Of a DNA stretch of 64,000 nucleotides, positions 1-64,000 are shown piece after piece (position 1 is the stretch's first letter; each line of letters opens with the position of its first letter). The notes under the pieces were generated by a model. It was given only the letters and a program-made list of their open reading frames with translations. It had not been told where the DNA came from and made no database searches. This DNA comes from Rhodothermus bifroesti (GTDB lineage Bacteria > Bacteroidota > Rhodothermia > Rhodothermales > Rhodothermaceae), in the NCBI RefSeq assembly GCF_017908595.1, contig NZ_JAGKTL010000003.1, positions 62,001-126,000 of the forward strand, given 5' to 3'. A program made the position numbers and the translations under genes.

Positions 1-1
1 C

Positions 2-706
2 CTCGAGAAAGATGGAAACGGCTTTATTAGCCGCATCTCGCCTGAAGGTAGGTTGCTTGAGGCCCGATGGGTAAGCGGATTGCATGCACCCAAAGGTATG
101 GCACTTAGCCGAGGGCACCTTTACGTGGCCGACATCGACACCCTTGTTGAGATCGACGTGGCCACAGGACAGATTACGGCCCGTTATGGTGCACCGGGAG
201 CCCGTTTTCTTAACGATGTCACGGTTGATACGACCGGAAACGTCTACGTGTCCGATTCGCAAACGCACCGCATCTACCGATTGCAAGGCGATGCGATGGA
301 AGTCTGGCTCGAGTCGCCGCTGCTGCGTTCCCCCAACGGACTCTATGCCCTCCCGACCTATCTGGTGGTAGCTGCTGCAGACAACCGTGCTGAAAATCCC
401 GGAGCGCAGCGCTATTTACATGCCGTTTTCTATGCCGAACGCACCATACGTCCTTTCGGCGCTACACGGCCGCTTGGGGGACTTGATGCTGTTGAACCGG
501 CTAATGGCGGATTCTTTTTGTCTGACTGGGGAGCAGGCCGCCTCTTCTTCTATGACGTGACGATCGACTCCCTCCAACTATTGGCCGAAATCAGCCAAGG
601 TACGGCCGATTTCGACTATGTACCCGAGCAACAACGGCTTTACGTGCCCGTGATGATGTCGGACCGGCTCATAGCCTATGAGGTCAGGCCAAGCAAAGAA
701 GAGTAG
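2..706 (+). CDS. SMP-30/NHL-like beta-propeller protein (5' end outside window)
   Basis: The reading frame is open to the left edge, and the residues before the first internal TTG (position 53) already look like propeller sequence (FISRISPEGRLLEARW), so the true start lies outside the window. The visible 234 residues carry repeated blade motifs such as GMALSRGHLYVADI, DVTVDTTGNVYVSDS and GGFFLSDWGAGRLFFYDV. This is the pattern of SMP-30/gluconolaconase or NHL six-bladed propellers. Without the N-terminus I cannot tell an enzyme (lactonase) from a binding protein or see a signal peptide. It ends about 80 bases before a bidirectional terminator. The fold call is fairly safe; the function is unknown. 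Confidence 0.7.
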   Translation, partial: LEKDGNGFISRISPEGRLLEARWVSGLHAPKGMALSRGHLYVADIDTLVEIDVATGQITARYGAPGARFLNDVTVDTTGNVYVSDSQTHRIYRLQGDAMEVWLESPLLRSPNGLYALPTYLVVAAADNRAENPGAQRYLHAVFYAERTIRPFGATRPLGGLDAVEPANGGFFLSDWGAGRLFFYDVTIDSLQLLAEISQGTADFDYVPEQQRLYVPVMMSDRLIAYEVRPSKEE

Positions 707-782
707 CGTTCTACATGAGTTTTCTCGGCCTCTTTAGAAGGGTTTTTGTGTCCTAGACGGTGCGTACCGGTGGAGAGCAAAC

Positions 783-815
783 AAAAAAGCCGTGCTCAAG
801 CAACACGGCTTTTTT
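783..815. terminator. Bidirectional rho-independent terminator
   Basis: Stem GCCGTG/CACGGC is extended by six A:T pairs (A run at 783-788, T run at 810-815) around a 9-base loop. It works as a U-tract terminator in both directions, serving the plus-strand propeller gene and the minus-strand tRNA-Pro. The same arrangement recurs beside tRNA-Ala at 57.7 kb. Confidence 0.8.
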
Positions 816-819
816 AGGG

Positions 820-893
<74 letters not shown>

Positions 894-974
894 AATACGT
901 AGATCCCAAATATACACCAAATTGCCTTGGGGTTCCAGGGTGAAATAGGTCTGGCTGCCTAAGTTCAAAGCGAA

Positions 975-2873
975 TTAATCGCTGTCACCAAACTGGGCGT
1001 ACATGGCTTCGATGAGTTCGGCATATTGCGCTTCGATCTGTCGGCGGCGGGGTTTAAGGGTAGGTGTAAGCAAACCATTTTCTACAGTGAACGGCTCGCG
1101 CAGCAGGCGAAAGGCTCGGATGCGCTCGTGGGCTGGCGCTTGGCGATTGTACTGGCGCAGGCTGTGCTCAAATAGCCCCAAAACTTGGGGGTGAGAAAGC
1201 AGTGCTTCATCGTCCGTCACAGAGAGGTTTTGCGATTGTGCATATTGGCGGAGTGCTTCGAAGTCGGGCACAATCAGCGCAGCCAAAAATTCTCGCCCCT
1301 CACCTAGGACGACAATCTGGTCAATCCAGGGCTCCTGCTTCAGCTTTTCCTCAATAGGCCCAGGGTAGATGTTTTTGCCCCCGCGCGACACGATCATGTG
1401 CTTGATGCGGTCGGTAATCACCAAATAGCCCTGATCAAAGCGACCGACATCGCCGGTGTGGAACCAACCATCAGCATCAAACACTTCGGCCGTGGCCTCT
1501 TCATTGTTCCAATAGCCCTTCATCACATTTGGGCCTTTGACCAGGATTTCGCCTTCTTCCGTACTCAGGTTGCTGGGGTAGTCGTCGCCTGAAAGCTGGC
1601 CCACAATAGCGCCATCGCTGAGCCGTTGGATGGCGATGGTGACGCCGGGAAGCACCCATCCCACGGTACCAAAGCGCGGTCGATCCATAGGATTGACGGT
1701 AAGCACCGGTGCGGTTTCTGTGAGGCCGTAACCTTCGATGATGGTAATGCCAGCAGCCAAGAAAAACTCACCAATATGTTTGGGCAGTGCTGCCCCGCCT
1801 GAGACAGCAAAGCGCAGCTTACCTCCTAGGCGTGCATGCAGCTTCTGGAAAACCAGTCGATGCGCCAGGCGGTGTTGCGCCTGCAAAAAAGGCCCAGGCG
1901 TACGGCCGGCAAGACGAAGTTCGGCCACCCGACGACCCACCGAAAGCGCCCAGTTGAAGATTTGCCGGCGCAGCGCAGGGCCTGCTTCGATCGCTTTGTG
2001 CATCGCATTGTAGACGCGTTCAAACAGCCGCGGCACAGAAATCATTACCGTGGGCTGCACTTCGATCAAGTTTTGCCCAAGCGCCTCGATACTCTCCGCA
2101 TAGGAAATGCGGGCACCGCAGGCCATAACTGCCGTGTAGCCTGCGGTGCGCTCGAACGAGTGGCACAACGGGAGAAACGAGAGGTGATGATCCTCAGGGC
2201 CAAAGTCCACGCGCTGCAAAGCAGCCTGCACGTTGGTGCAGAAATTGCGATGCGTAAGCATGACGCCCTTGGGCAGGCCTGTAGTGCCACTGGTGTAGAT
2301 GAGGGCGCTTAGGTCGTCGGGCTGCACTTGGTCGGCTAAAGCGCTTAGCTCAGCGGCGTGCGCTCTCCAGTAGATGGCTCCTTCAGCAAGCACTGTTTCC
2401 CAAGCACGCACAAAGGGCGGGTGGTCCTTGCGCATTTCGCTGAGGGTGATGATCTCCTCCAAGGCCGGGCATTCGTTAAAGACCGACTCGGCTTTGCGAA
2501 GCTGGGCAGCCGAAGAAACCACCAAGATCTTTGCTCCGGAATCTTGCAGAATGTAGCCTACCTGGGAGGCAGGAAGCGAGGTGTAGAGCGCCACGTTGAT
2601 GCCCCCAAGCAGCTGCGTAGCCAAATCTGTAATGGCCCACTCTGGACGGTTTTCAGAAAGAATGGCCACGCGGTCGCCTTTGCGCACGCCCCGCTGATAG
2701 AAATAACCCGCCAGGGCATGCACAGCGTCGGCCAGTTCCTCCCAAGTAATATTCACCCAGTGTTTGGTGCGCTTGTCTTTGTAGGAGAGCGCCGGTCGCT
2801 GCAGGCCTTGATAGTGGGCAATAAGCCGATGAAATAGCTGCGGGATGGTTTCAAACGCTACAAGCGCAGGCAT
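975..2873 (-). CDS. Long-chain fatty acid--CoA ligase (AMP-forming)
   Basis: 632 aa member of the ANL adenylating-enzyme superfamily, FadD15-like long-chain acyl-CoA synthetase group. It activates fatty acids with ATP and CoA through an acyl-adenylate. The nucleotide loop YTSGTTGLPKGVMLTH is at about residues 193-208, the A5-type motif GYGLTETAPV is mid-protein, and the C-terminal hinge and lid (FHTGDVGRFDQGYL, then DRIKHMIVSRGGKNIYP) follow. The K at the end of the protein (TPTLKPRRR) fits the usual catalytic-lysine region. No transmembrane segment is evident, so it is probably cytosolic or membrane-peripheral. pyrD lies upstream on the same strand with a 72-base gap. Chain-length specificity cannot be read from sequence. 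Confidence 0.9.
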   Translation of the reverse strand: MPALVAFETIPQLFHRLIAHYQGLQRPALSYKDKRTKHWVNITWEELADAVHALAGYFYQRGVRKGDRVAILSENRPEWAITDLATQLLGGINVALYTSLPASQVGYILQDSGAKILVVSSAAQLRKAESVFNECPALEEIITLSEMRKDHPPFVRAWETVLAEGAIYWRAHAAELSALADQVQPDDLSALIYTSGTTGLPKGVMLTHRNFCTNVQAALQRVDFGPEDHHLSFLPLCHSFERTAGYTAVMACGARISYAESIEALGQNLIEVQPTVMISVPRLFERVYNAMHKAIEAGPALRRQIFNWALSVGRRVAELRLAGRTPGPFLQAQHRLAHRLVFQKLHARLGGKLRFAVSGGAALPKHIGEFFLAAGITIIEGYGLTETAPVLTVNPMDRPRFGTVGWVLPGVTIAIQRLSDGAIVGQLSGDDYPSNLSTEEGEILVKGPNVMKGYWNNEEATAEVFDADGWFHTGDVGRFDQGYLVITDRIKHMIVSRGGKNIYPGPIEEKLKQEPWIDQIVVLGEGREFLAALIVPDFEALRQYAQSQNLSVTDDEALLSHPQVLGLFEHSLRQYNRQAPAHERIRAFRLLREPFTVENGLLTPTLKPRRRQIEAQYAELIEAMYAQFGDSD

Positions 2874-2945
2874 GACGTTCGTCTTGCGGTTCGTGGTAGG
2901 CCTGCTACAAACTATGCGATAGATCGCGAAAAAACAATTTGGGGT

Positions 2946-4040
2946 TCAGGCATCCACCCCAATGGCCTCTGAGAGCGAGCTGAAGCCATCGCGCGAGAGC
3001 AAACGCAGCAAGCCTTGCTTGATGCGGCGCACGAGCTTGGGTCCTTCATAGACCAAGCCGGTGTACAGCTGCACAAGAGAGGCGCCAGCGCGGATGCGCA
3101 CGTAGGCCTCTTCGGCTGAATCGATCCCACCCACGCTAATCAGCGGCAATTGCCCATCGGTTAAGCGATACAGGTAAAACAGCAAGCTGCGCGCGCGGTG
3201 GGTCAGCGGAGCTCCGCTTAGGCCACCAGGGCCAATGCGGGCGAGCACAGCAGGGTCGGTACGCAAGCCTTGACGATCTGCAGCCGTGTTGGTGGCTACA
3301 AAGCCTGCAATGCCGTATGTTTTAGCCACCGCTACGATCTCTTCAAGTAGGCTGTCAAAGATGGTTTGGCCAGAAGGCGGGGGAGAAAGCTTTAGCAGTA
3401 CAGGCACTGACAGGCCCAAATCCCGACGGGTGGCAAAAATCGCTTGCAGCAACGCTTCCAGTGCCTCTGGGTCCTCAAAGGTCTTGCCCTCAGCCGTGTT
3501 GGGACAAGAAATGTTCAGCGTCACGTAATCGGCCAGTGGGGCCAGACGCCTGAAGCTTTCGCAAAAGTCCATGATGGCAGCCTCGCCAAGCACCCTTGGG
3601 TCATGCGTTTTAGCCAAATTGATGCCTATGGGTCGGCTATGGCGCAAGTGAGATAAACGCTGGGCGATACGTACCGCCCCGTCGTTGTTGAGCCCCATAC
3701 GGTTGATCAGGGCCCGATCTTCAGGAAGGCGAAACAAACGTGGGCGCGGATTGCCTGGACTGGGGCGCGCGCTGACTGAACCTACTTCTACAAAGCCAAA
3801 ACCTATGGCTTCCCAAAAACGCACTAAGCGTGCATTTTTGTCCATGCCAGCGGCTAGCCCAATTGGATTGGGGAACGTAATTCCCCAACACGTAACAGCC
3901 AGGGCAGGATCTTCAAAGGCCAAAAATGGCCGCACTAGCCAGGGTGAGAGCGGCTGCAGACCGCGAGCAATCCCCAAGGTGAGCCGATGTGCTTGCTCGG
4001 CTTCCAAGTGAAAAAGCAGAGAACGAAGTAGATGGTACAT
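2946..4040 (-). CDS. pyrD: Dihydroorotate dehydrogenase (quinone), class 2
   Basis: 364 aa. It oxidises dihydroorotate to orotate at the membrane, passing electrons through FMN to quinone (fourth step of pyrimidine synthesis). NISCPNT (about residues 176-182) carries the class-2 catalytic serine, and the FMN-phosphate site is ISVGGIDSAEEAYVRIRAG. The amphipathic N-terminus MYHLLRSLLFHLEAEQAHRL matches the membrane-docking helix of class 2 enzymes. I chose ATG at 4040 because homologues begin here and GGAGG sits 4 bases upstream. An ATG at 4055, behind AAAGGAGG, is an equally good alternative that adds five residues. The gene reads toward the acyl-CoA ligase. Confidence 0.93.
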   Translation of the reverse strand: MYHLLRSLLFHLEAEQAHRLTLGIARGLQPLSPWLVRPFLAFEDPALAVTCWGITFPNPIGLAAGMDKNARLVRFWEAIGFGFVEVGSVSARPSPGNPRPRLFRLPEDRALINRMGLNNDGAVRIAQRLSHLRHSRPIGINLAKTHDPRVLGEAAIMDFCESFRRLAPLADYVTLNISCPNTAEGKTFEDPEALEALLQAIFATRRDLGLSVPVLLKLSPPPSGQTIFDSLLEEIVAVAKTYGIAGFVATNTAADRQGLRTDPAVLARIGPGGLSGAPLTHRARSLLFYLYRLTDGQLPLISVGGIDSAEEAYVRIRAGASLVQLYTGLVYEGPKLVRRIKQGLLRLLSRDGFSSLSEAIGVDA

Positions 4041-4182
4041 AACGCCTCCAACCATAGCGCCTCCTTTCAAAGATCAGGCAGAAGTCTAGGATCCCTAAAG
4101 CCGAGGTTGTGCCGGTTGAAAAAACAAGCAACAAGTCAGGGAAAAACCGTATCTTAAGCTTGAGTCTAAGCAAACGCGTTTT

Positions 4183-4983
4183 ATGAAGCTTCCCCTTTTT
4201 TTGGTCGATGCGTTTGCAGAGCGACCGTTTACGGGAAATCCTGCAGCAGTATGCTTGCTCGACCGAGCGCGCTCAGAAGACTGGATGCAGCGGGTGGCGG
4301 CCGAACTGAACCACTCCGAGACGGCTTTTTTACTTCCCGAAGGGGAAGGATTTCGCCTGCGGTGGTTTACGCCGGTGCACGAAGTTGACCTGTGTGGACA
4401 TGCCACGCTGGCCAGTGCACATGTGCTGTGGGAAACGGGATGCCTTGAGCCAGAAGAACCCGCCGTTTTTTTTACGCGGAGCGGCCGCCTAACCGCCTGG
4501 CGTGCTGAAGACGGAATGATATGGATGGATTTCCCGGCAGAGGCCCCTGTGCCATGCGAGCCGCCCCCTGAGCTGTTGCTGGCGCTGGGACCAGTAGAGG
4601 TGCGCTACGTTGGTCATAATCGTATGGATTTTTTGGTGTTGCTCGATGCGGAAGCAACGGTGCGGTTGCTCAAGCCCGATCTGGAGCGCTTGCAACAGGT
4701 AGACATGCGGGGTCTTATTGTGACCGCTTTAGCCGAGGAAGAAGGCGTCGACTTTGTGTCGCGTTTTTTTGCGCCGCGCTTGGGCATTCCAGAAGATCCC
4801 GTAACCGGTTCGGCCCATTGCTGTTTAGGGCCGTTTTGGGCTAAGCGGCTAGGGAAGACGCACCTGTGTGGTGTGCAAGTTTCACCCCGAAGTGGTCGCG
4901 TAGCCGTCGTGGTGCACGACGACCGGGTTCACCTGGGTGGATGGGCGATTACGGTCTTAAGTGGCAAACTGCTGGGGGACTGA
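4183..4983 (+). CDS. PhzF family isomerase/epimerase-like protein
   Basis: 266 aa. It belongs to the PhzF/YddE family (diaminopimelate-epimerase fold). Visible family motifs are DAFAERPFTGNPAAVC at the N-terminus, NHSETAFL with the conserved Glu at residue 46 (the acid/base in PhzF), LCGHATLASAHVLW, and DPVTGSAHCCLGPFW near the C-terminus. True PhzF acts in phenazine synthesis, but no phenazine genes are present here. Most family members have no known substrate, so this is an isomerase-like protein of unknown reaction. It is convergent with the large minus-strand gene, with only two bases between the stops. A partly palindromic site lies at 4154-4170, just before the start. Confidence 0.85.
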   Translation: MKLPLFLVDAFAERPFTGNPAAVCLLDRARSEDWMQRVAAELNHSETAFLLPEGEGFRLRWFTPVHEVDLCGHATLASAHVLWETGCLEPEEPAVFFTRSGRLTAWRAEDGMIWMDFPAEAPVPCEPPPELLLALGPVEVRYVGHNRMDFLVLLDAEATVRLLKPDLERLQQVDMRGLIVTALAEEEGVDFVSRFFAPRLGIPEDPVTGSAHCCLGPFWAKRLGKTHLCGVQVSPRSGRVAVVVHDDRVHLGGWAITVLSGKLLGD

Positions 4984-4985
4984 GT

Positions 4986-7900
4986 TTACCAACCCGGTAC
5001 CAGTTGTGCTCCCAGATACCAGCCTTTGTCTGGCCGCTGGAATGGGTACACGTAGAACAGTTCCAGCACCATCGCTCCCAGGATGTTGAAACGCGTCGAA
5101 ATGCCCGTGCTGAATACCGGGACGCGTTCGGCGGTTACACGCTTGAACTTCCACACGGGCAGGCTATCTTTCGACCAGGCTACGCCGGCGTCGGCAAAGA
5201 GCGAAAGCTCGGTCGGAAGATAAGGAAAATTGATTAGGCCAAACCGTTCAGTCCCAAACAGCGGTAGGCGCAGCTCCATGCTGGCTACGGCGACATGGGT
5301 ACCAAACAGTCGGGAGACTTCGGCACAGTAGCCGGTTTGTGGATCCGGGGTGCAACGCTCATTGGGCTCAAGCGAATAGAAGCTGTAGCCGCGCACGAAC
5401 GTCAGCGTACTGCCATAGCCCAAGTATTCTTGGGCAAAGGACAGTTCGTTTGGACTTCGGGGGGTGGCGCCGTAGTTGCCTACATGGGTAAGCCGCATGG
5501 CAAACGTCAACGGCCGCAAGAAAAAGTACTTGCGGCCATCGACAATGACCTGCACAAAACGTTCGGTGCCGATCATGGGGGCTAGTTGCAGCCGGTAGCG
5601 GGCACCGCGAACAGGCGAAGTAAACCCGAAAAACGAAAAGTCTCCGACAAAAGCCGTAGCGGCCTGGAAAAAGTAAATCGGACTAGGTGCGGGCAAGTTT
5701 TGCGTCGCGCGTCGATACCCAGCACCGTAAAGGTAGTAGATTTCAGCGTCGTAGTCGAAGCCGTAGCGCTGAAAGCCTACCATGAGCTCAAAGCGCTGCG
5801 TTGTGTTCAGCGGATAGTAACCAATAGCGCCAGCTTCATCGATGTAGATGCGCTGTAAAAGCTGCACGTAGCAGGGCACTTGCAGTCCGGTAGCTGGATC
5901 GAGGCAAACCGGATCGAGATAGGCATACCCGTACAATAAGGGGATATGGCTGACCAAAGCGCCATAGTTTAAACGGCGCCCTTGATTGAGGTAGATCACT
6001 TGGCCACCGATGTCTTTGAAGGTACCGTTGGCCTGGGCTACAACAGCCAGCTGCTGGTCGCCTAGCATGTCGCTAAAGAAGAAGCCCACGCCACCAGCAA
6101 TCATGGTGCCAAAGGGGCCACCGATCGAAGCCCCAAAGCTTGGGGGTGCTACGTAGTCGAGCTGCAGGCGACGCCGGTAAGGCTGGGGCCGCAGCGCCAA
6201 CTCGTCGGGTAGTCCTGTAAGTGGATCGTTTAGGTAGCTGCTGACCAAGCCTTGCGTTGGGGGTTGCAAGGGAGGCAGAATGCCTGCGCTGGCCAGTCCA
6301 GCTTTCGGCTCTGGTTCGACGGGTTCACCTTGAAGTTGATTGGGTTCTAGGGAGAAGACCAGGTACTGGTTATTGGTAAAGACCGAAAACGCCATGCGGC
6401 CGTTTTGGGCGGCTACGCTCATAGCGGGCGAGATGCTGGTGATGCCGCTAACGCCCGTTTGCAGCTTTGTAATGCGGTAGACGGCGCCAGTGGCCAGCTC
6501 CATCCGATAGATGTCTTTAAAGCCATCGTGGTCAGAGATAAAGTACAGGCTGCGGCCGTCGGGAGAAAACTGGGGGTTAATTTGCTGACCGTTACGGAAG
6601 GGTCGAAGTGGCCTCACCTGGCCCGTTTCTAGGTCTAATAGCGCCAGACGCTCTTGTCCATAGCGCAAGATGTCGAAGTCGGTCCCGTCGGGCCCACGGT
6701 CGGATACAAACGCAATGGTGCGACCGTCGGGACTCCAGGCTGGCTGCAAGTCAGCATAGCGGTCGTCGGTCAACTTGCGGACCTGGTTGGTCTCCAGCTC
6801 GAGCAGGTACAAGTCGCTAATGCCGCCCTCAAGGCCGGAGAAAGCGATCTTACGGCCATCGGGAGACCAAGCCAGGTTATGGATGGCGCCTACATGCTCG
6901 ATGTTGATGCGGCGTTCGAGCTTTCCCGTGCGCAAGTTCCAAATGGCGATTTCATTGCCTCCGCGGGCAAACGTGATAAATGCAAAGCGCTGACCGTCGG
7001 GCGACCAAGAACCGGAAGAGTTAATAAAGCGGATGGCGTCAAAATGAGGGTTGCCAGCACTGCTGCTTAAGCGCCGGAGTACTCGGCCAGTTTCAGCATC
7101 AGCCAAAAAGAGATCGATGGTAAACAGATCTCGCTCCGAAAGAAAAGCAACGTAACGTCCATCCGGACTTAAAGCAGGGGCCAAATTAATTTCGCCAGCA
7201 TCCAGGTCAGGTGCCAGCACCTTACGTCCGGCCTGGGTAGGCGGCGTACGGTCCTGAACTAAAGGGAGATAGGTGTTTTTGACGACCTGAATCCATTCTT
7301 TGGAAAGCGAATCCGGTGTGATGCCCAACGTGATGGAGATGGCTGTATCGACACCGACAATTCCGCCCAGCTTGTAGAGGTTGGTTACGGCCTGATCTCC
7401 ATACTTGCCACCGATATAAGCCAGATAAGCTTGGCCGTAGCGGTAGGGAAAGTAGCGGTAGCCACGCGTGAGCTGCTGGATCGTAGGCAAGTCGTCGCGC
7501 AGTGCAGCATCGCGCAGCCACATTGCTGTATGCGGATCGTTGCGACCCAGCGAGAGGTACTCGGCCATGCCCTCGACTAGCCAGAGCGGGAGCAGGGCTA
7601 GGTTAAAGCGGCTAAGGCTATCGGAGCGGTTGAGCGCAATGTCGTATTGAAAGGAGTGCACCAGCTCATGGCCCAACACGTGGTCGTTTTCGCGGTAGAT
7701 GCCCGTAAAGGGCATAATGACGCGTTCTTTGATCGATTCAGTGACGCCCCCTGTCCCTTCACCGATTTCGCCGCTAATAGCATTGGTTTGATGAAAATCA
7801 GCATCATCGGCATAGAAGATAATTGGCTTGCGCTCGCCGAACTCGTGCAAAAACGTACGGCTGTGGCGTTGATACCAGCGTTCGGCCATGCGTGCGGCGT

Positions 7901-8075
7901 CACGCACGGCCAGCTCGGTTTCGGGGTAGTAGTAGATCTCAAAGTGCGGCGTGCGCAGCACGCGCCAATTAAATCGTTCATACTGCACTTTATTGCGCCC
8001 GAAATACTGAGCCGTAGCTGGGACCGTCCAGCAGGCAACGAGCAGCAGCGCGCCAAAAAGACGAAAAGCACGCAT
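4986..8075 (-). CDS. Secreted metallopeptidase-like / TolB-propeller / outer-membrane barrel fusion
   Basis: 1029 aa with the start placed at 8075. The frame is open upstream, but this ATG begins a clean signal peptide (MRAFRLFGALLLVACWTVPA, cleaved near ATAQ). Three parts follow. (1) A peptidase-MA-like region with HELVH at residues 136-140 and WLVEGMAEYL about 28 residues later, matching a gluzincin zinc site. (2) About six PD40/TolB-type blades (LSPDGRYVAFLS, WSPDGRKIAFSG, WSPDGRTIAFVSD, FSPDGRSLYFIS). (3) A long C-terminal beta-rich region with FADAGVAWS and a terminal aromatic residue (LVPGW), as in Omp85/BamA-type barrels. It probably sits in the outer membrane. No substrate is suggested by the neighbours. 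Confidence 0.8.
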   Translation of the reverse strand: MRAFRLFGALLLVACWTVPATAQYFGRNKVQYERFNWRVLRTPHFEIYYYPETELAVRDAARMAERWYQRHSRTFLHEFGERKPIIFYADDADFHQTNAISGEIGEGTGGVTESIKERVIMPFTGIYRENDHVLGHELVHSFQYDIALNRSDSLSRFNLALLPLWLVEGMAEYLSLGRNDPHTAMWLRDAALRDDLPTIQQLTRGYRYFPYRYGQAYLAYIGGKYGDQAVTNLYKLGGIVGVDTAISITLGITPDSLSKEWIQVVKNTYLPLVQDRTPPTQAGRKVLAPDLDAGEINLAPALSPDGRYVAFLSERDLFTIDLFLADAETGRVLRRLSSSAGNPHFDAIRFINSSGSWSPDGQRFAFITFARGGNEIAIWNLRTGKLERRINIEHVGAIHNLAWSPDGRKIAFSGLEGGISDLYLLELETNQVRKLTDDRYADLQPAWSPDGRTIAFVSDRGPDGTDFDILRYGQERLALLDLETGQVRPLRPFRNGQQINPQFSPDGRSLYFISDHDGFKDIYRMELATGAVYRITKLQTGVSGITSISPAMSVAAQNGRMAFSVFTNNQYLVFSLEPNQLQGEPVEPEPKAGLASAGILPPLQPPTQGLVSSYLNDPLTGLPDELALRPQPYRRRLQLDYVAPPSFGASIGGPFGTMIAGGVGFFFSDMLGDQQLAVVAQANGTFKDIGGQVIYLNQGRRLNYGALVSHIPLLYGYAYLDPVCLDPATGLQVPCYVQLLQRIYIDEAGAIGYYPLNTTQRFELMVGFQRYGFDYDAEIYYLYGAGYRRATQNLPAPSPIYFFQAATAFVGDFSFFGFTSPVRGARYRLQLAPMIGTERFVQVIVDGRKYFFLRPLTFAMRLTHVGNYGATPRSPNELSFAQEYLGYGSTLTFVRGYSFYSLEPNERCTPDPQTGYCAEVSRLFGTHVAVASMELRLPLFGTERFGLINFPYLPTELSLFADAGVAWSKDSLPVWKFKRVTAERVPVFSTGISTRFNILGAMVLELFYVYPFQRPDKGWYLGAQLVPGW

Positions 8076-8191
8076 GATGTTTTTGCGTCTGGGCTTTAAG
8101 TGCCGGCCTTTACGTAAACTCCAAACGTAGCAGATTGCATAGGGTTCTGCAACCCGCAAACATTTGCTTTACACAAAAAGTACACCATTGC

Positions 8192-8285
8192 GTAGGCATT
8201 TCCCCTAGGGTTGCCTTGTGTCCAATAAACGCTAAAGCCGGTACCTTTTGTATAGCTTGTAGGCATTTCCCCTAGGGTTGCCTTG
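8192..8285. repeat. Two 27-bp direct repeats in a divergent promoter region
   Basis: The 298-base gap between the divergent fusion gene and mrdA holds two identical 27-bp copies, 8192-8218 and 8259-8285, with a 40-bp unique spacer. Each begins GTAGGCATTTCCCCTAGGG. Each copy is internally symmetric: AGGCA/TGCCT outer arms and the 8-bp palindrome CCCTAGGG near the centre. That looks like a paired binding site for a dimeric regulator, or a short repetitive element. The gap also has a TTTACGTAAA palindrome (8109-8118) and GGGTT/AACCC arms (8142-8155). No gene was seen in the gap. Confidence 0.75.
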
Positions 8286-8373
8286 ATTCCCCGCAAAGAG
8301 AAGAGGTGCAGCGCATGGTGGAACAGGAGGGCCTTTAGCGTCTTCAAAGCTTTGCGTTAGATAGGCAAAGGCG

Positions 8374-10224
8374 ATGGTTGACTACCGACTTCGGGCGAGG
8401 ATTTTTATTGGGGTTATCAGTGTGTTACTTGGAGTGCTGCTGCTTCGGCTGGTCCAGATGCAGCTGGTGCAGACCGAGCTTTACAGGGGCGAGTCGCGCA
8501 GCAGTGCCATTCGAGAGCAGCGTGTTATGCCGGCGCGGGGGGCAATTTTCGATCGAAACGGTGTGCTCCTGGTCGACAGTGCACCGGCCTATTCGTTGCT
8601 GATTACACCGCGCTATTTTGACCCCAAGAACATCCCGCTGCTGGCGCAGCTTTTAGGCGTTCCGGACTCGGTTGTAGCGAACCGCCTAGCGCAAGCCCGT
8701 GCTTGGAGTGCCTATCGGCCTAGCAGGGTATTTACCGACTTGTCGTTTGAGACCTTTAGCCGGGTAGTCGAGAATCTGTACCGACTGCCTGGGGTGCAGT
8801 ATGAGATCGACCAGCGTCGACGTTATCACACACCAGCACGGGCTGCTCATGCCTTGGGTTACGTGCGGGAAATTACGCGAGAGGAGCTTGGCCAGCTGCA
8901 GCAAGAAGACTATGCCATGGGCGATCGCATCGGTAAAGCAGGCCTGGAGAAGTTCTACGAAAAGGCCCTGCGCGGCGTGCCTGGGCGTGCCTTTAAACTG
9001 GTCAACATTCACGGTCAGGAGATCAAGCCCTATCGCGATGGTGCTGAAGATACGCCCCCTATCAGCGGCTACGACCTTCACTTGGGACTGGACTACCGGG
9101 TACAAGCCTTAGCTGAATCGCTTTTTGTGGGTAAGCGGGGTGCTGCCGTAGCACTGGATCCGAACAGCGGCGAGATCATTGCGCTGGTCAGCATGCCCGA
9201 CTTTGATCCAGAGATCTTTGCTAGGTCTGTAGATCCGGCTACCTGGCACTACCTGACCAGTAGTCCTGAAAAGCCCATGTTCAACCGGGCTACGATGAGC
9301 GGTGTGCCCCCGGGGTCGACATGGAAGCCGTTTATGGCGCTTGTTGGACTTCAGGAAGGGGTGATCACCGAGCGCAGCACCATTTACTGCGGTGGCGGGT
9401 ATCTACTTGGCGGGCGGCTTTTCCGTTGTCACGGCGGGGCCCATGGGGCGCTTAGCGTGCGAGAGGCCATTCAGTATTCGTGCAATACCTACTTTTTTAC
9501 GGTGATGATGCGTCTTGATGTAAACACCTTCCGCCGCTGGGCTAACCGCTTTGGTTTTGGCGTACTGGCTCCCATGGATATTGCTGAACAGAATCCGGGC
9601 CTTATTCCCGATTCAAACTATTACAACCGGCGCTATCCGAGGGGCTGGACACCGGGCTACACGATCAATCTGGGCATTGGTCAGGGGGACATGACCGTAA
9701 CGCCTATGCAACTGGCACGCTATGTGGCAGCGATTGCCAATGGAGGGACGCTCTACCCCCCGCATCTCGTACGCAAGCTGGTACATCCCGAAACCGGCCA
9801 AGAGCTTCAGCCTAAGTTGCCCCCTGCGGAGCACATTCCGATCAAGCCTGAGTACTTTGAGATCGTTCGGGAGGGCATGCGGCGTGTCATGGAAGCCGGT
9901 ACAGGCCGCTGGGTGCAGCTTCCTGGCATCCCTAGCGGGGGGAAAACAGGTACAGCCCAGGCTCCTGGAGGCCGCAAGGATCACTCGCTGTTTATCATGT
10001 TTGCACCGTTTGATGACCCGAAAATCGCTATTGCCGTACTGGTGGAAAATGCAGGTTTTGGAGCCACGGTCGCGGCGCCTATTGCTAGCCTGATGGCTGA
10101 ACTTTACCTGACCGGTCAAGTTGCTACCACGCCCCAGCGGCGTTACATGCTGGAGCATGTGCTGCGTCAGCGCAGCCAGCCCCTAAGCGAAACCCCTGTC
10201 GTGCAAGCAGCAGCCTCACAATAG
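8374..10224 (+). CDS. mrdA: Penicillin-binding protein 2 (peptidoglycan transpeptidase)
   Basis: 616 aa class B PBP of the cell-elongation machine (elongasome). A short cytoplasmic tail and one membrane helix (about residues 9-30) are followed by the dimerisation domain with RGAIFDRNG, then the transpeptidase domain. The active-site triad motifs are all present: STWK with Ser315 as the acyl-enzyme nucleophile, SCN at 369-371, and KTG at 524-526. rodA follows three bases after the stop, giving the usual PBP2/SEDS pair in which RodA polymerises and PBP2 cross-links glycan strands. mreB/C/D are not in this window. The gene is divergent from the 1029-aa fusion and preceded by the 27-bp repeats. 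Confidence 0.95.
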   Translation: MVDYRLRARIFIGVISVLLGVLLLRLVQMQLVQTELYRGESRSSAIREQRVMPARGAIFDRNGVLLVDSAPAYSLLITPRYFDPKNIPLLAQLLGVPDSVVANRLAQARAWSAYRPSRVFTDLSFETFSRVVENLYRLPGVQYEIDQRRRYHTPARAAHALGYVREITREELGQLQQEDYAMGDRIGKAGLEKFYEKALRGVPGRAFKLVNIHGQEIKPYRDGAEDTPPISGYDLHLGLDYRVQALAESLFVGKRGAAVALDPNSGEIIALVSMPDFDPEIFARSVDPATWHYLTSSPEKPMFNRATMSGVPPGSTWKPFMALVGLQEGVITERSTIYCGGGYLLGGRLFRCHGGAHGALSVREAIQYSCNTYFFTVMMRLDVNTFRRWANRFGFGVLAPMDIAEQNPGLIPDSNYYNRRYPRGWTPGYTINLGIGQGDMTVTPMQLARYVAAIANGGTLYPPHLVRKLVHPETGQELQPKLPPAEHIPIKPEYFEIVREGMRRVMEAGTGRWVQLPGIPSGGKTGTAQAPGGRKDHSLFIMFAPFDDPKIAIAVLVENAGFGATVAAPIASLMAELYLTGQVATTPQRRYMLEHVLRQRSQPLSETPVVQAAASQ

Positions 10225-10227
10225 CTT

Positions 10228-11484
10228 ATGTTCAGCGAGCGGCGTAAAGTAGACTTGGTGCTCATCAGCTTCTGGGTGCTGCTGGTCAGTGCAGGCCTAA
10301 TGGCGATCTATAGCACAACGCATGGTCCAGCAGCAGAATTTTTGCCGCAAAGCGTAAGGGATAACTTCATGCGACAGCTGTTGTGGGCTGGGTTATCGCT
10401 GGTAGCCTTGGGTGCTGTGCTGGCCTTGCCCATTCGCTTTTTCCAAACTATGGCCTATCCGATCTATGGCCTAACCCTTGTGCTGCTCGTGATCACGCTG
10501 GCCATTGGGCGCGAAGTCAACGGCGCTAAAGCTTGGCTATACTTTGGGCCTGTGGGTTTGCAGACTTCAGAGCTGGCTAAGGTAGGAACGGTATTGGCCG
10601 TGGCGCGGCTGCTTTCAAGCCGTCAAGCGCGCGTTGATACGGTGCGTTACGCTTTGGCTGCTGTTGGATTGATTTTGCTCCCAGCCGGAATCATTATCCT
10701 CCAAAACGATACCGGAACGGCGCTGATCTTTTTGGCGCTTATTCCCATCATGCTGTTTTGGAGCGGTCTCCCTATGGCCACGGTTTTGTTGGTGATTTCC
10801 CCAGCCCTTGCGGGCTACCTGACCGTGGTCTACTGGCCTGCGGCCTTGGCCTTTGCTGTGCTGTTTACAGTGGGTATGTACTGGCGTACCCGTGAGGCCT
10901 ATATGGGTGTTTTAGCTGGCTTGTTCACGGGTGGTGCGGCTGCAGCAGCCTCGTTTGCCTTAGCGTATGTGCTTAAACCCTATCAGTTAGCACGTGTGAT
11001 TTCGTTTACCAACCCTGAATCGGAAGCTTTTCGCAAAACTTACGGCTTCCACCTAGTGCAGTCGAAAGCCGCCATTGGGTCCGGTGGTCTTTGGGGCAAA
11101 GGCTTTATGCAGGGCACGCAGACGCAAGGCGCTTACGTACCTGAGCAGTCGACCGACTTTATTTTTAGTGTCATTGGGGAGGAGTTTGGCTTTGTAGGTG
11201 CTGGACTGGTGGTTTTGCTTTTTACGCTACTTTTAATACGGCTGATACGTTTGGGTAGCGAATGCCGCCATCCTTTTGGTATGCTGGTGGCTGCAGGGGT
11301 TGCTGGCGTGATCCTGATTCACGTTTTCATCAACATTGGCATGACCACCGGTTTACTTCCCGTCATTGGTATCCCGCTGCCGTTTTTATCCTATGGTGGT
11401 TCGGCTTTGCTGACCCATACGCTCATGTTGGCAATTGTGCTCGATTTACACCGGCGTCGTGACGACTTTTCAATCTTTGTCTGA
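10228..11484 (+). CDS. rodA: Rod-shape determining SEDS glycosyltransferase RodA
   Basis: 418 aa polytopic FtsW/RodA/SpoVE protein with about ten hydrophobic segments. It polymerises lipid II into glycan strands in lateral wall synthesis. Family motifs visible are NDTGTALIFLA, GKGFMQGTQTQ with AYVPEQSTDFIFSVIGEE just after it, and GIPLPFLSYGGSALL near the C-terminus. The stretch between about residues 185 and 245 is longer and more hydrophobic than in E. coli RodA, suggesting extra membrane helices. It directly follows mrdA and is probably co-transcribed with it. Confidence 0.94.
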   Translation: MFSERRKVDLVLISFWVLLVSAGLMAIYSTTHGPAAEFLPQSVRDNFMRQLLWAGLSLVALGAVLALPIRFFQTMAYPIYGLTLVLLVITLAIGREVNGAKAWLYFGPVGLQTSELAKVGTVLAVARLLSSRQARVDTVRYALAAVGLILLPAGIIILQNDTGTALIFLALIPIMLFWSGLPMATVLLVISPALAGYLTVVYWPAALAFAVLFTVGMYWRTREAYMGVLAGLFTGGAAAAASFALAYVLKPYQLARVISFTNPESEAFRKTYGFHLVQSKAAIGSGGLWGKGFMQGTQTQGAYVPEQSTDFIFSVIGEEFGFVGAGLVVLLFTLLLIRLIRLGSECRHPFGMLVAAGVAGVILIHVFINIGMTTGLLPVIGIPLPFLSYGGSALLTHTLMLAIVLDLHRRRDDFSIFV

Positions 11485-11550
11485 ACAAGACGGGCTGCTT
11501 TTTTGTAGATTCGGGCCGTGCTGTTCATGGGAGCATTCCTTTAGCGTGGC

Positions 11551-13242
11551 ATGAAAGCCTACTTGACGCAAGTGCTGCAGCAAGTGCTGCAGGAGATCGA
11601 TGGCGTGCCCGAGACGTTCACGCCGGAATTTGAAAAGCCTGGCAATCCAGCATACGGCGATTTGGCTACGAATGTAGCTTTGCAACTGGCCCGCGTGCTT
11701 AAGCGACCGCCTCGGGCCCTAGCCGATGAGCTGGCCAAACGGCTGCGTGCGTTGCTTGATGCACGGCGGATTGCAGCGGTTGAGGTGGCAGGGCCTGGTT
11801 TTCTGAATTTTCGCTTTGCCCCCGATTACCTCGCTCAAGTGCTGGCTGATATCCTGGCAGCGGGCGACCAGTATGGCCGTAGCAACGTTGGCCAGGGAAA
11901 ACCTGCGCTGGTAGAATATGTCAGCGCCAATCCGACCGGCCCACTGACCGTTGGCCATGGCCGCAACGCCGTCCTGGGAGATACCATTGCCAATCTACTG
12001 GACTGGATAGGCTACCGCGTTACACGCGAGTATTACTTTAACGACGCCGGGCGCCAGATGCGCATCTTGGGCGAATCGGTGCGTGCACGTTACCTGGCCT
12101 TGGTAGATCCAACGCTTCCTACCAAGAAAATACAGGTCGCTGAGGGGGAATGGGTTGAAGTGCCTGAATCGTTTCCGGAAGATGGCTACCTGGGAGAGTA
12201 TATCATCGATATTGCCCGCATGCTCTATGAACGCCACGGCGATGCACTCTGCAAAACCGTGGACGTGGCGCCCTTTAAAGAGGCGGCCGAAGCGGTCATT
12301 TTTGCCGATATTCGCCGGACGCTTGAGCGGCTGGGCATTCGCATGGATAGCTACTACAACGAGCACACGCTTTACGAGAACGGCAAAATCTGGGAAGTGG
12401 TTGAGGCGCTACGTGCCAAAGGTTACATCTACGAAAAAGATGGGGCGGTTTGGTTTCGTACTACCGCTTTAGGCAAAGAACAAGACACGGTACTTATCAA
12501 ACAGACCGGAGAGCCTACCTACCGGTTGCCGGATATCGCCTACCACATTACCAAGTTCGAACGGGGGTTTGTACGTATTGTTGATGTTTTTGGGGCCGAT
12601 CACATTGCCACCTATCCCGATGTATTGCGTGCGCTGGAGGTGCTAGGCTACGACGTGCGTAAGGTCGATGTCGTGATCTACCAGTTTGTCACTTTGGTCC
12701 GCGGCGGCGAACCGGTAAAAATGTCCACACGCCGCGCAACGTATGTAACGCTGGATGAGCTTATCGATGAAGTGGGAGAAGACGTTACGCGCTTTTTCTT
12801 CTTAATGCGTTCGCCCAATACGCACTTAGAGTTTGACCTCGACCTGGCGCGCGAGGCCAGCGAAAAAAACCCTGTCTTTTATTTGCAGTATGCGCATGCC
12901 CGCATCTGCTCCATTATGCGCAAGGCTGCCGAGGTAGGGTTGGAAGAAAGACCGAACCCCAACCTTACTCTGCTGCGCCACGAGGCTGAGCAAGGCCTGA
13001 TCAAGGAGCTCATGCGCTTCCCAGAAGTCATTCAAGAAGCAGCGCAGACCTATGAGCCGCACCGACTGGCCGTTTATTTGCGCGAGGTAGCTGTGGCATT
13101 TACGAAGTTTTACGATCAGTGCCGGATTATCGGCGAAGATGAGCCGCTGGCCCTAGCGCGTTTGGCCCTGGCGCGCGCAGCCCAACGGGTACTGGCGAAC
13201 GGATTGCGTGTGCTGGGTATCTCAGCTCCTGAACGGATGTAG
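11551..13242 (+). CDS. argS: Arginyl-tRNA synthetase
   Basis: 563 aa, normal length for class I ArgRS. It charges tRNA-Arg in the cytosol. The N-terminal Add-1 domain is followed by the Rossmann core with VSANPTGPLTVGHGRNA (about residues 124-140), the HIGH-equivalent; its first histidine position is Thr134, giving TVGH. GGEPVKMSTRRATYVTLDEL is the KMSK-type loop, and the C-terminal helical anticodon-binding domain ends in RVLGISAPERM, typical of the family. The 66-base gap after rodA contains no clear hairpin. pheA starts two bases after the stop, so the two are probably one transcript. Confidence 0.95.
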   Translation: MKAYLTQVLQQVLQEIDGVPETFTPEFEKPGNPAYGDLATNVALQLARVLKRPPRALADELAKRLRALLDARRIAAVEVAGPGFLNFRFAPDYLAQVLADILAAGDQYGRSNVGQGKPALVEYVSANPTGPLTVGHGRNAVLGDTIANLLDWIGYRVTREYYFNDAGRQMRILGESVRARYLALVDPTLPTKKIQVAEGEWVEVPESFPEDGYLGEYIIDIARMLYERHGDALCKTVDVAPFKEAAEAVIFADIRRTLERLGIRMDSYYNEHTLYENGKIWEVVEALRAKGYIYEKDGAVWFRTTALGKEQDTVLIKQTGEPTYRLPDIAYHITKFERGFVRIVDVFGADHIATYPDVLRALEVLGYDVRKVDVVIYQFVTLVRGGEPVKMSTRRATYVTLDELIDEVGEDVTRFFFLMRSPNTHLEFDLDLAREASEKNPVFYLQYAHARICSIMRKAAEVGLEERPNPNLTLLRHEAEQGLIKELMRFPEVIQEAAQTYEPHRLAVYLREVAVAFTKFYDQCRIIGEDEPLALARLALARAAQRVLANGLRVLGISAPERM

Positions 13243-13244
13243 CT

Positions 13245-14111
13245 ATGGAAACGGCGGTCCAAAAATACACGGTAGCTTTTCAGGGAGAGCTAGGCGCTTT
13301 TAGCGAAGAAGCAATCCTGGCCTATTTTGGAGAAGCACAGGCCGATCCGGTACCCCTACCTACCTTTGAGGCAGTGTTTGAAGCCTTAGAACGCGGCGAA
13401 GTGGATCGGGCAATGATCCCGATCGAAAACTCCCTCTTTGGGAGCGTACATGTGAACTACGACCTGCTGCGAACGCACGAGGTGACCATCATAGGCGAGC
13501 TGCAGCTGCGCATCCGGCATCATCTTTTAGGACTACCCGGAAGTCGGCTATCGCAGATTCGCCGCGTCTACTCGCATCCCCAAGCGTTGGGCCAGTGCCA
13601 AACGTATTTGCGCACCCAATTGCGCCATGCCGAAATCATTCCCGCCTACGACACGGCTGGGGCAGCCCGTATGGTTGCCGAAAAAGGAGATCCCGAAGCT
13701 GCAGCTATTGCTGGAGCCCGAGCAGCAGCTAAATATGGCCTCAAGATACTGGCCTCCGGCATCGAGAGCCACCCGCAAAACTATACGCGTTTTTTGCTGC
13801 TGGCTCGACCCCAGGTAAAGCCCCCGAACGGCGATCCCAAAACCATGAAAACTTCTATTGTTTTTGCGTTACGCGAAAACGTCCCGGGTGCACTCTTTAA
13901 AAGTCTGGCCGTTTTTGCCCTGCGCGATTTGGATCTGTACAAAATCGAAAGCCGACCTTTAATTGGCATGCCAGGCAGCTACTTGTTTTATTTGGACGTA
14001 GCCGGTTCGATCCACGATGCAGCATTGCAGCGCGCATTGGATCATTTAGCCGAAGTGGCCGCGTTTGTACGCTTACTGGGTTCCTATCCTCGCGGAGAAC
14101 GGGTAGATTAA
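13245..14111 (+). CDS. pheA: Prephenate dehydratase
   Basis: 288 aa monofunctional prephenate dehydratase, converting prephenate to phenylpyruvate in phenylalanine synthesis. The N-terminal catalytic part shows FQGELGAFSEEAILAYFG, MIPIENSLFGSVHVNYDLL and NYTRFLLL (the conserved TRF motif). The C-terminal ACT domain has KTSIVFALRENVPGALFK and the phenylalanine-binding signature KIESRPL, so end-product inhibition by phenylalanine is expected. No chorismate mutase domain is fused. It sits two bases after argS and three before ftsX, which looks like co-transcription by convenience rather than function. Confidence 0.94.
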   Translation: METAVQKYTVAFQGELGAFSEEAILAYFGEAQADPVPLPTFEAVFEALERGEVDRAMIPIENSLFGSVHVNYDLLRTHEVTIIGELQLRIRHHLLGLPGSRLSQIRRVYSHPQALGQCQTYLRTQLRHAEIIPAYDTAGAARMVAEKGDPEAAAIAGARAAAKYGLKILASGIESHPQNYTRFLLLARPQVKPPNGDPKTMKTSIVFALRENVPGALFKSLAVFALRDLDLYKIESRPLIGMPGSYLFYLDVAGSIHDAALQRALDHLAEVAAFVRLLGSYPRGERVD

Positions 14112-14114
14112 GCC

Positions 14115-14996
14115 ATGTCGCTGCGCTATACGCTTCGGGAAGGATTGGCCGGATTGCAGCGGGCCCGTTTTGCCTCGATGGCAGCCATTAGCGCCATGAC
14201 GGTCGCGCTGGTACTCATCGGCCTGTTTACTGCAGTAGGCTACCATGCGCATCAGATCACCAACTGGCTGCGCCAGCGCGTTGGCGAAATCGAGATTTTC
14301 CTCAAAGACGATACCGATGAAGCTTTGGCGCAGGCCCTCTATGCGCGCGTTCGCAGTTTGCCCGGTGTAACCGAAGCGCGCTACATTTCCCGCGAAGAGG
14401 CGCGGCAGATTTTCTTAGAAGAGTTTGGCGAAGGGGGGGAAGTGTTTTTAGATGAACCTTTTCTGCCCGCTTCCATTCGCGTGCGTTTTGAACCTGCCTT
14501 AGCCAACCCGGATACACTAGCGCGCCTGGCTTCTTGGATTTCAAGCTGGAATCACGTTGACGAAGTGGTCTTTAATCAACCTTTACTGGTCAAGGTGCAG
14601 CAAAACCTGCGTCTTATCACCTTAACAGGGCTAGCGCTAGGGTTGCTGGTTATGTTGGCAGCTGTTTTTTTGGTAGCGAATACAATTCGGCTTACCGTAT
14701 ATGCCCGGCGGCTGTTGATCCGCACCATGAAGCTTGTAGGGGCAACAGATGCCTTTATCCGACGTCCCTTTGTAGTAGAAGGCATGGTGCAGGGGGCACT
14801 AGCCGGCTTGTTAGCTGCTTTGGTGGTGGCTGCAGCCTATCAACTGACCATAGGCTATTTGCCGCAGCTAAGCAGTAGTCCGCGGACTTTTCTGCTGGTT
14901 TTGGTGGTGGGACTGCTGCTGTATGGCATTGTGCTCGGCTGGTTTGGAGCGGCTTGGGCTGCGCGACGGTTTATTCGTCAAGTGTCGCTGCATTAA
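14115..14996 (+). CDS. ftsX: Cell-division protein FtsX (permease-like)
   Basis: 293 aa. The N-terminal cytoplasmic tail and first membrane helix (about 20-42) are followed by an extracytoplasmic domain (about 50-165, with EIEIFLKDDTDEALAQ and EARYISREEARQIFLEEFGE). Three C-terminal helices carry the FtsX permease motif NTIRLTVYARRLLIRTMKLVGA. FtsX normally pairs with the ATPase FtsE to control wall hydrolases at the septum; ftsE is not adjacent. The gene is convergent with the symporter operon, with two bases between stops and no visible terminator. Confidence 0.92.
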   Translation: MSLRYTLREGLAGLQRARFASMAAISAMTVALVLIGLFTAVGYHAHQITNWLRQRVGEIEIFLKDDTDEALAQALYARVRSLPGVTEARYISREEARQIFLEEFGEGGEVFLDEPFLPASIRVRFEPALANPDTLARLASWISSWNHVDEVVFNQPLLVKVQQNLRLITLTGLALGLLVMLAAVFLVANTIRLTVYARRLLIRTMKLVGATDAFIRRPFVVEGMVQGALAGLLAALVVAAAYQLTIGYLPQLSSSPRTFLLVLVVGLLLYGIVLGWFGAAWAARRFIRQVSLH

Positions 14997-14998
14997 GC

Positions 14999-15142
14999 TT
15001 ATTTTTGGGAAAAGTGGCGGTAGAGGGCCACAGCAACCCCAAGCGAAAGCAGCAAGACAGCCGCAGGAATCACCACGCCCCAAAGCGTCACTGAGCGTGT
15101 TGGTTCAGCGTGCTGAAACAGCAAAAACAGCGCTTGCATCAT
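14999..15142 (-). CDS. 47-aa membrane microprotein, last gene of symporter operon
   Basis: Starts at tandem ATGs (15142/15139); the first overlaps the stop of the preceding 39-aa gene as ATGA, so translation is probably coupled. The product reads MMQALFLLFQHAEPTRSVTL then a single hydrophobic helix (WGVVIPAAVLLLSLGVAVAL) and a short basic tail RHFSQK. The frame is open 42 bases further upstream, but that extension would run inside the upstream gene. I do not recognise the family. Position at the end of a four-gene transporter transcript suggests a small accessory subunit. Confidence 0.6.
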   Translation of the reverse strand: MMQALFLLFQHAEPTRSVTLWGVVIPAAVLLLSLGVAVALYRHFSQK

Positions 15143-15258
15143 ACGCGGTTTCCTTTGCGGTGATGGCGTCGGTAAGAGCGCCAAGCCAACAGCAACCCCA
15201 GGAGTGAGGCGGCGTACGCGATGGTCATCCCGATAACTGTTGCCAGCCCTTGTTCCAT
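15139..15258 (-). CDS. 39-aa membrane microprotein in symporter operon
   Basis: Translated from ATG at 15258: MEQGLATVIG, then a hydrophobic helix MTIAYAASLLGLLLAW, then a strongly basic tail RSYRRHHRKGNRV. The positive-inside rule puts the C-terminus in the cytoplasm. GGGAG lies about 7 bases upstream, and the start is one base after the stop of the 96-aa gene. The stop overlaps the next ATG. Very short single-helix partners of sodium:solute symporters are known in other bacteria; calling this one of them is inference from position and shape. Confidence 0.6.
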   Translation of the reverse strand: MEQGLATVIGMTIAYAASLLGLLLAWRSYRRHHRKGNRV

Positions 15259-15259
15259 T

Positions 15260-15550
15260 TTAGGTCTCCCAACGAACCGTTTTTTCCAGTTGCTGCAAGT
15301 ATTCCTTTTGGCGCTGCTCGTATTCTTCGGAGATGGCCTTGAGTTTGGGGTCGATTACCCAATGCAGCAACGCTGTGAGTACAATCCCGACCCCCAGCGT
15401 AACTAACCCCTCCCAACGCAGCAGCAAGCTTAGTGCTGTACCTAAGGTGAGTGTTACATAGGCCAGGGGGGAAAGAATAATCGCTATAGCGTCTTCTTTG
15501 GTCCACTCGTCAGCTTCAGCTGCCGTCCAGGAGCGTCGAATCCAGCCCAT
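15260..15550 (-). CDS. 96-aa two-helix membrane protein in symporter operon
   Basis: Soluble, charged N-terminus (about 1-20), two hydrophobic helices (about 21-45 and 48-65, the second with LVTLGVGIVLTALLHWV), then a charged amphipathic C-terminal helix (KLKAISEEYEQRQKEYLQQL) that looks like a coiled coil. It starts five bases after the symporter stop and ends one base before the next gene. I do not recognise a named family. The size and topology resemble small auxiliary subunits of SSS transporters such as the DUF4212 type, but I cannot show homology. Confidence 0.7.
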   Translation of the reverse strand: MGWIRRSWTAAEADEWTKEDAIAIILSPLAYVTLTLGTALSLLLRWEGLVTLGVGIVLTALLHWVIDPKLKAISEEYEQRQKEYLQQLEKTVRWET

Positions 15551-15555
15551 AGCAT

Positions 15556-17145
15556 TTACGTTGCAGGTTGCGTTTTGGGGGTAAGTAAGCCGCGGCGCTC
15601 AGCCTCACGACGCACCGGTCCCCACCAGCCAAGGGGGCGAGCCATCACGTAATATTTCACCAGGTGGTCCATATTTTCGGGTGGGGTTAGCAGCGTAACC
15701 GGAAGGTACACCAGCGCGCCGAGCACCATTAGCAGCCAAAACTGCTCGTAGTCGGCCAGCGGTGGTAATATGTCAAAGGCCGGCAGCACCCAGACCACCA
15801 GCCAGCTAAAGCCCAAATTCGCAATCCAAGCCGAAAGATATCCCCAGGCATTAAAACGCCACCAGACCACCTGGAGAATATTCGGCAGCCATACCCCTGC
15901 AGCCATGATCCAAAGGGCAAAAATAAGCCATGAGGTGATTTCCTCCATCATCAGCCCGTAGATCAGCGAGCCGATAAGTAAAATCAACGTGGCTATGCGT
16001 CCGACCCACACCAGCTCACGTTCAGAGGCGTGCGGCTTCACGTAGTGCTGGTAAAGGTCGCGTGTGGCGTACAGCGCCCCCAGGTTGAGGTGCGTAGAAA
16101 TGGTGGACAAGTGGATGGCTACAATACCGGCAAAGAAAAAGCCTACTAGTCCAGCAGGCAAAAAGTCAAATCCTAGTCGAAACCAGCCCAGCTCGTACTC
16201 AGCCGTGTTTTCGATACCTGGAAACATCACGTAAAAGGCTAAAATAGCTACTGCCCATAAGGCATTGCGCATGAGCACCAGTGCACTGCCCCACCAAATG
16301 CTGTAGCTGGCATCGCGCACTGTCCGGGCCGACTGAATGCGTTGTGCCTCAGCGAACCAGTCGATGGTGGTGCCCATGCCAAATCCGCCTAGTAGCGCAA
16401 TAAAAAGCATGGTCAGAAACCAGGCTACAGGAAAATCGCCCGTAAACCATCCCGTGAAAGCAAAAGGATTGAGGCGGTGCGCTTCGCCCATAGCCGTTAG
16501 CTTTTGCACAATGGCCAAAGGACCACCAGCTTCGGCAATCCCCCAAAGCGAAACCAGTACAATGATGAAAAAGGCAATAATCCCCTGCTGAAAGTCAGCG
16601 ACCACAACGCCCCAGTAGCCTGCAGCCAATACGTAAAGCGCGCAGGCGCCCGAAAAGACCACAAGCCCCACCCACGGCTCCCAGCCAAACAAAAACTGGC
16701 AGACCTTTCCCATTGCAATGCCTACCCAGCCCAGAATGAACATGTTCATAAAAACCTGCCAGCCAGCCATCCAACCACGGATGAGTTCAGCCCCCAAACC
16801 CCCAAAGCGCAGCACATTCCATTCGGCTTGCGTGTAAGCCAGCGAGCGGCGAAAAATGCGTGTGGAAACAAAGGCGCTAATGGCGCACCAGGCCGAAAAG
16901 AACGTGTACCAGATGCCGGAAAGCCCATAACGATAAATTACGCCAGTCACCCACATGGGCGTGTCCGTCGCTGTGTGCGTAGCATAGACCGAGGCCGCCG
17001 GTAGCCACCAGGGTAAACCACGGCCCGCCAGAAAAAAATCTGACTGCGAGCGTTTGCCTAGGCGATAAAAGAAAAACCCGCTGCCGATCATGATCAGCAA
17101 GTAAAGCGCAACCCAAAGCCAGTCTAGCCAACCAAAGACAACCAT
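15556..17145 (-). CDS. Sodium:solute symporter (SSS family)
   Basis: 529 aa with about 13 hydrophobic segments. It is a cation-coupled uptake transporter of the inner membrane. The family signature appears early (SQSDFFLAGRGLPWWLPAAS, then YATHTATDTPMWVTG), and later segments keep the LeuT-like spacing. The substrate cannot be read from sequence; the subfamily with WYTFFSAWCAISAF and the three small followers does not match proline or pantothenate carriers that I recognise. It leads a minus-strand operon of four genes with gaps of 5 and 1 bases and a 4-base overlap. Confidence 0.88.
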   Translation of the reverse strand: MVVFGWLDWLWVALYLLIMIGSGFFFYRLGKRSQSDFFLAGRGLPWWLPAASVYATHTATDTPMWVTGVIYRYGLSGIWYTFFSAWCAISAFVSTRIFRRSLAYTQAEWNVLRFGGLGAELIRGWMAGWQVFMNMFILGWVGIAMGKVCQFLFGWEPWVGLVVFSGACALYVLAAGYWGVVVADFQQGIIAFFIIVLVSLWGIAEAGGPLAIVQKLTAMGEAHRLNPFAFTGWFTGDFPVAWFLTMLFIALLGGFGMGTTIDWFAEAQRIQSARTVRDASYSIWWGSALVLMRNALWAVAILAFYVMFPGIENTAEYELGWFRLGFDFLPAGLVGFFFAGIVAIHLSTISTHLNLGALYATRDLYQHYVKPHASERELVWVGRIATLILLIGSLIYGLMMEEITSWLIFALWIMAAGVWLPNILQVVWWRFNAWGYLSAWIANLGFSWLVVWVLPAFDILPPLADYEQFWLLMVLGALVYLPVTLLTPPENMDHLVKYYVMARPLGWWGPVRREAERRGLLTPKTQPAT

Positions 17146-17276
17146 AGTATGGGTTTTTTAGCGAAACGTGAAGATGTCGCAAATGCTAAAAAGTATGGAT
17201 TAAAATGTCAATGCACAAAACATGGCAGAAAGCTTAAAAAAGATCAGCATGGTGCGAACTTTTAGAAAATCTGACC

Positions 17277-17291
17277 GTTTAGCCGCTAAAC
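17277..17291. promoter_or_regulatory. 15-bp palindrome between symporter operon and FKBP gene
   Basis: GTTTAGC-C-GCTAAAC is a perfect inverted repeat with a one-base centre, in the 181-base divergent region and 35 bases before the FKBP start. It may be an operator for either gene. It is too short for a convincing RNA hairpin with function. Confidence 0.35.
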
Positions 17292-17326
17292 CATAGCAAC
17301 TATAGGCCAATTCAGGAGCGTCTACC

Positions 17327-17755
17327 GTGGCACACGCAAAAGCAGGCGACCACGTCAAGGTCCACTACACCGGTCGTCTTAGCGACGGCACCGTTTTCGA
17401 CTCTTCCCGCGATCGCGAACCGCTCGAGTTCACGCTAGGCATCGGCGAAGTGATTCCGGGATTTGAGCAAGCGGTTTTGGGCATGGAGCCCGGTGAAACC
17501 AAAACCGTCACCATTCCAGCTGAGGAAGCCTACGGCCCTCGCCGTGAAGATATGATCATCGAGGTTAGCCGCGACCAGGTGGCTCCTGGTCTGCAGCTTG
17601 CCATAGGCCAGCAGCTTCAACTGCGGCTGCAAGATGGCCGCGTGATTCCAGTGGTTGTGGCTGACCTAAGCGAGGAGACGGTAACGATCGACGCTAATCA
17701 CCCACTGGCCGGTGAAGACCTGACCTTTGAAATCGAGCTGGTGGCCATAGCCTAA
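17327..17755 (+). CDS. FKBP-type peptidyl-prolyl isomerase, SlyD-like
   Basis: 142 aa cytosolic prolyl isomerase and chaperone. VKVHYTGRLSDGTVFDSS opens the FKBP fold, and LGIGEVIPGFEQAVLGMEPG is the second core motif. An inserted IF-type chaperone flap follows (about residues 65-120), then HPLAGEDLTFEIELVAI closes the FKBP fold. The histidine-rich metal-binding tail of E. coli SlyD is absent. The start is GTG at 17327, chosen because CAGGAGCG sits about 8 bases upstream. It is monocistronic, with a strong terminator 45 bases after the stop. Confidence 0.93.
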   Translation: MAHAKAGDHVKVHYTGRLSDGTVFDSSRDREPLEFTLGIGEVIPGFEQAVLGMEPGETKTVTIPAEEAYGPRREDMIIEVSRDQVAPGLQLAIGQQLQLRLQDGRVIPVVVADLSEETVTIDANHPLAGEDLTFEIELVAIA

Positions 17756-17798
17756 GGCAACAGCTGCAACATGCGGGCGTCATTGGGTTAAACCGAGA

Positions 17799-17831
17799 AA
17801 CGCCGGTCACCAACAAGGCCGGCGTTTTTTT
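17799..17831 (+). terminator. Rho-independent terminator after FKBP gene
   Basis: AACGCCGG/CCGGCGTT stem with a 12-base loop followed by seven T residues. Confidence 0.85.
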
Positions 17832-17891
17832 GCGTTGCAAAAACCATCCAAACTTCACAAAACCGGCGTATCCCTGCTTTGCATTAAGCGT

Positions 17892-17914
17892 TAACTTAGA
17901 TTGAATCTAAGTTA
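17892..17914. promoter_or_regulatory. 23-bp perfect palindrome before a small unknown gene
   Basis: TAACTTAGATT-G-AATCTAAGTTA has perfect 11-bp arms with a one-base centre and ends 16 bases before the ATG at 17931. The length and symmetry are those of an operator for a dimeric repressor (DtxR/MntR-, MarR- or Fur-sized). A weaker relative matching 13 of the central 17 positions sits at 4154-4170 before the PhzF-family gene. The regulator is not identified. Confidence 0.5.
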
Positions 17915-17930
17915 TGTTGTCCATAGGGCG

Positions 17931-18221
17931 ATGCACATACTGGAAGCATTTCGGAAGGCGGCACCGGAAGGATTTACGTTTCATTTGCTTCCTGGAAAGG
18001 GGCGCTACAAATACTATCTAGAAGGGAAGGGTTCTCGCTTAGGTGTGTTGTTTGAAGACACGCTAAATGTTTACTATGAGTGGTTGACCGAAGAAGGCGA
18101 GCCCGTACCCTACGGACCCGAGCTGCGCTATAAATGGTTTGCCAAACATGAGCTAGCGCAATTGATTTTGCAGGGGGTGTGGGAGGTTACGGAAGCACCT
18201 TCCGAGGTGGTCTCCGCTTAA
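17931..18221 (+). CDS. Hypothetical protein (96 aa)
   Basis: Starts MHILEAFRKAAPEGFTFHLL and continues with KGRYKYYLEGKGSRLGVLF and YEWLTEEGEPVPYGPELRYK, a compact alpha/beta-looking soluble protein without signal peptide or membrane segment. An in-frame TTG at 17901 would add ten residues but would lie inside the 23-bp palindrome, so ATG 17931 is preferred; no clear Shine-Dalgarno is visible for either. The stop overlaps the smc stop by four bases in convergent arrangement. I do not recognise the family. Confidence 0.65.
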   Translation: MHILEAFRKAAPEGFTFHLLPGKGRYKYYLEGKGSRLGVLFEDTLNVYYEWLTEEGEPVPYGPELRYKWFAKHELAQLILQGVWEVTEAPSEVVSA

Positions 18222-21200
18222 CGGCCTACCAGTTCAGCAGCTTCTTGCAGGCGTACGCCCACCAGTGTGGAAACCCCAGGTTCTTGCATGGTTACGCCGT
18301 AGAGGCGATCGGCCAGTTCCATGGTGCGCAGGTTATGCGTCACCAAGATAAACTGCGTGTGGTCTGCAAAGCTGCGCAGCAGACGCATAAAGCGCTCGAT
18401 GTTGGCCTCGTCCAGTGGCGCATCGACTTCATCGAGGATGCAGAAAGGGCTAGGTTTGGTCAGGTAGAGCGCAAAGAGGAGGGCAATGGCCGTCAGCGCC
18501 TTTTCCCCACTGGAGAGCTGGGCTAGGGTGCTAGGGCGCTTGCCGCGTGGTCGGGCTAGAATTTCGATAGGTGATTCTAGCGGATCGTTGGGGTCCAGCA
18601 GCTTGAGATCGGCTGCAGCGTCATCGCCAAAAAGCTGACGAAAGAGCTGTTGGAAGTTGCGTCGAATAGTTTCGAACGTTTCCAAAAAACGTTTGACTGC
18701 CGTTTGATTGATTTCCCCGATTGTGGTCTGTAGGGTTGCTTCGGCCGATTCCAGGTCTTGCTGTTGGGCAAGCAGAAAATCCAGTCGCGTTTTTTCTTGG
18801 TCGTATTGCTCTAAGGCGAGCTCATTCACAACGCCTAAGGTTTCAAGGCGGCGTCGAAGTCTTTCGACTTCTTCGCGGGCCTGGCCTGCATTGAAGTCGC
18901 TTGGGGGATCGGGCAGCTGATGGGGGTTGTCAATACCCAGGTGCTCCCGGCTATGGACCAGGAGCCCCTCAAGGCGCGTGCGCGCTTCGGTCAGACGCAG
19001 ATCGTATTGCTGTGCTTGTTGCTGTGCCTCTTCGTAGGCTCGGCGCAGTTCACGGAGTTGTCGTTCGAGGCGTTCGGCAGCCGCGCGTAGTTCCAGCGTG
19101 TGGGTGCGCAAGCGCTGCACTTCGGCTTCGATGGGCGGTTGGGCAGTGTTCAAAGCTTCCTGTTCTTGCCGGACAGCTTCACGTCGGTCCTGATCTTCGC
19201 GAAGGCGCTGCGTCCATTGCGCCAGCTGGTGCGCAAGTTCTTGTTGCCGACGGTGCAGACCATCCAGGCGCTGCTTTATTTGCCGGCGTTCTTGTTCCAA
19301 ATTTTCCTGGCGATTTCGGGCTTCAGCTGCTCGGAGCTGCACCTGGCTTAGCTGTTCCATGGCTGCGTGGTAAGCCTCTTCGGCTTGGCGAAACTGGCCT
19401 TCTGCTTCTTCGAGTGCTGCTTGGTAGCGGCGCAGGTCCAACTCGGCTTGATGTACCTTTTCCTGCTGAGTTGCCAGTGCAGCTTCAAGGGCAGTTTGTT
19501 CTTTGCTGAGTTCGTTTGCGCGCTTTTTTAGTGCCTCGGAACGGTGCCTATGGTTTTCCTGCTCGATGTTCAGACGCAGCAGGTGTTGTTCTTGAATCCG
19601 TAGGGTTTGTTCAGCTTTTTGCAAAGCGTTGTGCTGCTGTTCGAGCGGGAGGTTTTGCAGGGTTTGGGTCAAGCGCTGCATGGCTTGCTGCAGACGTGCC
19701 CGTTCTTCTTCCAGCACCTGCTGCTCTTGGCGCAACGCTGCCAGGCGGTCGCGGTGATCTAAGCGGCTGCTAAAAGAAGCGCGGGGAGGCTGGGTGCTGC
19801 CTCCATGCCACCAGCCCCGGCTATCGATCCATTCCCCTGAAGGGGTGAAAAAGCGTGCCGGAGCAGGGGTGGCTAGGGCGGCCTGGCGTGCGGCTTCGAG
19901 ATCGTCCACCAGGTAGGTGTGGTGCAAAAGTAAAGCCGCCAGTGTGCGCAGCTCAGGGCGGGCTAGCCGTACGTGTGCAAGTAATGGCTGGGCACCGGGT
20001 AGCTCAAGAGGCAGGGGTGGAGGAGAGAGGCGTTCCAAGATGATGAACGTCGCGCGACCCTTTTGGGCATTGCCGAGTAGATCCAGTGCGCGTTGGGCCT
20101 CGGCTTCGGTAGCGACTACAATCCAGGTGGCGCGTTCGCCAAGAGCCGCCTCCAGGGCCGGCTGCAGCTCAGGAGCAATGCCCAGCACGTCGGCTACGGT
20201 TTCCAGTGGGGCATTGGACCATCCCGGCGTGCGTGCCAGAAAGGGTACAGCATCGGGGAAGGATTCATATGCCGAAAGCAACCCTTCCAGTAGGCGGATT
20301 TCCGCCAAGACAGCTTCGCGGCGGCGCTCTACGTGATGGAGCTGCTGGCGATGCGCTTCATAGGCGGCTTGGAGTTGCTCCTGTTGGGTTTGTAAGGTAG
20401 CCAGTTCCTCTCTTAGGATTTCAAGCTGCTGCCGTGCTGCTGCCTGCTGGGCGCTTAGTTGGTGCTGTTGCGCCTCGAGGTCCTGGAGCTGACGGGTGAT
20501 GGTCGCGCGTTCCGTTTCGATGCGCTTGCACTCTTGTTCTAAAAATTCACGCTGGTTGCTAAGGCGATCCAGCTGCCGTTGGGCTTCATGTAGGGTTTGC
20601 TCGGCTTGCTGCAGCTGGCGCCGCGCTTGGTGCACAGCTGACTGCCGCTGCGTCAAGATCGATTGGGCTGTTTCGCGGGCTTGGATGGCTTTTTGCAGTT
20701 CGGTCTCCGCTTGCTGGCGCTGGGGGATTGCCTCTTGAAGGGCTGCTTCGACCGTCGCAAGGCTCTGTTGCAGCTGCGCTTCAAGGCGGCGAGCTTCGGC
20801 CAGTTCTTGTTCAAAGCGCGATTTTTCACGCCGCGCGTTCGCAAGGCGTTCTTCCAGCAAACGCGTTTCACTTTCCAGTGCTTGAAGCTGGCCTTGCAGG
20901 TTGCGCTGTTGAGCTAAGGCAGCCTCGAGCGCACTTTCTACTTGGGCAAGCTGTTGACGAAGGGTTTCCTGCTCGGCCTCTAAGGCTGCGTAGCGCGTGC
21001 GGATCTCACGCAAGCGCTGCTGAGCCTCCTGATGTGCGTTGCTAAGCGCATCGATCTGTAGGCGGAGTTGTTCATAATCATGACGCACGAGCGCCTGCTC
21101 TAGCGCTCGCAGCGCTTCACGATGGCGGCGGTACCGCTCAGCCCGATCGGCTTGCCGCTTGAGCGTATCAACCTGGCGCTGGACTTCTTCGATCACGTCA

Positions 21201-21775
21201 CGCAAACGCGCTAGGTCGCCCCGCGTAGCTTCAAGCTTACGGAGCGTTTGCGTACGACGAAGTTTATAGCGGGTGATACCAGCAGCTTCTTCAAAAAGGT
21301 GGCGGCGATCTTGGGCATTGTCTGAGAGAATCTCTTCAATCATCTTGAGCTCAATGACCGAGTAGGCACCAGCGCCCATACCGGTGTCCATAAAGAGCTC
21401 CTGGATGTCACGCAGGCGACAGACCGTACCGTTGAGGAGATACTCTGACTCACCAGAGCGATAAAGCCGCCGGCCAATGGTGACCTCACTGTAGTGCAGG
21501 GGGAGCACGCCACGCGTGTTTTCGACCGTGAGCAAGACTTCGGCCATGCCAACAGGCTTACGGCGTGCTGTGCCGTTAAAAATCACATGCTCCATGCGCT
21601 CGGACCGGAGTACACGGGCCCGTTGCTCCCCAATGACCCAACGAACCGCATCGACCAGATTCGACTTGCCGCAGCCGTTGGGTCCAACAATAGCCGTAAT
21701 GCCGGGGTCAAAGTACAAAACTGTCCGATCAGCAAAACTTTTAAATCCCTGCAGTTCGAGCTTGCTGAGGTACAT
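18218..21775 (-). CDS. smc: Chromosome segregation ATPase SMC
   Basis: 1185 aa, the usual bacterial SMC length. It is the core of condensin, which loops and segregates the chromosome. Walker A is GPNGCGKSN (residues 31-39) with VDAVRWVIGEQ following. Two long coiled coils (about 165-500 and 665-1000, very rich in Gln, Glu, Arg, Leu) flank the globular hinge (about 510-650). The C-terminal head has the signature LSSGEKALTAIALL and Walker B FCILDEVDAPLDEAN. AGGAG lies about 14 bases upstream of the start. scpA/scpB are not in the window. Confidence 0.96.
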   Translation of the reverse strand: MYLSKLELQGFKSFADRTVLYFDPGITAIVGPNGCGKSNLVDAVRWVIGEQRARVLRSERMEHVIFNGTARRKPVGMAEVLLTVENTRGVLPLHYSEVTIGRRLYRSGESEYLLNGTVCRLRDIQELFMDTGMGAGAYSVIELKMIEEILSDNAQDRRHLFEEAAGITRYKLRRTQTLRKLEATRGDLARLRDVIEEVQRQVDTLKRQADRAERYRRHREALRALEQALVRHDYEQLRLQIDALSNAHQEAQQRLREIRTRYAALEAEQETLRQQLAQVESALEAALAQQRNLQGQLQALESETRLLEERLANARREKSRFEQELAEARRLEAQLQQSLATVEAALQEAIPQRQQAETELQKAIQARETAQSILTQRQSAVHQARRQLQQAEQTLHEAQRQLDRLSNQREFLEQECKRIETERATITRQLQDLEAQQHQLSAQQAAARQQLEILREELATLQTQQEQLQAAYEAHRQQLHHVERRREAVLAEIRLLEGLLSAYESFPDAVPFLARTPGWSNAPLETVADVLGIAPELQPALEAALGERATWIVVATEAEAQRALDLLGNAQKGRATFIILERLSPPPLPLELPGAQPLLAHVRLARPELRTLAALLLHHTYLVDDLEAARQAALATPAPARFFTPSGEWIDSRGWWHGGSTQPPRASFSSRLDHRDRLAALRQEQQVLEEERARLQQAMQRLTQTLQNLPLEQQHNALQKAEQTLRIQEQHLLRLNIEQENHRHRSEALKKRANELSKEQTALEAALATQQEKVHQAELDLRRYQAALEEAEGQFRQAEEAYHAAMEQLSQVQLRAAEARNRQENLEQERRQIKQRLDGLHRRQQELAHQLAQWTQRLREDQDRREAVRQEQEALNTAQPPIEAEVQRLRTHTLELRAAAERLERQLRELRRAYEEAQQQAQQYDLRLTEARTRLEGLLVHSREHLGIDNPHQLPDPPSDFNAGQAREEVERLRRRLETLGVVNELALEQYDQEKTRLDFLLAQQQDLESAEATLQTTIGEINQTAVKRFLETFETIRRNFQQLFRQLFGDDAAADLKLLDPNDPLESPIEILARPRGKRPSTLAQLSSGEKALTAIALLFALYLTKPSPFCILDEVDAPLDEANIERFMRLLRSFADHTQFILVTHNLRTMELADRLYGVTMQEPGVSTLVGVRLQEAAELVGR

Positions 21776-22072
21776 GGTTTGCCCTTTCTCCTAGGAAAGC
21801 CGCCCAAAATAATGCTTCTTGAATCCTATAGCAAGGTAGGCCACCGAGCAACGCTATCCTGAAAAACATCACTAGCATAAGCCGATTGGCTGAAAGTTCA
21901 AAATGGCTTGCTAGCGGCTAGATCGTCCGCTTAAGGATCGCGTTCCCGCGCTTGAGGCGCAGCTCCAGGAGCATTCCCCAAAAGCTCCGGTGCTGAAGTT
22001 TGCGTCGCAGCCTTTGGGCGTTCACGAGGTTAGTGTTCTGAATATGCACGCTGCCGCTTGTTGCTCGGCATT
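21776..22072. other. Intergenic region with a coding-like scrap
   Basis: Between smc and the CARF-HEPN gene. On the plus strand the frame from 21915 stays open through the gap and reads like protein (RLDRPLKDRVPALEAQLQEH, then SPKAPVLKFASQPLGVHEV), with no start codon or ribosome site and a TAG just before it. It may be the eroded 3' part of a lost gene. No hairpin terminator for the CARF-HEPN gene and no promoter for smc stood out. Confidence 0.3.
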
Positions 22073-23275
22073 CTATCCAGAGGAAGGGCTTGCGGCTTCA
22101 TCGGCCTGGCGCGTAATCCACGCTGCTGTCTTTTGGACTACTTCACGCGCGTTTTTATAAAGCTTATCCTCAGCTATAGGATGAGGACGCATGCCGCCGT
22201 GATTGATGTCGTTACGTATGTTGCTGAGCGTATTCCACAACTCGGCCAGCTCACGCTCTTCGGCCGAGTATTGATCGCACTGGTTTTTATCTTGCAGCCC
22301 CCTGCTGAGTGCTCCTAGGCAGCGTTCGAGCGCTTCTCGTTTTTCACACGGATTTTCCCCTCGATCTAAGGCATATCGGGTGACGACCGCCTCCCGGGCT
22401 GTGGTGACCGCTTGCTGCACCAGGTCAAAGTCCAGCATGAGCTGGATTAAGGCGGCTTGGCTTTTGAGACCTTCACGTGTGGATGGATGGGCTGCGCCTA
22501 GAGGACGAATGCGCTTTTGGGTTTGGTCGAGCAGTACACCTAAGGGACGCAGCGAAGGAAGCGTCTGGACGTCCTGCTGCACCTTGTCCAAAGCCTCAAG
22601 CAGCTGTGGGGCAAGCTCTTGGTGCACCTGCTGGATCCGAACCAACTGAAGCCCTTGGGCAAAACGCTTCAAAGAAGATGCTGCCTTAGCAGCAAACTTT
22701 GCGCGTTTTGCGTTAGGGGTTAAGTAGGTGGTTTTGTGAACATCTTTTATTAAATCGGCTAGGTCCTTACTCTGACCGTAGTGCACAAACTGGTGAACGG
22801 CCACGCTCCAATTGATGAGCTGAACAAACGGCATTAAGTCGAAAACGGGCACCTCGCCAGTTGCTGCGTCTCTGGCCTCGAAAGCGCCGTAAACGATATG
22901 TTCGATCTGGACTGACCGAACGGTGCGCAAGAAGTACGCCGCAGCCAGCGCCAGCATGGGCTGCGTGCGAAAGCTATGCGTCACGTCGACAATCAGGGTA
23001 GCGCCTTCAGGCACATGCTCGGTAAGTACCGTGAAAAGCTCCCAAAGCTCTTCCTCGGTTTTTCCTGAAGGAATAGAAATGGCTTCAAAGGAGTCGCTAA
23101 GCGCTGCGCTATGTTTTTGGGCTGCCTCTGGGGTGCAGAGGATCAGCACCCGATCGGGCCCAAAGAAGTGCTGAGCCGCTTCATGAAAGTAAGGTGTTTC
23201 GTAAATCTGTCCGTTGTATTGGTACCGACAACGCTGATAGTCGCCAGCACCAAGGAAAGAAATTTGAATACGCAT
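22073..23275 (-). CDS. CARF-HEPN CRISPR-associated RNase-like protein (Csx1/TM1812 superfamily)
   Basis: 400 aa. The N-terminus MRIQISFLGAGDYQRCRY and the motif VDVTHSFRTQP (residues 96-106) match the CARF (Rossmann-like) ligand-binding domain of TIGR02221/TM1812-type Cas proteins. A helical middle (about 155-330) leads to IRNDINHGG, whose R354-x4-H359 is the catalytic motif of HEPN ribonucleases. Family knowledge: type III CRISPR effectors make cyclic oligoadenylate that binds CARF and switches on HEPN RNA cutting. No cas10, other cas gene or array is present in this window, so here it is an orphan. It lies at the 3' side of tRNA-Leu, a common integration position. Confidence 0.8.
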   Translation of the reverse strand: MRIQISFLGAGDYQRCRYQYNGQIYETPYFHEAAQHFFGPDRVLILCTPEAAQKHSAALSDSFEAISIPSGKTEEELWELFTVLTEHVPEGATLIVDVTHSFRTQPMLALAAAYFLRTVRSVQIEHIVYGAFEARDAATGEVPVFDLMPFVQLINWSVAVHQFVHYGQSKDLADLIKDVHKTTYLTPNAKRAKFAAKAASSLKRFAQGLQLVRIQQVHQELAPQLLEALDKVQQDVQTLPSLRPLGVLLDQTQKRIRPLGAAHPSTREGLKSQAALIQLMLDFDLVQQAVTTAREAVVTRYALDRGENPCEKREALERCLGALSRGLQDKNQCDQYSAEERELAELWNTLSNIRNDINHGGMRPHPIAEDKLYKNAREVVQKTAAWITRQADEAASPSSG

Positions 23276-23429
23276 ACGCCTACTGGAGGCGGGTGGATTT
23301 GTAGGGAATGCCGAGTGTTGTTAATGGCGGTTTTGCGTTTGTGGACAAAATAATCAAAATTGCGCACTGTAGGATTTACCCCTATGCCCGCGAGCAGGTC
23401 ACTAGGCACTTCGGGTAGTTGTCCACATC

Positions 23430-23546
23430 ATGGAGGTGTATTTCTTAGCCAAAGACACGTCTCAAGGGTGGCGCGTTAGTCCAGAGCATTTCAGCGAACT
23501 GTTTAAAAACGCGCTTTGCCCCACAGGTAAGGCTGAAGGGTCATGA
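23430..23546 (+). pseudogene. 38-codon coding-like fragment ending at tRNA-Leu
   Basis: ATG at 23430 opens MEVYFLAKDTSQGWRVSPEH then FSELFKNALCPTGKAEGS and stops 14 bases before the tRNA-Leu 3' end. The composition is protein-like and reads as the N-terminus of a longer protein that has been cut off, but no good ribosome site is visible. It could equally be chance. The surrounding 285 bases (23276-23560) otherwise hold only two DnaA-box-like 9-mers, TGTGGACAA at 23340-23348 and TTGTCCACA at 23419-23427, in opposite orientation. Confidence 0.3.
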
Positions 23547-23559
23547 AGCGATGCTTAAG

Positions 23560-23644
23560 TGCCCGGGGAGGGACTCGAACCCCCACGGCCCCGAGGGCCA
23601 CGTGATTTTGAGTCACGTGCGTCTACCGATTCCGCCACCCGGGC
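23560..23644 (-). tRNA. tRNA-Leu (anticodon CAA)
   Basis: 85 nt on the minus strand with a long variable arm, as expected for class II tRNAs. The acceptor is GCCCGGG/CCCGGGC, and the anticodon stem CGTGA/TCACG holds loop CTCAAAA (anticodon CAA, reads UUG). The variable arm is built on GGCCC/GGGCC, and the T arm has GGTTCGAGTCC. The discriminator is A at 23560; CCA is not encoded. Confidence 0.94.
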
Positions 23645-23725
23645 AGATCTGCCGCAGTGAACCTTCATCCCAAAGTTTCGGTTTCGGAGGGCGCACATTT
23701 TTCTGCGCAGCCTTTAGCGAGCGCG

Positions 23726-24397
23726 TTATTCTGCACGATTCGGGGGGTTCCAGCGGCGTGCAGCTTCAAGTAAAGCCATCACTTCTTCGTCGCTGACCGG
23801 GCGGAAGTCCTCGTACCACTGACCGACGGCTACAAAGTCTTCGGGCATTGCCACGCAAACCAGGTCGTCCACTTCGGTCTCGAGCATCTCGGCTGTTTCG
23901 GGAGCACAGACGCCGGCGGCCAGCACAATCCGGCGGGGTTGCTGCAGGCGTAGTGCGCGCACGGCTGCGAGCGCTGTTGCCCCGGTAGCCAGGCCGTCAT
24001 CGACCACAATCACCGTCCGGTTGCGCACTTCAGGGAGAGGTTGGTTCCCTTGGTAGCGTTGCATGCGGCGCTCCAACTCTTGCTGTGCCTGCCGAGCGAG
24101 TTGACGGGCTTCTTCCGGGGTAATACCCAGGGCGTGTAAGGCATGCGCATAAAAAAAGGCGATGCCTCCAGGGGCGACGGCCCCGATGGCCAGCTCAGGC
24201 TGTTGTGGTGCACCGATTTTGCAAGCGACAAGAACGCCCAGTGGTGCCTGAAGGGCTTGGGCAATTTCGTAGGCGACCACTACGCCGCCACGCGGCAGTC
24301 CCAGCACGAGTGGGGCCTCGGCCCGATAAGGCAACAGGTGCTGTGCCAGTTGTCGGCCGGCGTCGGAGCGATCGCGGAAGCGAACAAAAGCAGTCAT
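23726..24397 (-). CDS. Phosphoribosyltransferase-domain protein
   Basis: 223 aa from ATG 24397 (MTAFVRFRDRSDAGRQLAQH); the frame is open further upstream but that part does not resemble the family. The type I PRTase fold is clear: LVLGLPRGGVVVAYEIAQAL at the start and the PRPP loop VIVVDDGLATGATALAA mid-protein. This is the widely distributed uncharacterised PRTase group that begins with FRDRxxAGRxLA; substrates are unknown. It is divergent from archease with 45 bases between starts, so they may share control sequences. No membrane segment or signal peptide. Confidence 0.82.
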   Translation of the reverse strand: MTAFVRFRDRSDAGRQLAQHLLPYRAEAPLVLGLPRGGVVVAYEIAQALQAPLGVLVACKIGAPQQPELAIGAVAPGGIAFFYAHALHALGITPEEARQLARQAQQELERRMQRYQGNQPLPEVRNRTVIVVDDGLATGATALAAVRALRLQQPRRIVLAAGVCAPETAEMLETEVDDLVCVAMPEDFVAVGQWYEDFRPVSDEEVMALLEAARRWNPPNRAE

Positions 24398-24442
24398 GTT
24401 GCGCGTATGATGGCAGCAGCCACGCGTTAGGGGTTGGGAGTC

Positions 24443-24874
24443 ATGGCACAAGATACGCCATCCTGGTTTCGAGAGCTCGACCATACGGCCGACACGGGTA
24501 TTGAGGTTTGGGCCGACGGTTTGGCAGTGCTTTTTGAGCGGGCAGCCTGGGGGTTGTTTGCGATCATTACCGATCCCGAAAGCGTCGTACCTCGGGAGGC
24601 GATGGCTTTTACGGTGGAAGCACCGGACGTGCAGGCGCTTTTGGTGCGTTGGCTCTCGGAATTAAACTATGAGCACATTACCAAACATTGGGTCTTTTCA
24701 CGGTTTGCTGTGCAGCAGCTTAGCGAGCAGCAGCTGCAAGCTCTGGCATGGGGTGAGCCCATTGATCCTAAGCGGCATCCCATTTATACCGAAGTGAAGG
24801 CCATTACCTACCACGGACTGATTTTGCAACACCAAAATGGGCAGTGGTATGCTCGAATTATTTTCGATCTTTGA
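24443..24874 (+). CDS. Archease family protein
   Basis: 143 aa from ATG 24443, with GGGAG immediately upstream; an in-frame TTG at 24434 would add three residues. Family motifs are LDHTADTGIEVWADGLAVLF at the N-terminus, VKAITYHGL in the last third, and the closing ARIIFDL. The conserved acidic residues of the metal site are in the first motif (D and H of LDHTAD) and the final D. Archease is the activator of the RNA ligase RtcB, used in tRNA splicing or RNA repair. rtcB is not in this window, so the partner must be elsewhere or absent. The asparaginase-like gene follows after 37 bases. Confidence 0.88.
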   Translation: MAQDTPSWFRELDHTADTGIEVWADGLAVLFERAAWGLFAIITDPESVVPREAMAFTVEAPDVQALLVRWLSELNYEHITKHWVFSRFAVQQLSEQQLQALAWGEPIDPKRHPIYTEVKAITYHGLILQHQNGQWYARIIFDL

Positions 24875-24911
24875 CTGACGGACAAGCAGTTCTAGTACGG
24901 CAGCGATCGAT

Positions 24912-25394
24912 ATGGACGTGAAAATCTTCACCACCGGTGGTACGATCGATAAAGTGTACTTCGATGCGCAGAGCGTCTACGAGGTAGGCGATCCACAGAT
25001 TGTAGACATCCTGCACGAGGCCAATGTTACGCTTACGTGGGACCTAGAGACGCTTTTCCGAAAGGATAGTTTGGAATTGACCGATGAAGACCGGGCGTTT
25101 ATTGTAGAAAAAGTGCGGCAAGAGCCTTGTGCGCGTATTCTCATTACGCACGGTACCGATACCATGATTGAAACCGCCCGGGCGTTGCAAGGCATTCGGG
25201 ATAAGACGATTGTGCTGGTTGGGTCGTTGAGTCCAGCCCGTTTTAAGCGGAGTGATGCCGAGTTTAATATTGGTTTTGCCCTGGCCGCTGTGCAGACTCT
25301 ACCACCAGGCGTGTACATTGCGATGAACGGTCGCATTTTTACGCCCGAGCGCGTTCGGAAAAACCGGGAGGCCAACCGCTTTGAAGCTATTTAA
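24912..25394 (+). CDS. Single-domain L-asparaginase-like protein
   Basis: 160 aa, half the length of a normal L-asparaginase. It covers only the N-terminal amidohydrolase domain. FTTGGTID (residues 6-13) gives the first catalytic threonine and ITHGTDTM (78-85) gives the second Thr-Asp pair. VGSLSPARFKRSDAEFNIG supplies a lysine in the expected region. The C-terminal domain, which contributes residues across the intimate dimer in the full-length enzyme, is missing. Stand-alone proteins of this kind are known as asparaginase-domain proteins of uncertain activity. The sequence after the stop has no continuing frame that resembles the missing half. Confidence 0.85.
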   Translation: MDVKIFTTGGTIDKVYFDAQSVYEVGDPQIVDILHEANVTLTWDLETLFRKDSLELTDEDRAFIVEKVRQEPCARILITHGTDTMIETARALQGIRDKTIVLVGSLSPARFKRSDAEFNIGFALAAVQTLPPGVYIAMNGRIFTPERVRKNREANRFEAI

Positions 25395-25465
25395 CGGGAA
25401 CGAACCGTGTAGCTTCCGGGTGTGAGCCCACTGGCGAAGGCAACCGCTTATGTAGCAGCTCACCC

Positions 25466-26005
25466 ATGGCCGCTCGGGTTGAGATCTCCGAGGAATTGGT
25501 AGCCCGCGCCCGTACGGGCGAGGCTGAAGCCCAAAATCAACTCTTAAGGCACCTGGAGCCTGTGCTTCGGGCGTTTTTTTTGAAGCGTCTGGGTGCAATT
25601 CCAGAAATTGACGACTTGGTTCAAAATACGCTGCTTCGTGTACATACAGGCCTGACCGACCTGAAAGACAACGGTCGGCTGAAGGCCTTTGCCATGAAAG
25701 CAGCCTTGTTTGAACTGCAGGATTGGTATCGGGGGCGTTACCACGGCCGCGAGCGGCTTTTTGATCCGGATCGGCCGCCACTGGCATGGATGCATGACAA
25801 AGCGGCGGAGCAGCGACTGGATATCGAACAAGCACTGGCTGCGCTGACGCCACGCGCCCGCCGCATCTTGGAGTTGCGTGCTTACGGCTATCGCTATCAG
25901 GAGATCGCGCGCTTGCTCCAAACTACCGAAGCAGCGGTCAAGATGCAGGTCAAGCGGGCGTTTGAGAAAATGCGCCAGTTGCTTGTGTTGCCCTGGAGTG
26001 AGTAA
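25466..26005 (+). CDS. ECF-type RNA polymerase sigma factor
   Basis: 179 aa sigma-70 family, group 4. Region 2 shows EIDDLVQNTLLRVHTGL (about 48-64) and region 4 RARRILELRAYGYRYQEIAR then LLQTTEAAVKMQVKRAFEKM, a helix-turn-helix. No anti-sigma or extra domain is fused. It is followed 75 bases later by a FecR-like gene and then a TonB receptor with an STN domain. This is the FecI-FecR-FecA order, so it probably activates the downstream receptor genes in response to a ligand sensed outside. Confidence 0.9.
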   Translation: MAARVEISEELVARARTGEAEAQNQLLRHLEPVLRAFFLKRLGAIPEIDDLVQNTLLRVHTGLTDLKDNGRLKAFAMKAALFELQDWYRGRYHGRERLFDPDRPPLAWMHDKAAEQRLDIEQALAALTPRARRILELRAYGYRYQEIARLLQTTEAAVKMQVKRAFEKMRQLLVLPWSE

Positions 26006-26080
26006 GACCTGTTACCTTGGAAACGCATTGGGCGGCTACACTGTAGTGTGCAGTTAACCTTTGTTTGAAGGGAAACGGTC

Positions 26081-27214
26081 ATGGATGCCTTCCCGGAGCT
26101 GCTGCCGTTTTGGGATGAACTGTCGCCTGAGGCTCGGGCAGCCCTTCAGGAACTGCTCAGGCAGGATCCTGTGCTGATGCAGGTGTTGGCAACGTGGGAA
26201 GCAGTGCAGGCACAGCTGCACCGTGCCCTTGAAGGAGCCGTGCCTGATCGCAGGCTTTGGGTCCTTTACGCCCTAGCCCGGAGTGGGCGCCGGGAGGCGC
26301 TCTCTGCCGAAGAGCAAGCCTTGCTCGAATCAGCAAAACCTGTACTCGAGCAGGCGCTGGCTGTTCACCCGGGTCTGGCCGATGTCGTGCGAGACCTTGA
26401 GGCAGCATGTGCTGATTTTGATGAGGTTTGGAAGGCACACTGTGGTACGGATGCTACCTTTGCAACCGATCGAGGGCCTCGGCCCTTGCACCGCCGGGCT
26501 AGGGGTTATCGATGGGGCGTGCGCTTGGCGCTTGGCGGCGTCGTACTGGCCTTTGCTGGGCTGCTCTGGTGGCAGCAACGCACCGCGTGGTTGACCCAGA
26601 TCGTGGATGCTGGTGCAGTGCAGACGCTTACGCTTCCCGACGGCTCCTCAGTACGGCTTGTGGGGCCAGCCGTGCTGCGCTACGCGGAACACTTCAACCG
26701 TCGCGTGCACCTTGAGGGTCAAGCTTTGCTGCAGGTGCAGCCTTCGCAAGGGTCTTTTGTGGTAGAAACGCCCGAAGCCCTGATAACCGTGCAAGGCACG
26801 CGTTTTGGCGTACGTGCCTGGAAGGACACCACCGAGGTCATTCTGGCTCAAGGTCGGCTAACCGTGCATGGAAGACAAAACCGTGCACTAGCTGTTGCGC
26901 TGTCGCCAGGTCAATTGGTTCGCGTTGCAGCTGATGGGCAAATAAGCCCACCCACCATGGTTAACGTGCCCCAAGCGTTGCAGTGGACAGGTTTGCATGT
27001 GTTTGAGGGCGTGACCATGGCTGAAATTGCCCGCCATCTTACAGCGTTTTACCAGATGCCGATCCTTGTCGACACGACTTTAGCCGATGAGCTTGTGGTA
27101 GGTACTTTTGCTCAAACGCAACCGCTAGAAGAAATTCTTAGTGCGCTGGCAACAACGCTGGGTGCGCGTCTGGAGCAGCAAGACGGTAGCTATCGCCTCA
27201 TGCCTGGGCGATAA
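26081..27214 (+). CDS. FecR-type transmembrane anti-sigma regulator
   Basis: 377 aa. A cytoplasmic part (1-140) precedes a single membrane helix (about 146-164, LALGGVVLAFAGLLWW). The periplasmic FecR domain follows, with LTLPDGSSVRLVGPAVLRY and VETPEALITVQGTRFGVRAW. The last about 70 residues (FEGVTMAEIARHLTAFYQMP, then VGTFAQTQPLEEILSALATT) form the DUF4974/STN-like C-terminal domain common in Bacteroidota FecR proteins. It relays ligand binding at the outer-membrane receptor to the sigma factor upstream. The N-terminal segment is longer than in E. coli FecR. Confidence 0.88.
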   Translation: MDAFPELLPFWDELSPEARAALQELLRQDPVLMQVLATWEAVQAQLHRALEGAVPDRRLWVLYALARSGRREALSAEEQALLESAKPVLEQALAVHPGLADVVRDLEAACADFDEVWKAHCGTDATFATDRGPRPLHRRARGYRWGVRLALGGVVLAFAGLLWWQQRTAWLTQIVDAGAVQTLTLPDGSSVRLVGPAVLRYAEHFNRRVHLEGQALLQVQPSQGSFVVETPEALITVQGTRFGVRAWKDTTEVILAQGRLTVHGRQNRALAVALSPGQLVRVAADGQISPPTMVNVPQALQWTGLHVFEGVTMAEIARHLTAFYQMPILVDTTLADELVVGTFAQTQPLEEILSALATTLGARLEQQDGSYRLMPGR

Positions 27215-27286
27215 ATTTCGCGTGACAACTCTGCAGCTCGCCGTGCGTAAGATAGGAGCGTTCCTAAACGAGCGGGCTGCGCGCCA

Positions 27287-29920
27287 ATGCGAGCATTTCG
27301 CTGCATCGCCTGGATATGTCTATCTTGGATGGTAGGATGCCTGGTCGTCCAAGCGCAGACCGTCTCCATTCATCTTGCGCTTGAGGATGTCCCGCTCGAA
27401 GCCGCCTTGCAGCAGCTTAGCGGGCAAACCGGAGTACGGTTGATCTATGCCCAACGCCTAGTAACCGGTCAGCGCAGCACCTGCCACTATCGGGGCAACC
27501 AACTTGAAGCTGCATTGGCGTGCATCTTAAACGGGTCGGGTCTGCGGGCCCAGCGCATTCAAGACGGGCAATATGTGCTGGTCGCTACGCATATTACCCG
27601 CCGCTCATGGGGACGGCAAACCGGTATGCTTTCTGGATTTGTGCTGGATGGACAAAGTGGCGAAGTGCTGCCCGGAGCACATATCTACCTCCCAGACCTG
27701 CGCCGAGGCACAACCAGCAACGCTGCCGGCTATTTTGCCTTGCCTGCGCTTTCAAGGGCTTTTTATCGCGTGCGCATTACCTATTTGGGCTATGCCCCAG
27801 TGGATACGGTGCTCTGGGCTGGGGGCGAGCCGCTGATGGTGCGCCTAAGACCTGTCGCACTTGAAGTTAAGCCGCTCGTTGTTGACGCTGGCCGTTTGGC
27901 CCTGGAGCAGCAACCGACCACTACCGGAGCTTTAATGCTCCCGGTGGCTTATTTGGAACGTTTCCCCTCTTTTCCAGGAACGCAGGATCTGCTCCAAACG
28001 CTACAGTGGTTTCCTGGCGTGCAGCGCTCTGGTGAAGTGAACGGGGGCTTAAGCGTGCAAGGCGGAGCGCCGGACCAGAACCTCTACCTGCTCGATGGGG
28101 CACCGGTATACCATCCTTGGCATGCTTTCAGTCTGATTTCGACGTTTCAAACCGAAACGTTCAAGAGCATTCGGTTTTACCGAGGCATTTTCCCTGCTGC
28201 TTATGGTGGTCGGCTCAGTGCTGTACTGGAGGCCGAGCTGCGCGACGGCAACCAGGAAAAGCCACAGGCCGTATTGGGGCTAAGCCCGCTTAATGCCCGC
28301 TTTGTGGTTGAAAGCCCGCTAAATACCCACAGCTCGTTTATGGTCTCGGGCCGGCGTTCCTATCTCGATCAGCTTATAGGGCGACAGCATCCTGTCGAGG
28401 ACGCCTCGGGCCGACGGGATACGTTGCGTACAGGCTATTATTTTTATGATGTAAGCGCCAAATTGACCTACCGCCCTGGCGTACGACATCGCCTATCGGT
28501 CAGTTACTACGAAGGGGGGGACGATCTAGACCTACGGCTGCCGTTTGATTTTTCGCTGGACTTTTCTTCGTGGCTGCGTCCGGCAGATCTGTTTTTTGAA
28601 GTGGCCCAGCACTGGGACAATCGCTTAGCCAGCCTACGTTATCAATACTTGCCTACGCGGCGCTTTTTTGTAAGTGCAGTAGCGTATTGGTCGGGTTACC
28701 AAGCGCAAGAGTCGTTTTTTGTCAAGCCTACAGGTGCGGCTGCTGTGGCGTCGGATTATACCGTTCGCCTAGAAGACTTTGGCGTGCGTTTAGAAGCGAA
28801 CCACTACGCTTCGCTTATGCACGAAACGCAAGCCGGCTTGCAGCTGGTGTGGCGGAGCTTCCATAGCACCTTAGATGCTTGGGTGAAACGGGCGCCTTTA
28901 GCTGTGGATACCCTAGCCCAAATCAGCCGGCAGCAAGCGCTTGAAGCCGCCGTCTACGGACAGCATGTATGGCGTCCAACAACGCGGTGGGAAGCTGAGT
29001 TAGGCCTGAGGGTGAGCTGGTTTGATGCGCTGCCACTCGAGCTAGAACCACGCTTGGCCGTGCGCTACAGCCTGCTTCCTGGGGTTTGGGTTGCTCGGGC
29101 CAGCCTAGGACGCTCTGTGCAGTACTTGCATCAATTGCGGGATCGGTATTCCTATGTGTACGATGTGGTCTCTTCGCGCTGGATTCCTGCCGGACTTACT
29201 GTGCGGCCCGCGGTTGCCTGGCAGGGAGCAATGGAGCTGGAAGGGCACCTGCGTCCAGGGGTGACGATGCAAGCGCAGCTCTACTATCGGCATCTGTTGC
29301 AGCAGCTGTTACCCTACGATGAATACCAGACCAAAGATGGTTTGGAGGGACCGGGCATTGAGATGGGGGTGCTCCTAGGGCAGTACACGCCGGCTCGGGC
29401 GCGAGCCTACGGGGGAGAGCTGCTGGTACGCTTGGACCGAGAGCCTTGGCATCTTTGGCTAGCTTATCAGGCTGGCCGATCACTTAACCGCGCCCAGCAC
29501 GAAACGCGCTACCGGCCAGCACGCTTTGAGGTCCCGCAGGCCTTGCGCACCGTGATGGGCTACGACCAATCGCGCTGGAGCTTTACGCTGGCCGCCGAAC
29601 TGCGCAGCGGCTACCCCACGACCGTCCCGGTAGCACGCTATGCCCTTGGCGACCCTTTAGCGCCCGAGCCGATTGTGTACCTCTACCGTCCGGAAATTAA
29701 CAACGGTCGCCTGCCTCCCTACTGGCGCATTGACGGACAGCTTACCTATCGTTTTCACTGGCTAGGCGCAAACTGGCATGCGGCACTTTATCTCTACAAC
29801 CTGCTCAATCGGCGTAACGTGATCGATCGTCGTTACGAACCTGCGCCTACGGGCGTGCGCCAAATCGACCGTAAAGGACTGCCACTGCTACCATTGATTG
29901 AGTTGCAAATGAAGCTATGA
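27287..29920 (+). CDS. TonB-dependent outer-membrane receptor with STN signalling domain
   Basis: 877 aa. Signal peptide (MRAFRCIAWICLSWMVGCLV, cleavage near QAQ), then an STN domain (about 26-100, VSIHLALEDVPLEAALQQLS). A carboxypeptidase-like regulatory beta-sandwich follows (about 113-195, FVLDGQSGEVLPGAHIYLPD). The plug is near GGLSVQGGAPDQNLYLLDGA and the beta-barrel runs to the end. The STN domain marks it as a transducer that contacts the FecR protein, so it controls its own synthesis through the ECF sigma factor. The ligand is unknown; nothing here points to a siderophore in particular. The downstream DUF4249 gene overlaps by 4 bases (ATGA). Confidence 0.93.
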   Translation: MRAFRCIAWICLSWMVGCLVVQAQTVSIHLALEDVPLEAALQQLSGQTGVRLIYAQRLVTGQRSTCHYRGNQLEAALACILNGSGLRAQRIQDGQYVLVATHITRRSWGRQTGMLSGFVLDGQSGEVLPGAHIYLPDLRRGTTSNAAGYFALPALSRAFYRVRITYLGYAPVDTVLWAGGEPLMVRLRPVALEVKPLVVDAGRLALEQQPTTTGALMLPVAYLERFPSFPGTQDLLQTLQWFPGVQRSGEVNGGLSVQGGAPDQNLYLLDGAPVYHPWHAFSLISTFQTETFKSIRFYRGIFPAAYGGRLSAVLEAELRDGNQEKPQAVLGLSPLNARFVVESPLNTHSSFMVSGRRSYLDQLIGRQHPVEDASGRRDTLRTGYYFYDVSAKLTYRPGVRHRLSVSYYEGGDDLDLRLPFDFSLDFSSWLRPADLFFEVAQHWDNRLASLRYQYLPTRRFFVSAVAYWSGYQAQESFFVKPTGAAAVASDYTVRLEDFGVRLEANHYASLMHETQAGLQLVWRSFHSTLDAWVKRAPLAVDTLAQISRQQALEAAVYGQHVWRPTTRWEAELGLRVSWFDALPLELEPRLAVRYSLLPGVWVARASLGRSVQYLHQLRDRYSYVYDVVSSRWIPAGLTVRPAVAWQGAMELEGHLRPGVTMQAQLYYRHLLQQLLPYDEYQTKDGLEGPGIEMGVLLGQYTPARARAYGGELLVRLDREPWHLWLAYQAGRSLNRAQHETRYRPARFEVPQALRTVMGYDQSRWSFTLAAELRSGYPTTVPVARYALGDPLAPEPIVYLYRPEINNGRLPPYWRIDGQLTYRFHWLGANWHAALYLYNLLNRRNVIDRRYEPAPTGVRQIDRKGLPLLPLIELQMKL

Positions 29921-30795
29921 GGCGCTGGCTTGTGTTTGGCTTGCTGGGGTGTTGGCTCCTGGGCTGCGATACACTCATGCCGGGTAGCGAACCCGTGCTG
30001 GTCGTCGAGGCGTTTTTCCAAACGGGGGCGCCGCCACCAGCCATCCGTCTCCGACAAACTGGCCCCCTCTATAGCGCCTCAGTACCGGCTGTTACCGATG
30101 CGCAAGTGACGCTGCAGGTGGATACACTGCACATCCCCTATCAGCCTGATGCAGCCGTACCCGGTGTTTACCAGCCCCTAGGGGCTCTCACGCCCTTGCA
30201 GGCTGGACAGGTGGTGCGCCTTCAGGTGTTTTGGCAAGGAATCCAAGTTCAAGCTATCGATACGCTTCCACCGCCTATTCGGATCGACAGCGTACAGGTG
30301 ATGGTACCTGAATCTCCAGTACAAGCCGTACTACTCGACTCACTCCTCCTAAACGATTCATTGGCTACGGGTGCGCGTTTTGGCTACTTGTATCCTGTCA
30401 CGGTTACGCTGTGGTGGCAAGCGCCGATCGAAACGCAGCGCCTCTACTGGGTGCGCCCACACCTGCGGCCTGAAGTGTCTTTTTCTTCCACAATAGTTGA
30501 TCTCTTCTTGCGCACTGAGCAAATTCTGCGAGAGTCGCAAAGCGATCAGAATAGCCGTGGGCAGCACTACTGGACCGGTGTGTATGCGATACCGGTGGAG
30601 AAAGCCCACGACCCGCTTCCTCCGCACAGGTTGCGTGTGGCCCTTGTGCGGAGTGGGCAGGCCTATGCTCGTTTTGCTTCCAGCCGGAAAGCGCCCGAAC
30701 GTCGAGAGCCCGTTTCCAACGTGGTTGGAGGCTTAGGTATTGCAGCAGCACTTGCGCTGGATTCTTTATTCCTCACCGTTAGGCCGTTGCCATGA
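29917..30795 (+). CDS. DUF4249-type outer-membrane lipoprotein
   Basis: 292 aa with a lipoprotein signal (WLLGC, Cys17). The mature part begins with a beta-strand pattern (EPVLVVEAFFQTGAPPPAIR) and a conserved arrangement of VTDAQVTLQVD and GVYQPLG, as in the DUF4249 family. In Bacteroidota these lipoproteins follow TonB receptors whose N-terminus has a CarboxypepD_reg-like domain, as here. The role is unknown, probably accessory to the receptor at the cell surface. It shares 4-base overlaps with both neighbours. Confidence 0.8.
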   Translation: MRRWLVFGLLGCWLLGCDTLMPGSEPVLVVEAFFQTGAPPPAIRLRQTGPLYSASVPAVTDAQVTLQVDTLHIPYQPDAAVPGVYQPLGALTPLQAGQVVRLQVFWQGIQVQAIDTLPPPIRIDSVQVMVPESPVQAVLLDSLLLNDSLATGARFGYLYPVTVTLWWQAPIETQRLYWVRPHLRPEVSFSSTIVDLFLRTEQILRESQSDQNSRGQHYWTGVYAIPVEKAHDPLPPHRLRVALVRSGQAYARFASSRKAPERREPVSNVVGGLGIAAALALDSLFLTVRPLP

Positions 30796-31454
30796 AACCC
30801 ACTCAGTACAAACCGCACTTTCAAGAGGGGCTGGTGACGCGTCTTAGGCCTCAGCAAAAGGATTCGGAACGTTTTGCCCTTTTTGTAGCTGATCGCTTTG
30901 TCATGGAAGTGCACTGCGAGCTGTTGGCCGCCTTTGGAGTGCAAGAGGGACAGGTGCTTTCGACCGCGGCTCAGCAAGCCCTCTACCGGGCAGAACAGGA
31001 GCGGCAAGCACGCGATGTCGCCTTGCATTACCTAAAGCATCGTCCGCGCACTGCACAGGAAATTACGCGTCGCCTGGAACGTGCAGGTTTTGACGCAAGC
31101 AGCATCCAAAGTGTGGTTGCCTGGTTGCAAGAGCATGGGTACCTAAATGATGAGGCGTATGCCCGGGAGTACGCGCGCAACCGGCTGCAACACCGGGGTT
31201 ACGGCCCGCGCCGGCTGCGTGCTGAGCTGCAAAAACGTGGTATTTCGCCAGATATTATTGAAACCGCGTTGGCTGAAGCGCTGCGTGCCGTCAGCCCCAT
31301 AGCGGTTGCTCGGCACGTGGGCCAAAAGCATTGGGCGCGATTGCTGCAAAGCGAGCCTGACGTACGCAAGCGCCGGCGTAAACTGCTTAATTATCTTCAG
31401 CGGCGTGGCTTTACGTTAGAAGTAGCCTATGCCGTGCTGCGGGAGCTAGCTTGA
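30792..31454 (+). CDS. recX: Regulatory protein RecX
   Basis: 220 aa. It modulates RecA by capping or binding the RecA filament. Three-helix repeats typical of RecX are visible: ALHYLKHRPRTAQEITRRLE, WLQEHGYLNDEAYAREYARN, and RGYGPRRLRAELQKRGISPD. The last repeat is LLNYLQRRGFTLEVAYAVLREL. The first about 70 residues form an extra N-terminal segment. RecX normally neighbours recA; here it is coupled by ATGA to a TonB-cluster lipoprotein, and recA is not in the window. Confidence 0.88.
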   Translation: MKPTQYKPHFQEGLVTRLRPQQKDSERFALFVADRFVMEVHCELLAAFGVQEGQVLSTAAQQALYRAEQERQARDVALHYLKHRPRTAQEITRRLERAGFDASSIQSVVAWLQEHGYLNDEAYAREYARNRLQHRGYGPRRLRAELQKRGISPDIIETALAEALRAVSPIAVARHVGQKHWARLLQSEPDVRKRRRKLLNYLQRRGFTLEVAYAVLRELA

Positions 31455-31458
31455 CCCC

Positions 31459-32571
31459 ATGACTATGGCGAACGTAGCGCACGAACCGAATACTGCGTCC
31501 TCAAGTGCGGTGTGGCATCACTTAACCCGCCACTGGCTGGGGCGGCTGGTCCTGGCAGGGCTCATGCTAGGCGCGGTGGTTTGGGTAACCTACGCCTTTA
31601 CCAATCTGCTTGTCTACTTGTTGGTAGGCTGGCTGTTGGCCTACTTGCTGCGACCGATTGTCGACCGGCTGCAATGGTTGGGGCGCGTGCCGGCCATTTT
31701 GCTCACGCTAGCTGGCTGCATTGCCCTGATTAGTCTGCTGCTAACCTCGCTGCTGCCTTTTTTAGCCCGGCAGGTGGCTGAACTGTCTCAGCTGATCTCC
31801 TTGGAAGCCCTCCAGAGTGCTATTGGTGAGCTAGAGCGTTGGCTAGTGCGTTTTATTCCTATACAGCCAGGTACGCTGATGCGACTGCTACGCCAAGGAT
31901 TTGAAACCCTGATCCGAGAACAGCAGCTGGCAGGTACGGTCAGCTCTATTTTGGACCTGTTCACCAACCTGTTTTATGCTGTACTGGTTATTCCGTTTGT
32001 TACCTTTTTTGTACTAAAAGACGGGGTACATTTGCGCCGCTCGTTGTTGCAACTCATACCCAATCGATATTTTGAACTGACCCTAGCGATACTGGAAAAG
32101 TTGGGAGGAAGTGTGGGGCGGTATTTCCGCGCGCTGTTTTTGCAAAGCCTGGCCGTTGCGACGCTGGCTAGTGTTTTGTTGTACATTTTTGGATTGCACT
32201 TTGCTTTGGCTGTAGGGGTATTTGCCGGGATTGCCAACACCATTCCCTATTTTGGACCTCTGATGGGGTTTGTTGCAGGCACGCTAGTGGGCATCGCCCA
32301 AACGGGCGATTTTTCCATGGTGTTTAGGGTACTTGTGGCCATGGGGCTGACCCAGGTAGTGGACAACGTGCTCTTCCAGCCGATGATTTTTTCACGAGCT
32401 GCTCAGGCGCATCCGCTGATTATTTTGTTTGCCGTGCTTGTAGGCGCTCAGCTGGCCGGCATTGTTGGGATGCTGCTGGCAATACCGGTTTTGACCGTGG
32501 TGCGTACAGCCTTTGTGCAACTGCGCTGGGGCATGCAGAATTACCATATCGTCAGAGCTACTTCTTCATGA
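31459..32571 (+). CDS. AI-2E/PerM family permease
   Basis: 370 aa with about eight hydrophobic segments. The family motifs are YLVVGWLLAYLLRPIVDRL-like sequence near the N-terminus, VIPFVTFFVLKDG in the middle, GVFAGIANTIPYFGPLMGF and VVDNVLFQPMIFSRAAQAHP toward the end. Members include the AI-2 exporter TqsA and Na+/H+ antiporters, so the substrate is open. It follows recX by four bases and overlaps the phosphatase by four, so it is in the coupled run. Confidence 0.88.
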   Translation: MTMANVAHEPNTASSSAVWHHLTRHWLGRLVLAGLMLGAVVWVTYAFTNLLVYLLVGWLLAYLLRPIVDRLQWLGRVPAILLTLAGCIALISLLLTSLLPFLARQVAELSQLISLEALQSAIGELERWLVRFIPIQPGTLMRLLRQGFETLIREQQLAGTVSSILDLFTNLFYAVLVIPFVTFFVLKDGVHLRRSLLQLIPNRYFELTLAILEKLGGSVGRYFRALFLQSLAVATLASVLLYIFGLHFALAVGVFAGIANTIPYFGPLMGFVAGTLVGIAQTGDFSMVFRVLVAMGLTQVVDNVLFQPMIFSRAAQAHPLIILFAVLVGAQLAGIVGMLLAIPVLTVVRTAFVQLRWGMQNYHIVRATSS

Positions 32572-35027
32572 GTCGCATTGCACCAATCGATCGCTTGCTG
32601 CTGCTTGTGGGTCTGGCAGGGTTGGGTTGGAGCTTTTGGCTGCTGCCACGCCAGCATCCAGATGCTTTTCTCAGTCAGATGGGCTCGCTAGAAGCTGTCC
32701 GTCAGGAAGCGGTGCGTTTTATGCGTCAGCAAGGCTACGCCATTGATTCCTTTAAAGTCACTGTAACGCTTCGGCGAGATACTGCCTTGCTGGGTTCTTG
32801 GCAGCGTCGCTGGGGTAGGGCCGAGCTGCTTCGGCAACTCGAGGCGATGCCCTGGATGCCGGCTTACGTTTGGGAAGTGCAAGGGGTAACGAGCGAAGAA
32901 GGGCCGCCTGCATGGTCGGTGCATCTTGCGAGCGATAGAACAGTATGGGCCATGCGCCTTGACCCTCGGCGCATGCAGACGCTTCGCGCTGACACGGCAG
33001 TAACGTTTGATCCAGCAGCTTCCTGGGGCAAGCTTCCCGATACCCTTGGTCGTGCAACGTTGCGTCCGGGTCCTGCAGAAGCCCTGGCTTGGGCGCGCCG
33101 TCATGTGGCACAGGGCTTAGAACGCCACGTGCGTCTTGAGCCAGACTCGGTAGGACTCGAAGGCGCAAACCTGGCGCGGGTACGCTTTCGAGGACTTGCT
33201 CCGACCGGAGATACGCTGACTGTATGGACAAAGGTTACGGCTACAGGTACCTTGCAGGAGCTTCGGGTGGCATGGGCAAAGGCTGAGCAAACAGCACCGC
33301 CTTTTCAGCAAGAGCTTAGCCTCGATCTGAAGAGCTGGTTGACGATTGTTACCTATGCTGGGCTGCTGCTGTGGCTTTTGGGTGTTTTCCTGCAGCGATT
33401 GCGCCGACGTTTGCTCGACACGCAAGCCACGTTGCGGGATGCGGTGGTGGGGGGAGTGTTGTTGGGCAGTGGGGTGCTGAGCGCTTCGTTGCCGGTTTTG
33501 CTGCGCACGGAATCGCTAGAGCTGCGGCTTATCTTTGTGGGGACCAGCGTGCTTGCTACAGGGATTTTGGGGGTGACCAGCAGTTTTGTGGTGGCCAGCA
33601 CCTCCGACGCCCTAGCTCGCGACTACTGGCCAGAGAAGCTATCGGTACTTTCGCTGCTGCGCAATGGGCAAATTCGGAATGTCCCCGTAGGTCTGGCGCT
33701 GTTGCGGGCCATGGCTGTTGGGGGAGTGCTTTTGGGGGTGCTGACGGCTTGGATGGTCCTGCGCCCGTATGCACCCCTAAAGCTGGAAGTGAGCCCTACC
33801 GAGACCATCGTGCCCGGCTTGACAGCCGTCGTGTGGTTAGGGACGCTTGGCTGGACAGGCTTAATGCAGATGCACCTGTTGCTGGCTGTTGTCGCGCGGC
33901 TACGGCGGCTCGGCCGTTGGGCATTGCCTGTGCTGTTCACCATTGGGTGGGGCGTGATGGGAGCCTTTACCTTTTACCAATCGCTGGCAGACGCATTGCT
34001 GCTGCAGGGGCTGTGGGCTGTAGTACTCGTAAGCATTCTTTGGCGCGGTGAGGTGGTTAGCTGTGGGTTGGGATTAATGATAGGGTTATGGTTGTGGAAG
34101 AGTGTGCCTGGCTGGGTAAACCTAAGCGGGCCTTTAGGTATGGATGGCTTGATCGTGCTGGGAGGGATAGGTTTGCTTGGAGGAATAGGGGTAGCGGGCT
34201 TGGTTAGCCGACGTCCAGAGACCGAATTGCCCCAGTATGTGCCGCTCTACGTGCAAGAATTGGCCCGCCAGGAGCGCCTGCAGCGCGAGCTGGAGATTGC
34301 ACGTCAAGCTCAGGCTTCTTTGCTCCCACATCGGCTCCCGCAGGTTCCGGGTGTACAGATGGCTGCTTTTTGCTTGCCCGCTTATGAGGTAGGGGGGGAC
34401 TACTACGATGTGTTTTTGTTGCCCGATGGCAGGCTGGTCGTGGTCGTAGGCGACGTCAGTGGTAAAGGTACGCAGGCAGCTTTTTTTATGACTCTGGTTA
34501 AGGGCTACGTACGTGCCCTCAGCCTCTCCGGCGATCGCCCACGGGATGTGCTAAGCCGGTTAAACCGGCTGTTTCGGGAGCAAGCACCCCGAGGTTTGTT
34601 TGTCACTATGGTGTATGGCATTCTCGATCCAGAGACGCGAATTTTTACTTTATCTCGGGCAGGCCATCCCCCAGTGTTCCATTGGCGCGCTTACGACGGC
34701 CGCGTTGCTATGCTGCAACCTTTAGGCCTTGGTATTGGACTGGCCGATGCTGCGCTGTTTGATGCCGTCTTGGAAGAGTATACGCTGACCCTTGAGGAAG
34801 GCGACGGCTTGCTGCTGTATACGGATGGCGTTATGGAGCGTGTCGGGCAGCAACCCGATCGTTGGGGCGTTGATGGGCTGTGCCAGTGGATTGCGCAGCA
34901 CCTCCCTAAAGCAGGTTCGCCCGAAGTATGGCTAGAAGCACTCCGCACAGCCTTGCAAAAGCAGCAGAACGACAAACTTGCCGATGACCTGACCGCCATT
35001 TGGCTAGAAGTTACGGCCAAAGCATGA
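32568..35027 (+). CDS. Membrane SpoIIE/RsbU-type serine phosphatase
   Basis: 819 aa. One N-terminal helix, an extracytoplasmic region (about 30-240) that looks like two PepSY-type repeats (SLEAVRQEAVRFMRQQGYAI and GPAEALAWARRHVAQGLERH), then about eight membrane helices (about 250-550). The cytoplasmic PP2C-like domain follows, with linker LEIARQAQASLLPHRLPQV, metal-site motifs YEVGGDYYDVF and VGDVSGKG, LSRAGHPPVFHW and LLYTDGVMER. RsbU/SpoIIE phosphatases act on anti-anti-sigma proteins; no STAS or RsbW partner is nearby. The sensor part is unlike standard HAMP or GAF designs. Confidence 0.85.
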   Translation: MSRIAPIDRLLLLVGLAGLGWSFWLLPRQHPDAFLSQMGSLEAVRQEAVRFMRQQGYAIDSFKVTVTLRRDTALLGSWQRRWGRAELLRQLEAMPWMPAYVWEVQGVTSEEGPPAWSVHLASDRTVWAMRLDPRRMQTLRADTAVTFDPAASWGKLPDTLGRATLRPGPAEALAWARRHVAQGLERHVRLEPDSVGLEGANLARVRFRGLAPTGDTLTVWTKVTATGTLQELRVAWAKAEQTAPPFQQELSLDLKSWLTIVTYAGLLLWLLGVFLQRLRRRLLDTQATLRDAVVGGVLLGSGVLSASLPVLLRTESLELRLIFVGTSVLATGILGVTSSFVVASTSDALARDYWPEKLSVLSLLRNGQIRNVPVGLALLRAMAVGGVLLGVLTAWMVLRPYAPLKLEVSPTETIVPGLTAVVWLGTLGWTGLMQMHLLLAVVARLRRLGRWALPVLFTIGWGVMGAFTFYQSLADALLLQGLWAVVLVSILWRGEVVSCGLGLMIGLWLWKSVPGWVNLSGPLGMDGLIVLGGIGLLGGIGVAGLVSRRPETELPQYVPLYVQELARQERLQRELEIARQAQASLLPHRLPQVPGVQMAAFCLPAYEVGGDYYDVFLLPDGRLVVVVGDVSGKGTQAAFFMTLVKGYVRALSLSGDRPRDVLSRLNRLFREQAPRGLFVTMVYGILDPETRIFTLSRAGHPPVFHWRAYDGRVAMLQPLGLGIGLADAALFDAVLEEYTLTLEEGDGLLLYTDGVMERVGQQPDRWGVDGLCQWIAQHLPKAGSPEVWLEALRTALQKQQNDKLADDLTAIWLEVTAKA

Positions 35028-35866
35028 AGCAACAAGCCGAGTTTGATCGTGCCGTGGCGCGGTTGCGCCAGCAGCTTCCGGCGCAGCCTGAAGTAGCCTT
35101 GATTTTGGGATCAGGGTTAGGAACGCTTGCTGAAGCGGTTGAGCAGGCGGTTGTCTTACCTGCTGCAGAGATTCCCGGTTATCCTTCCTCTACGGTTGAA
35201 GGACATGCGGGACGCTTGGTGGGCGGTTACCTGGAGGGTTGCCCCGTAGTGGTCGTGCAGGGACGCGTGCATTGCTATGAAGGGTATAGTCCACAAGCGG
35301 TAGCTTTTCCAGTGCGCTTGGTGCATGCCCTGGGGGCCCAACGCCTAATCGTGACGAATGCGGCTGGTGCACTCAATCCTCATTTTCGTCCCGGCATGCT
35401 CATGTTTTTGGTCGACCATATCAATGCAGCTTTCCGCAGTCCGCTCGTCGGTGCGTTGCAGCATTTCCCTCCATCTTTTGGGCGAGGCAGTCCCGACTTA
35501 AGTGCACCTTATGATTTGGGCTGGATCGAGGCCGCCGAGCAGGTGGCATTGCAACTTCGCATTCCTACCTGCCGCGGGGTATATTTGTGGACGCTAGGAC
35601 CTAGCTACGAAACAAAGGCCGAAATCCGTATGTACCGGCGTTTAGGCGCCGATGCTGTGGGCATGAGTACGGTGCCAGAAGTGATCCAAGCGTGCCAGCT
35701 TGGCATGAAAGTGCTGGGCATTTCCACGTTGACCAATATGGCTGCCGGCATGCACCGTGGACCGTTAACCCATGAAGAAGTGCTGGCGGTAGGACTTCAG
35801 GTGCGCGATCGCCTAGAGCAGCTTGTGCGCGGGATTATGCGGCAACTCTATGCAAAAAATTTTTAG
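35024..35866 (+). CDS. Purine nucleoside phosphorylase (trimeric type)
   Basis: 280 aa. It splits inosine and guanosine with phosphate for purine salvage. ALILGSGLGTLAEAVEQAV is the phosphate loop, VVVVQGRVHCYEGYSPQAVA and LIVTNAAGALNPHFRPG are core strands, and VGMSTVPEVIQACQLGMKVL holds the purine-site region. The start at 35024 is chosen because its ATG overlaps the phosphatase stop as ATGA; a TTG-type start at 35000 would add eight residues inside the upstream gene. It closes the coupled run, with no hairpin terminator visible after it. Confidence 0.92.
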   Translation: MKQQAEFDRAVARLRQQLPAQPEVALILGSGLGTLAEAVEQAVVLPAAEIPGYPSSTVEGHAGRLVGGYLEGCPVVVVQGRVHCYEGYSPQAVAFPVRLVHALGAQRLIVTNAAGALNPHFRPGMLMFLVDHINAAFRSPLVGALQHFPPSFGRGSPDLSAPYDLGWIEAAEQVALQLRIPTCRGVYLWTLGPSYETKAEIRMYRRLGADAVGMSTVPEVIQACQLGMKVLGISTLTNMAAGMHRGPLTHEEVLAVGLQVRDRLEQLVRGIMRQLYAKNF

Positions 35867-35914
35867 AATTTTACTGTCGATAAACAAAAAATCAGACAAG
35901 ACGTTGTGTTTTAA

Positions 35915-35944
35915 ATTGATTGTTTGCATATTTACTTACGTTTG
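35915..35944 (+). promoter_or_regulatory. Bacteroidota-type promoter candidate before the PUR gene
   Basis: TACGTTTG at 35937-35944 fits the Bacteroidota -7 box TAnnTTTG, with ATTG 18 bases upstream standing near the -33 TTTG position. The 149-base gap is AT-rich compared with its surroundings, as expected for a promoter. The start codon is about 70 bases downstream. Confidence 0.4.
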
Positions 35945-36015
35945 TGTAGCACTGGCACCAAAGTCGGTGCTACGATCTTAGTAATGAGCTCTTGTGAAGC
36001 AGTGAAGGGACGTTC

Positions 36016-36414
36016 ATGAGCTACGATTCGCAGCACACCGATTATCGGTATCGACGGGAGTCCTACGACGAGGATATGCGTGACGTGCGAGACACCCGGG
36101 AAGGCGGGCACTACCGAGAAGAAGTTTACTCTAAGCGGGTGCCAGCTGGAAAGCGTACGTACTTTTTCGACGTCAAGCCAACGCGCTCTGGTGACGACTA
36201 TTTCATCACGATCACTGAGAGCAAACGTATTGACGACCACCACTACGAAAAGCACAAAATCTTTCTCTACAAGGAAGATTTTGGCAAGTTTATCGCTGCG
36301 ATCCACGAGGTGGTGCAGCACATCCGCAAGACCTACTTGCCGGACTACGACTTTAAGGATCTGCCTGAGCTTACTGTACCTTCCCGACACGCGCGGGACG
36401 AGGACGAGGTGTAA
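36016..36414 (+). CDS. PUR-domain (DUF3276) nucleic-acid-binding protein
   Basis: 132 aa. The segment EEVYSKRVPAGKRTYFFDVK, then DDYFITITESKRIDDHHYEK and IFLYKEDFGKFIAAIHEVVQ, is the bacterial PUR-alpha-like repeat found across Bacteroidota. Such proteins bind single-stranded DNA or RNA as dimers. The N-terminal 30 residues and the C-terminal 20 are charged and probably disordered. It is a single gene with its own likely promoter and a strong terminator 70 bases downstream. Confidence 0.88.
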   Translation: MSYDSQHTDYRYRRESYDEDMRDVRDTREGGHYREEVYSKRVPAGKRTYFFDVKPTRSGDDYFITITESKRIDDHHYEKHKIFLYKEDFGKFIAAIHEVVQHIRKTYLPDYDFKDLPELTVPSRHARDEDEV

Positions 36415-36481
36415 AAGAGCGATCTGTCGTGTACGGTTGGTGGGGAGGCGTGTTGGCCTCGATCCAATTCGAACTATGCCC

Positions 36482-36508
36482 AAAGCCGGCTTAGCCGGCT
36501 TTTTGTTT
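36482..36508 (+). terminator. Rho-independent terminator after PUR gene
   Basis: AAAGCCGGC/GCCGGCTTT stem with a 3-base loop and a T-rich tail. Confidence 0.85.
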
Positions 36509-36530
36509 TCTAACCCAAACGAAAAATCCC

Positions 36531-37865
36531 ATGGAACTGCTGCCCATTGTAGCCTATGGGAGCCGGCATGAGCGGTTGGCAGCAATCTTGCAGCGTAGCG
36601 GCACGTTCGATCCCGTTATTGAGCAACGCGTTCGCGAAATTCTCGAAGCAGTGCGCCAGCGAGGGGATGCAGCGCTTGAGGAATTGACTGAACGGTTTGA
36701 TGGCGTGCGCCCTCCGTCTTTGCGTGTTTCGGAGGCCGAATTGGAAGCGGCCTATGCCGCGATAGATCCAGAGCTGAAAGCCGTTTTAGCCGAAGCAGCA
36801 GCCAACATCCGCCGCTTTCACGAACACCAGCGCCGCACGTCTTGGTTTATCGAAGAAGACGATGGCGTGGTGCTGGGTCAACGGGTGTTGCCTCTGGAAC
36901 GGGTGGGCTTGTACGTTCCGGGGGGGCGTGCCTTTTACCCGTCGAGCTTGCTGATGAACGCCATTCCAGCACAGGTGGCTGGGGTACGAGAATTGCACCT
37001 GGTTTCTCCCCCAACTGCTTCGGGCAGGCCGCATCCTTTGGTTTTGGCTACAGCGTATTTTTTGGGCGTGCGCCATGTGTACGCTGTAGGAGGTGCCCAA
37101 GCCATTGCGGCTTTGGCGTTTGGCACAGAAACAATCCCGCGCGTGGACAAAATCGTGGGTCCTGGCAATGCCTACGTAGCAACGGCTAAAAAGCTAGTCT
37201 ACGGCCCAGTAGCGATTGATGCCATAGCGGGTCCTAGTGAGATCGTGGTTGTGGCCGACGACACGGCCGACCCGGAATTTGTGGCAGCTGACCTTTTGTC
37301 GCAGGCCGAGCACGACGAGCGGGCTTCGGCCATTCTAGTGACGCCGCACCGTTTGCTGGCCGAAGTGGTGCAGGCAAAAGTGCGGGAACTGGTAGCCCGT
37401 GCACCGCGCCGCCCTATTCTTGAGGTATCGCTTGCCCGCTATAGTGCCTGCATTGTGACCGAGTCTCTAGAAGAAGCTTTTGCCGTGGTCAACGAGCTGG
37501 CACCTGAACATCTAGAGCTTCTCGTCCGCGACCCCTGGGCAGCGCTGACACAGGTGCGCCATGCAGGCGCCGTCTTTCTCGGACCCTATGCCACCGAACC
37601 TGTGGGAGACTACTTTGCCGGTCCCAATCACGTACTACCTACCGGGGGGACGGCCCGGTATGCTTCCGCACTCAGTGTAGATGATTTTGTGCGTAGCCAG
37701 TCGATTATTGCCTATACAGCCCGGCGATTGCAGCAGACAGGACCGCAAATTATCCGCTTTGCGGAGGCCGAAGACCTGCCAGCCCATGCCCAGGCTGTTG
37801 CCATCCGCCTGGCGCGCTTGCGTGAAACTTCTGCGGCCTTCTCGACTTCCAAAACCGTGTCGTAA
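36531..37865 (+). CDS. hisD: Histidinol dehydrogenase
   Basis: 444 aa. It performs the last two steps of histidine synthesis with NAD+ and Zn2+. VGLYVPGGRAFYPSSLLMNA, VHPLVLATAYF-type core, VDKIVGPGNAYVATAKKLVY and DLLSQAEHDERASAILVT are the family signatures, with the zinc ligands in AEHDE and the C-terminal region AGPNHVLPTGGTARY. It starts 22 bases after the PUR terminator. hisC follows after 14 bases, forming a two-gene his unit; the other his genes are elsewhere. Confidence 0.95.
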   Translation: MELLPIVAYGSRHERLAAILQRSGTFDPVIEQRVREILEAVRQRGDAALEELTERFDGVRPPSLRVSEAELEAAYAAIDPELKAVLAEAAANIRRFHEHQRRTSWFIEEDDGVVLGQRVLPLERVGLYVPGGRAFYPSSLLMNAIPAQVAGVRELHLVSPPTASGRPHPLVLATAYFLGVRHVYAVGGAQAIAALAFGTETIPRVDKIVGPGNAYVATAKKLVYGPVAIDAIAGPSEIVVVADDTADPEFVAADLLSQAEHDERASAILVTPHRLLAEVVQAKVRELVARAPRRPILEVSLARYSACIVTESLEEAFAVVNELAPEHLELLVRDPWAALTQVRHAGAVFLGPYATEPVGDYFAGPNHVLPTGGTARYASALSVDDFVRSQSIIAYTARRLQQTGPQIIRFAEAEDLPAHAQAVAIRLARLRETSAAFSTSKTVS

Positions 37866-37879
37866 CCGGTCGTAACCTT

Positions 37880-38992
37880 ATGCTTCACGATGTGCTGACC
37901 GTCGACGCCTTAACACAGGCATTGCAGGTCATCCGGCCTGCAGTGCGCCAAGGTAAGCCCTATAGCGTAGGTGCGCCCCCTGAGGCGCCAATCAAGCTTA
38001 ATCAAAACGAAAATCCTTTCGAGCTGCCCGAAGCGGTTAAACGTGAGCTGCTCGAGGCGCTTCAGGAAGTTCCGCTGAACCGCTATCCTGCCGAGCATCC
38101 AGAACGCTTGCGCCAGGCCCTAGCTGAGCACCTTGGATGGAGCCCTGAGGGCATTATTGTAGGTAACGGCTCTAACGAGCTGACCTTTACCCTTGGCCTA
38201 GCGGTGGTGGATGCAGGTACTCCGGTGGTGCTGCCGCGGCCCATGTTTTCCTTCTATGAAATGATGGTACGGTTGCACGGTGGAAACGTGCTGGGCGTGC
38301 CGCCGCGTCCTGACTTGCAGTTCGATACCGAGGCACTGCTTGAAACCATCAGCCGTAACAGGCCTGCACTGGTGGTGCTGACCACCCCGAACAATCCAAC
38401 GGGCCTGACAATGGCGCCTGAAGACGTGGAGGCCATCGTGCAGGCAGCTCCTGGTTTGGTCTTGATCGATGAAGCCTACGTAGAGTTTACCGATGGCATT
38501 GGGTTTCGGAGGTTTTTAGATCACTACCCCCACGTACTGTTGCTGCGCACGTTTTCGAAGGCTTTTGGTTTGGCCGGAGTGCGATTGGGCTATCTGGTAG
38601 GCCACCCGCGCATCATTCAGGAACTCTACAAGGCCCGTATTCCTTTTATGGTAGATCGGTTGGCTGAGACGATAGCCCTAACGCTGCTGCGGCACTACAA
38701 ACTCGTGCAGGAGCAAGCCGCGCGCATCAAGCAAGCAGTGGCTTGGCTCTACCAGGAGCTGGCTACGCTGGCTGGTGTAGCACCGGTGCCTTCACAGGCG
38801 AATTTTGTTATCTTTCGGACAGAGCTGCAACCTCGCATTCTGCTTGCTCGTCTGGCCCAGAAAGGCATTTTGCTGCGCGACCTGAGCAACTATCCTGAGC
38901 TGCGGGGTTACGTGCGCGTAAGCGCTGGGCGGCCAGAAGAGAACCGGGCCTTTATGGACGCGTTGAAAGAGGCGCTTACCGAACCTGAATAG
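37880..38992 (+). CDS. hisC: Histidinol-phosphate aminotransferase
   Basis: 370 aa class II aminotransferase using PLP. It makes L-histidinol phosphate from imidazole acetol phosphate and glutamate. KLNQNENPFELPEAVKREL opens the family, TTPNNPTGLTM is the substrate-region Asn motif, VLIDEAYVEF has the conserved Asp and Tyr, and LLRTFSKAFGLAGVRLGYL contains the PLP lysine (SxxK type). Arg in the last 40 residues (VRVSAGRPEEN) fits the substrate-carboxylate arginine. Paired with hisD. Confidence 0.95.
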   Translation: MLHDVLTVDALTQALQVIRPAVRQGKPYSVGAPPEAPIKLNQNENPFELPEAVKRELLEALQEVPLNRYPAEHPERLRQALAEHLGWSPEGIIVGNGSNELTFTLGLAVVDAGTPVVLPRPMFSFYEMMVRLHGGNVLGVPPRPDLQFDTEALLETISRNRPALVVLTTPNNPTGLTMAPEDVEAIVQAAPGLVLIDEAYVEFTDGIGFRRFLDHYPHVLLLRTFSKAFGLAGVRLGYLVGHPRIIQELYKARIPFMVDRLAETIALTLLRHYKLVQEQAARIKQAVAWLYQELATLAGVAPVPSQANFVIFRTELQPRILLARLAQKGILLRDLSNYPELRGYVRVSAGRPEENRAFMDALKEALTEPE

Positions 38993-39044
38993 GTCACGCA
39001 GCCTTGGCAGTGCGGGTAGCGGGCTAAACGTTAGCATACGTACA

Positions 39045-39632
39045 ATGGAGCTCATACAGGTTGACATCGTTGGGCTTTCTACGAGTCCTTCCAGTGGTGG
39101 GGCGTATGCGCTGGTCTTAGGAGAGGTTGACGGCAATCGGCGGTTACCGATCATCATCGGTGCTTTTGAAGCGCAAGCCATCGCGCTGGAATTAGAGAAA
39201 ATTCAGCCGCCACGCCCGATGACGCACGATCTTTTGCGTGACCTATTCGAGGCAGTGGGTGCGGAGGTGCTGAGCGTGGTGATTGATGAGCTGCGCGATG
39301 GTACATTCTATGCCAAGATTCGCTTTGTGCATAACGGACGAGAGCGTCAACTGGATGCTCGACCCAGCGATGCTGTGGCGCTGGCTGTACGTGTCGATGC
39401 GCCTATCTTTGTAGCCCCAGCCGTGATGGAAGAGGCAGGCATTCCGGCCGAAGAAGGCGGAACCCTTTCGGTGAGCAGCAGCCGCGAAATGGAGGAGCCC
39501 GAGCCGCCCATGTCGCGCCTGGAACGTATGCAGAAAATGCTCGAAAAAGCTATCGAAGAGGAAGACTACGAACGTGCTGCCCAATTGCGGGATGAGATTG
39601 CTCGCCTAAAAAAAGAACAAGGACAAAACTAA
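39045..39632 (+). CDS. Bifunctional nuclease family protein with UVR motif
   Basis: 195 aa. Residues 1-135 are the DUF151/BFN domain (MELIQVDIVGLSTSPSSGGA, PIIIGAFEAQAIALELEKI, DARPSDAVALAVRVDAPIFV). An acidic linker leads to a C-terminal UVR helix pair (LEKAIEEEDYERAAQLRDEI). BFN proteins have been described as RNase/DNase; UVR motifs mediate UvrB-UvrC or Clp-adaptor contacts. This fusion is common in Bacteroidota. Its cellular job is not established. Terminator follows at 39676. Confidence 0.9.
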   Translation: MELIQVDIVGLSTSPSSGGAYALVLGEVDGNRRLPIIIGAFEAQAIALELEKIQPPRPMTHDLLRDLFEAVGAEVLSVVIDELRDGTFYAKIRFVHNGRERQLDARPSDAVALAVRVDAPIFVAPAVMEEAGIPAEEGGTLSVSSSREMEEPEPPMSRLERMQKMLEKAIEEEDYERAAQLRDEIARLKKEQGQN

Positions 39633-39675
39633 CGCGCATCGAAGGTGCACCTTATCCACAGCGAAGCTCTCCGGT

Positions 39676-39706
39676 AAGCGAAGCCATAAAGCTTCGCTTT
39701 TTGTTT
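39676..39706 (+). terminator. Rho-independent terminator after BFN gene
   Basis: AAGCGAAGC/GCTTCGCTT stem with a 6-base loop, then a T-rich tail. A perfect DnaA-box 9-mer (TTATCCACA) lies just upstream at 39652-39660; one copy alone has little meaning. Confidence 0.8.
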
Positions 39707-39731
39707 TACTTGGGGTAAACCTTTTCCGTTC

Positions 39732-41372
39732 ATGACAGCTGCCTTGCGAATCCAGCAGATTGACCGTTTGCCGCTTCCCACATTGCGGAAGCTTTCAAAG
39801 CTCTTTGTGACGTATGCCACCGATTACGCGCTGCTGGATGCGTTTTATGCCGGTGACTACCGATCGCCTAGCGTACGCCGCGCCTTGGCCAAACGCGTAG
39901 CCCAGCATCCCCGCCAGCGCGACGTGCTCGTCCGTGTCCTCTTGGAGCAAAACACCCGTTGGGGACTAGACGCGGCTACGCAGGCGAACATTGAAGCATT
40001 GCGCCTGCCCGACAGTGTAGCTGTGGTCTCGGGCCAACAGGTAGGATTGTTCGGCGGGCCGCTTTTTACGCTTTATAAAGTGCTCACGCTGTGTCGGCTA
40101 GCTCAGGCGCTTGCTGAGGAGCTGGAGCGACCGGTCATTCCTGTCTTCTGGCTGGCTGGGGAAGACCACGACTACGAGGAAGTTGCTGCGCTAACGGTGC
40201 TTAAGGGGGCTGAGCCGGTTACGCTGCGTTTGGAGCTGCCGCTGCCAGGTTATGCCGGAGCGGTAGGTCGTCTACCGCTACCAGCGTCGGTGCGTGACCT
40301 CCTGGCAGCCCTAGAAGCCCTACTGCCTGCTACAGCGTTTCGGGAGCCATTAATGGCTTTGCTCAACGAGACCTACCAGCCTGGGGTAACGCTGCAAGAT
40401 GCCTTCGCGCGTTTACTCAAGCGCTGGCTGCCAGGCTCCGGCCTGGTACTGATCGATCCAGACGATGCCCGCCTCAAAGCGCTGGCACGTCCACTGTTTG
40501 CCCAAGAGCTCGAAGACTGGCAGACCGCACAGGCGCATCTGGAACACGTAAGCCGCTCTTTAGAGCACGCTTATCACGTACAGGTGCGCACCCAGCCCAC
40601 CAACTTATTTTTACTTGAAGACCACCAGCGCCTTGCACTCGATGCCTTCGGCGAAGGCTTTCGACTGCGGGGTACCGACCGGCAGCTCTCGCGTCAAGAA
40701 GCGCTAAGCTTGCTTGAGGCGTCACCCGAGCGTTTCAGTCCCGGGGTGTTGCTGCGGCCTCTTTATCAAGATTGGCTCCTGCCCACGTTGGTATATGTAG
40801 CTGGACCTTCGGAAACGGCCTACTGGGCGCAGCTCAAACCGCTTTATGCTTGGGCAAACGTGCCAATGCCGCTGGTCTTTCCGCGCACGATGGCCTTGCT
40901 CGTTGAGCCCCGGGTTGCACAACTGCTCGAGCGCTACAAGTTGCGACCAGAAATGCTGCAACACGACCCAGATCACTTGTTTCATGAACTGGTGCGTCAG
41001 CAGCTGGACGGTGAACTAGAAGCCGCTTTTAAAGCAGCACAGCAGCAGCTTGACGATATGGTGGCGCGTTTGCGTCCAGTAGTCGAGCGCATCGAGCCGA
41101 CGTTAGGTCCAGCTACCGAAGCGCTGGGTGCAGCACTGCGGCATGAACTAGACCGCTTTGAAGGACGTGTGCTGAAGGCGGCTAAGCAACGTGAAGCTAC
41201 ACTGCATAACCAAATTGCTCGGCTGCACGCCAGCCTGTTTCCCAACGGTGTGTTGCAGGAACGCGTGTTTTCGCCGGTTTACTTTTTGAGTAAATATGGG
41301 CTGGGGCTCATCGAGGCGTTATACAATGACTGGCCGCTTGATCCTGCTAACCTGCACATCGTCTACTTGTAA
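39732..41372 (+). CDS. bshC: Bacillithiol biosynthesis cysteine-adding enzyme BshC
   Basis: 546 aa. It is the putative cysteine ligase that finishes bacillithiol from GlcN-malate. The nucleotide-binding-like core is recognisable from VVSGQQVGLFGGPLFTLYKV and PVFWLAGEDHDYEEV, and FVAGPSETAYWAQL-type sequence (VAGPSETAYWAQLKPLY) later. A long coiled coil (about 420-500, ELEAAFKAAQQQLDDMVARL) mediates dimerisation in the known structure. It is followed after three bases by an HD hydrolase, then leuS and bshB1; bshA is not here. Confidence 0.93.
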   Translation: MTAALRIQQIDRLPLPTLRKLSKLFVTYATDYALLDAFYAGDYRSPSVRRALAKRVAQHPRQRDVLVRVLLEQNTRWGLDAATQANIEALRLPDSVAVVSGQQVGLFGGPLFTLYKVLTLCRLAQALAEELERPVIPVFWLAGEDHDYEEVAALTVLKGAEPVTLRLELPLPGYAGAVGRLPLPASVRDLLAALEALLPATAFREPLMALLNETYQPGVTLQDAFARLLKRWLPGSGLVLIDPDDARLKALARPLFAQELEDWQTAQAHLEHVSRSLEHAYHVQVRTQPTNLFLLEDHQRLALDAFGEGFRLRGTDRQLSRQEALSLLEASPERFSPGVLLRPLYQDWLLPTLVYVAGPSETAYWAQLKPLYAWANVPMPLVFPRTMALLVEPRVAQLLERYKLRPEMLQHDPDHLFHELVRQQLDGELEAAFKAAQQQLDDMVARLRPVVERIEPTLGPATEALGAALRHELDRFEGRVLKAAKQREATLHNQIARLHASLFPNGVLQERVFSPVYFLSKYGLGLIEALYNDWPLDPANLHIVYL

Positions 41373-41375
41373 GCT

Positions 41376-42062
41376 ATGGGAACGGTGCATTTTGGACGGG
41401 TACTGTTTAGCCCCCTGGTAGAACAGGCGATCGAGCTGGCTGCCCGCTGGCATGACCGTACGTATCGTAAAAGCCAGTGGCGTCCCCCCTTGTTGCCTGC
41501 ACCTGACCCCGAAGATTTGGTGCCGGTCCCCGTAATGGCGCATGTGACAACCGTAGCGCTTTTGGTGGACCGGGCCGGATGGGATGATGTGGTCGTTGCA
41601 GCTGCTTTTTTACATGATGCCCTGGAAGATACCAACTGCTATGGCCAGCAACTACGCTACGAAGTGTTGCGTGCGCGTATGGGAGAGGCAGTCGCACGCC
41701 TGGTTCAGGATGTGACCGAACAGAAATTCGATGCTGCAGGCCAATGGCGTAGCTGGGAGGCCCGCAAGGCCGATTACCTGAACCATTTGCGCGTGGCCAC
41801 GCCAGCAGCTATGGCCATCAGCTTGGCCGACAAGTTGCATAATCTCTGGACCATTAACCAAACGCTGGAGGCAGGCATCGATATCTTTGCACCAGCACCC
41901 GGCCGGCGTCCGCTTAATGCCGGGCCTCAAGCTCAGGCACAATTCCATCAAGCCTTACTTGACCTCTCTCGCCAGCATACCGAGCCGCGCCTGAACCCGC
42001 TCCGCGACCGCTTCGCGTATGAAGTGGAGCGATTTCTGAATTGGATAGCCCGCACGCAGTAA
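41376..42062 (+). CDS. HD-domain phosphohydrolase, MESH1/SpoT-like
   Basis: 228 aa. It has an HD-superfamily metal-hydrolase core: PVMAHVTTVALLVDRAGWDD with the first His, AAAFLHDALEDT with the His-Asp pair, and ISLADKLHNLWT with the last Asp. The arrangement is that of the hydrolase half of RelA/SpoT proteins and of MESH1. No synthetase, TGS or ACT domain is fused. The natural substrate could be (p)ppGpp or another nucleotide. It is packed three bases after bshC, so co-expression with bacillithiol synthesis is likely. Confidence 0.82.
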   Translation: MGTVHFGRVLFSPLVEQAIELAARWHDRTYRKSQWRPPLLPAPDPEDLVPVPVMAHVTTVALLVDRAGWDDVVVAAAFLHDALEDTNCYGQQLRYEVLRARMGEAVARLVQDVTEQKFDAAGQWRSWEARKADYLNHLRVATPAAMAISLADKLHNLWTINQTLEAGIDIFAPAPGRRPLNAGPQAQAQFHQALLDLSRQHTEPRLNPLRDRFAYEVERFLNWIARTQ

Positions 42063-42106
42063 ACAGCCGTTGCCAATTTGGGTAAACAATTCTTAAGGCG
42101 GTAGCG

Positions 42107-42114
42107 TATATTTG
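42107..42114 (+). promoter_or_regulatory. TAnnTTTG promoter box before leuS
   Basis: TATATTTG matches the Bacteroidota -7 consensus and lies 39 bases before the leuS start. A TTTG at 42077-42080 is upstream, but its 26-base spacing is longer than normal, so only the -7 box is convincing. Confidence 0.3.
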
Positions 42115-42153
42115 CGCCTGCATTCCCTAAGGATTCATCCCCATCTATACAGC

Positions 42154-44874
42154 ATGGCAGGGTATCCGTTCAAGGAAATCGAAAGCAAATGGCAGCGCTA
42201 CTGGGAGGCGCACAAAACGTTTCGGGCAGTAGGCCCCGGTGAGCCAGGGTTTGATCCGGCAAAACCCAAGTTCTACGTGCTCGACATGTTCCCTTATCCC
42301 AGCGGGGCAGGGTTGCACGTAGGTCATCCGGAAGGCTACACCGCTACCGATATTTTGGCCCGCTACCGTCGCATGAAGGGGGCCAACGTACTTCATCCAA
42401 TGGGATGGGATGCCTTTGGCCTGCCAGCCGAGCAGTATGCCGTTGAAACAAATACACACCCGCGCCTGACGACTGAGCGCAACATTGCCCGCTTTCGCAC
42501 ACAGCTCAAACGGTTGGGCTTTTCCTATGATTGGGATCGTGAAATCAATACCACCGATCCCAACTATTACAAATGGACTCAGTGGATTTTTCTCCAGCTC
42601 TACAAAAAAGGTTTGGCTTACGAAGCCGAAGTGCCGGTGAATTGGTGCCCCGCGCTCGGAACGGTACTGGCCAACGAAGAAGTGGTCGATGGAAAGTCGG
42701 AGCGGGGGGGCTATCCCGTCTATCGCCGACCAATGCGCCAGTGGATGCTGCGCATCACTGCCTATGCCGAGCGGCTGCTTGAAGATTTGGCGCTGCTGGA
42801 CTGGCCAGAGAACATCAAAGAAATGCAGCGCAACTGGATTGGCCGCTCTGAAGGCGCTGAGATTGAATTCCCTGTGGTGGGACTGGAAGCGCGCCTGCGC
42901 GTTTTTACTACCCGGCCCGACACGCTTTTTGGCGCGACCTATATGGTGCTGGCGCCCGAGCATCCACTGGTAGCCGCCATTACCACGTCCGAGCAACGTG
43001 CAAGTGTCGAAGCCTACTGCCTTCAGGCCCAGCAGAAATCGGACCTAGAGCGCACCGAGCTAGCGCGTGAAAAAACTGGTGTGTTTACTGGCGGCTATGC
43101 GATCAATCCGGCCACAGGCCAAAAAATTCCGATCTGGATTGCCGACTACGTGCTGGGCCATTATGGCACAGGCGCCATCATGGCCGTGCCAGGTCATGAC
43201 CAGCGCGACTGGGAGTTTGCCCGCAAGTATGGCCTGCCTATTGTGGAAGTCGTTGCCGGTGGAAACTTAGAAGCAGGCGCCTTTGAAGGAGATGGACCGC
43301 ATGTTAACTCGGCCAATGCGGAAGTGTCGCTCAATGGCTTAGGCAATGAGGAGGCCAAACGCACGATTGTCGCTTGGCTAGAGCATAAAGGCTTGGGGAA
43401 GCGATCGGTACAGTATCGGCTTCGCGACTGGCTTTTTAGCCGGCAGCGTTACTGGGGTGAGCCCTTCCCGATCGTGCACGAAGTGGACGAAGCAGGTCGC
43501 CGCACGGGTCAAACCTATCCCCTGGACGAATCGGAACTGCCGGTACTGTTGCCGGATCTGGAAGATTTTCGACCGCAGCCGGCCATGGATCCAGACACCG
43601 AACCCCAGCCGCCACTGGCCAGGGCTGTCGACTGGGTGCGCGTGCGCGGCTGGGTCACACCCCAAGGTACAGTACGGCTGCTTAAGCCTGGACTCGAGCC
43701 TCCGCCTGGGGTCGAAATCAAGCTTTTCCACCGCGAAACGAATACCATGCCCCAATGGGCCGGTTCGTGCTGGTATTACCTGCGCTATCTCGATCCACAC
43801 AATGAGGCCCGCTTTGTCGATCCGGAGAAAGAGCGCTACTGGATGCCTGTCGACTTGTACGTTGGGGGTGCTGAGCACGCAGTGTTGCACTTGCTCTACG
43901 CACGTTTTTGGCATAAGGTGCTCTATGACCTCGGGCTGGTCTCTACGCCGGAGCCTTTCATGAAGCTGGTCAATCAAGGGCTGATTCTGGGGGAATTGGA
44001 GTACACCGCGTTTCGAGATGCCCAGGGACGCTGGGTATCGGCTGAGCATGTAGATGACGGGGTTGACGTGCGTACCGGCGAAAAGCTTGAAGCCGTTCGG
44101 CTCAGCGAAGACGAGGTCGAAAAGCAAGCCACAGGGTTTGTCCTGCGTGCACAGCCAGAGATCCGCATTGAAGCCCGAGCCTATAAGATGAGCAAAAGCC
44201 GCGGCAACGTGGTTAACCCCGATGATGTGGTTGAGCAGTATGGTGCCGATGCCTTGCGGCTTTATGAAATGTTCATGGGGCCGCTCGAGCAGGTCAAGCC
44301 ATGGAGCACCAAAGGCGTCGAGGGGGTAGCCCGCTTTCTAAACCGCGTTTGGCGTCTTTATGTGGACGAAGCCCAAGGTGCGCTTCAAGTCTCAGAGGCC
44401 GAGCCTACGCGCCCGCAGCTCCAGCTGTTGCACCAAACGCTACGCCGGGTTACCGACGATATTGAGGCCATGCGCTTCAACACGGCTATCGCGGCTATGA
44501 TGGAGTTTGTCAACGCAGCGCACAAATGGGAGGTTTTCCCGCGGGCAGTAGCCGAGCCTTTTGTGCTGATGCTGAGCCCATTTGCCCCGCATTTGGCTGA
44601 AGAGCTTTGGGAACGGCTTGGGCACACCACATCGCTGGCCTACGAGCCCTGGCCGGAGGTCGACGAAGCCTATCTCCAAGTCGAGGAACTGGAGATCGCA
44701 GTGCAGGTCAATGGCAAACTCCGGGCTACAGTGCGCGTACCGGCCACAGCCGATCAGGAAGTCGTGCTGGCCATCGCCCGAGAGCATGAGAATGTAGCGC
44801 GTTACTTGGATGGGAAGCAGATTCGACGGGCGGTTTACGTACCAGGTCGTATTGTCAATTTTGTAGTAGGCTGA
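42154..44874 (+). CDS. leuS: Leucyl-tRNA synthetase
   Basis: 906 aa class I synthetase. Start at 42154 ([19 protein letters not shown]) agrees with the family; the frame is open 14 codons further up without homology. [20 protein letters not shown] holds the HIGH motif. The editing (CP1) domain has [20 protein letters not shown] and [16 protein letters not shown], and [17 protein letters not shown] is the KMSKS loop. The C-terminal anticodon-binding and [14 protein letters not shown] segments finish it. bshB1 begins three bases after the stop. Confidence 0.96.
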
Positions 44875-44877
44875 TCG

Positions 44878-45678
44878 ATGGAAAGCCGTCGCTTGGTGCT
44901 GCTCGAGGATCCAGAACCAGAGCGGCCTTTGGATGTGCTCGCTCTGGCTGCGCATCCCGACGATGTCGAGCTGTGTGCTGGGGGGACGGTATGCCTGCTG
45001 GTCCGACAGGGCTACCGGGTTGGGATTGTAGACCTAACGCAGGGCGAACTGGGATCACGGGGGACCCCCGAAGGGCGCTTGCAAGAAGCCACCGAGGCAG
45101 CCCGCATTATTGGTCTGGCCGTCCGAGAAAACCTGGGGCTTCCGGATGGTGGGCTGGCCGATACCGCTGAACAGCGGCTAGCCGTCATCCGCGTCATCCG
45201 TCGCTACCGTCCCCATATTGTGTTGATTAATGCACCCGAGTGCCGCCATCCGGATCACAGCGCTGCAGCACAACTGGCCACATCGGCCATATTTTTTGCC
45301 GGTCTTCGGCGCATTGAAACCTTTGATGAACAGGGAAATCCCCAGCAACCCTGGAGGCCACATCACGTGCTGCACTACATGCAGGCAGTACCTTTTGACC
45401 CTACCTTGGTGGTCGATGTGACCGAGGTGTGGCCACAGCGGTTGGAAGCCCTACAGGCTTTTCGCTCTCAGTTTTATAACCCCGACTATGTGCCCTCTGA
45501 GGACGAACCCGAGACGTTTGTCTCCAATCCTACCTTTTTTCAATGGATTGAAGCACGGGCACGCACCTATGGTTACCAGATCGGCGCTGTCTACGGAGAG
45601 CCCTTTTTGTACCGGCATGGGCCGTTTGGCGTACGCGATCTGATGGCCGTCTTGCAGTATGAAAAACCCTATCGCTAA
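44878..45678 (+). CDS. bshB1: Bacillithiol biosynthesis deacetylase BshB1
   Basis: 266 aa PIG-L family deacetylase acting on N-acetylglucosaminyl-malate, the second step of bacillithiol synthesis. The zinc site is in LALAAHPDDVELCAGGTVCL (AHPDD) and RHPDHSAA. LTQGELGSRGTPEGRLQEAT matches the BshB1 subgroup rather than other PIG-L proteins. An about 15-residue N-terminal extension precedes the usual start. Its coupling to leuS on one transcript and bshC three genes upstream makes the assignment strong. Confidence 0.93.
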   Translation: MESRRLVLLEDPEPERPLDVLALAAHPDDVELCAGGTVCLLVRQGYRVGIVDLTQGELGSRGTPEGRLQEATEAARIIGLAVRENLGLPDGGLADTAEQRLAVIRVIRRYRPHIVLINAPECRHPDHSAAAQLATSAIFFAGLRRIETFDEQGNPQQPWRPHHVLHYMQAVPFDPTLVVDVTEVWPQRLEALQAFRSQFYNPDYVPSEDEPETFVSNPTFFQWIEARARTYGYQIGAVYGEPFLYRHGPFGVRDLMAVLQYEKPYR

Positions 45679-45836
45679 GCTTCTAACCGTGAAATCTTGA
45701 TGAGCCGGGAGACCAAGCCCAGGCTCTCCAGTTTGCTATCCACTCTGACTGCTGGGACCGCTTCGTTGACACTAAGGCGACCGGCAGGCTATATTGCTCT
45801 TCCCACCTTACCACCAAAACGATCTGCAGGCAACCG

Positions 45837-46415
45837 ATGGCGGACACGAGCGATTTCCGAAATGGCCTGACGATTGTCTGGAACGGCGATATCTGGCAAA
45901 TTGTCGAGTTCTTGCACGTAAAGCCTGGGAAAGGCGGGGCTTTCGTGCGGACCAAGCTGAAAAACGTCCGTACCGGCCGTGTGGTCGACAACACGTTCCG
46001 GGCAGGCGAACGGGTGGAAACGGCACGCGTTGAGCGGCGGCCCCACCAGTTCCTCTATGAAGACGAACTGGGCATGCACTTTATGAACCTGGAAACCTAC
46101 GAACAGATCACCCTCTCGCCGGATCTGGTTCCGAACCGTGCCTTCCTCAAAGAGGGGGGAGAAGCCGATATTCTGGTGCATGCCGAAACCGAAACACCGA
46201 TTACGGTAGAAATTCCCAAGCACGTAGAGCTCCGCGTCGTTGAAACCGAGCCTGGTGTACGCGGCGATACCGCTACGGGGGCTACCAAGCCGGCCCGGCT
46301 GGAAAGTGGTGCGGTAATTCAAGTGCCTCTGTTTATCAGCGAAGGGGATGTGGTACGCGTCAATACCGAAACCGGTGAGTACATTACCCGCGTAGCCACG
46401 GCAGAGGCCGGCTAA
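45837..46415 (+). CDS. efp: Translation elongation factor P
   Basis: 192 aa, three beta-barrel domains. It rescues ribosomes stalled at proline runs. The tip loop KPGKGGAF carries the conserved lysine (Lys32) that may be modified; no epmA-type or rhamnosyl-modifying gene is nearby. Later signatures are FMNLETYEQITL, PITVEIPKHVELRVVETEPG and GDVVRVNTETGEYITR. It begins a run with accB and accC, a common bacterial order. Confidence 0.95.
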   Translation: MADTSDFRNGLTIVWNGDIWQIVEFLHVKPGKGGAFVRTKLKNVRTGRVVDNTFRAGERVETARVERRPHQFLYEDELGMHFMNLETYEQITLSPDLVPNRAFLKEGGEADILVHAETETPITVEIPKHVELRVVETEPGVRGDTATGATKPARLESGAVIQVPLFISEGDVVRVNTETGEYITRVATAEAG

Positions 46416-46438
46416 TCTTCACCAACCCAGTGTAAACC

Positions 46439-46987
46439 ATGGACCTGGAACGGCTTCGCGAACTACTTAAAATCGTGGCAGAAAGTGGGGTAGCTGAAGT
46501 AGAGATCGAGGAAGAAGACTTCAAGCTGGTCATTCGCAAGAACGCACCGGCTATTGTGATGCAGCCGGCCTCGCTGCCCTATCCAATGTATGCTATGCCT
46601 CAGGCGCTACCGTCACCTACTGTGGTGCCCACTGCGCCTGCCCCGGTTGCACCAGCCCCCCAGGCACCGCCTGCACCTGAAACCCCACCAGCCGTAACGC
46701 CGAATCAGAGTACCTCAGACGGCGCCTCGGTCGTCACAAAGGCCAAGACCCATGTGGTTCGGGCGCCGATTGTCGGTACCTTCTACCGAGCACCTTCTCC
46801 CGATGCTGACCCCTTTGTGGAGGTCGGCGATCGGGTGAAGCCAGGCGATGTGTTGTGCATCATCGAGGCGATGAAGCTCATGAATGAGATCGAAAGCGAG
46901 GTAGCTGGTGTGGTCAAAGAGATCCTGGTTGAAAACGGCCAACCTGTCGAATACGACCAGCCCTTGTTTGTCATTGCCCTCGACTAA
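46439..46987 (+). CDS. accB: Biotin carboxyl carrier protein of acetyl-CoA carboxylase
   Basis: 182 aa. The N-terminal helix segment ([20 protein letters not shown]) is followed by a Pro/Ala-rich flexible linker (about 42-95). The C-terminal biotinyl domain has [14 protein letters not shown], with Lys146 as the biotin attachment site. It carries CO2 between biotin carboxylase and carboxyltransferase in malonyl-CoA synthesis. It is 23 bases after efp and 31 before accC. Confidence 0.95.
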
Positions 46988-47018
46988 GTTGTGGTCTGGA
47001 GCTGCCCCTTGGACTACC

Positions 47019-48374
47019 GTGATTCGTAAGGTTCTGATTGCCAATCGGGGAGAGATCGCCTTGCGGGTGATCCGCACCTGTCGAGAGATGGGTCTGAAAA
47101 CGGTGGTGGTTTATTCCACCGCCGATCGGGATTCCCTTCCCGTGCGTTTTGCCGATGAAGCGGTCTGCATTGGCCCTCCGCCCTCTTCCGAGAGCTATCT
47201 GCGCATCGATCGGATCATTGCAGCTGCCGAGGTCACGGGCGCCGATGCCGTTCATCCGGGCTATGGCTTTCTTTCAGAAAATGCCGAATTTAGTGCAATT
47301 TGTGCTGATCATGGCCTCAAGTTTATCGGCCCTTCTCCTGAGGCCATACGGCTTATGGGCGATAAAAGCCTAGCCAAAGAAACCATGCGCAAAGCAGGTG
47401 TTCCGGTGGTGCCAGGCTCAGATGGCATCATCGAAGACGTCAAGCAAGGCATGCGCATTGCAGCTGAGATTGGCTATCCGGTGATGATTAAGGCAGCGGC
47501 TGGGGGAGGCGGGCGCGGTATGCGTATTGTCCATCGCGAAGAAGACTTTGCACGCCAGTTCAATGCAGCCCGAACAGAGGCAGAAGCGGCTTTTGGCCGA
47601 CCTGACGTCTACTTAGAGAAGTTTATCGTGCAGCCGCGCCATGTCGAAATTCAGGTGCTGGGCGACGGCAAGGGCAATGTCATCCACTTAGGAGAGCGCG
47701 AGTGTTCGATTCAACGCCGGCATCAGAAGCTGCTTGAAGAATCGCCTTCCCCCATTGTCGATGAAGCACTCCGCCAACGAATGGGCGAGGCAGCTGTCCG
47801 CGGTGCCCAGGCGGTTAACTACGAAGGTGCAGGCACGATCGAGTTTCTTGTCGATGCCGAGCGCAACTTCTACTTCATGGAGATGAACACTCGCATCCAG
47901 GTAGAGCATCCTGTGACCGAAGAGGTGACGGGACTTGACCTGATCGAGCAGCAACTGCGCATTGCTATGGGCGAGCCGCTACCACCTCAAGCCTCCCTTC
48001 GGTTGGAAGGACACGCCATTGAGTGTCGCATCAATGCAGAGAATCCGTTTCGCAACTTTAGCCCTTCGCCGGGCATGATCACCGTGTTTCATCCACCAGG
48101 AGGTCCCGGCGTGCGCGTGGATACCCATGTCTACGCAGGCTATGTCATTCCGCCTCACTACGACTCGATGATTGCTAAACTTATTGTGCATGCGCCGACG
48201 CGGGCCCAGGCTATTCGGCGTATGCTTCGGGCCTTAGAGGAGTTTGTCATCGAAGGCGTACATACCACGATTCCTTTTCACCGTCAACTGCTGATGCATC
48301 CTGACTTTCAGGAAGGCCGTTTTGATACCCGCTTTTTGGAGTCGTTCCGGTTGCAACCAGAACCGGCTTCATAG
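47019..48374 (+). CDS. accC: Biotin carboxylase subunit of acetyl-CoA carboxylase
   Basis: 451 aa ATP-grasp enzyme. It starts at GTG 47019 ([20 protein letters not shown]), the position fixed by homology; a longer frame from 46908 would overlap accB and is a shadow. Core motifs are [29 protein letters not shown] (ATP loop), [40 protein letters not shown] and GVHTTIPFH near the end. It carboxylates the biotin on AccB in the first half of the reaction. Confidence 0.95.
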
Positions 48375-48405
48375 CTAAGCGCTGTCTATCCAATCAGAAG
48401 CTGCT

Positions 48406-48789
48406 ATGGAATTTCCTGAAAACCTCCGCTACACCAAAGAACATGAGTGGCTGCGGCTTGAGGCCGATGGCAAAGAGGCTACCATAGGCATTACCGACTT
48501 TGCCCAGCGAGAGCTGGGCGATATTGTTTACGTCGAACTGCAGCCGATAGGCACCGAACTGGCCAAAGATGAAGTCTTTGGAACCGTAGAGGCCGTGAAG
48601 ACGGTTTCTGAGCTTTACATGCCGGTTTCGGGGACGATTGTTGCCATCAATACGGCACTGCAAAACCATCCAGAACTGGTAAACCAGTCGCCTTACGACG
48701 AAGGGTGGATGATCCGCATTGTGCTGAAAGATCCGGCTGAGCTAGAAACACTGCTTTCGGCCGAAGCTTATGCGGCGATGGTGGGCTAA
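48406..48789 (+). CDS. gcvH: Glycine cleavage system H protein
   Basis: 127 aa lipoyl carrier. [18 protein letters not shown] holds the lipoyl lysine (Lys65), and the N-terminus ([20 protein letters not shown]) is characteristic. It shuttles the aminomethyl group between the P, T and L proteins; gcvP, gcvT and lpd are not adjacent. It lies 31 bases after accC and 5 before guaA. Confidence 0.95.
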
Positions 48790-48794
48790 AGGCC

Positions 48795-50363
48795 ATGCAT
48801 GAGAAAATTGTTATTCTTGATTACGGCTCCCAATATACACAGCTTATTGCGCGACGCGTGCGCGAGGTGGGCGTCTATTCTGAAATCCACCCGTGCACCC
48901 TTACGCCCGAGCAAGTCGCTGCGCTTCGCCCCAAAGGATTGATCCTTTCGGGTGGACCCTGCTCGGTTTATGATCCTGGTGCACCTCAGCTGCCCCAGGC
49001 GCTTTTGGAACTACAACGGGAGGACGGCTCGCCCCTGCCCGTACTGGGCATCTGCTACGGATTGCAGGCTATGGCGCACACGCTGGGGGGAAGCGTCGAG
49101 CGTGCCGCGCGCCGCGAGTTTGGGCGGGCCCATCTCCATATCGATGAGGCGGAGGACCTATTTGCGGGTGTACCTTCAGGGACAACCGTGTGGATGAGCC
49201 ACGGCGACCACCTAACGCGCTTACCTGAAGGGTTTACCATCATTGCCCATACCGAGAATGCACCTATCGCCGCTGTGCGTGCCTTAGATCGCCCGCTCTA
49301 CGGCGTCCAATTCCATCCTGAAGTGGTCCATACAGACTACGGCCGCCAGATCTTGCAAAACTTTGCGCTTAAGATTTGTGGCTGCCGGGGAGACTGGACT
49401 CCTGCGGCCTTCATTGAAGAAAAAATGGCCGAAGTACGTGCCCGTGTGGGTGACGAGCATGTCATTCTCGGACTTTCTGGGGGCGTAGACTCTTCGGTTG
49501 CTGCTGTTTTGCTGCATCGGGCTTTAGGGGATCAGCTTACCTGCATCTTTGTGGATAATGGCCTGCTACGTAAGGGTGAAGCTGCGCAGGTGATCACGAC
49601 GTTTCGCGATCATTTTCATATCCGACTGAAGGCTGTCGATGCTGGGTCGCTGTTTTTGTCCCGGCTGCAAGGCGTTACGGACCCTGAGCAGAAGCGAAAG
49701 ATCATCGGCGCTACGTTTATCGAGGTCTTTGAGCAAGCCACCCAAGAGCTAACCCGGGAATTAGGCCGCCGGCCACGCTTTCTGGCCCAAGGCACGCTCT
49801 ACCCGGATGTTATCGAAAGCGTCTCTTACAAAGGACCATCGGCTACAATCAAGACGCATCATAACGTAGGCGGTTTGCCCGAGCAGTTGAATTTCGAGAT
49901 TATCGAGCCCTTCCGCGAGTTGTTTAAAGACGAAGTCCGCGCCATTGGACGTTTACTTCAAGTGCCTGAACTTATTTTGCATCGCCATCCGTTTCCGGGA
50001 CCAGGGCTGGCCGTTCGGGTGCTTGGGCCTGTAACCCAAGAGCGGCTGGACTTGCTGCGTGAAGCAGACGCGATCTTTATCGAAGAGCTGCAGCGCCACG
50101 GCTTGTACGATCAGGTTTGGCAAGCGTTTGCTGTGCTGCTGCCGGTGCAGACGGTGGGGGTGATGGGCGACGAGCGCACCTATGAGTATGTATGTGCTTT
50201 GCGTGCGGTTACAAGCCTCGATGGCATGACGGCCGACTGGGCGCGGCTGCCGCACGAGTTTCTGGCCTACGTGTCCAACCGGATTGTCAACGAAGTGCGT
50301 GGGATCAACCGGGCAGTCTACGACATCAGCTCCAAACCACCGGCTACCATCGAGTGGGAGTAA
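48795..50363 (+). CDS. guaA: GMP synthase (glutamine-hydrolysing)
   Basis: 522 aa. It makes GMP from XMP with ATP and glutamine. The N-terminal class I amidotransferase has [16 protein letters not shown] (nucleophile Cys) and [17 protein letters not shown] (His-Glu). The ATP-pyrophosphatase P-loop is [16 protein letters not shown], and the C-terminal dimerisation domain has [15 protein letters not shown] and [20 protein letters not shown]. It completes the efp-accBC-gcvH-guaA run. Confidence 0.96.
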
Positions 50364-51793
50364 GGCACTGGATATACCGAAGCTGCGGCACCCTGTTTGG
50401 GCTGCTCCTTGCCCTGAGCGCGCTAGAAACGGCTGCTCAGCGGACGGAAATTCCGCGCATTGAAGCGGCTGAAAGCGAATTTGCGCAAGCCCTTGAAGCC
50501 TTTGAGCGCGGCAACTACGGCCTAGCCTATCGGCAGTTTCGCCACGTCGTTGAAGCCTATCCGCTGCATCGCAAGACGACCGCAGCTTGGATCATGGCCG
50601 CTAAGGCGCTCTATCGGCTGGGGGAATATGAACAGGTGCGCAGCTGGCTAGAGGCGTTTAGAGCCCGCTATCCTACCAGTAAGTATCTTGCCCAAGCGCA
50701 GCAGCTGGAGCAGCTGGCTGAAGCGGCGCAAGCCTGGCAGCAACGCCAGGCCCAGACCATTACGCTGGGGATCCTATTGCCGATAGATGCCGAAAATGCA
50801 GTGCTAACCCAGTCGCTGTTCGATGGCATCCGACTGGCAGTTGCTGCACGCAATGCAGATAGCCTCCTTGCACCGGTGCGCATGGTATTTCGGGATGCAG
50901 GAACCACGCCAGCGCAGGTGCAAGCTGCTTTGCGCAGCTTGGTTCAAGATCAGAAAGCCGACCTTGTGATCGGGCCGCTCTACAGCGAACAAGCTATCGC
51001 TGCGGCAGAAGTCGCCGAGCAGCTTCGCGTTGTGCTGATTGCCCCGTTGGCAACCGACGCTGCCGTCTCACGTGGTCGGCGTTGGGTATTTCAGGCCAAT
51101 CCAACGCTTTCTGTCCGTGGACAGCTCATGGCCCGGATGGCCGTCTATGGTCTAAGACTGCGGCAGTTAGGCGTGGCCGCGCTGTTTGATGATCCGACCA
51201 CAGAGCACATGGCAGAGGCTTTTCAAGCTGAAGCATTGCGATTAGGGGCACATGTGGTCTTTTATAAGCTCCTCCCTAATGCGCAAGCCTATGGCAATTT
51301 GGTCGAGCAAATTGGCCAAGACACGCTCCGGCAGGTCGAAGCGCTGTATTTACCCCTTTCGGGTGCGCAAGCGCCTGCACTGGGGCAAGCAGCCTTGAGC
51401 AGCCTGGAGCGGGCAGGCGTTTCAATGCGCATTTTGGGCAACGCAGCCTGGCGTGAGGTGCAAGCCCCGCGCCAGGCCAGTCGCTACCAGCTGACCTTTA
51501 GTAACGACTTTTGGGTGGACTCGACGCGCGCTGAGGTGCGGTCGTTTCAACAGCAATACCAGGCGCTGCGTCGTCAACAGCCCGACCGGCTGGCCTATGT
51601 AGGCTACGATGTAGCGCGTTTTCTGCTGCAGCATCTGCCAGAGCGCAGCGCGCTGGGCGATTTGCCCGACCGGTTGCGTGAAGCTCCCCCATATCAAGGT
51701 TTAGGTGTACGGCTGCATTTTGAAGGGGGACAGGTTAACCGAGCGCTTTATTTCCATCGCTATCGGGATGGTCGTCTGGAACTTCTGCGCTAA
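50354..51793 (+). CDS. Periplasmic ligand-binding / LppC-like protein with TPR start
   Basis: 479 aa from GTG 50354, which overlaps the guaA stop by 10 bases and yields a good signal peptide ([20 protein letters not shown], then AQR). No ATG is available at this position. TPR-like repeats (about 35-120, [40 protein letters not shown]) precede a type I periplasmic-binding fold (about 140-470, [40 protein letters not shown]). This layout resembles LppC/LpoA, which activate PBP1A, and branched amino-acid receptors. The cysteine here lies inside the helix, so lipidation is uncertain. Confidence 0.7.
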
Positions 51794-51848
51794 AGCCCAC
51801 GGAACCGGCCTGAATCCTTTACGTACCAGTCGCCATCAGTGGCCCGCT

Positions 51849-52691
51849 ATGCCAAAAGTAAACCAAATGCAACGCATAAGCCGCTACGGTGTGTTGCTTA
51901 TCCTGATGCTGCTTGGGTGTGCCGGCAGCGGAAGATTGCGTCATAACTCCCCTCAAGAAGCGTATGAGCGGGCAATGACTTTGTACAACCAAGGTAAATA
52001 CGCCCGGGCCATTGAGTATTTCCAGGCAGTTTTTACCTATGGTCGCATGCACGAGTGGGCCGCCGATGCCCAGTTCTATCTGGCACGTGCCTATTACCGC
52101 AACCAGGAATACCTATTGGCCGCCAGCGAATACGAGCGTTTTACCCAGATCCACCGCAGCGACCCCCGCGTGCCAGAGGCCGAATACGAACGGGCGATGT
52201 GCTACTACAACCTGTCGCCCCCGTATGAGCTAGATCAGACCGACACGCGCAGAGCTATCGAGGCTTTTCAGCTTTTTATCGATCGCTACCCCAATCACGA
52301 GCGGGTAGCCGATGCCACGCAGAAAATTGCCGAGCTACGGGCAAAACTGGCCCGTAAGCAGTACGAAGCTGCAAGGCTCTACGAACGCCGAGAGCTCTAC
52401 GAAGCTGCAGCAGTAACGTACGAAGCCGTTTTCGATCGCTATCCGGACACTCCTTGGGCCGATGATGCACTGGTGGGTGCAATGCAGGCCTACATCGCTT
52501 TTGCAAATCAGAGCGTGCGCACGCGCCAGCCCGAACGCTACCAGCGTGCCATTGAACTCTACGAACGCCTGTTGCAACTTTTCCCCGATAGCCCCTTGCT
52601 GCAAACAGCTGAAACCCTTTATGCCGAAGCGCAGCGTCACCTCAAAGAACTCGGCGCAGCTTCACTGGCCCAAGGGCGAACGCAACCTTAA
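51849..52691 (+). CDS. BamD-like outer-membrane assembly lipoprotein
   Basis: 280 aa. Lipobox LLGCAG near residue 30 follows the hydrophobic stretch [11 protein letters not shown]. Mature part is TPR-rich ([35 protein letters not shown]-like, [20 protein letters not shown]), matching YfiO/BamD. BamD is a lipoprotein partner of BamA in outer-membrane protein insertion. The start is uncertain: ATG 51849 ([14 protein letters not shown]) or 51867 (MQRISRYG). The frame extends upstream into the previous gene, which I treat as read-through. nadD follows after nine bases. Confidence 0.85.
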
Positions 52692-52700
52692 AGACGGCCT

Positions 52701-53291
52701 ATGGCCCGTCTCCGCATTGGACTTTTTGGCGGCTCGTTTAACCCCCCACACCTGGCTCACCTGATCGTGGCTGAACAGGTACGCGAGCAAGCCCGGCTCG
52801 ACCAGGTCCTCTGGATGCCTTGCCATTTTCCTCCTCATAAAAACGAAGGAGAACTGGCCGAGCCGCACCACCGGCTAGCGATGACGCAACTGGCTATCGA
52901 AGGCCATCCACACTTTGCCGTTTCCGATTTGGAGATCCGGCGCGGCGGCCGTTCTTACACCATCGATACCCTCCGCCAGCTACAAATCCACTATCCTGAG
53001 GGGGAAATACTGCTCATTCTCGGTGAAGATAATCTGCGTACGTTTCATACCTGGCGCGAACCAGAAGAGATCATCCGGCGCGCTAAGCTTTTGGTCTACC
53101 GTCGGCCTGGGACAACCCTAGAAGACGTCGATCCGCGCTTTTTGCAACACGTTACGTTTGTCGAAGCCCCACTTTTGGAAATATCGGCTACCGAAATCCG
53201 ACAGCGCTGCCGCCAAGGCCGATCTATTCGCTACCTCGTTCCTGACCCTGTCCGACACTATATTTACACACATCGATTATATCAAACTTGA
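52701..53291 (+). CDS. nadD: Nicotinate-nucleotide adenylyltransferase
   Basis: 196 aa. It makes deamido-NAD from NaMN and ATP. The nucleotidyltransferase motif is GLFGGSFNPPHLAHLIVAEQ (with the HxxH-like pair) and the second motif is ISATEIRQRCRQGRSIRYL. Length and the C-terminal VRHYIYTHRLY are family-typical. The AT-rich region beyond it has no hairpin terminator for it. Confidence 0.94.
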   Translation: MARLRIGLFGGSFNPPHLAHLIVAEQVREQARLDQVLWMPCHFPPHKNEGELAEPHHRLAMTQLAIEGHPHFAVSDLEIRRGGRSYTIDTLRQLQIHYPEGEILLILGEDNLRTFHTWREPEEIIRRAKLLVYRRPGTTLEDVDPRFLQHVTFVEAPLLEISATEIRQRCRQGRSIRYLVPDPVRHYIYTHRLYQT

Positions 53292-53331
53292 CAGAGAAAA
53301 AATTTTGTGTTTTATTCCAATTACATTATGC

Positions 53332-53419
53332 GCCTTGCCCGGTGGTGAATGTATAGAGCCTTTCAGGAGGCAAGGCAATGGGGCCTCTTTCCGGGGGAGA
53401 GTGCCAGTGGCTGTCGTAG
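53332..53419 (+). promoter_or_regulatory. Leader element: inverted repeat over an SD and a 13-codon ORF
   Basis: GCCTTGCC (53332-53339) pairs perfectly with GGCAAGGC (53369-53376) across 29 bases. The second arm overlaps an AGGAGG at 53365-53370, which would make the site single-stranded or hidden. AGGAGG is 7 bases before ATG 53378, which starts a 13-codon frame ending at 53419 (MGPLSGGECQWLSS without homology). This may be a small regulatory leader for the next gene, or chance. Confidence 0.25.
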
Positions 53420-53442
53420 TGTACCTAAATCTTGCAGTACAA

Positions 53443-53661
53443 ATGTCAGAACGCATGCAGCCGTCGTTAGAATCGTTACTCGAACAAGCTAAAGCGTTTC
53501 ACATCCTGGATGAATATGTTTACCATCCCCCTGAGGTGCGCATCCAGATTGGTTTGCTGCAAATCACGCTAAACGAAAAGCAGGCCCGTTTGTGGGTAGA
53601 AGCTGCGCTGATGGTTTACAAACGCCAGTACCCAGGCAGCCCTGAATCGTCAAACCCATGA
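53443..53661 (+). CDS. Hypothetical small protein (72 aa)
   Basis: MSERMQPSLESLLEQAKAFH, then YVYHPPEVRIQIGLLQITLN and ARLWVEAALMVYKRQYPGSP. It looks alpha/beta, soluble and acidic. The frame is open upstream through the end of nadD, but only this part looks coding. A GTG at 53407 with GGGGGAG in front of it would be a better-supported start by ribosome site; ATG 53443 is the shorter alternative. Family not recognised. Confidence 0.45.
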   Translation: MSERMQPSLESLLEQAKAFHILDEYVYHPPEVRIQIGLLQITLNEKQARLWVEAALMVYKRQYPGSPESSNP

Positions 53662-53676
53662 GTCGCTGGCGCTAAA

Positions 53677-53704
53677 AATCACCCGTTTGGGTGATTGTTT
53701 CGTT
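53677..53704 (+). terminator. Rho-independent terminator-like hairpin
   Basis: AATCACCC/GGGTGATT stem with a GTTT loop, then GTTTCGTTT. A second hairpin GATAGC-ttccc-GCTATC (53717-53733) lies between it and the next start, and may act on the surface-protein message. Confidence 0.6.
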
Positions 53705-53759
53705 TGTGGTGTTTCGGATAGCTTCCCGCTATCTGAGGCAACCCATCCGTTAGCGCTCT

Positions 53760-56700
53760 ATGGTTCGTTTGACCTTGGCCCTGCTTACGGTTTGGAGCTT
53801 GCAGGTTACGTATGCGCAAACAGGCAGTCGTATTGAAGTGGCTCCAGGACTAGTACAGATTGCAGCCGATGGACAGTGTTCGCTGCTAGAGGCTTTGGTG
53901 AATGCCAACCAAGATGCCGCGGTGCATCCCGACTGTCAGGCAGGCAGTGGGGCTGATGTGGTTGTGTTGGCGCCAAGCGCACGCTACGTACTTACCGAGC
54001 CGTTTGCCTATGACAGTCTGCGTGGTGCAAGCGGCCTCCCGACATTGACCGGGGTGTTAACGATCGAGGGCCAAGGAGCAGTGTTGACGCGCGACAGCAC
54101 ATTGAGCTGCGAGCCAGCCCAGGCTTTTCGGATAGGCTACCTTGCTCCTGAGGCCCAAATGAGGCTATACGACCTAACCCTGCAGTACGGGTGTGGGCAA
54201 AGGGGAGGGGCGTTTTATGTGGATGCGGGGGCAGTGCTGCAAGCAGAGCGCGTGGTTTTCAGACAAAATTGGGCAGACCAAGGCGCAGCAGTGTACAATC
54301 GAGGCACGCTGCATTTGCTGGAGGCGCAAATCATACAAAATCGGGCTTCATATGGAAGCGCGATCTACAATGATGAAGCTACGGTCCAAATACAGCAAAG
54401 TTGGTTTGCCTCTAATGAAGACAACGCATTGTATAACAAAAGCGGAAACGTCTTTGTTGAGGCATCTACGTTTGAAGATAACGAGGGCTTTGATGGAGGT
54501 GCTTTGTATAACGACCAGGGGATGGCGAAGCTGCAGCAGGTTGTATTCCGAAATAATGATGCGCGTTTTTCAGGGGGGGCCATCTATAATAGTGGTGGCA
54601 TACTTGAGGTGATCCAATCTGAGTTTGAGGATAATGCATCTGAATATAGTGGTGGCGCCATCAAGAACCTCGGTGGTGCACTTACACTACAAGCCTGTAC
54701 GTTCCGTAACAACGATAGTGACTCCGACGGTGGAGCGATATCTGTGTATGAAGGACAGGTCTTAATAGAGCAGACGAACTTTATCGCGAACATTGCTGAG
54801 GACGCCGGGGGAGCAATTGACGCCTATCTTGGAGATTCGCTCATTGTTCGACAGAGTCGTTTTGAGCATAACCAATCAAATGATTATGGCGGGGCAATTT
54901 ATGGCCGCAACATACGTATAGAGCAAACTCTATTTGCTCATAATCAAAGCGGTGGGGGTGGGGCTATTGAAGGCGAGAACGTCTACATTCTAAACAGTAC
55001 GTTTTTAGGCAATCGCGCATTCGACGGTGATGGGGGAGCCCTATCACTAGATGGGCGCTCTCACTTAAGTTTTGTGACCATTGTGGACAATTCAGCCAGT
55101 AACAATGGCGACGGTATCGTTTATGAAGGATTGCTTCGGGTAGCTCATGTGTTGCTGGCTCGTAATGGAGAAAATTGCGCTAACGGAGGGGGCGAGCTTA
55201 CGATAGTAGGGCTCAGCTTTGCTGACGACGAGAGCTGTCCAGGATTCGTCCGGGTTGATGATGTAGGTCTGGCCGATTCGTTAGCTGTGGGGCTGCCTGT
55301 GGTTCCCCTGTTACCTACCAGTCCGGCTTTAGGCGCTGCTCCAGGCTGCTTAGACGCTACTGGCCGTCCGGTTACCACCGATGGCCGGGGAATGTCGCGC
55401 CCCCAGCCATCTATCGGGGGCTATTGTGATGCTGGTGCCTATGAAGCCGAAGCGGTGGTAGCTACGCCACTAGAGCCCGACACCGTATGGGTCAACTTCG
55501 GTAGTGTACCCTATCAGACGTCGGCAAGGCGAACGGTTGCGCTGACCAATCAGAGTAATGGGCCAGTCACACTCCAGCTTGCACTTTTGGGGTACCAAGT
55601 GGAAACAGAGGAGCTAACCTTAGACGAAACGGAAACAGGCAGTTGTCGTGATGGCTTGGTACTCAATGCAGGCGCGCAGTGCCAGCTGCACCTGGTCTTT
55701 CAGCCGCGGCGGGCGGGTTTGCGTCAAGCAGCCCTACGGGTACAAGTGGCCAATGCAGAGCCGCTTTATCTGATTGTGGTAGGTAACAGCGAGCTAGTGC
55801 GTACCTTTACGGTGAACGTGACGGAAGACTTGCCTGATGCTGATCCTGGTGACCTACAATGCGATGCCGACAGCACAACAGCAGGTGAGCAGTGCACGCT
55901 GCGGGCTGCTGTCATGGAAGCGAACCGGTGGCCTTATGGGATATTCCGCATCCTGCTTGCCGACACGGCTACATATCGTTTATCCTTGCCCGATGTAAAC
56001 TGGGAAGACACGTATCTAGCCCAAGAAGGCGCACTGACCATCGCGTCCAAAGTCAATATCGCTATTGAGGGCAACGGTGCGCTAATCACGCGCGCCGATA
56101 CTTCCTGCAACACCCAGGCCGCTAATCAGTATCCGCTCTTTGAGGTGGCCGGCGGGGCTGGACTGCAGCTTGTCAACCTGCAGCTAAGCAATGGATGCTA
56201 CACGGCTGTTTTTTCGCAAGGGCAGCTGCAGCTGCACTCGGTGGTGTTACGCAACAACTATAGCACATTTTCTTGGGCCGGTAGCGCATTAGATTTAGAC
56301 GAATGGACCTATCCTGCAGCAGCTATTCTGGAAGAGGTGGTGGTAGAAGAAAACCAGAGTGTGCCTGTCTGGCTTAAAGGAGGATTGTTGCATATTCAGC
56401 GCTCTGTGTTGCGCCGCAATAGCGATAGGCGCGTTTCAGGTTGGGCATTTTACGGTGGTGCCATTAGGGTTTCTGGGGGGCATCTTATGCTCGAAGCCAC
56501 CCATGTAGAGGGTAACTTTTCGGCTTCAGGTAGTGGTGGGGTGCATGTTACGGGGGGCAGGGTGGAAGTCAAGCAAAGCACGTTTACCCAGAACATGGGT
56601 AAATATGGGGGCGCCATTGCTATCAGTGCAGGAACGCTCGATATAGAGGCAAGCCATTTCGTGGCTAATGAAGCCGAGGAAGGTGGGGCCATTTGGGTGA

Positions 56701-57698
56701 GACAAGCGTGGGAAGAGAGGGTGAATGCTACCCTTAAGCAAAGCGTGCTGCGGAGCAATCGAGCAACGCGAGAAGGTGGGGGTGTCTGGGGCGGCTGGGG
56801 AGCACAGCTGACGCTACTGCAGAGTGCTGTAGTGGAAAATCAGGCTGGAGATGAAGGGGGTGGGGGCATCTATGTCGGTGGGGAAGAAATGCCAACCAAA
56901 CTGAACCTGATCAACGTAACCCTAAGCGGAAACTCCACAAGTGGTACGGGTGGCGGCATAGATGCAACCAGCTACGACCAGCTCAACTTGTCGTTTGTAA
57001 CCCTCACGCAAAACCAAGCGGCTCGAGGGGGAGGCATTTACTCGGACGGATTGGTGGGTGCTAAGCAACTTAAAGCGGTGCTACTGGTCGGCAACCATGC
57101 CCCGGAAGGTCCGGAGTGCTACGGCCAACTCACCTCAGCGGGATATAACGGTGTGGCCAATCTGGAGGACTGTGCACTGACAGCTATGCCCACCGATGTT
57201 ATCGGTCAACCACTTGAGCTGGCACCGCTAGATACGCTTACGTTTACGCACCCGCTCCTGGACGGCAGCTGGGCGCTAGACCGCGTGCCGGCCGAGGCCT
57301 GCGTGGACCTTTTCGGCGAGCCCGTTGGGAGCGATCAACGGGGCGTTACGCGCCCTCAGGGCACACATTGCGATATAGGCGCTTGGGAACGCATAGTGCC
57401 TGTGGCGAGCGAGCCAACGACGCGCTTACCGGAAATCATCACGCTAGCTGCACCCTACCCCAATCCTTTTCATCGTCGGGTGCAGGTACGTTTTGGTTTG
57501 CCTAAAGCGCAGCATGTGCGGTTGGTCGTGTACGATGTGCTAGGACGTGAAGTCGCACGCCTCCAGGAAGCCTTTTTGCCTGCCGGATGGCACGAGTTCA
57601 CCTGGGATGCACCACCGTTGGCTGGGGGCTTGTATTTTCTACAGCTTCAAGCCGGGTCAGTATATCAAACCCAAGCAATGCTAAAGCTTAGGGATTAA
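53760..57698 (+). CDS. Secreted beta-helix surface protein with CSLREA modules and T9SS sorting domain
   Basis: 1312 aa. Signal peptide (VRLTLALLTVWSLQVTYAQ) leads to a CSLREA-type module (about 38-60, CSLLEALVNANQDAAVHPDC). A first right-handed beta-helix (about 85-560) has many Gly-Gly-Ala-Ile/Leu-Tyr-Asn turns. An ASH/Hydin-like sandwich (about 570-675) is followed by a second CSLREA module (about 710-725, CTLRAAVMEANRW) and a second helix (about 730-1220). The C-terminus (about 1230-1312, YPNPFHRRVQVRFGLPKAQH, VYDVLGREVARL) is a type 9 secretion/cell-surface sorting domain. Likely an adhesin or cell-surface glycan-active protein. Base composition shifts toward A+T at 54.3-55.1 kb. Confidence 0.82.
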   Translation: MVRLTLALLTVWSLQVTYAQTGSRIEVAPGLVQIAADGQCSLLEALVNANQDAAVHPDCQAGSGADVVVLAPSARYVLTEPFAYDSLRGASGLPTLTGVLTIEGQGAVLTRDSTLSCEPAQAFRIGYLAPEAQMRLYDLTLQYGCGQRGGAFYVDAGAVLQAERVVFRQNWADQGAAVYNRGTLHLLEAQIIQNRASYGSAIYNDEATVQIQQSWFASNEDNALYNKSGNVFVEASTFEDNEGFDGGALYNDQGMAKLQQVVFRNNDARFSGGAIYNSGGILEVIQSEFEDNASEYSGGAIKNLGGALTLQACTFRNNDSDSDGGAISVYEGQVLIEQTNFIANIAEDAGGAIDAYLGDSLIVRQSRFEHNQSNDYGGAIYGRNIRIEQTLFAHNQSGGGGAIEGENVYILNSTFLGNRAFDGDGGALSLDGRSHLSFVTIVDNSASNNGDGIVYEGLLRVAHVLLARNGENCANGGGELTIVGLSFADDESCPGFVRVDDVGLADSLAVGLPVVPLLPTSPALGAAPGCLDATGRPVTTDGRGMSRPQPSIGGYCDAGAYEAEAVVATPLEPDTVWVNFGSVPYQTSARRTVALTNQSNGPVTLQLALLGYQVETEELTLDETETGSCRDGLVLNAGAQCQLHLVFQPRRAGLRQAALRVQVANAEPLYLIVVGNSELVRTFTVNVTEDLPDADPGDLQCDADSTTAGEQCTLRAAVMEANRWPYGIFRILLADTATYRLSLPDVNWEDTYLAQEGALTIASKVNIAIEGNGALITRADTSCNTQAANQYPLFEVAGGAGLQLVNLQLSNGCYTAVFSQGQLQLHSVVLRNNYSTFSWAGSALDLDEWTYPAAAILEEVVVEENQSVPVWLKGGLLHIQRSVLRRNSDRRVSGWAFYGGAIRVSGGHLMLEATHVEGNFSASGSGGVHVTGGRVEVKQSTFTQNMGKYGGAIAISAGTLDIEASHFVANEAEEGGAIWVRQAWEERVNATLKQSVLRSNRATREGGGVWGGWGAQLTLLQSAVVENQAGDEGGGGIYVGGEEMPTKLNLINVTLSGNSTSGTGGGIDATSYDQLNLSFVTLTQNQAARGGGIYSDGLVGAKQLKAVLLVGNHAPEGPECYGQLTSAGYNGVANLEDCALTAMPTDVIGQPLELAPLDTLTFTHPLLDGSWALDRVPAEACVDLFGEPVGSDQRGVTRPQGTHCDIGAWERIVPVASEPTTRLPEIITLAAPYPNPFHRRVQVRFGLPKAQHVRLVVYDVLGREVARLQEAFLPAGWHEFTWDAPPLAGGLYFLQLQAGSVYQTQAMLKLRD

Positions 57699-57730
57699 GC
57701 CAGGTGCACTGGCGTAGAACAAGCTCAATA

Positions 57731-57767
57731 AAAAACCGCACGCCTTGCACAAAGGCGTGCGGTTTTT
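57731..57767. terminator. Bidirectional terminator between surface-protein gene and tRNA-Ala
   Basis: 14-bp stem AAAAACCGCACGCC/GGCGTGCGGTTTTT around a 9-base loop, functional in both directions. It is the counterpart of the hairpin next to tRNA-Pro. Confidence 0.85.
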
Positions 57768-57772
57768 AGGCG

Positions 57773-57845
57773 TGGAGACAAGGGGATTCGAACCCCTGAC
57801 CTCTGCGGTGCGATCGCAGCGCTCTACCAACTGAGCTATGTCCCC
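57773..57845 (-). tRNA. tRNA-Ala (anticodon CGC)
   Basis: 73 nt on the minus strand. Acceptor GGGGACA/TGTCTCC contains the G3:U70 wobble that alanyl-tRNA synthetase recognises. Anticodon stem CTGCG/CGCAG with loop ATCGCAC gives anticodon CGC (reads GCG). T arm CAGGGGTTCGAATCCCCTTG is normal. Discriminator A; CCA is not encoded. Confidence 0.95.
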
Positions 57846-58091
57846 AGGAAGCAAGCGGTGAACGAGAAAGCGTCGTAGACGGTTCCGACGCCCTTCCGGG
57901 TTATGACTAAACCAAACCATTGCGTTTTCGGCTTTTTCACAACGAAAAGCCGAGCCTTTCCTTTAAGCGGAAAACAAAACCCTCGCCTTGGCAGTTCACT
58001 CTACCTACATAAGCCGGAGTGGAAAAGCACTGTTGAGAAGACCGGCCTTTAGTGTGTACTGGCTGCCAATGACCAATGCATTTGTGTAACC

Positions 58092-60839
58092 ATGAACCAG
58101 TCGACAGCAACTTCTCGCGATTTACTGGGCGCACGGGATACGTTTCATACTGGCCAGGGGACGGCTTACTTTTATCGCCTTGATCGATTGGAAAAATTGG
58201 GATTTTCGGGTATCGACCGTTTGCCCTTCTCTATCAAGATTCTCTTAGAAGGGCTTTTGCGCAACTGTGATGGCTATCTGGTGACGCAAGAAGACGTCGA
58301 GCGCCTGGCACGCTACAATCCTAAGGCCCCAGCTCCGGAGGAAATTCCGTTTATGCCTGCGCGGGTGCTGCTGCAGGACTTTACAGGCGTGCCAGCCGTG
58401 GTGGATTTGGCGGCCATGCGTTCGGCTATGGCCCGCCTAGGGGGCGACCCAGACGTGATCAACCCTAGGGTACCTGTACACCTGGTCATCGACCACTCCG
58501 TGCAGGTGGACTACTTTGGCATTCCTGAAGCGCTACGCCTAAATGCCGAACTGGAATTTCAGCGTAACCGCGAGCGCTACGAGTTTTTGCGTTGGGGGCA
58601 GCAGGCCTTTGAAAACTTCTCTGTGGTACCCCCTGCCAGTGGCATTTGCCATCAGGTCAACCTGGAGTACATCTCGCGCGTGGTCTGGAGCCGTCCGGCA
58701 GAAGATGGGGTGCCGGTAGCCTATCCGGACAGCCTGGTCGGCACCGACAGTCACACAACCATGGTCAATGGCTTGGGTGTACTTGGCTGGGGAGTAGGGG
58801 GTATTGAGGCCGAGGCTGTTATGCTGGGGCAACCGATCTACATGCTGATGCCCGAGGTGATCGGTTTTCGGCTTACCGGTGAGTTGGCCGAAGGTGCCAC
58901 CGCTACCGACTTGGTGCTTACCGTTACGCAGATGCTGCGTCAATATGGGGTGGTGGGGCGTTTTGTTGAGTTTTTCGGTCCCGGCCTGAGCAAACTTTCT
59001 GTGCCCGATCGGGCCACCATTGCCAACATGGCCCCCGAGTACGGGGCAACCATGGGCTTCTTCCCTGTGGACCAGGAGACCCTCGACTATCTGCGGCGCA
59101 CTGGCCGGCCACAAGAACTTGTGGACTTGGTCGAACGCTACACCAAAGCGCAAGGACTTTTCCGCACGGATGAGACGCCGGATCCTGAGTTTTTTGACGT
59201 AATCGAGCTAGACTTAGGCCAGGTCGTACCTAGCGTGGCTGGCCCGAAACGGCCGCAAGACCGCATCGAGCTTTCGGCGGTCAAAAAAGCCTTCCAGGTT
59301 GCGTTCTCCAGTCCCTCAGGCCCTAAAGGATTTGGCCGCAAGCCGGAAGAATTTACGCAGACCGTTACCTATCGGGACGAAAAAGGCAACGCGGTTCAGC
59401 TTCGACATGGCGACGTGGTCATTGCAGCGATTACAAGCTGCACAAACACCAGCAATCCCTCAGTCATGTTGGGAGCTGGGCTGCTGGCCAAAAAGGCTGT
59501 CGAGCGGGGTTTGAAAGTCCCACCGTATGTGAAGACCAGTTTGGCCCCCGGTTCCAAGGTGGTCACCGACTACCTGACGGCTGCTGGTTTGATGCCTTAT
59601 CTCGAACAGCTTGGCTTCGGATTGGTAGGCTATGGGTGCACCACATGCATTGGAAACTCGGGGCCGCTGCCAGAACCTGTTGCAAAAGCCATTAAAGAAG
59701 GCAATCTGGTCGTCGCTGGTGTGCTTTCGGGCAACCGGAACTTTGAAGGCCGTATCCACCCGCTTGTGCAGGCCAACTTCCTGGCGTCGCCTCCCCTGGT
59801 GATCGCCTATGCGCTGGCAGGTACGGTCAACCTCGATCTAACCAGCGAGCCCCTGGGCTCGGATCGGGAGGGCCGTCCGGTATACCTCAAAGACATTTGG
59901 CCGAGCAGCCAGGAAATCCTTGCGCTCATTAATGAGGTCATCAAGCCCGACATGTTCCGTAAAGAATACGAGGGCATTGAGACTTCAAATGAGATGTGGA
60001 ACCAGCTGCGCGTAGCTGGTGGGGCCATTTATGAATGGGATCCGGATTCGACCTACATCCAAGAGCCGCCTTTCTTTACTGACCTCACACCTGAGGTGCC
60101 TAAAATTCAACCCATTACGAGCGCGCGTGTGCTGGTGCGTGCTGGCGATTCGACAACCACCGACCATATTTCGCCGGCTGGCTCAATTCCTCCAGATAGC
60201 CCTGCTGGGCGCTACTTGATTGCTCGGGGTGTAAAGCCGATCGACTTCAACTCCTATGGCGCGCGGCGAGGCAATCACGAAGTGATGATGCGCGGCACGT
60301 TTGCGAACATTCGTTTTAAAAACCTGCTTGTTCCGGGTACTGAGGGCGGCATCACGCGCTACTTCCCTACGGGCGAGGTCATGTCGATCTACGATGCGGC
60401 CATGCGTTACAAAGAAGAAGGCATTCCGCTCATCGTCATCGGCGGAAAAGATTACGGCATGGGTTCCAGCCGCGACTGGGCCGCCAAAGGGACCGCACTT
60501 CTGGGGGTGCGGGCTGTACTAGCCGAAAGCTTTGAGCGTATCCACCGCTCGAACCTAATCGGTATGGGCGTGTTGCCGCTCCAGTTTAAAGAGGGGCAAA
60601 ATGCAGAAACGTTGGGGCTCGATGGCTCGGAAGTCTACGACATCCCTGTAACCAACGACGTCAAGCCGCGCCAGACGCTGACCGTCACGGCTACCAAAGC
60701 TGATGGTACGAAGGTCTCCTTTGAAGTATTGGTACGGCTCGATACCCCGGTAGAGGTCGAGTACTACCGTCACGGTGGCATTCTACACTACGTGCTGCGG
60801 GACTTTTTGCGCAGCCAGCCCGAACGCGTCGAAGTTTAA
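58092..60839 (+). CDS. acnA: Aconitate hydratase (AcnA/IRP1 type)
   Basis: 915 aa [4Fe-4S] enzyme that interconverts citrate and isocitrate in the TCA cycle. The cluster cysteines are C450 ([16 protein letters not shown]) and C516/C519 ([13 protein letters not shown]). The C-terminal swivel domain has [20 protein letters not shown] and [20 protein letters not shown]. The start is ATG 58092. Upstream (57846-58091) holds no gene and a short inverted-repeat-poor leader. The terminator is at 60859. Confidence 0.96.
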
Positions 60840-60855
60840 CCTGCTAGGGATCATT

Positions 60856-61701
60856 TCAGGGCCGTCTTCGCGAGTGAGGACGGCCCTTTTTTGTTGGCTG
60901 TGTTTGCCGTGCATTCCGGATGTGGGAACGTGAGGCACGCAGGACCGCTTTGGAGGGAAGCGTTGCCGGTTCGCACAGGTATACGCGAAATACGTCCAGT
61001 AACCGGTCGGCTTCGGCTGGCGTATAGAGGGGAGAGCGAGCCACGTAGAGCAGGTCAAAAGGGCCGTCTGTGTTGGCATAAACGGCTCCAGGTACCTCGC
61101 GGTAGGGTACAGGAGGTTCTACAGCGAGCGGCTGAAGCGTACGGCGCTGGCCAAACACTTCAGGAGGCAACGGCCCGTAATAGGGCAGGGTGATCCAGCC
61201 TTCTTTGTGGGCATTCAAGTGCACAATGCCTTGGGGTAGGTCTGCATGGCGGTCGGGATGGTAGACGTAGGTCAGCGCCCGAATCCAGCGGCAAGCGATG
61301 GCAAAAAGTAGATAATTGCCAGGGCCGAGGCCTTCGCGCCCGCCTACACGAGGAAATGCCCGATCTTTAAGCGGCTGACCCAATACTTCCGTCAAAACAT
61401 ACGGCACACTGGCATCACCATAGCCCAGGTCAGCATGGGCATCGAGGTGTACTACCTCAAAAGGGGGCACAAGTAGTCCCTGAGCGATGCGGATCCGCCA
61501 GTCGAAAAACACCTCGTGGTGTTCGTCTACGATTAAACCCGGGAGGGGCCGATCGCGCCGCAAGCCGCACTGTTTTTCGAGAAAGTTCTGCACGGCTTCG
61601 GGTGACCAAGGGCGCAGCGTTGGGTCTTCCGGGCGCCCAAAGCTAGGCCAAAAGCGTGTCGTGTTGAGAAAGAAATCCAGATCGATGTCCAAGATGCGCA
61701 T
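60856..61701 (-). CDS. UPF0489 family protein (arginase-like fold)
   Basis: 281 aa. RILDIDLDFFLN at the start and VVHLDAHADLGYGD (about 85-98) are the acidic and histidine motifs expected of a ureohydrolase/deacetylase-like metal site, which defines the UPF0489 group (eukaryotic relative C5orf22). The reaction is unknown. The last 11 codons (KKGRPHSRRRP) are encoded by the acnA terminator on the other strand, so the basic tail is probably a by-product. No signal peptide or membrane segment. Confidence 0.8.
   Translation of the reverse strand: MRILDIDLDFFLNTTRFWPSFGRPEDPTLRPWSPEAVQNFLEKQCGLRRDRPLPGLIVDEHHEVFFDWRIRIAQGLLVPPFEVVHLDAHADLGYGDASVPYVLTEVLGQPLKDRAFPRVGGREGLGPGNYLLFAIACRWIRALTYVYHPDRHADLPQGIVHLNAHKEGWITLPYYGPLPPEVFGQRRTLQPLAVEPPVPYREVPGAVYANTDGPFDLLYVARSPLYTPAEADRLLDVFRVYLCEPATLPSKAVLRASRSHIRNARQTQPTKKGRPHSRRRP
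60859..60892 (+). terminator. Rho-independent terminator after acnA, overlapping the opposite CDS end
   Basis: GGGCCGTC/GACGGCCC stem with a 12-base loop and a 6-T tail. It lies inside the last codons of the minus-strand UPF0489 gene. Confidence 0.85.
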
Positions 61702-61843
61702 AGTCTATTGCCACATCCTGGCCACGGGAAAGGGTGCATATTTTTTGCCGTTTACCTTTAGCGGGTTCCGTGTTCTAGATAGGGAATCTCCAAGGCCGCA
61801 AAAAGCGTTTGTTTTAAGAAGCAAGAGCGTAGAAAAGTGGCCT

Positions 61844-62134
61844 ATGCGCTACGATCTTATCGGTAAACGGGTACGGGTGTATTTGTACACGCGGGAAGGC
61901 TGGCTCTTGGGTAGCATCGAGGGACGCGTAGCCGACGTGGCCGCCGACGTTCCGGTGGGTAAGGATGCTTATGGCAACGAGATCAAAAAAGACCTGGCCT
62001 ATGTGGTAGACATCACCACAGGCGATCCGAACGTACCTTATCGAAATAGCGCCGGCGAGGAAAACGAAGGATGGTTTGCTATTCAGGATTTGGAAGTCAT
62101 CGAAGAGGAAAAACCACGCCTATTTGTAAACTAA
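61844..62134 (+). CDS. Hypothetical small protein (96 aa)
   Basis: MRYDLIGKRVRVYLYTREGW, then LLGSIEGRVADVAADVPVGK and DLAYVVDITTGDPNVPYRNS. It is strand-rich and looks like a small SH3-type or PRC-like beta barrel, acidic overall. The start at 61844 is where conserved-looking sequence begins; the frame is open upstream inside the antisense of the UPF0489 gene. Terminator at 62156. Family not recognised. Confidence 0.6.
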   Translation: MRYDLIGKRVRVYLYTREGWLLGSIEGRVADVAADVPVGKDAYGNEIKKDLAYVVDITTGDPNVPYRNSAGEENEGWFAIQDLEVIEEEKPRLFVN

Positions 62135-62155
62135 ACTTGCCGGGTTGCGTGTCCC

Positions 62156-62185
62156 AAGCCAGGGCTAGAAAGGCTCTGGCTTTTT
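62156..62185 (+). terminator. Rho-independent terminator after small hypothetical
   Basis: AAGCCAGGGC and GCTCTGGCTT pair with one G-U, followed by TTTTTA; it abuts the 3' end of the convergent flavoprotein gene. Confidence 0.65.
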
Positions 62186-63725
62186 ATACGGTTGTTTCAG
62201 GAACAATAAATCCACTCCGTTGCAATGCTGCCCATACTTCCTCGCGTGTGGCGGGAATCTTGTGACAGGCCGCTAGCACGTCCTCCGCTTGGGCTGGATA
62301 AAATCCGTGGCGGTCTTCTGTGAGCCCAGCCAAGTCAAAGGGCGCTAGGGTAGCGTTTAGCGTTTCTGGCGTAGGGGTGCATCCCTGCTCGATTTCTGCC
62401 AGTAGCGCTTCTTGTTGTTGGACAAACTCCTGGTGGTCGGAGAGTAGAAAGCCCGGAATGCCGGTTTCTTTTTCGAGTCGCAGGCGGGTTTCCCGGAAGC
62501 TGGCGGCAGCGAAGTAGAGCTTGGAAAGCCCAGCAAAGGCCTCGGGCTGATTGAGCACGCGCCATAGGCCACCGATGAGCCGAGCTGTGTGGTCGAATTC
62601 GTGCAACGTAATCGTCTGGTATTGCTCAAGGGCTTCGGTTGGTGGAGCGCCGTTGTATTGACACAGCAGCGTAGCTAAACGCCAAACGCCCAGCAGGGTC
62701 AGCGGAATGCCAGTAGAAAGCAAGGGATCGAGGATGCCCACGCTACTGGGTAGCAGTGCCCAGTGCCGGCCAATCAGTTGCCGAAAGCACTCCGGGCGCT
62801 CGGGCAGCATGCGAAGCGGGTAGAGCGGTTGGGCATGGGCAAGCAAGGCCTGAAGGGAAGGATACCGCGTCAGCAGCTGCCGCCAACATGCTTCAGGGTC
62901 CTGATCCGGTAGGCGATCGGTGCGCAAGGTAAAGCCTAGGCTGGTGATCCCGTTATCGAAATGCAGCACCCAGGCCCAGCCTTCTTCGAGCAAGTGGTGC
63001 ACTGCGGCGTCGTCAGGCATGTAGGGCCAGGCTTCCTGAGAAGAGGCTAGCCAGGCATCGGCGCGGGCAACCTGTCGAAAATGCGAAAAGATGGCCACAC
63101 GTTCTGGAAGGTAGGGATGCGGTTCAGGCCTGAAGCCCATCTGGCGGGCCAGCCAGGCATGGGCTCCTGTGGCATCCACCACAAAGCGCGCCTCGAGCGT
63201 TTCCAAGCCCTCGGGTCCCTTAACGTTAAGCTTCATGCCGCATGCTGTTTCCGTAGCGTGTAGCGGCATGGTGTTTTCCAGGTATACGACGCCTGCGCGA
63301 CAGGCTAAATCAACAAGGTGCTTATCGAAATCCGGCCGAAACCAGTGGGTGTCGGCAATGGCGTCATGCGGCGAGGCCGCCACAAGCAGATAAGCCCGCT
63401 GCCCATGCAATGTAGGCTTCCAGCCTTGTTCAGCTTGGTGCCAGAAGAACGTAAACCCCCGTTTTTTTCCTACAGGGAGTTCGGGATAATGGGCTTTCCA
63501 GGAACCATATTTTGAGAAAGGGAGCAGCTCCGGTACCTCAAACGTGCGTGCAATGCGCTCTAGGTATAAATTGGCCAGGGGCGTCGAAGACTCGCCGATC
63601 ACAAAGCGGGGGTGTCGGCCTTTTTCAATAAGCACGACCGAGAACCCCTGTCGCTCGAGGAGCAGGGCCAGTAAAGATCCGGCAAATCCGCTCCCTAAAA
63701 TGGCAAGGTCAAACTGTTTGCTCAT
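62184..63725 (-). CDS. FAD-dependent oxidoreductase, flavin-halogenase-like
   Basis: 513 aa from ATG 63725 (MSKQFDLAILGSGFAGSLLA), the start overlapping the upstream gene as ATGA. GSGFAGS (11-17) is the FAD dinucleotide loop, IEKGRHPRFVIGESSTPLAN (about 33-52) is the GESxxP segment of halogenases and geranylgeranyl-reductase-type proteins, and VDATGAHAWLARQMG the second FAD motif. GWAWVLHF in the middle is close to, but not, the WxWxIP motif of tryptophan halogenases. It may halogenate, hydroxylate or reduce a substrate I cannot name. The small zinc-ribbon gene upstream is translationally coupled. Confidence 0.75.
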   Translation of the reverse strand: MSKQFDLAILGSGFAGSLLALLLERQGFSVVLIEKGRHPRFVIGESSTPLANLYLERIARTFEVPELLPFSKYGSWKAHYPELPVGKKRGFTFFWHQAEQGWKPTLHGQRAYLLVAASPHDAIADTHWFRPDFDKHLVDLACRAGVVYLENTMPLHATETACGMKLNVKGPEGLETLEARFVVDATGAHAWLARQMGFRPEPHPYLPERVAIFSHFRQVARADAWLASSQEAWPYMPDDAAVHHLLEEGWAWVLHFDNGITSLGFTLRTDRLPDQDPEACWRQLLTRYPSLQALLAHAQPLYPLRMLPERPECFRQLIGRHWALLPSSVGILDPLLSTGIPLTLLGVWRLATLLCQYNGAPPTEALEQYQTITLHEFDHTARLIGGLWRVLNQPEAFAGLSKLYFAAASFRETRLRLEKETGIPGFLLSDHQEFVQQQEALLAEIEQGCTPTPETLNATLAPFDLAGLTEDRHGFYPAQAEDVLAACHKIPATREEVWAALQRSGFIVPETTV

Positions 63726-64000
63726 GAGGCCATGCATTGGGTGCAGGGAACGGGCGGTTCCCAGTTTTGCGTTTGGTTGATGCGCGTAAAGCGCTGTTGT
63801 TGCAGGCGGGCGCAATTTGGACAGCTATAAAAGCGATGTAAATCCCACGTATCGAGCAGGCGCACTGGTGCGGGTTGCGTGAACAGATAGGCGGCAGCGG
63901 CTTCGATTTCTTCAGGGGTAGGTGGTGCGAACTGCCCGTTTTGTTGCAGCAGCTCCATGATCCCATTGCCGGAGCGTGTTGGAATAAGCACGACGGTTTG
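63722..64000 (-). CDS. Small zinc-ribbon protein, coupled to flavoprotein gene (possibly partial)
   Basis: The frame is open to the right edge, so the start may be outside the window; internal candidates are GTG 63991 and ATG 63958 (MELLQQNG). The product ends RFYSCPNCARLQQQRFTRIN then PVPCTQCMAS, a CxxC-x20-CxxC zinc ribbon. Its TGA overlaps the flavoprotein ATG. Small zinc-ribbon partners often act with a larger enzyme, but here the role is inferred only from coupling. Family not recognised. Confidence 0.55.
   Translation of the reverse strand, partial: QTVVLIPTRSGNGIMELLQQNGQFAPPTPEEIEAAAAYLFTQPAPVRLLDTWDLHRFYSCPNCARLQQQRFTRINQTQNWEPPVPCTQCMAS

Follow-up and report, generated by a model that had tools for sequence, protein, structure and literature searches.

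The window, a 64,000-nucleotide stretch of Rhodothermus bifroesti DNA, carries a block of four genes encoding a sodium:solute symporter (SSS) core, S, and three small proteins, A, B and C (Table 1). The original prediction had described four frames in the order S-A-B-C with small spacings, and the minus-strand coordinates agree with it (S/A +5, A/B +1 and B/C −4 bases). Beyond C lies a convergent gene (14115–14996), which we take to be FtsX-like, whose stop is two bases away from that of C. On the S side, a divergent gene, presumably FKBP-like, starts at 17327. The four genes therefore stand alone in the window. Promoter-like sites number two in the region, compared with 1.4 expected from shuffled sequences. 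The end of A (Arg-Trp-Glu; window 15260–15270) is encoded by a TGGGAG-type sequence, a possible ribosome site for B. The same type of sequence is found at this place in some related loci. Where A and B overlap by 4 bases, the Arg-Trp is retained but the DNA motif mostly is not.

Table 1. Features of the four-gene block, numbered from the first nucleotide of the window.
Feature	Position	Strand	Description
S, sodium:solute symporter core	15556..17145	minus	529 aa; Pfam SSF match; vSGLT and SGLT1/2 among its matches to solved structures
A	15260..15550	minus	96 aa; two predicted membrane helices, then a long charged helix at the C-terminus
B	15139..15258	minus	39 aa; one predicted membrane helix (VIGMTIAY motif), basic tail
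C	14999..15142	minus	47 aa; one predicted membrane helix, basic C-terminal end; 4-base overlap with B
Promoter-like site (TTGACA, 17 bases, TAGCAT)	17183..17211	minus	38 bases upstream of S; weak evidence

By its sequence, S is a divergent member of the SSS family. It scores 90.4 bits against the Pfam SSF model (PF00474; cut-off 22.8, E = 1.5e-25), and 105.3 bits against the NCBIfam sss model (TIGR00813; E = 3.7e-30), which is below the cut-off of 184 yet a clear match. It shares 69–95% identity with its counterparts in other block loci and aligns with vSGLT, SGLT1, SGLT2 and others among solved structures. Residues S347 and T348 are invariant in 15 of 15 sequences and align with S364 and S365 of vSGLT, which we take to be Na2-site residues. 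Those of vSGLT that we assume to form the galactose site (N64, Q69, E88 and N260) align with H, T, T and T in S. As the Na2 hydroxyls are kept and the galactose-site residues changed, S is likely to be coupled to Na+ and is likely not to bind galactose in the manner of vSGLT. The predicted structure of S was poor (pLDDT 52) and was set aside. The symporter of one Calditrichota locus (L033:6731-8692) has an insertion of ~120 residues in the loop past position 220, with no Pfam match above cut-off.

The membrane helices first read from the three small proteins are borne out by their hydrophobic stretches, of which there are two in A (22–40 and 48–66) and one each in B (7–25, followed by the basic tail) and C (22–40). 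As predicted by AlphaFold2 (mean pLDDT 85.2), A has helices at 10–14 and 18–42 and one long helix at 46–95, which fits a protein of two membrane helices and a long charged helix running well past the membrane. A fold search with A against solved structures gave 25 matches at E ≤ 10, the best being PorL/GldL chains, and none at E ≤ 0.001. None of A, B and C matched a Pfam or NCBIfam family above cut-off. COX4 was recovered with 15 of 15 members of A (best E = 0.0016) and Oxidored_q2 with 8 of 15 members of B (best E = 0.0048). In both cases the window's own protein was below the Pfam cut-off, and both candidates were rejected as generic membrane-helix matches.

A sequence search with A found a match in 12 of 296 genomes of the phylum, while a search with S (E ≤ 1e-60) returned the same 12 genomes at 75–100% identity and one further genome at 33%. 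Profiles of A and B, searched against 394 phylum genomes, each had strong matches in 19, and the 19 genomes were identical. At E ≤ 0.1 the A profile reached 29 genomes and the B profile 77. The strong group (E ≤ 1.8e-45 for A, E ≤ 1.7e-20 for B) was separated from the remainder (E ≥ 1.7e-4) by at least 16 orders of magnitude. The weaker matches that were inspected (8 of 11 for A, and five for B) were long unrelated proteins, presumably LptG-like, NuoL-like and others, or one short frame. A search of plasmids with A gave no match.

A pattern-based scan of named genomes detected nine loci, in Rhodothermales (five), KSB1, Calditrichota/Calditrichaeota (two) and Aminicenantes. Three of these (L027, L030 and L034) were counted as duplicates of profile-positive genomes (G309, G297 and G348, respectively), leaving six added loci from KSB1, Calditrichota, Aminicenantes and Rhodothermales and a total of 25 genomes (19 + 6). 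Absence of the block from relatives would have counted against the original prediction, but the block is found in 25 genomes of the window's phylum, KSB1, Calditrichota and Aminicenantes. Gene content was established by script for 21 loci and by profile for seven, less the three duplicates; in the scripted loci, start codons were picked by rule and C was placed by hand in six. All four genes are present in 25 of 25 genomes, in the order S-A-B-C in 24 and as A-B-C-S in one (L033). Spacings in the 21 loci range from −14 to +31 bases, outside L040 (138 and 36), L042 (310) and L033 (178 before S). The 310 bases of L042 are an intergenic insertion between B and C in an otherwise tight block, and the 138 bases of L040 are one between A and B, with short repeated words inside.

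The distribution of the block is patchy, extending to three of the five sampled genomes of the window's genus. The other two (G050 and G058) lack A and B by profile search and have a different frame after their FtsX-like gene. In one genome scored as negative (G242), the contig stops 47 residues into S, behind an epimerase gene, so that an assembly gap accounts for at least one of the absences. Among the 394 genomes, A and B were never found without the transporter. The window's genome has nine SSF matches and one match each to the A and B profiles, and no A, B or C was found by profile in the stretches examined at its other eight SSF loci. Of these loci, L048 ends with its SSF frame, and for L047 and L054 the small frames downstream were listed from a wrong frame.

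Purifying selection acts on all three small frames, which are evolving as proteins. The synonymous-rate test that had been suggested for them found that synonymous changes exceed replacements in A, B and C, with pooled pN/pS (Nei-Gojobori counts, five disjoint pairs) of 0.05 for S, 0.13 for A, 0.19 for B and 0.35 for C. For B and C, Fisher's test gave p = 7e-16 and 2e-9, respectively. Single pairs vary, one of them (L035-L036) giving 0.66 for A on three changes. Overlapping frames are no explanation for the synonymous excess in B and C, since the two overlap by at most 14 bases. Among 15 sequences, 22 positions are invariant in A, ten in B and five in C, which is the least conserved of the small proteins (median identity 42%) and has the highest of the three ratios. 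The recurrence of B and C beside A in 19 of 19 profile-positive genomes and at the six added loci, together with the synonymous excess in all three small frames, rules out chance. Pairwise distances of S correlate with those of A, B and C (r = 0.80, 0.75 and 0.82), a level reached by none of 2,000 permutations, with species relatedness left uncontrolled. Rows outside Rhodothermales are unresolved in a tree of S, and for this reason we claim no direction of transfer. The block is a real, conserved and tightly spaced four-gene symporter unit.

Some SSS transporters are paired with a small two-helix subunit, DUF4212, and the original prediction had set the three small proteins apart from this single partner. 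The distinction stands. DUF4212 is absent from the Pfam matches of A, B and C (15 sequences each, E up to 1), and profile comparison with hhalign (three DUF4212 sequences, 3 of 15 loci extracted) gave probabilities of 1.7, 0.8 and 1.0%, respectively. The two arrangements share a small membrane partner, of two helices in the case of DUF4212 and A, and differ in that DUF4212 is a single partner that A, B and C do not resemble by profile. ActP and its YjcH-type partner DUF485 form a similar pair, an SSS transporter and a small protein of two helices whose genes are closely spaced in a single operon. There, however, a single partner is encoded before the transporter, and it too lacks supported profile similarity to the small proteins. 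DUF485 was absent from the Pfam matches of the 15 A, 15 B and 15 C sequences, and hhalign against ten DUF485 sequences gave 8.5% over 11 columns for A, 1.7% for B and 9.3% over 27 columns for C. Positive controls, a split DUF4212 set and distant A members compared with other A members, both reached 100%. The similarity between DUF485 and DUF4212 (probability 38%, 53 columns) exceeds that of either family to the three small proteins. Across 148 phylum genomes, DUF4212 was found in 55 and DUF485 in three (two above cut-off), and neither was found in the window's genome. Two block-bearing genomes (G003 and G008) carry DUF4212 as well, so both systems coexist side by side.

Genes that adjoin the block in relatives provide a clue to its substrate. 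A GlcNAc 2-epimerase, RnBP-like (best match PDB 1fp3, E = 9e-101, with cellobiose epimerases at 6e-23 or weaker), adjoins the block in 12 of 25 genomes; 11 of these copies share its orientation, and one copy is truncated by a contig end. It is present in 12 of the 19 block genomes (in G250 on a contig other than that of the block), compared with 6 of 21 without a detected block. None of the three genomes of the window's genus that carry the block (G000, G003 and G008) has it, and this absence, with its presence in just 12 of 19, rules out the epimerase as a general requirement of the block. A GH38-type protein (alpha-mannosidase) lies behind C in 5 of 25 genomes, assigned by Pfam in two and by similarity in three, one of these being split over two frames. 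CBM9 and GH92 proteins are found near the block in L033, and a sialate-esterase-like protein ahead of S in L028. These neighbours point to a sugar substrate, most likely of the mannose or N-acetylhexosamine kind.

Some loci have a xylose-isomerase-like TIM barrel upstream of the block (L037, L039 and L041–L043) or DUF1080-type proteins downstream (L037, L038 and L041–L043), and these form a larger sugar cluster around it. In the window's genome, another SSS gene (G000 C1, L052) is followed by a frame that we take to be GH130 phosphorylase-like, again a sugar context. No sugar gene was found directly beside the block in the window's genus. The sugar clue is indirect, and weakest in this genus because both the epimerase and an adjoining sugar gene are missing.

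From their sequences and arrangement, the four genes probably encode one Na+-coupled symporter, in which an SSS core would form a complex with three small membrane subunits. The 19 of 394 genomes that have A are those that have B, each of them also has S and C, and the linkage survives the rearrangement in L033; these observations support a four-part symporter. It is further supported by the purifying selection, by the single A and B matches beside nine SSF matches in the window's genome, by the retained Na2-site hydroxyls, by the confident hairpin model of A, by the dependence of SGLT2 on MAP17 and by the sugar enzymes near the block in relatives. Counting against it are the poor model of S, the two of five genus genomes without the block, the lower conservation of C and the indirect clue to the substrate. 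More tentatively, the core may work only with its three partners, which would make the block a heteromeric four-subunit Na+ symporter, built with three undescribed small families and kept as a unit across several phyla. A would be a two-helix hairpin with, judged by charge, both ends cytosolic, and its long C-terminal helix may rest against the conserved cytosolic tail of the core. B and C would each cross the membrane once next to the scaffold, with the basic end, again judged by charge, on the cytosolic side.

In this reading the complex would depend on A, B and C to assemble, to remain stable or to reach full activity, much as SGLT2 depends on MAP17. The human Na+/glucose cotransporter SGLT2 requires the single-helix auxiliary subunit MAP17 for function, according to one report (PMC10803289). 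MAP17 is described there as contacting TM13 of SGLT2 and staying with the immobile part, and it may act via stability or surface expression and not directly (PMC10803289). The pair resembles the block in joining an SSS core to a small membrane partner (PMC10803289); it differs in being eukaryotic and in having one partner instead of three. An auxiliary role of the MAP17 type for the small proteins is suggested by this analogy.

Instead of serving as structural subunits, the small proteins could be regulators or turnover factors, similar to SgrT, MgtS and AcrZ, whose binding to the transporter depends on conditions. Bacterial transporters are well known to be controlled by small proteins of this sort (PMC10710835), but the placement of the genes within the tight operon of the transporter itself, in 25 of 25 genomes, would fit constant supply better than conditional control, and we consider this explanation unlikely.

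An origin by replacement appears less likely still, with A taking the place of a C-terminal two-helix tail that is fused to the core in the nearest SSS relatives, and B and C being later additions. The closest relatives of S (31–33% identity, ~570–670 aa; L025, L051 and others) do end in such a tail, preceded by a motif that resembles the end of S, where S stops, and the topology would fit. The relatives differ from S in that the tail is fused, and no A, B or C was found by profile beside L025 or L051. However, A as a detached tail was rejected on profile comparison (tail alignment of 29 of 32 proteins, with L115–L117 left out), which gave a probability of 1.0% (P = 0.055); higher values, of 2.4, 2.3 and 1.1%, came from three of the 24 control windows.

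A part in another membrane process, with the operon merely shared, is very improbable for the small proteins. A and B were never separated from the transporter in the 394 genomes and their linkage outlasts changed gene order and different neighbourhoods. That B and C are not real genes can be practically discounted; despite their small size and the lack of a family match above cut-off, they recur in every one of the 25 genomes with an excess of synonymous change.

To our knowledge, SSS transporters have mostly been treated as single chains with at most one small partner. The open-access literature searched contained no description of an SSS transporter with three partners, and nothing on DUF4212 or on a sodium solute symporter together with either Rhodothermus or DUF485. 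The block defines three protein families that can be used by annotation. If the four-subunit symporter is true, its three small partners, two of them below 50 aa and lacking a family model in the libraries searched, would mean that the SSS fold lends itself to assembly as a multi-subunit machine, and the block would offer a simple model in bacteria for the dependence of SGLT2 on MAP17.
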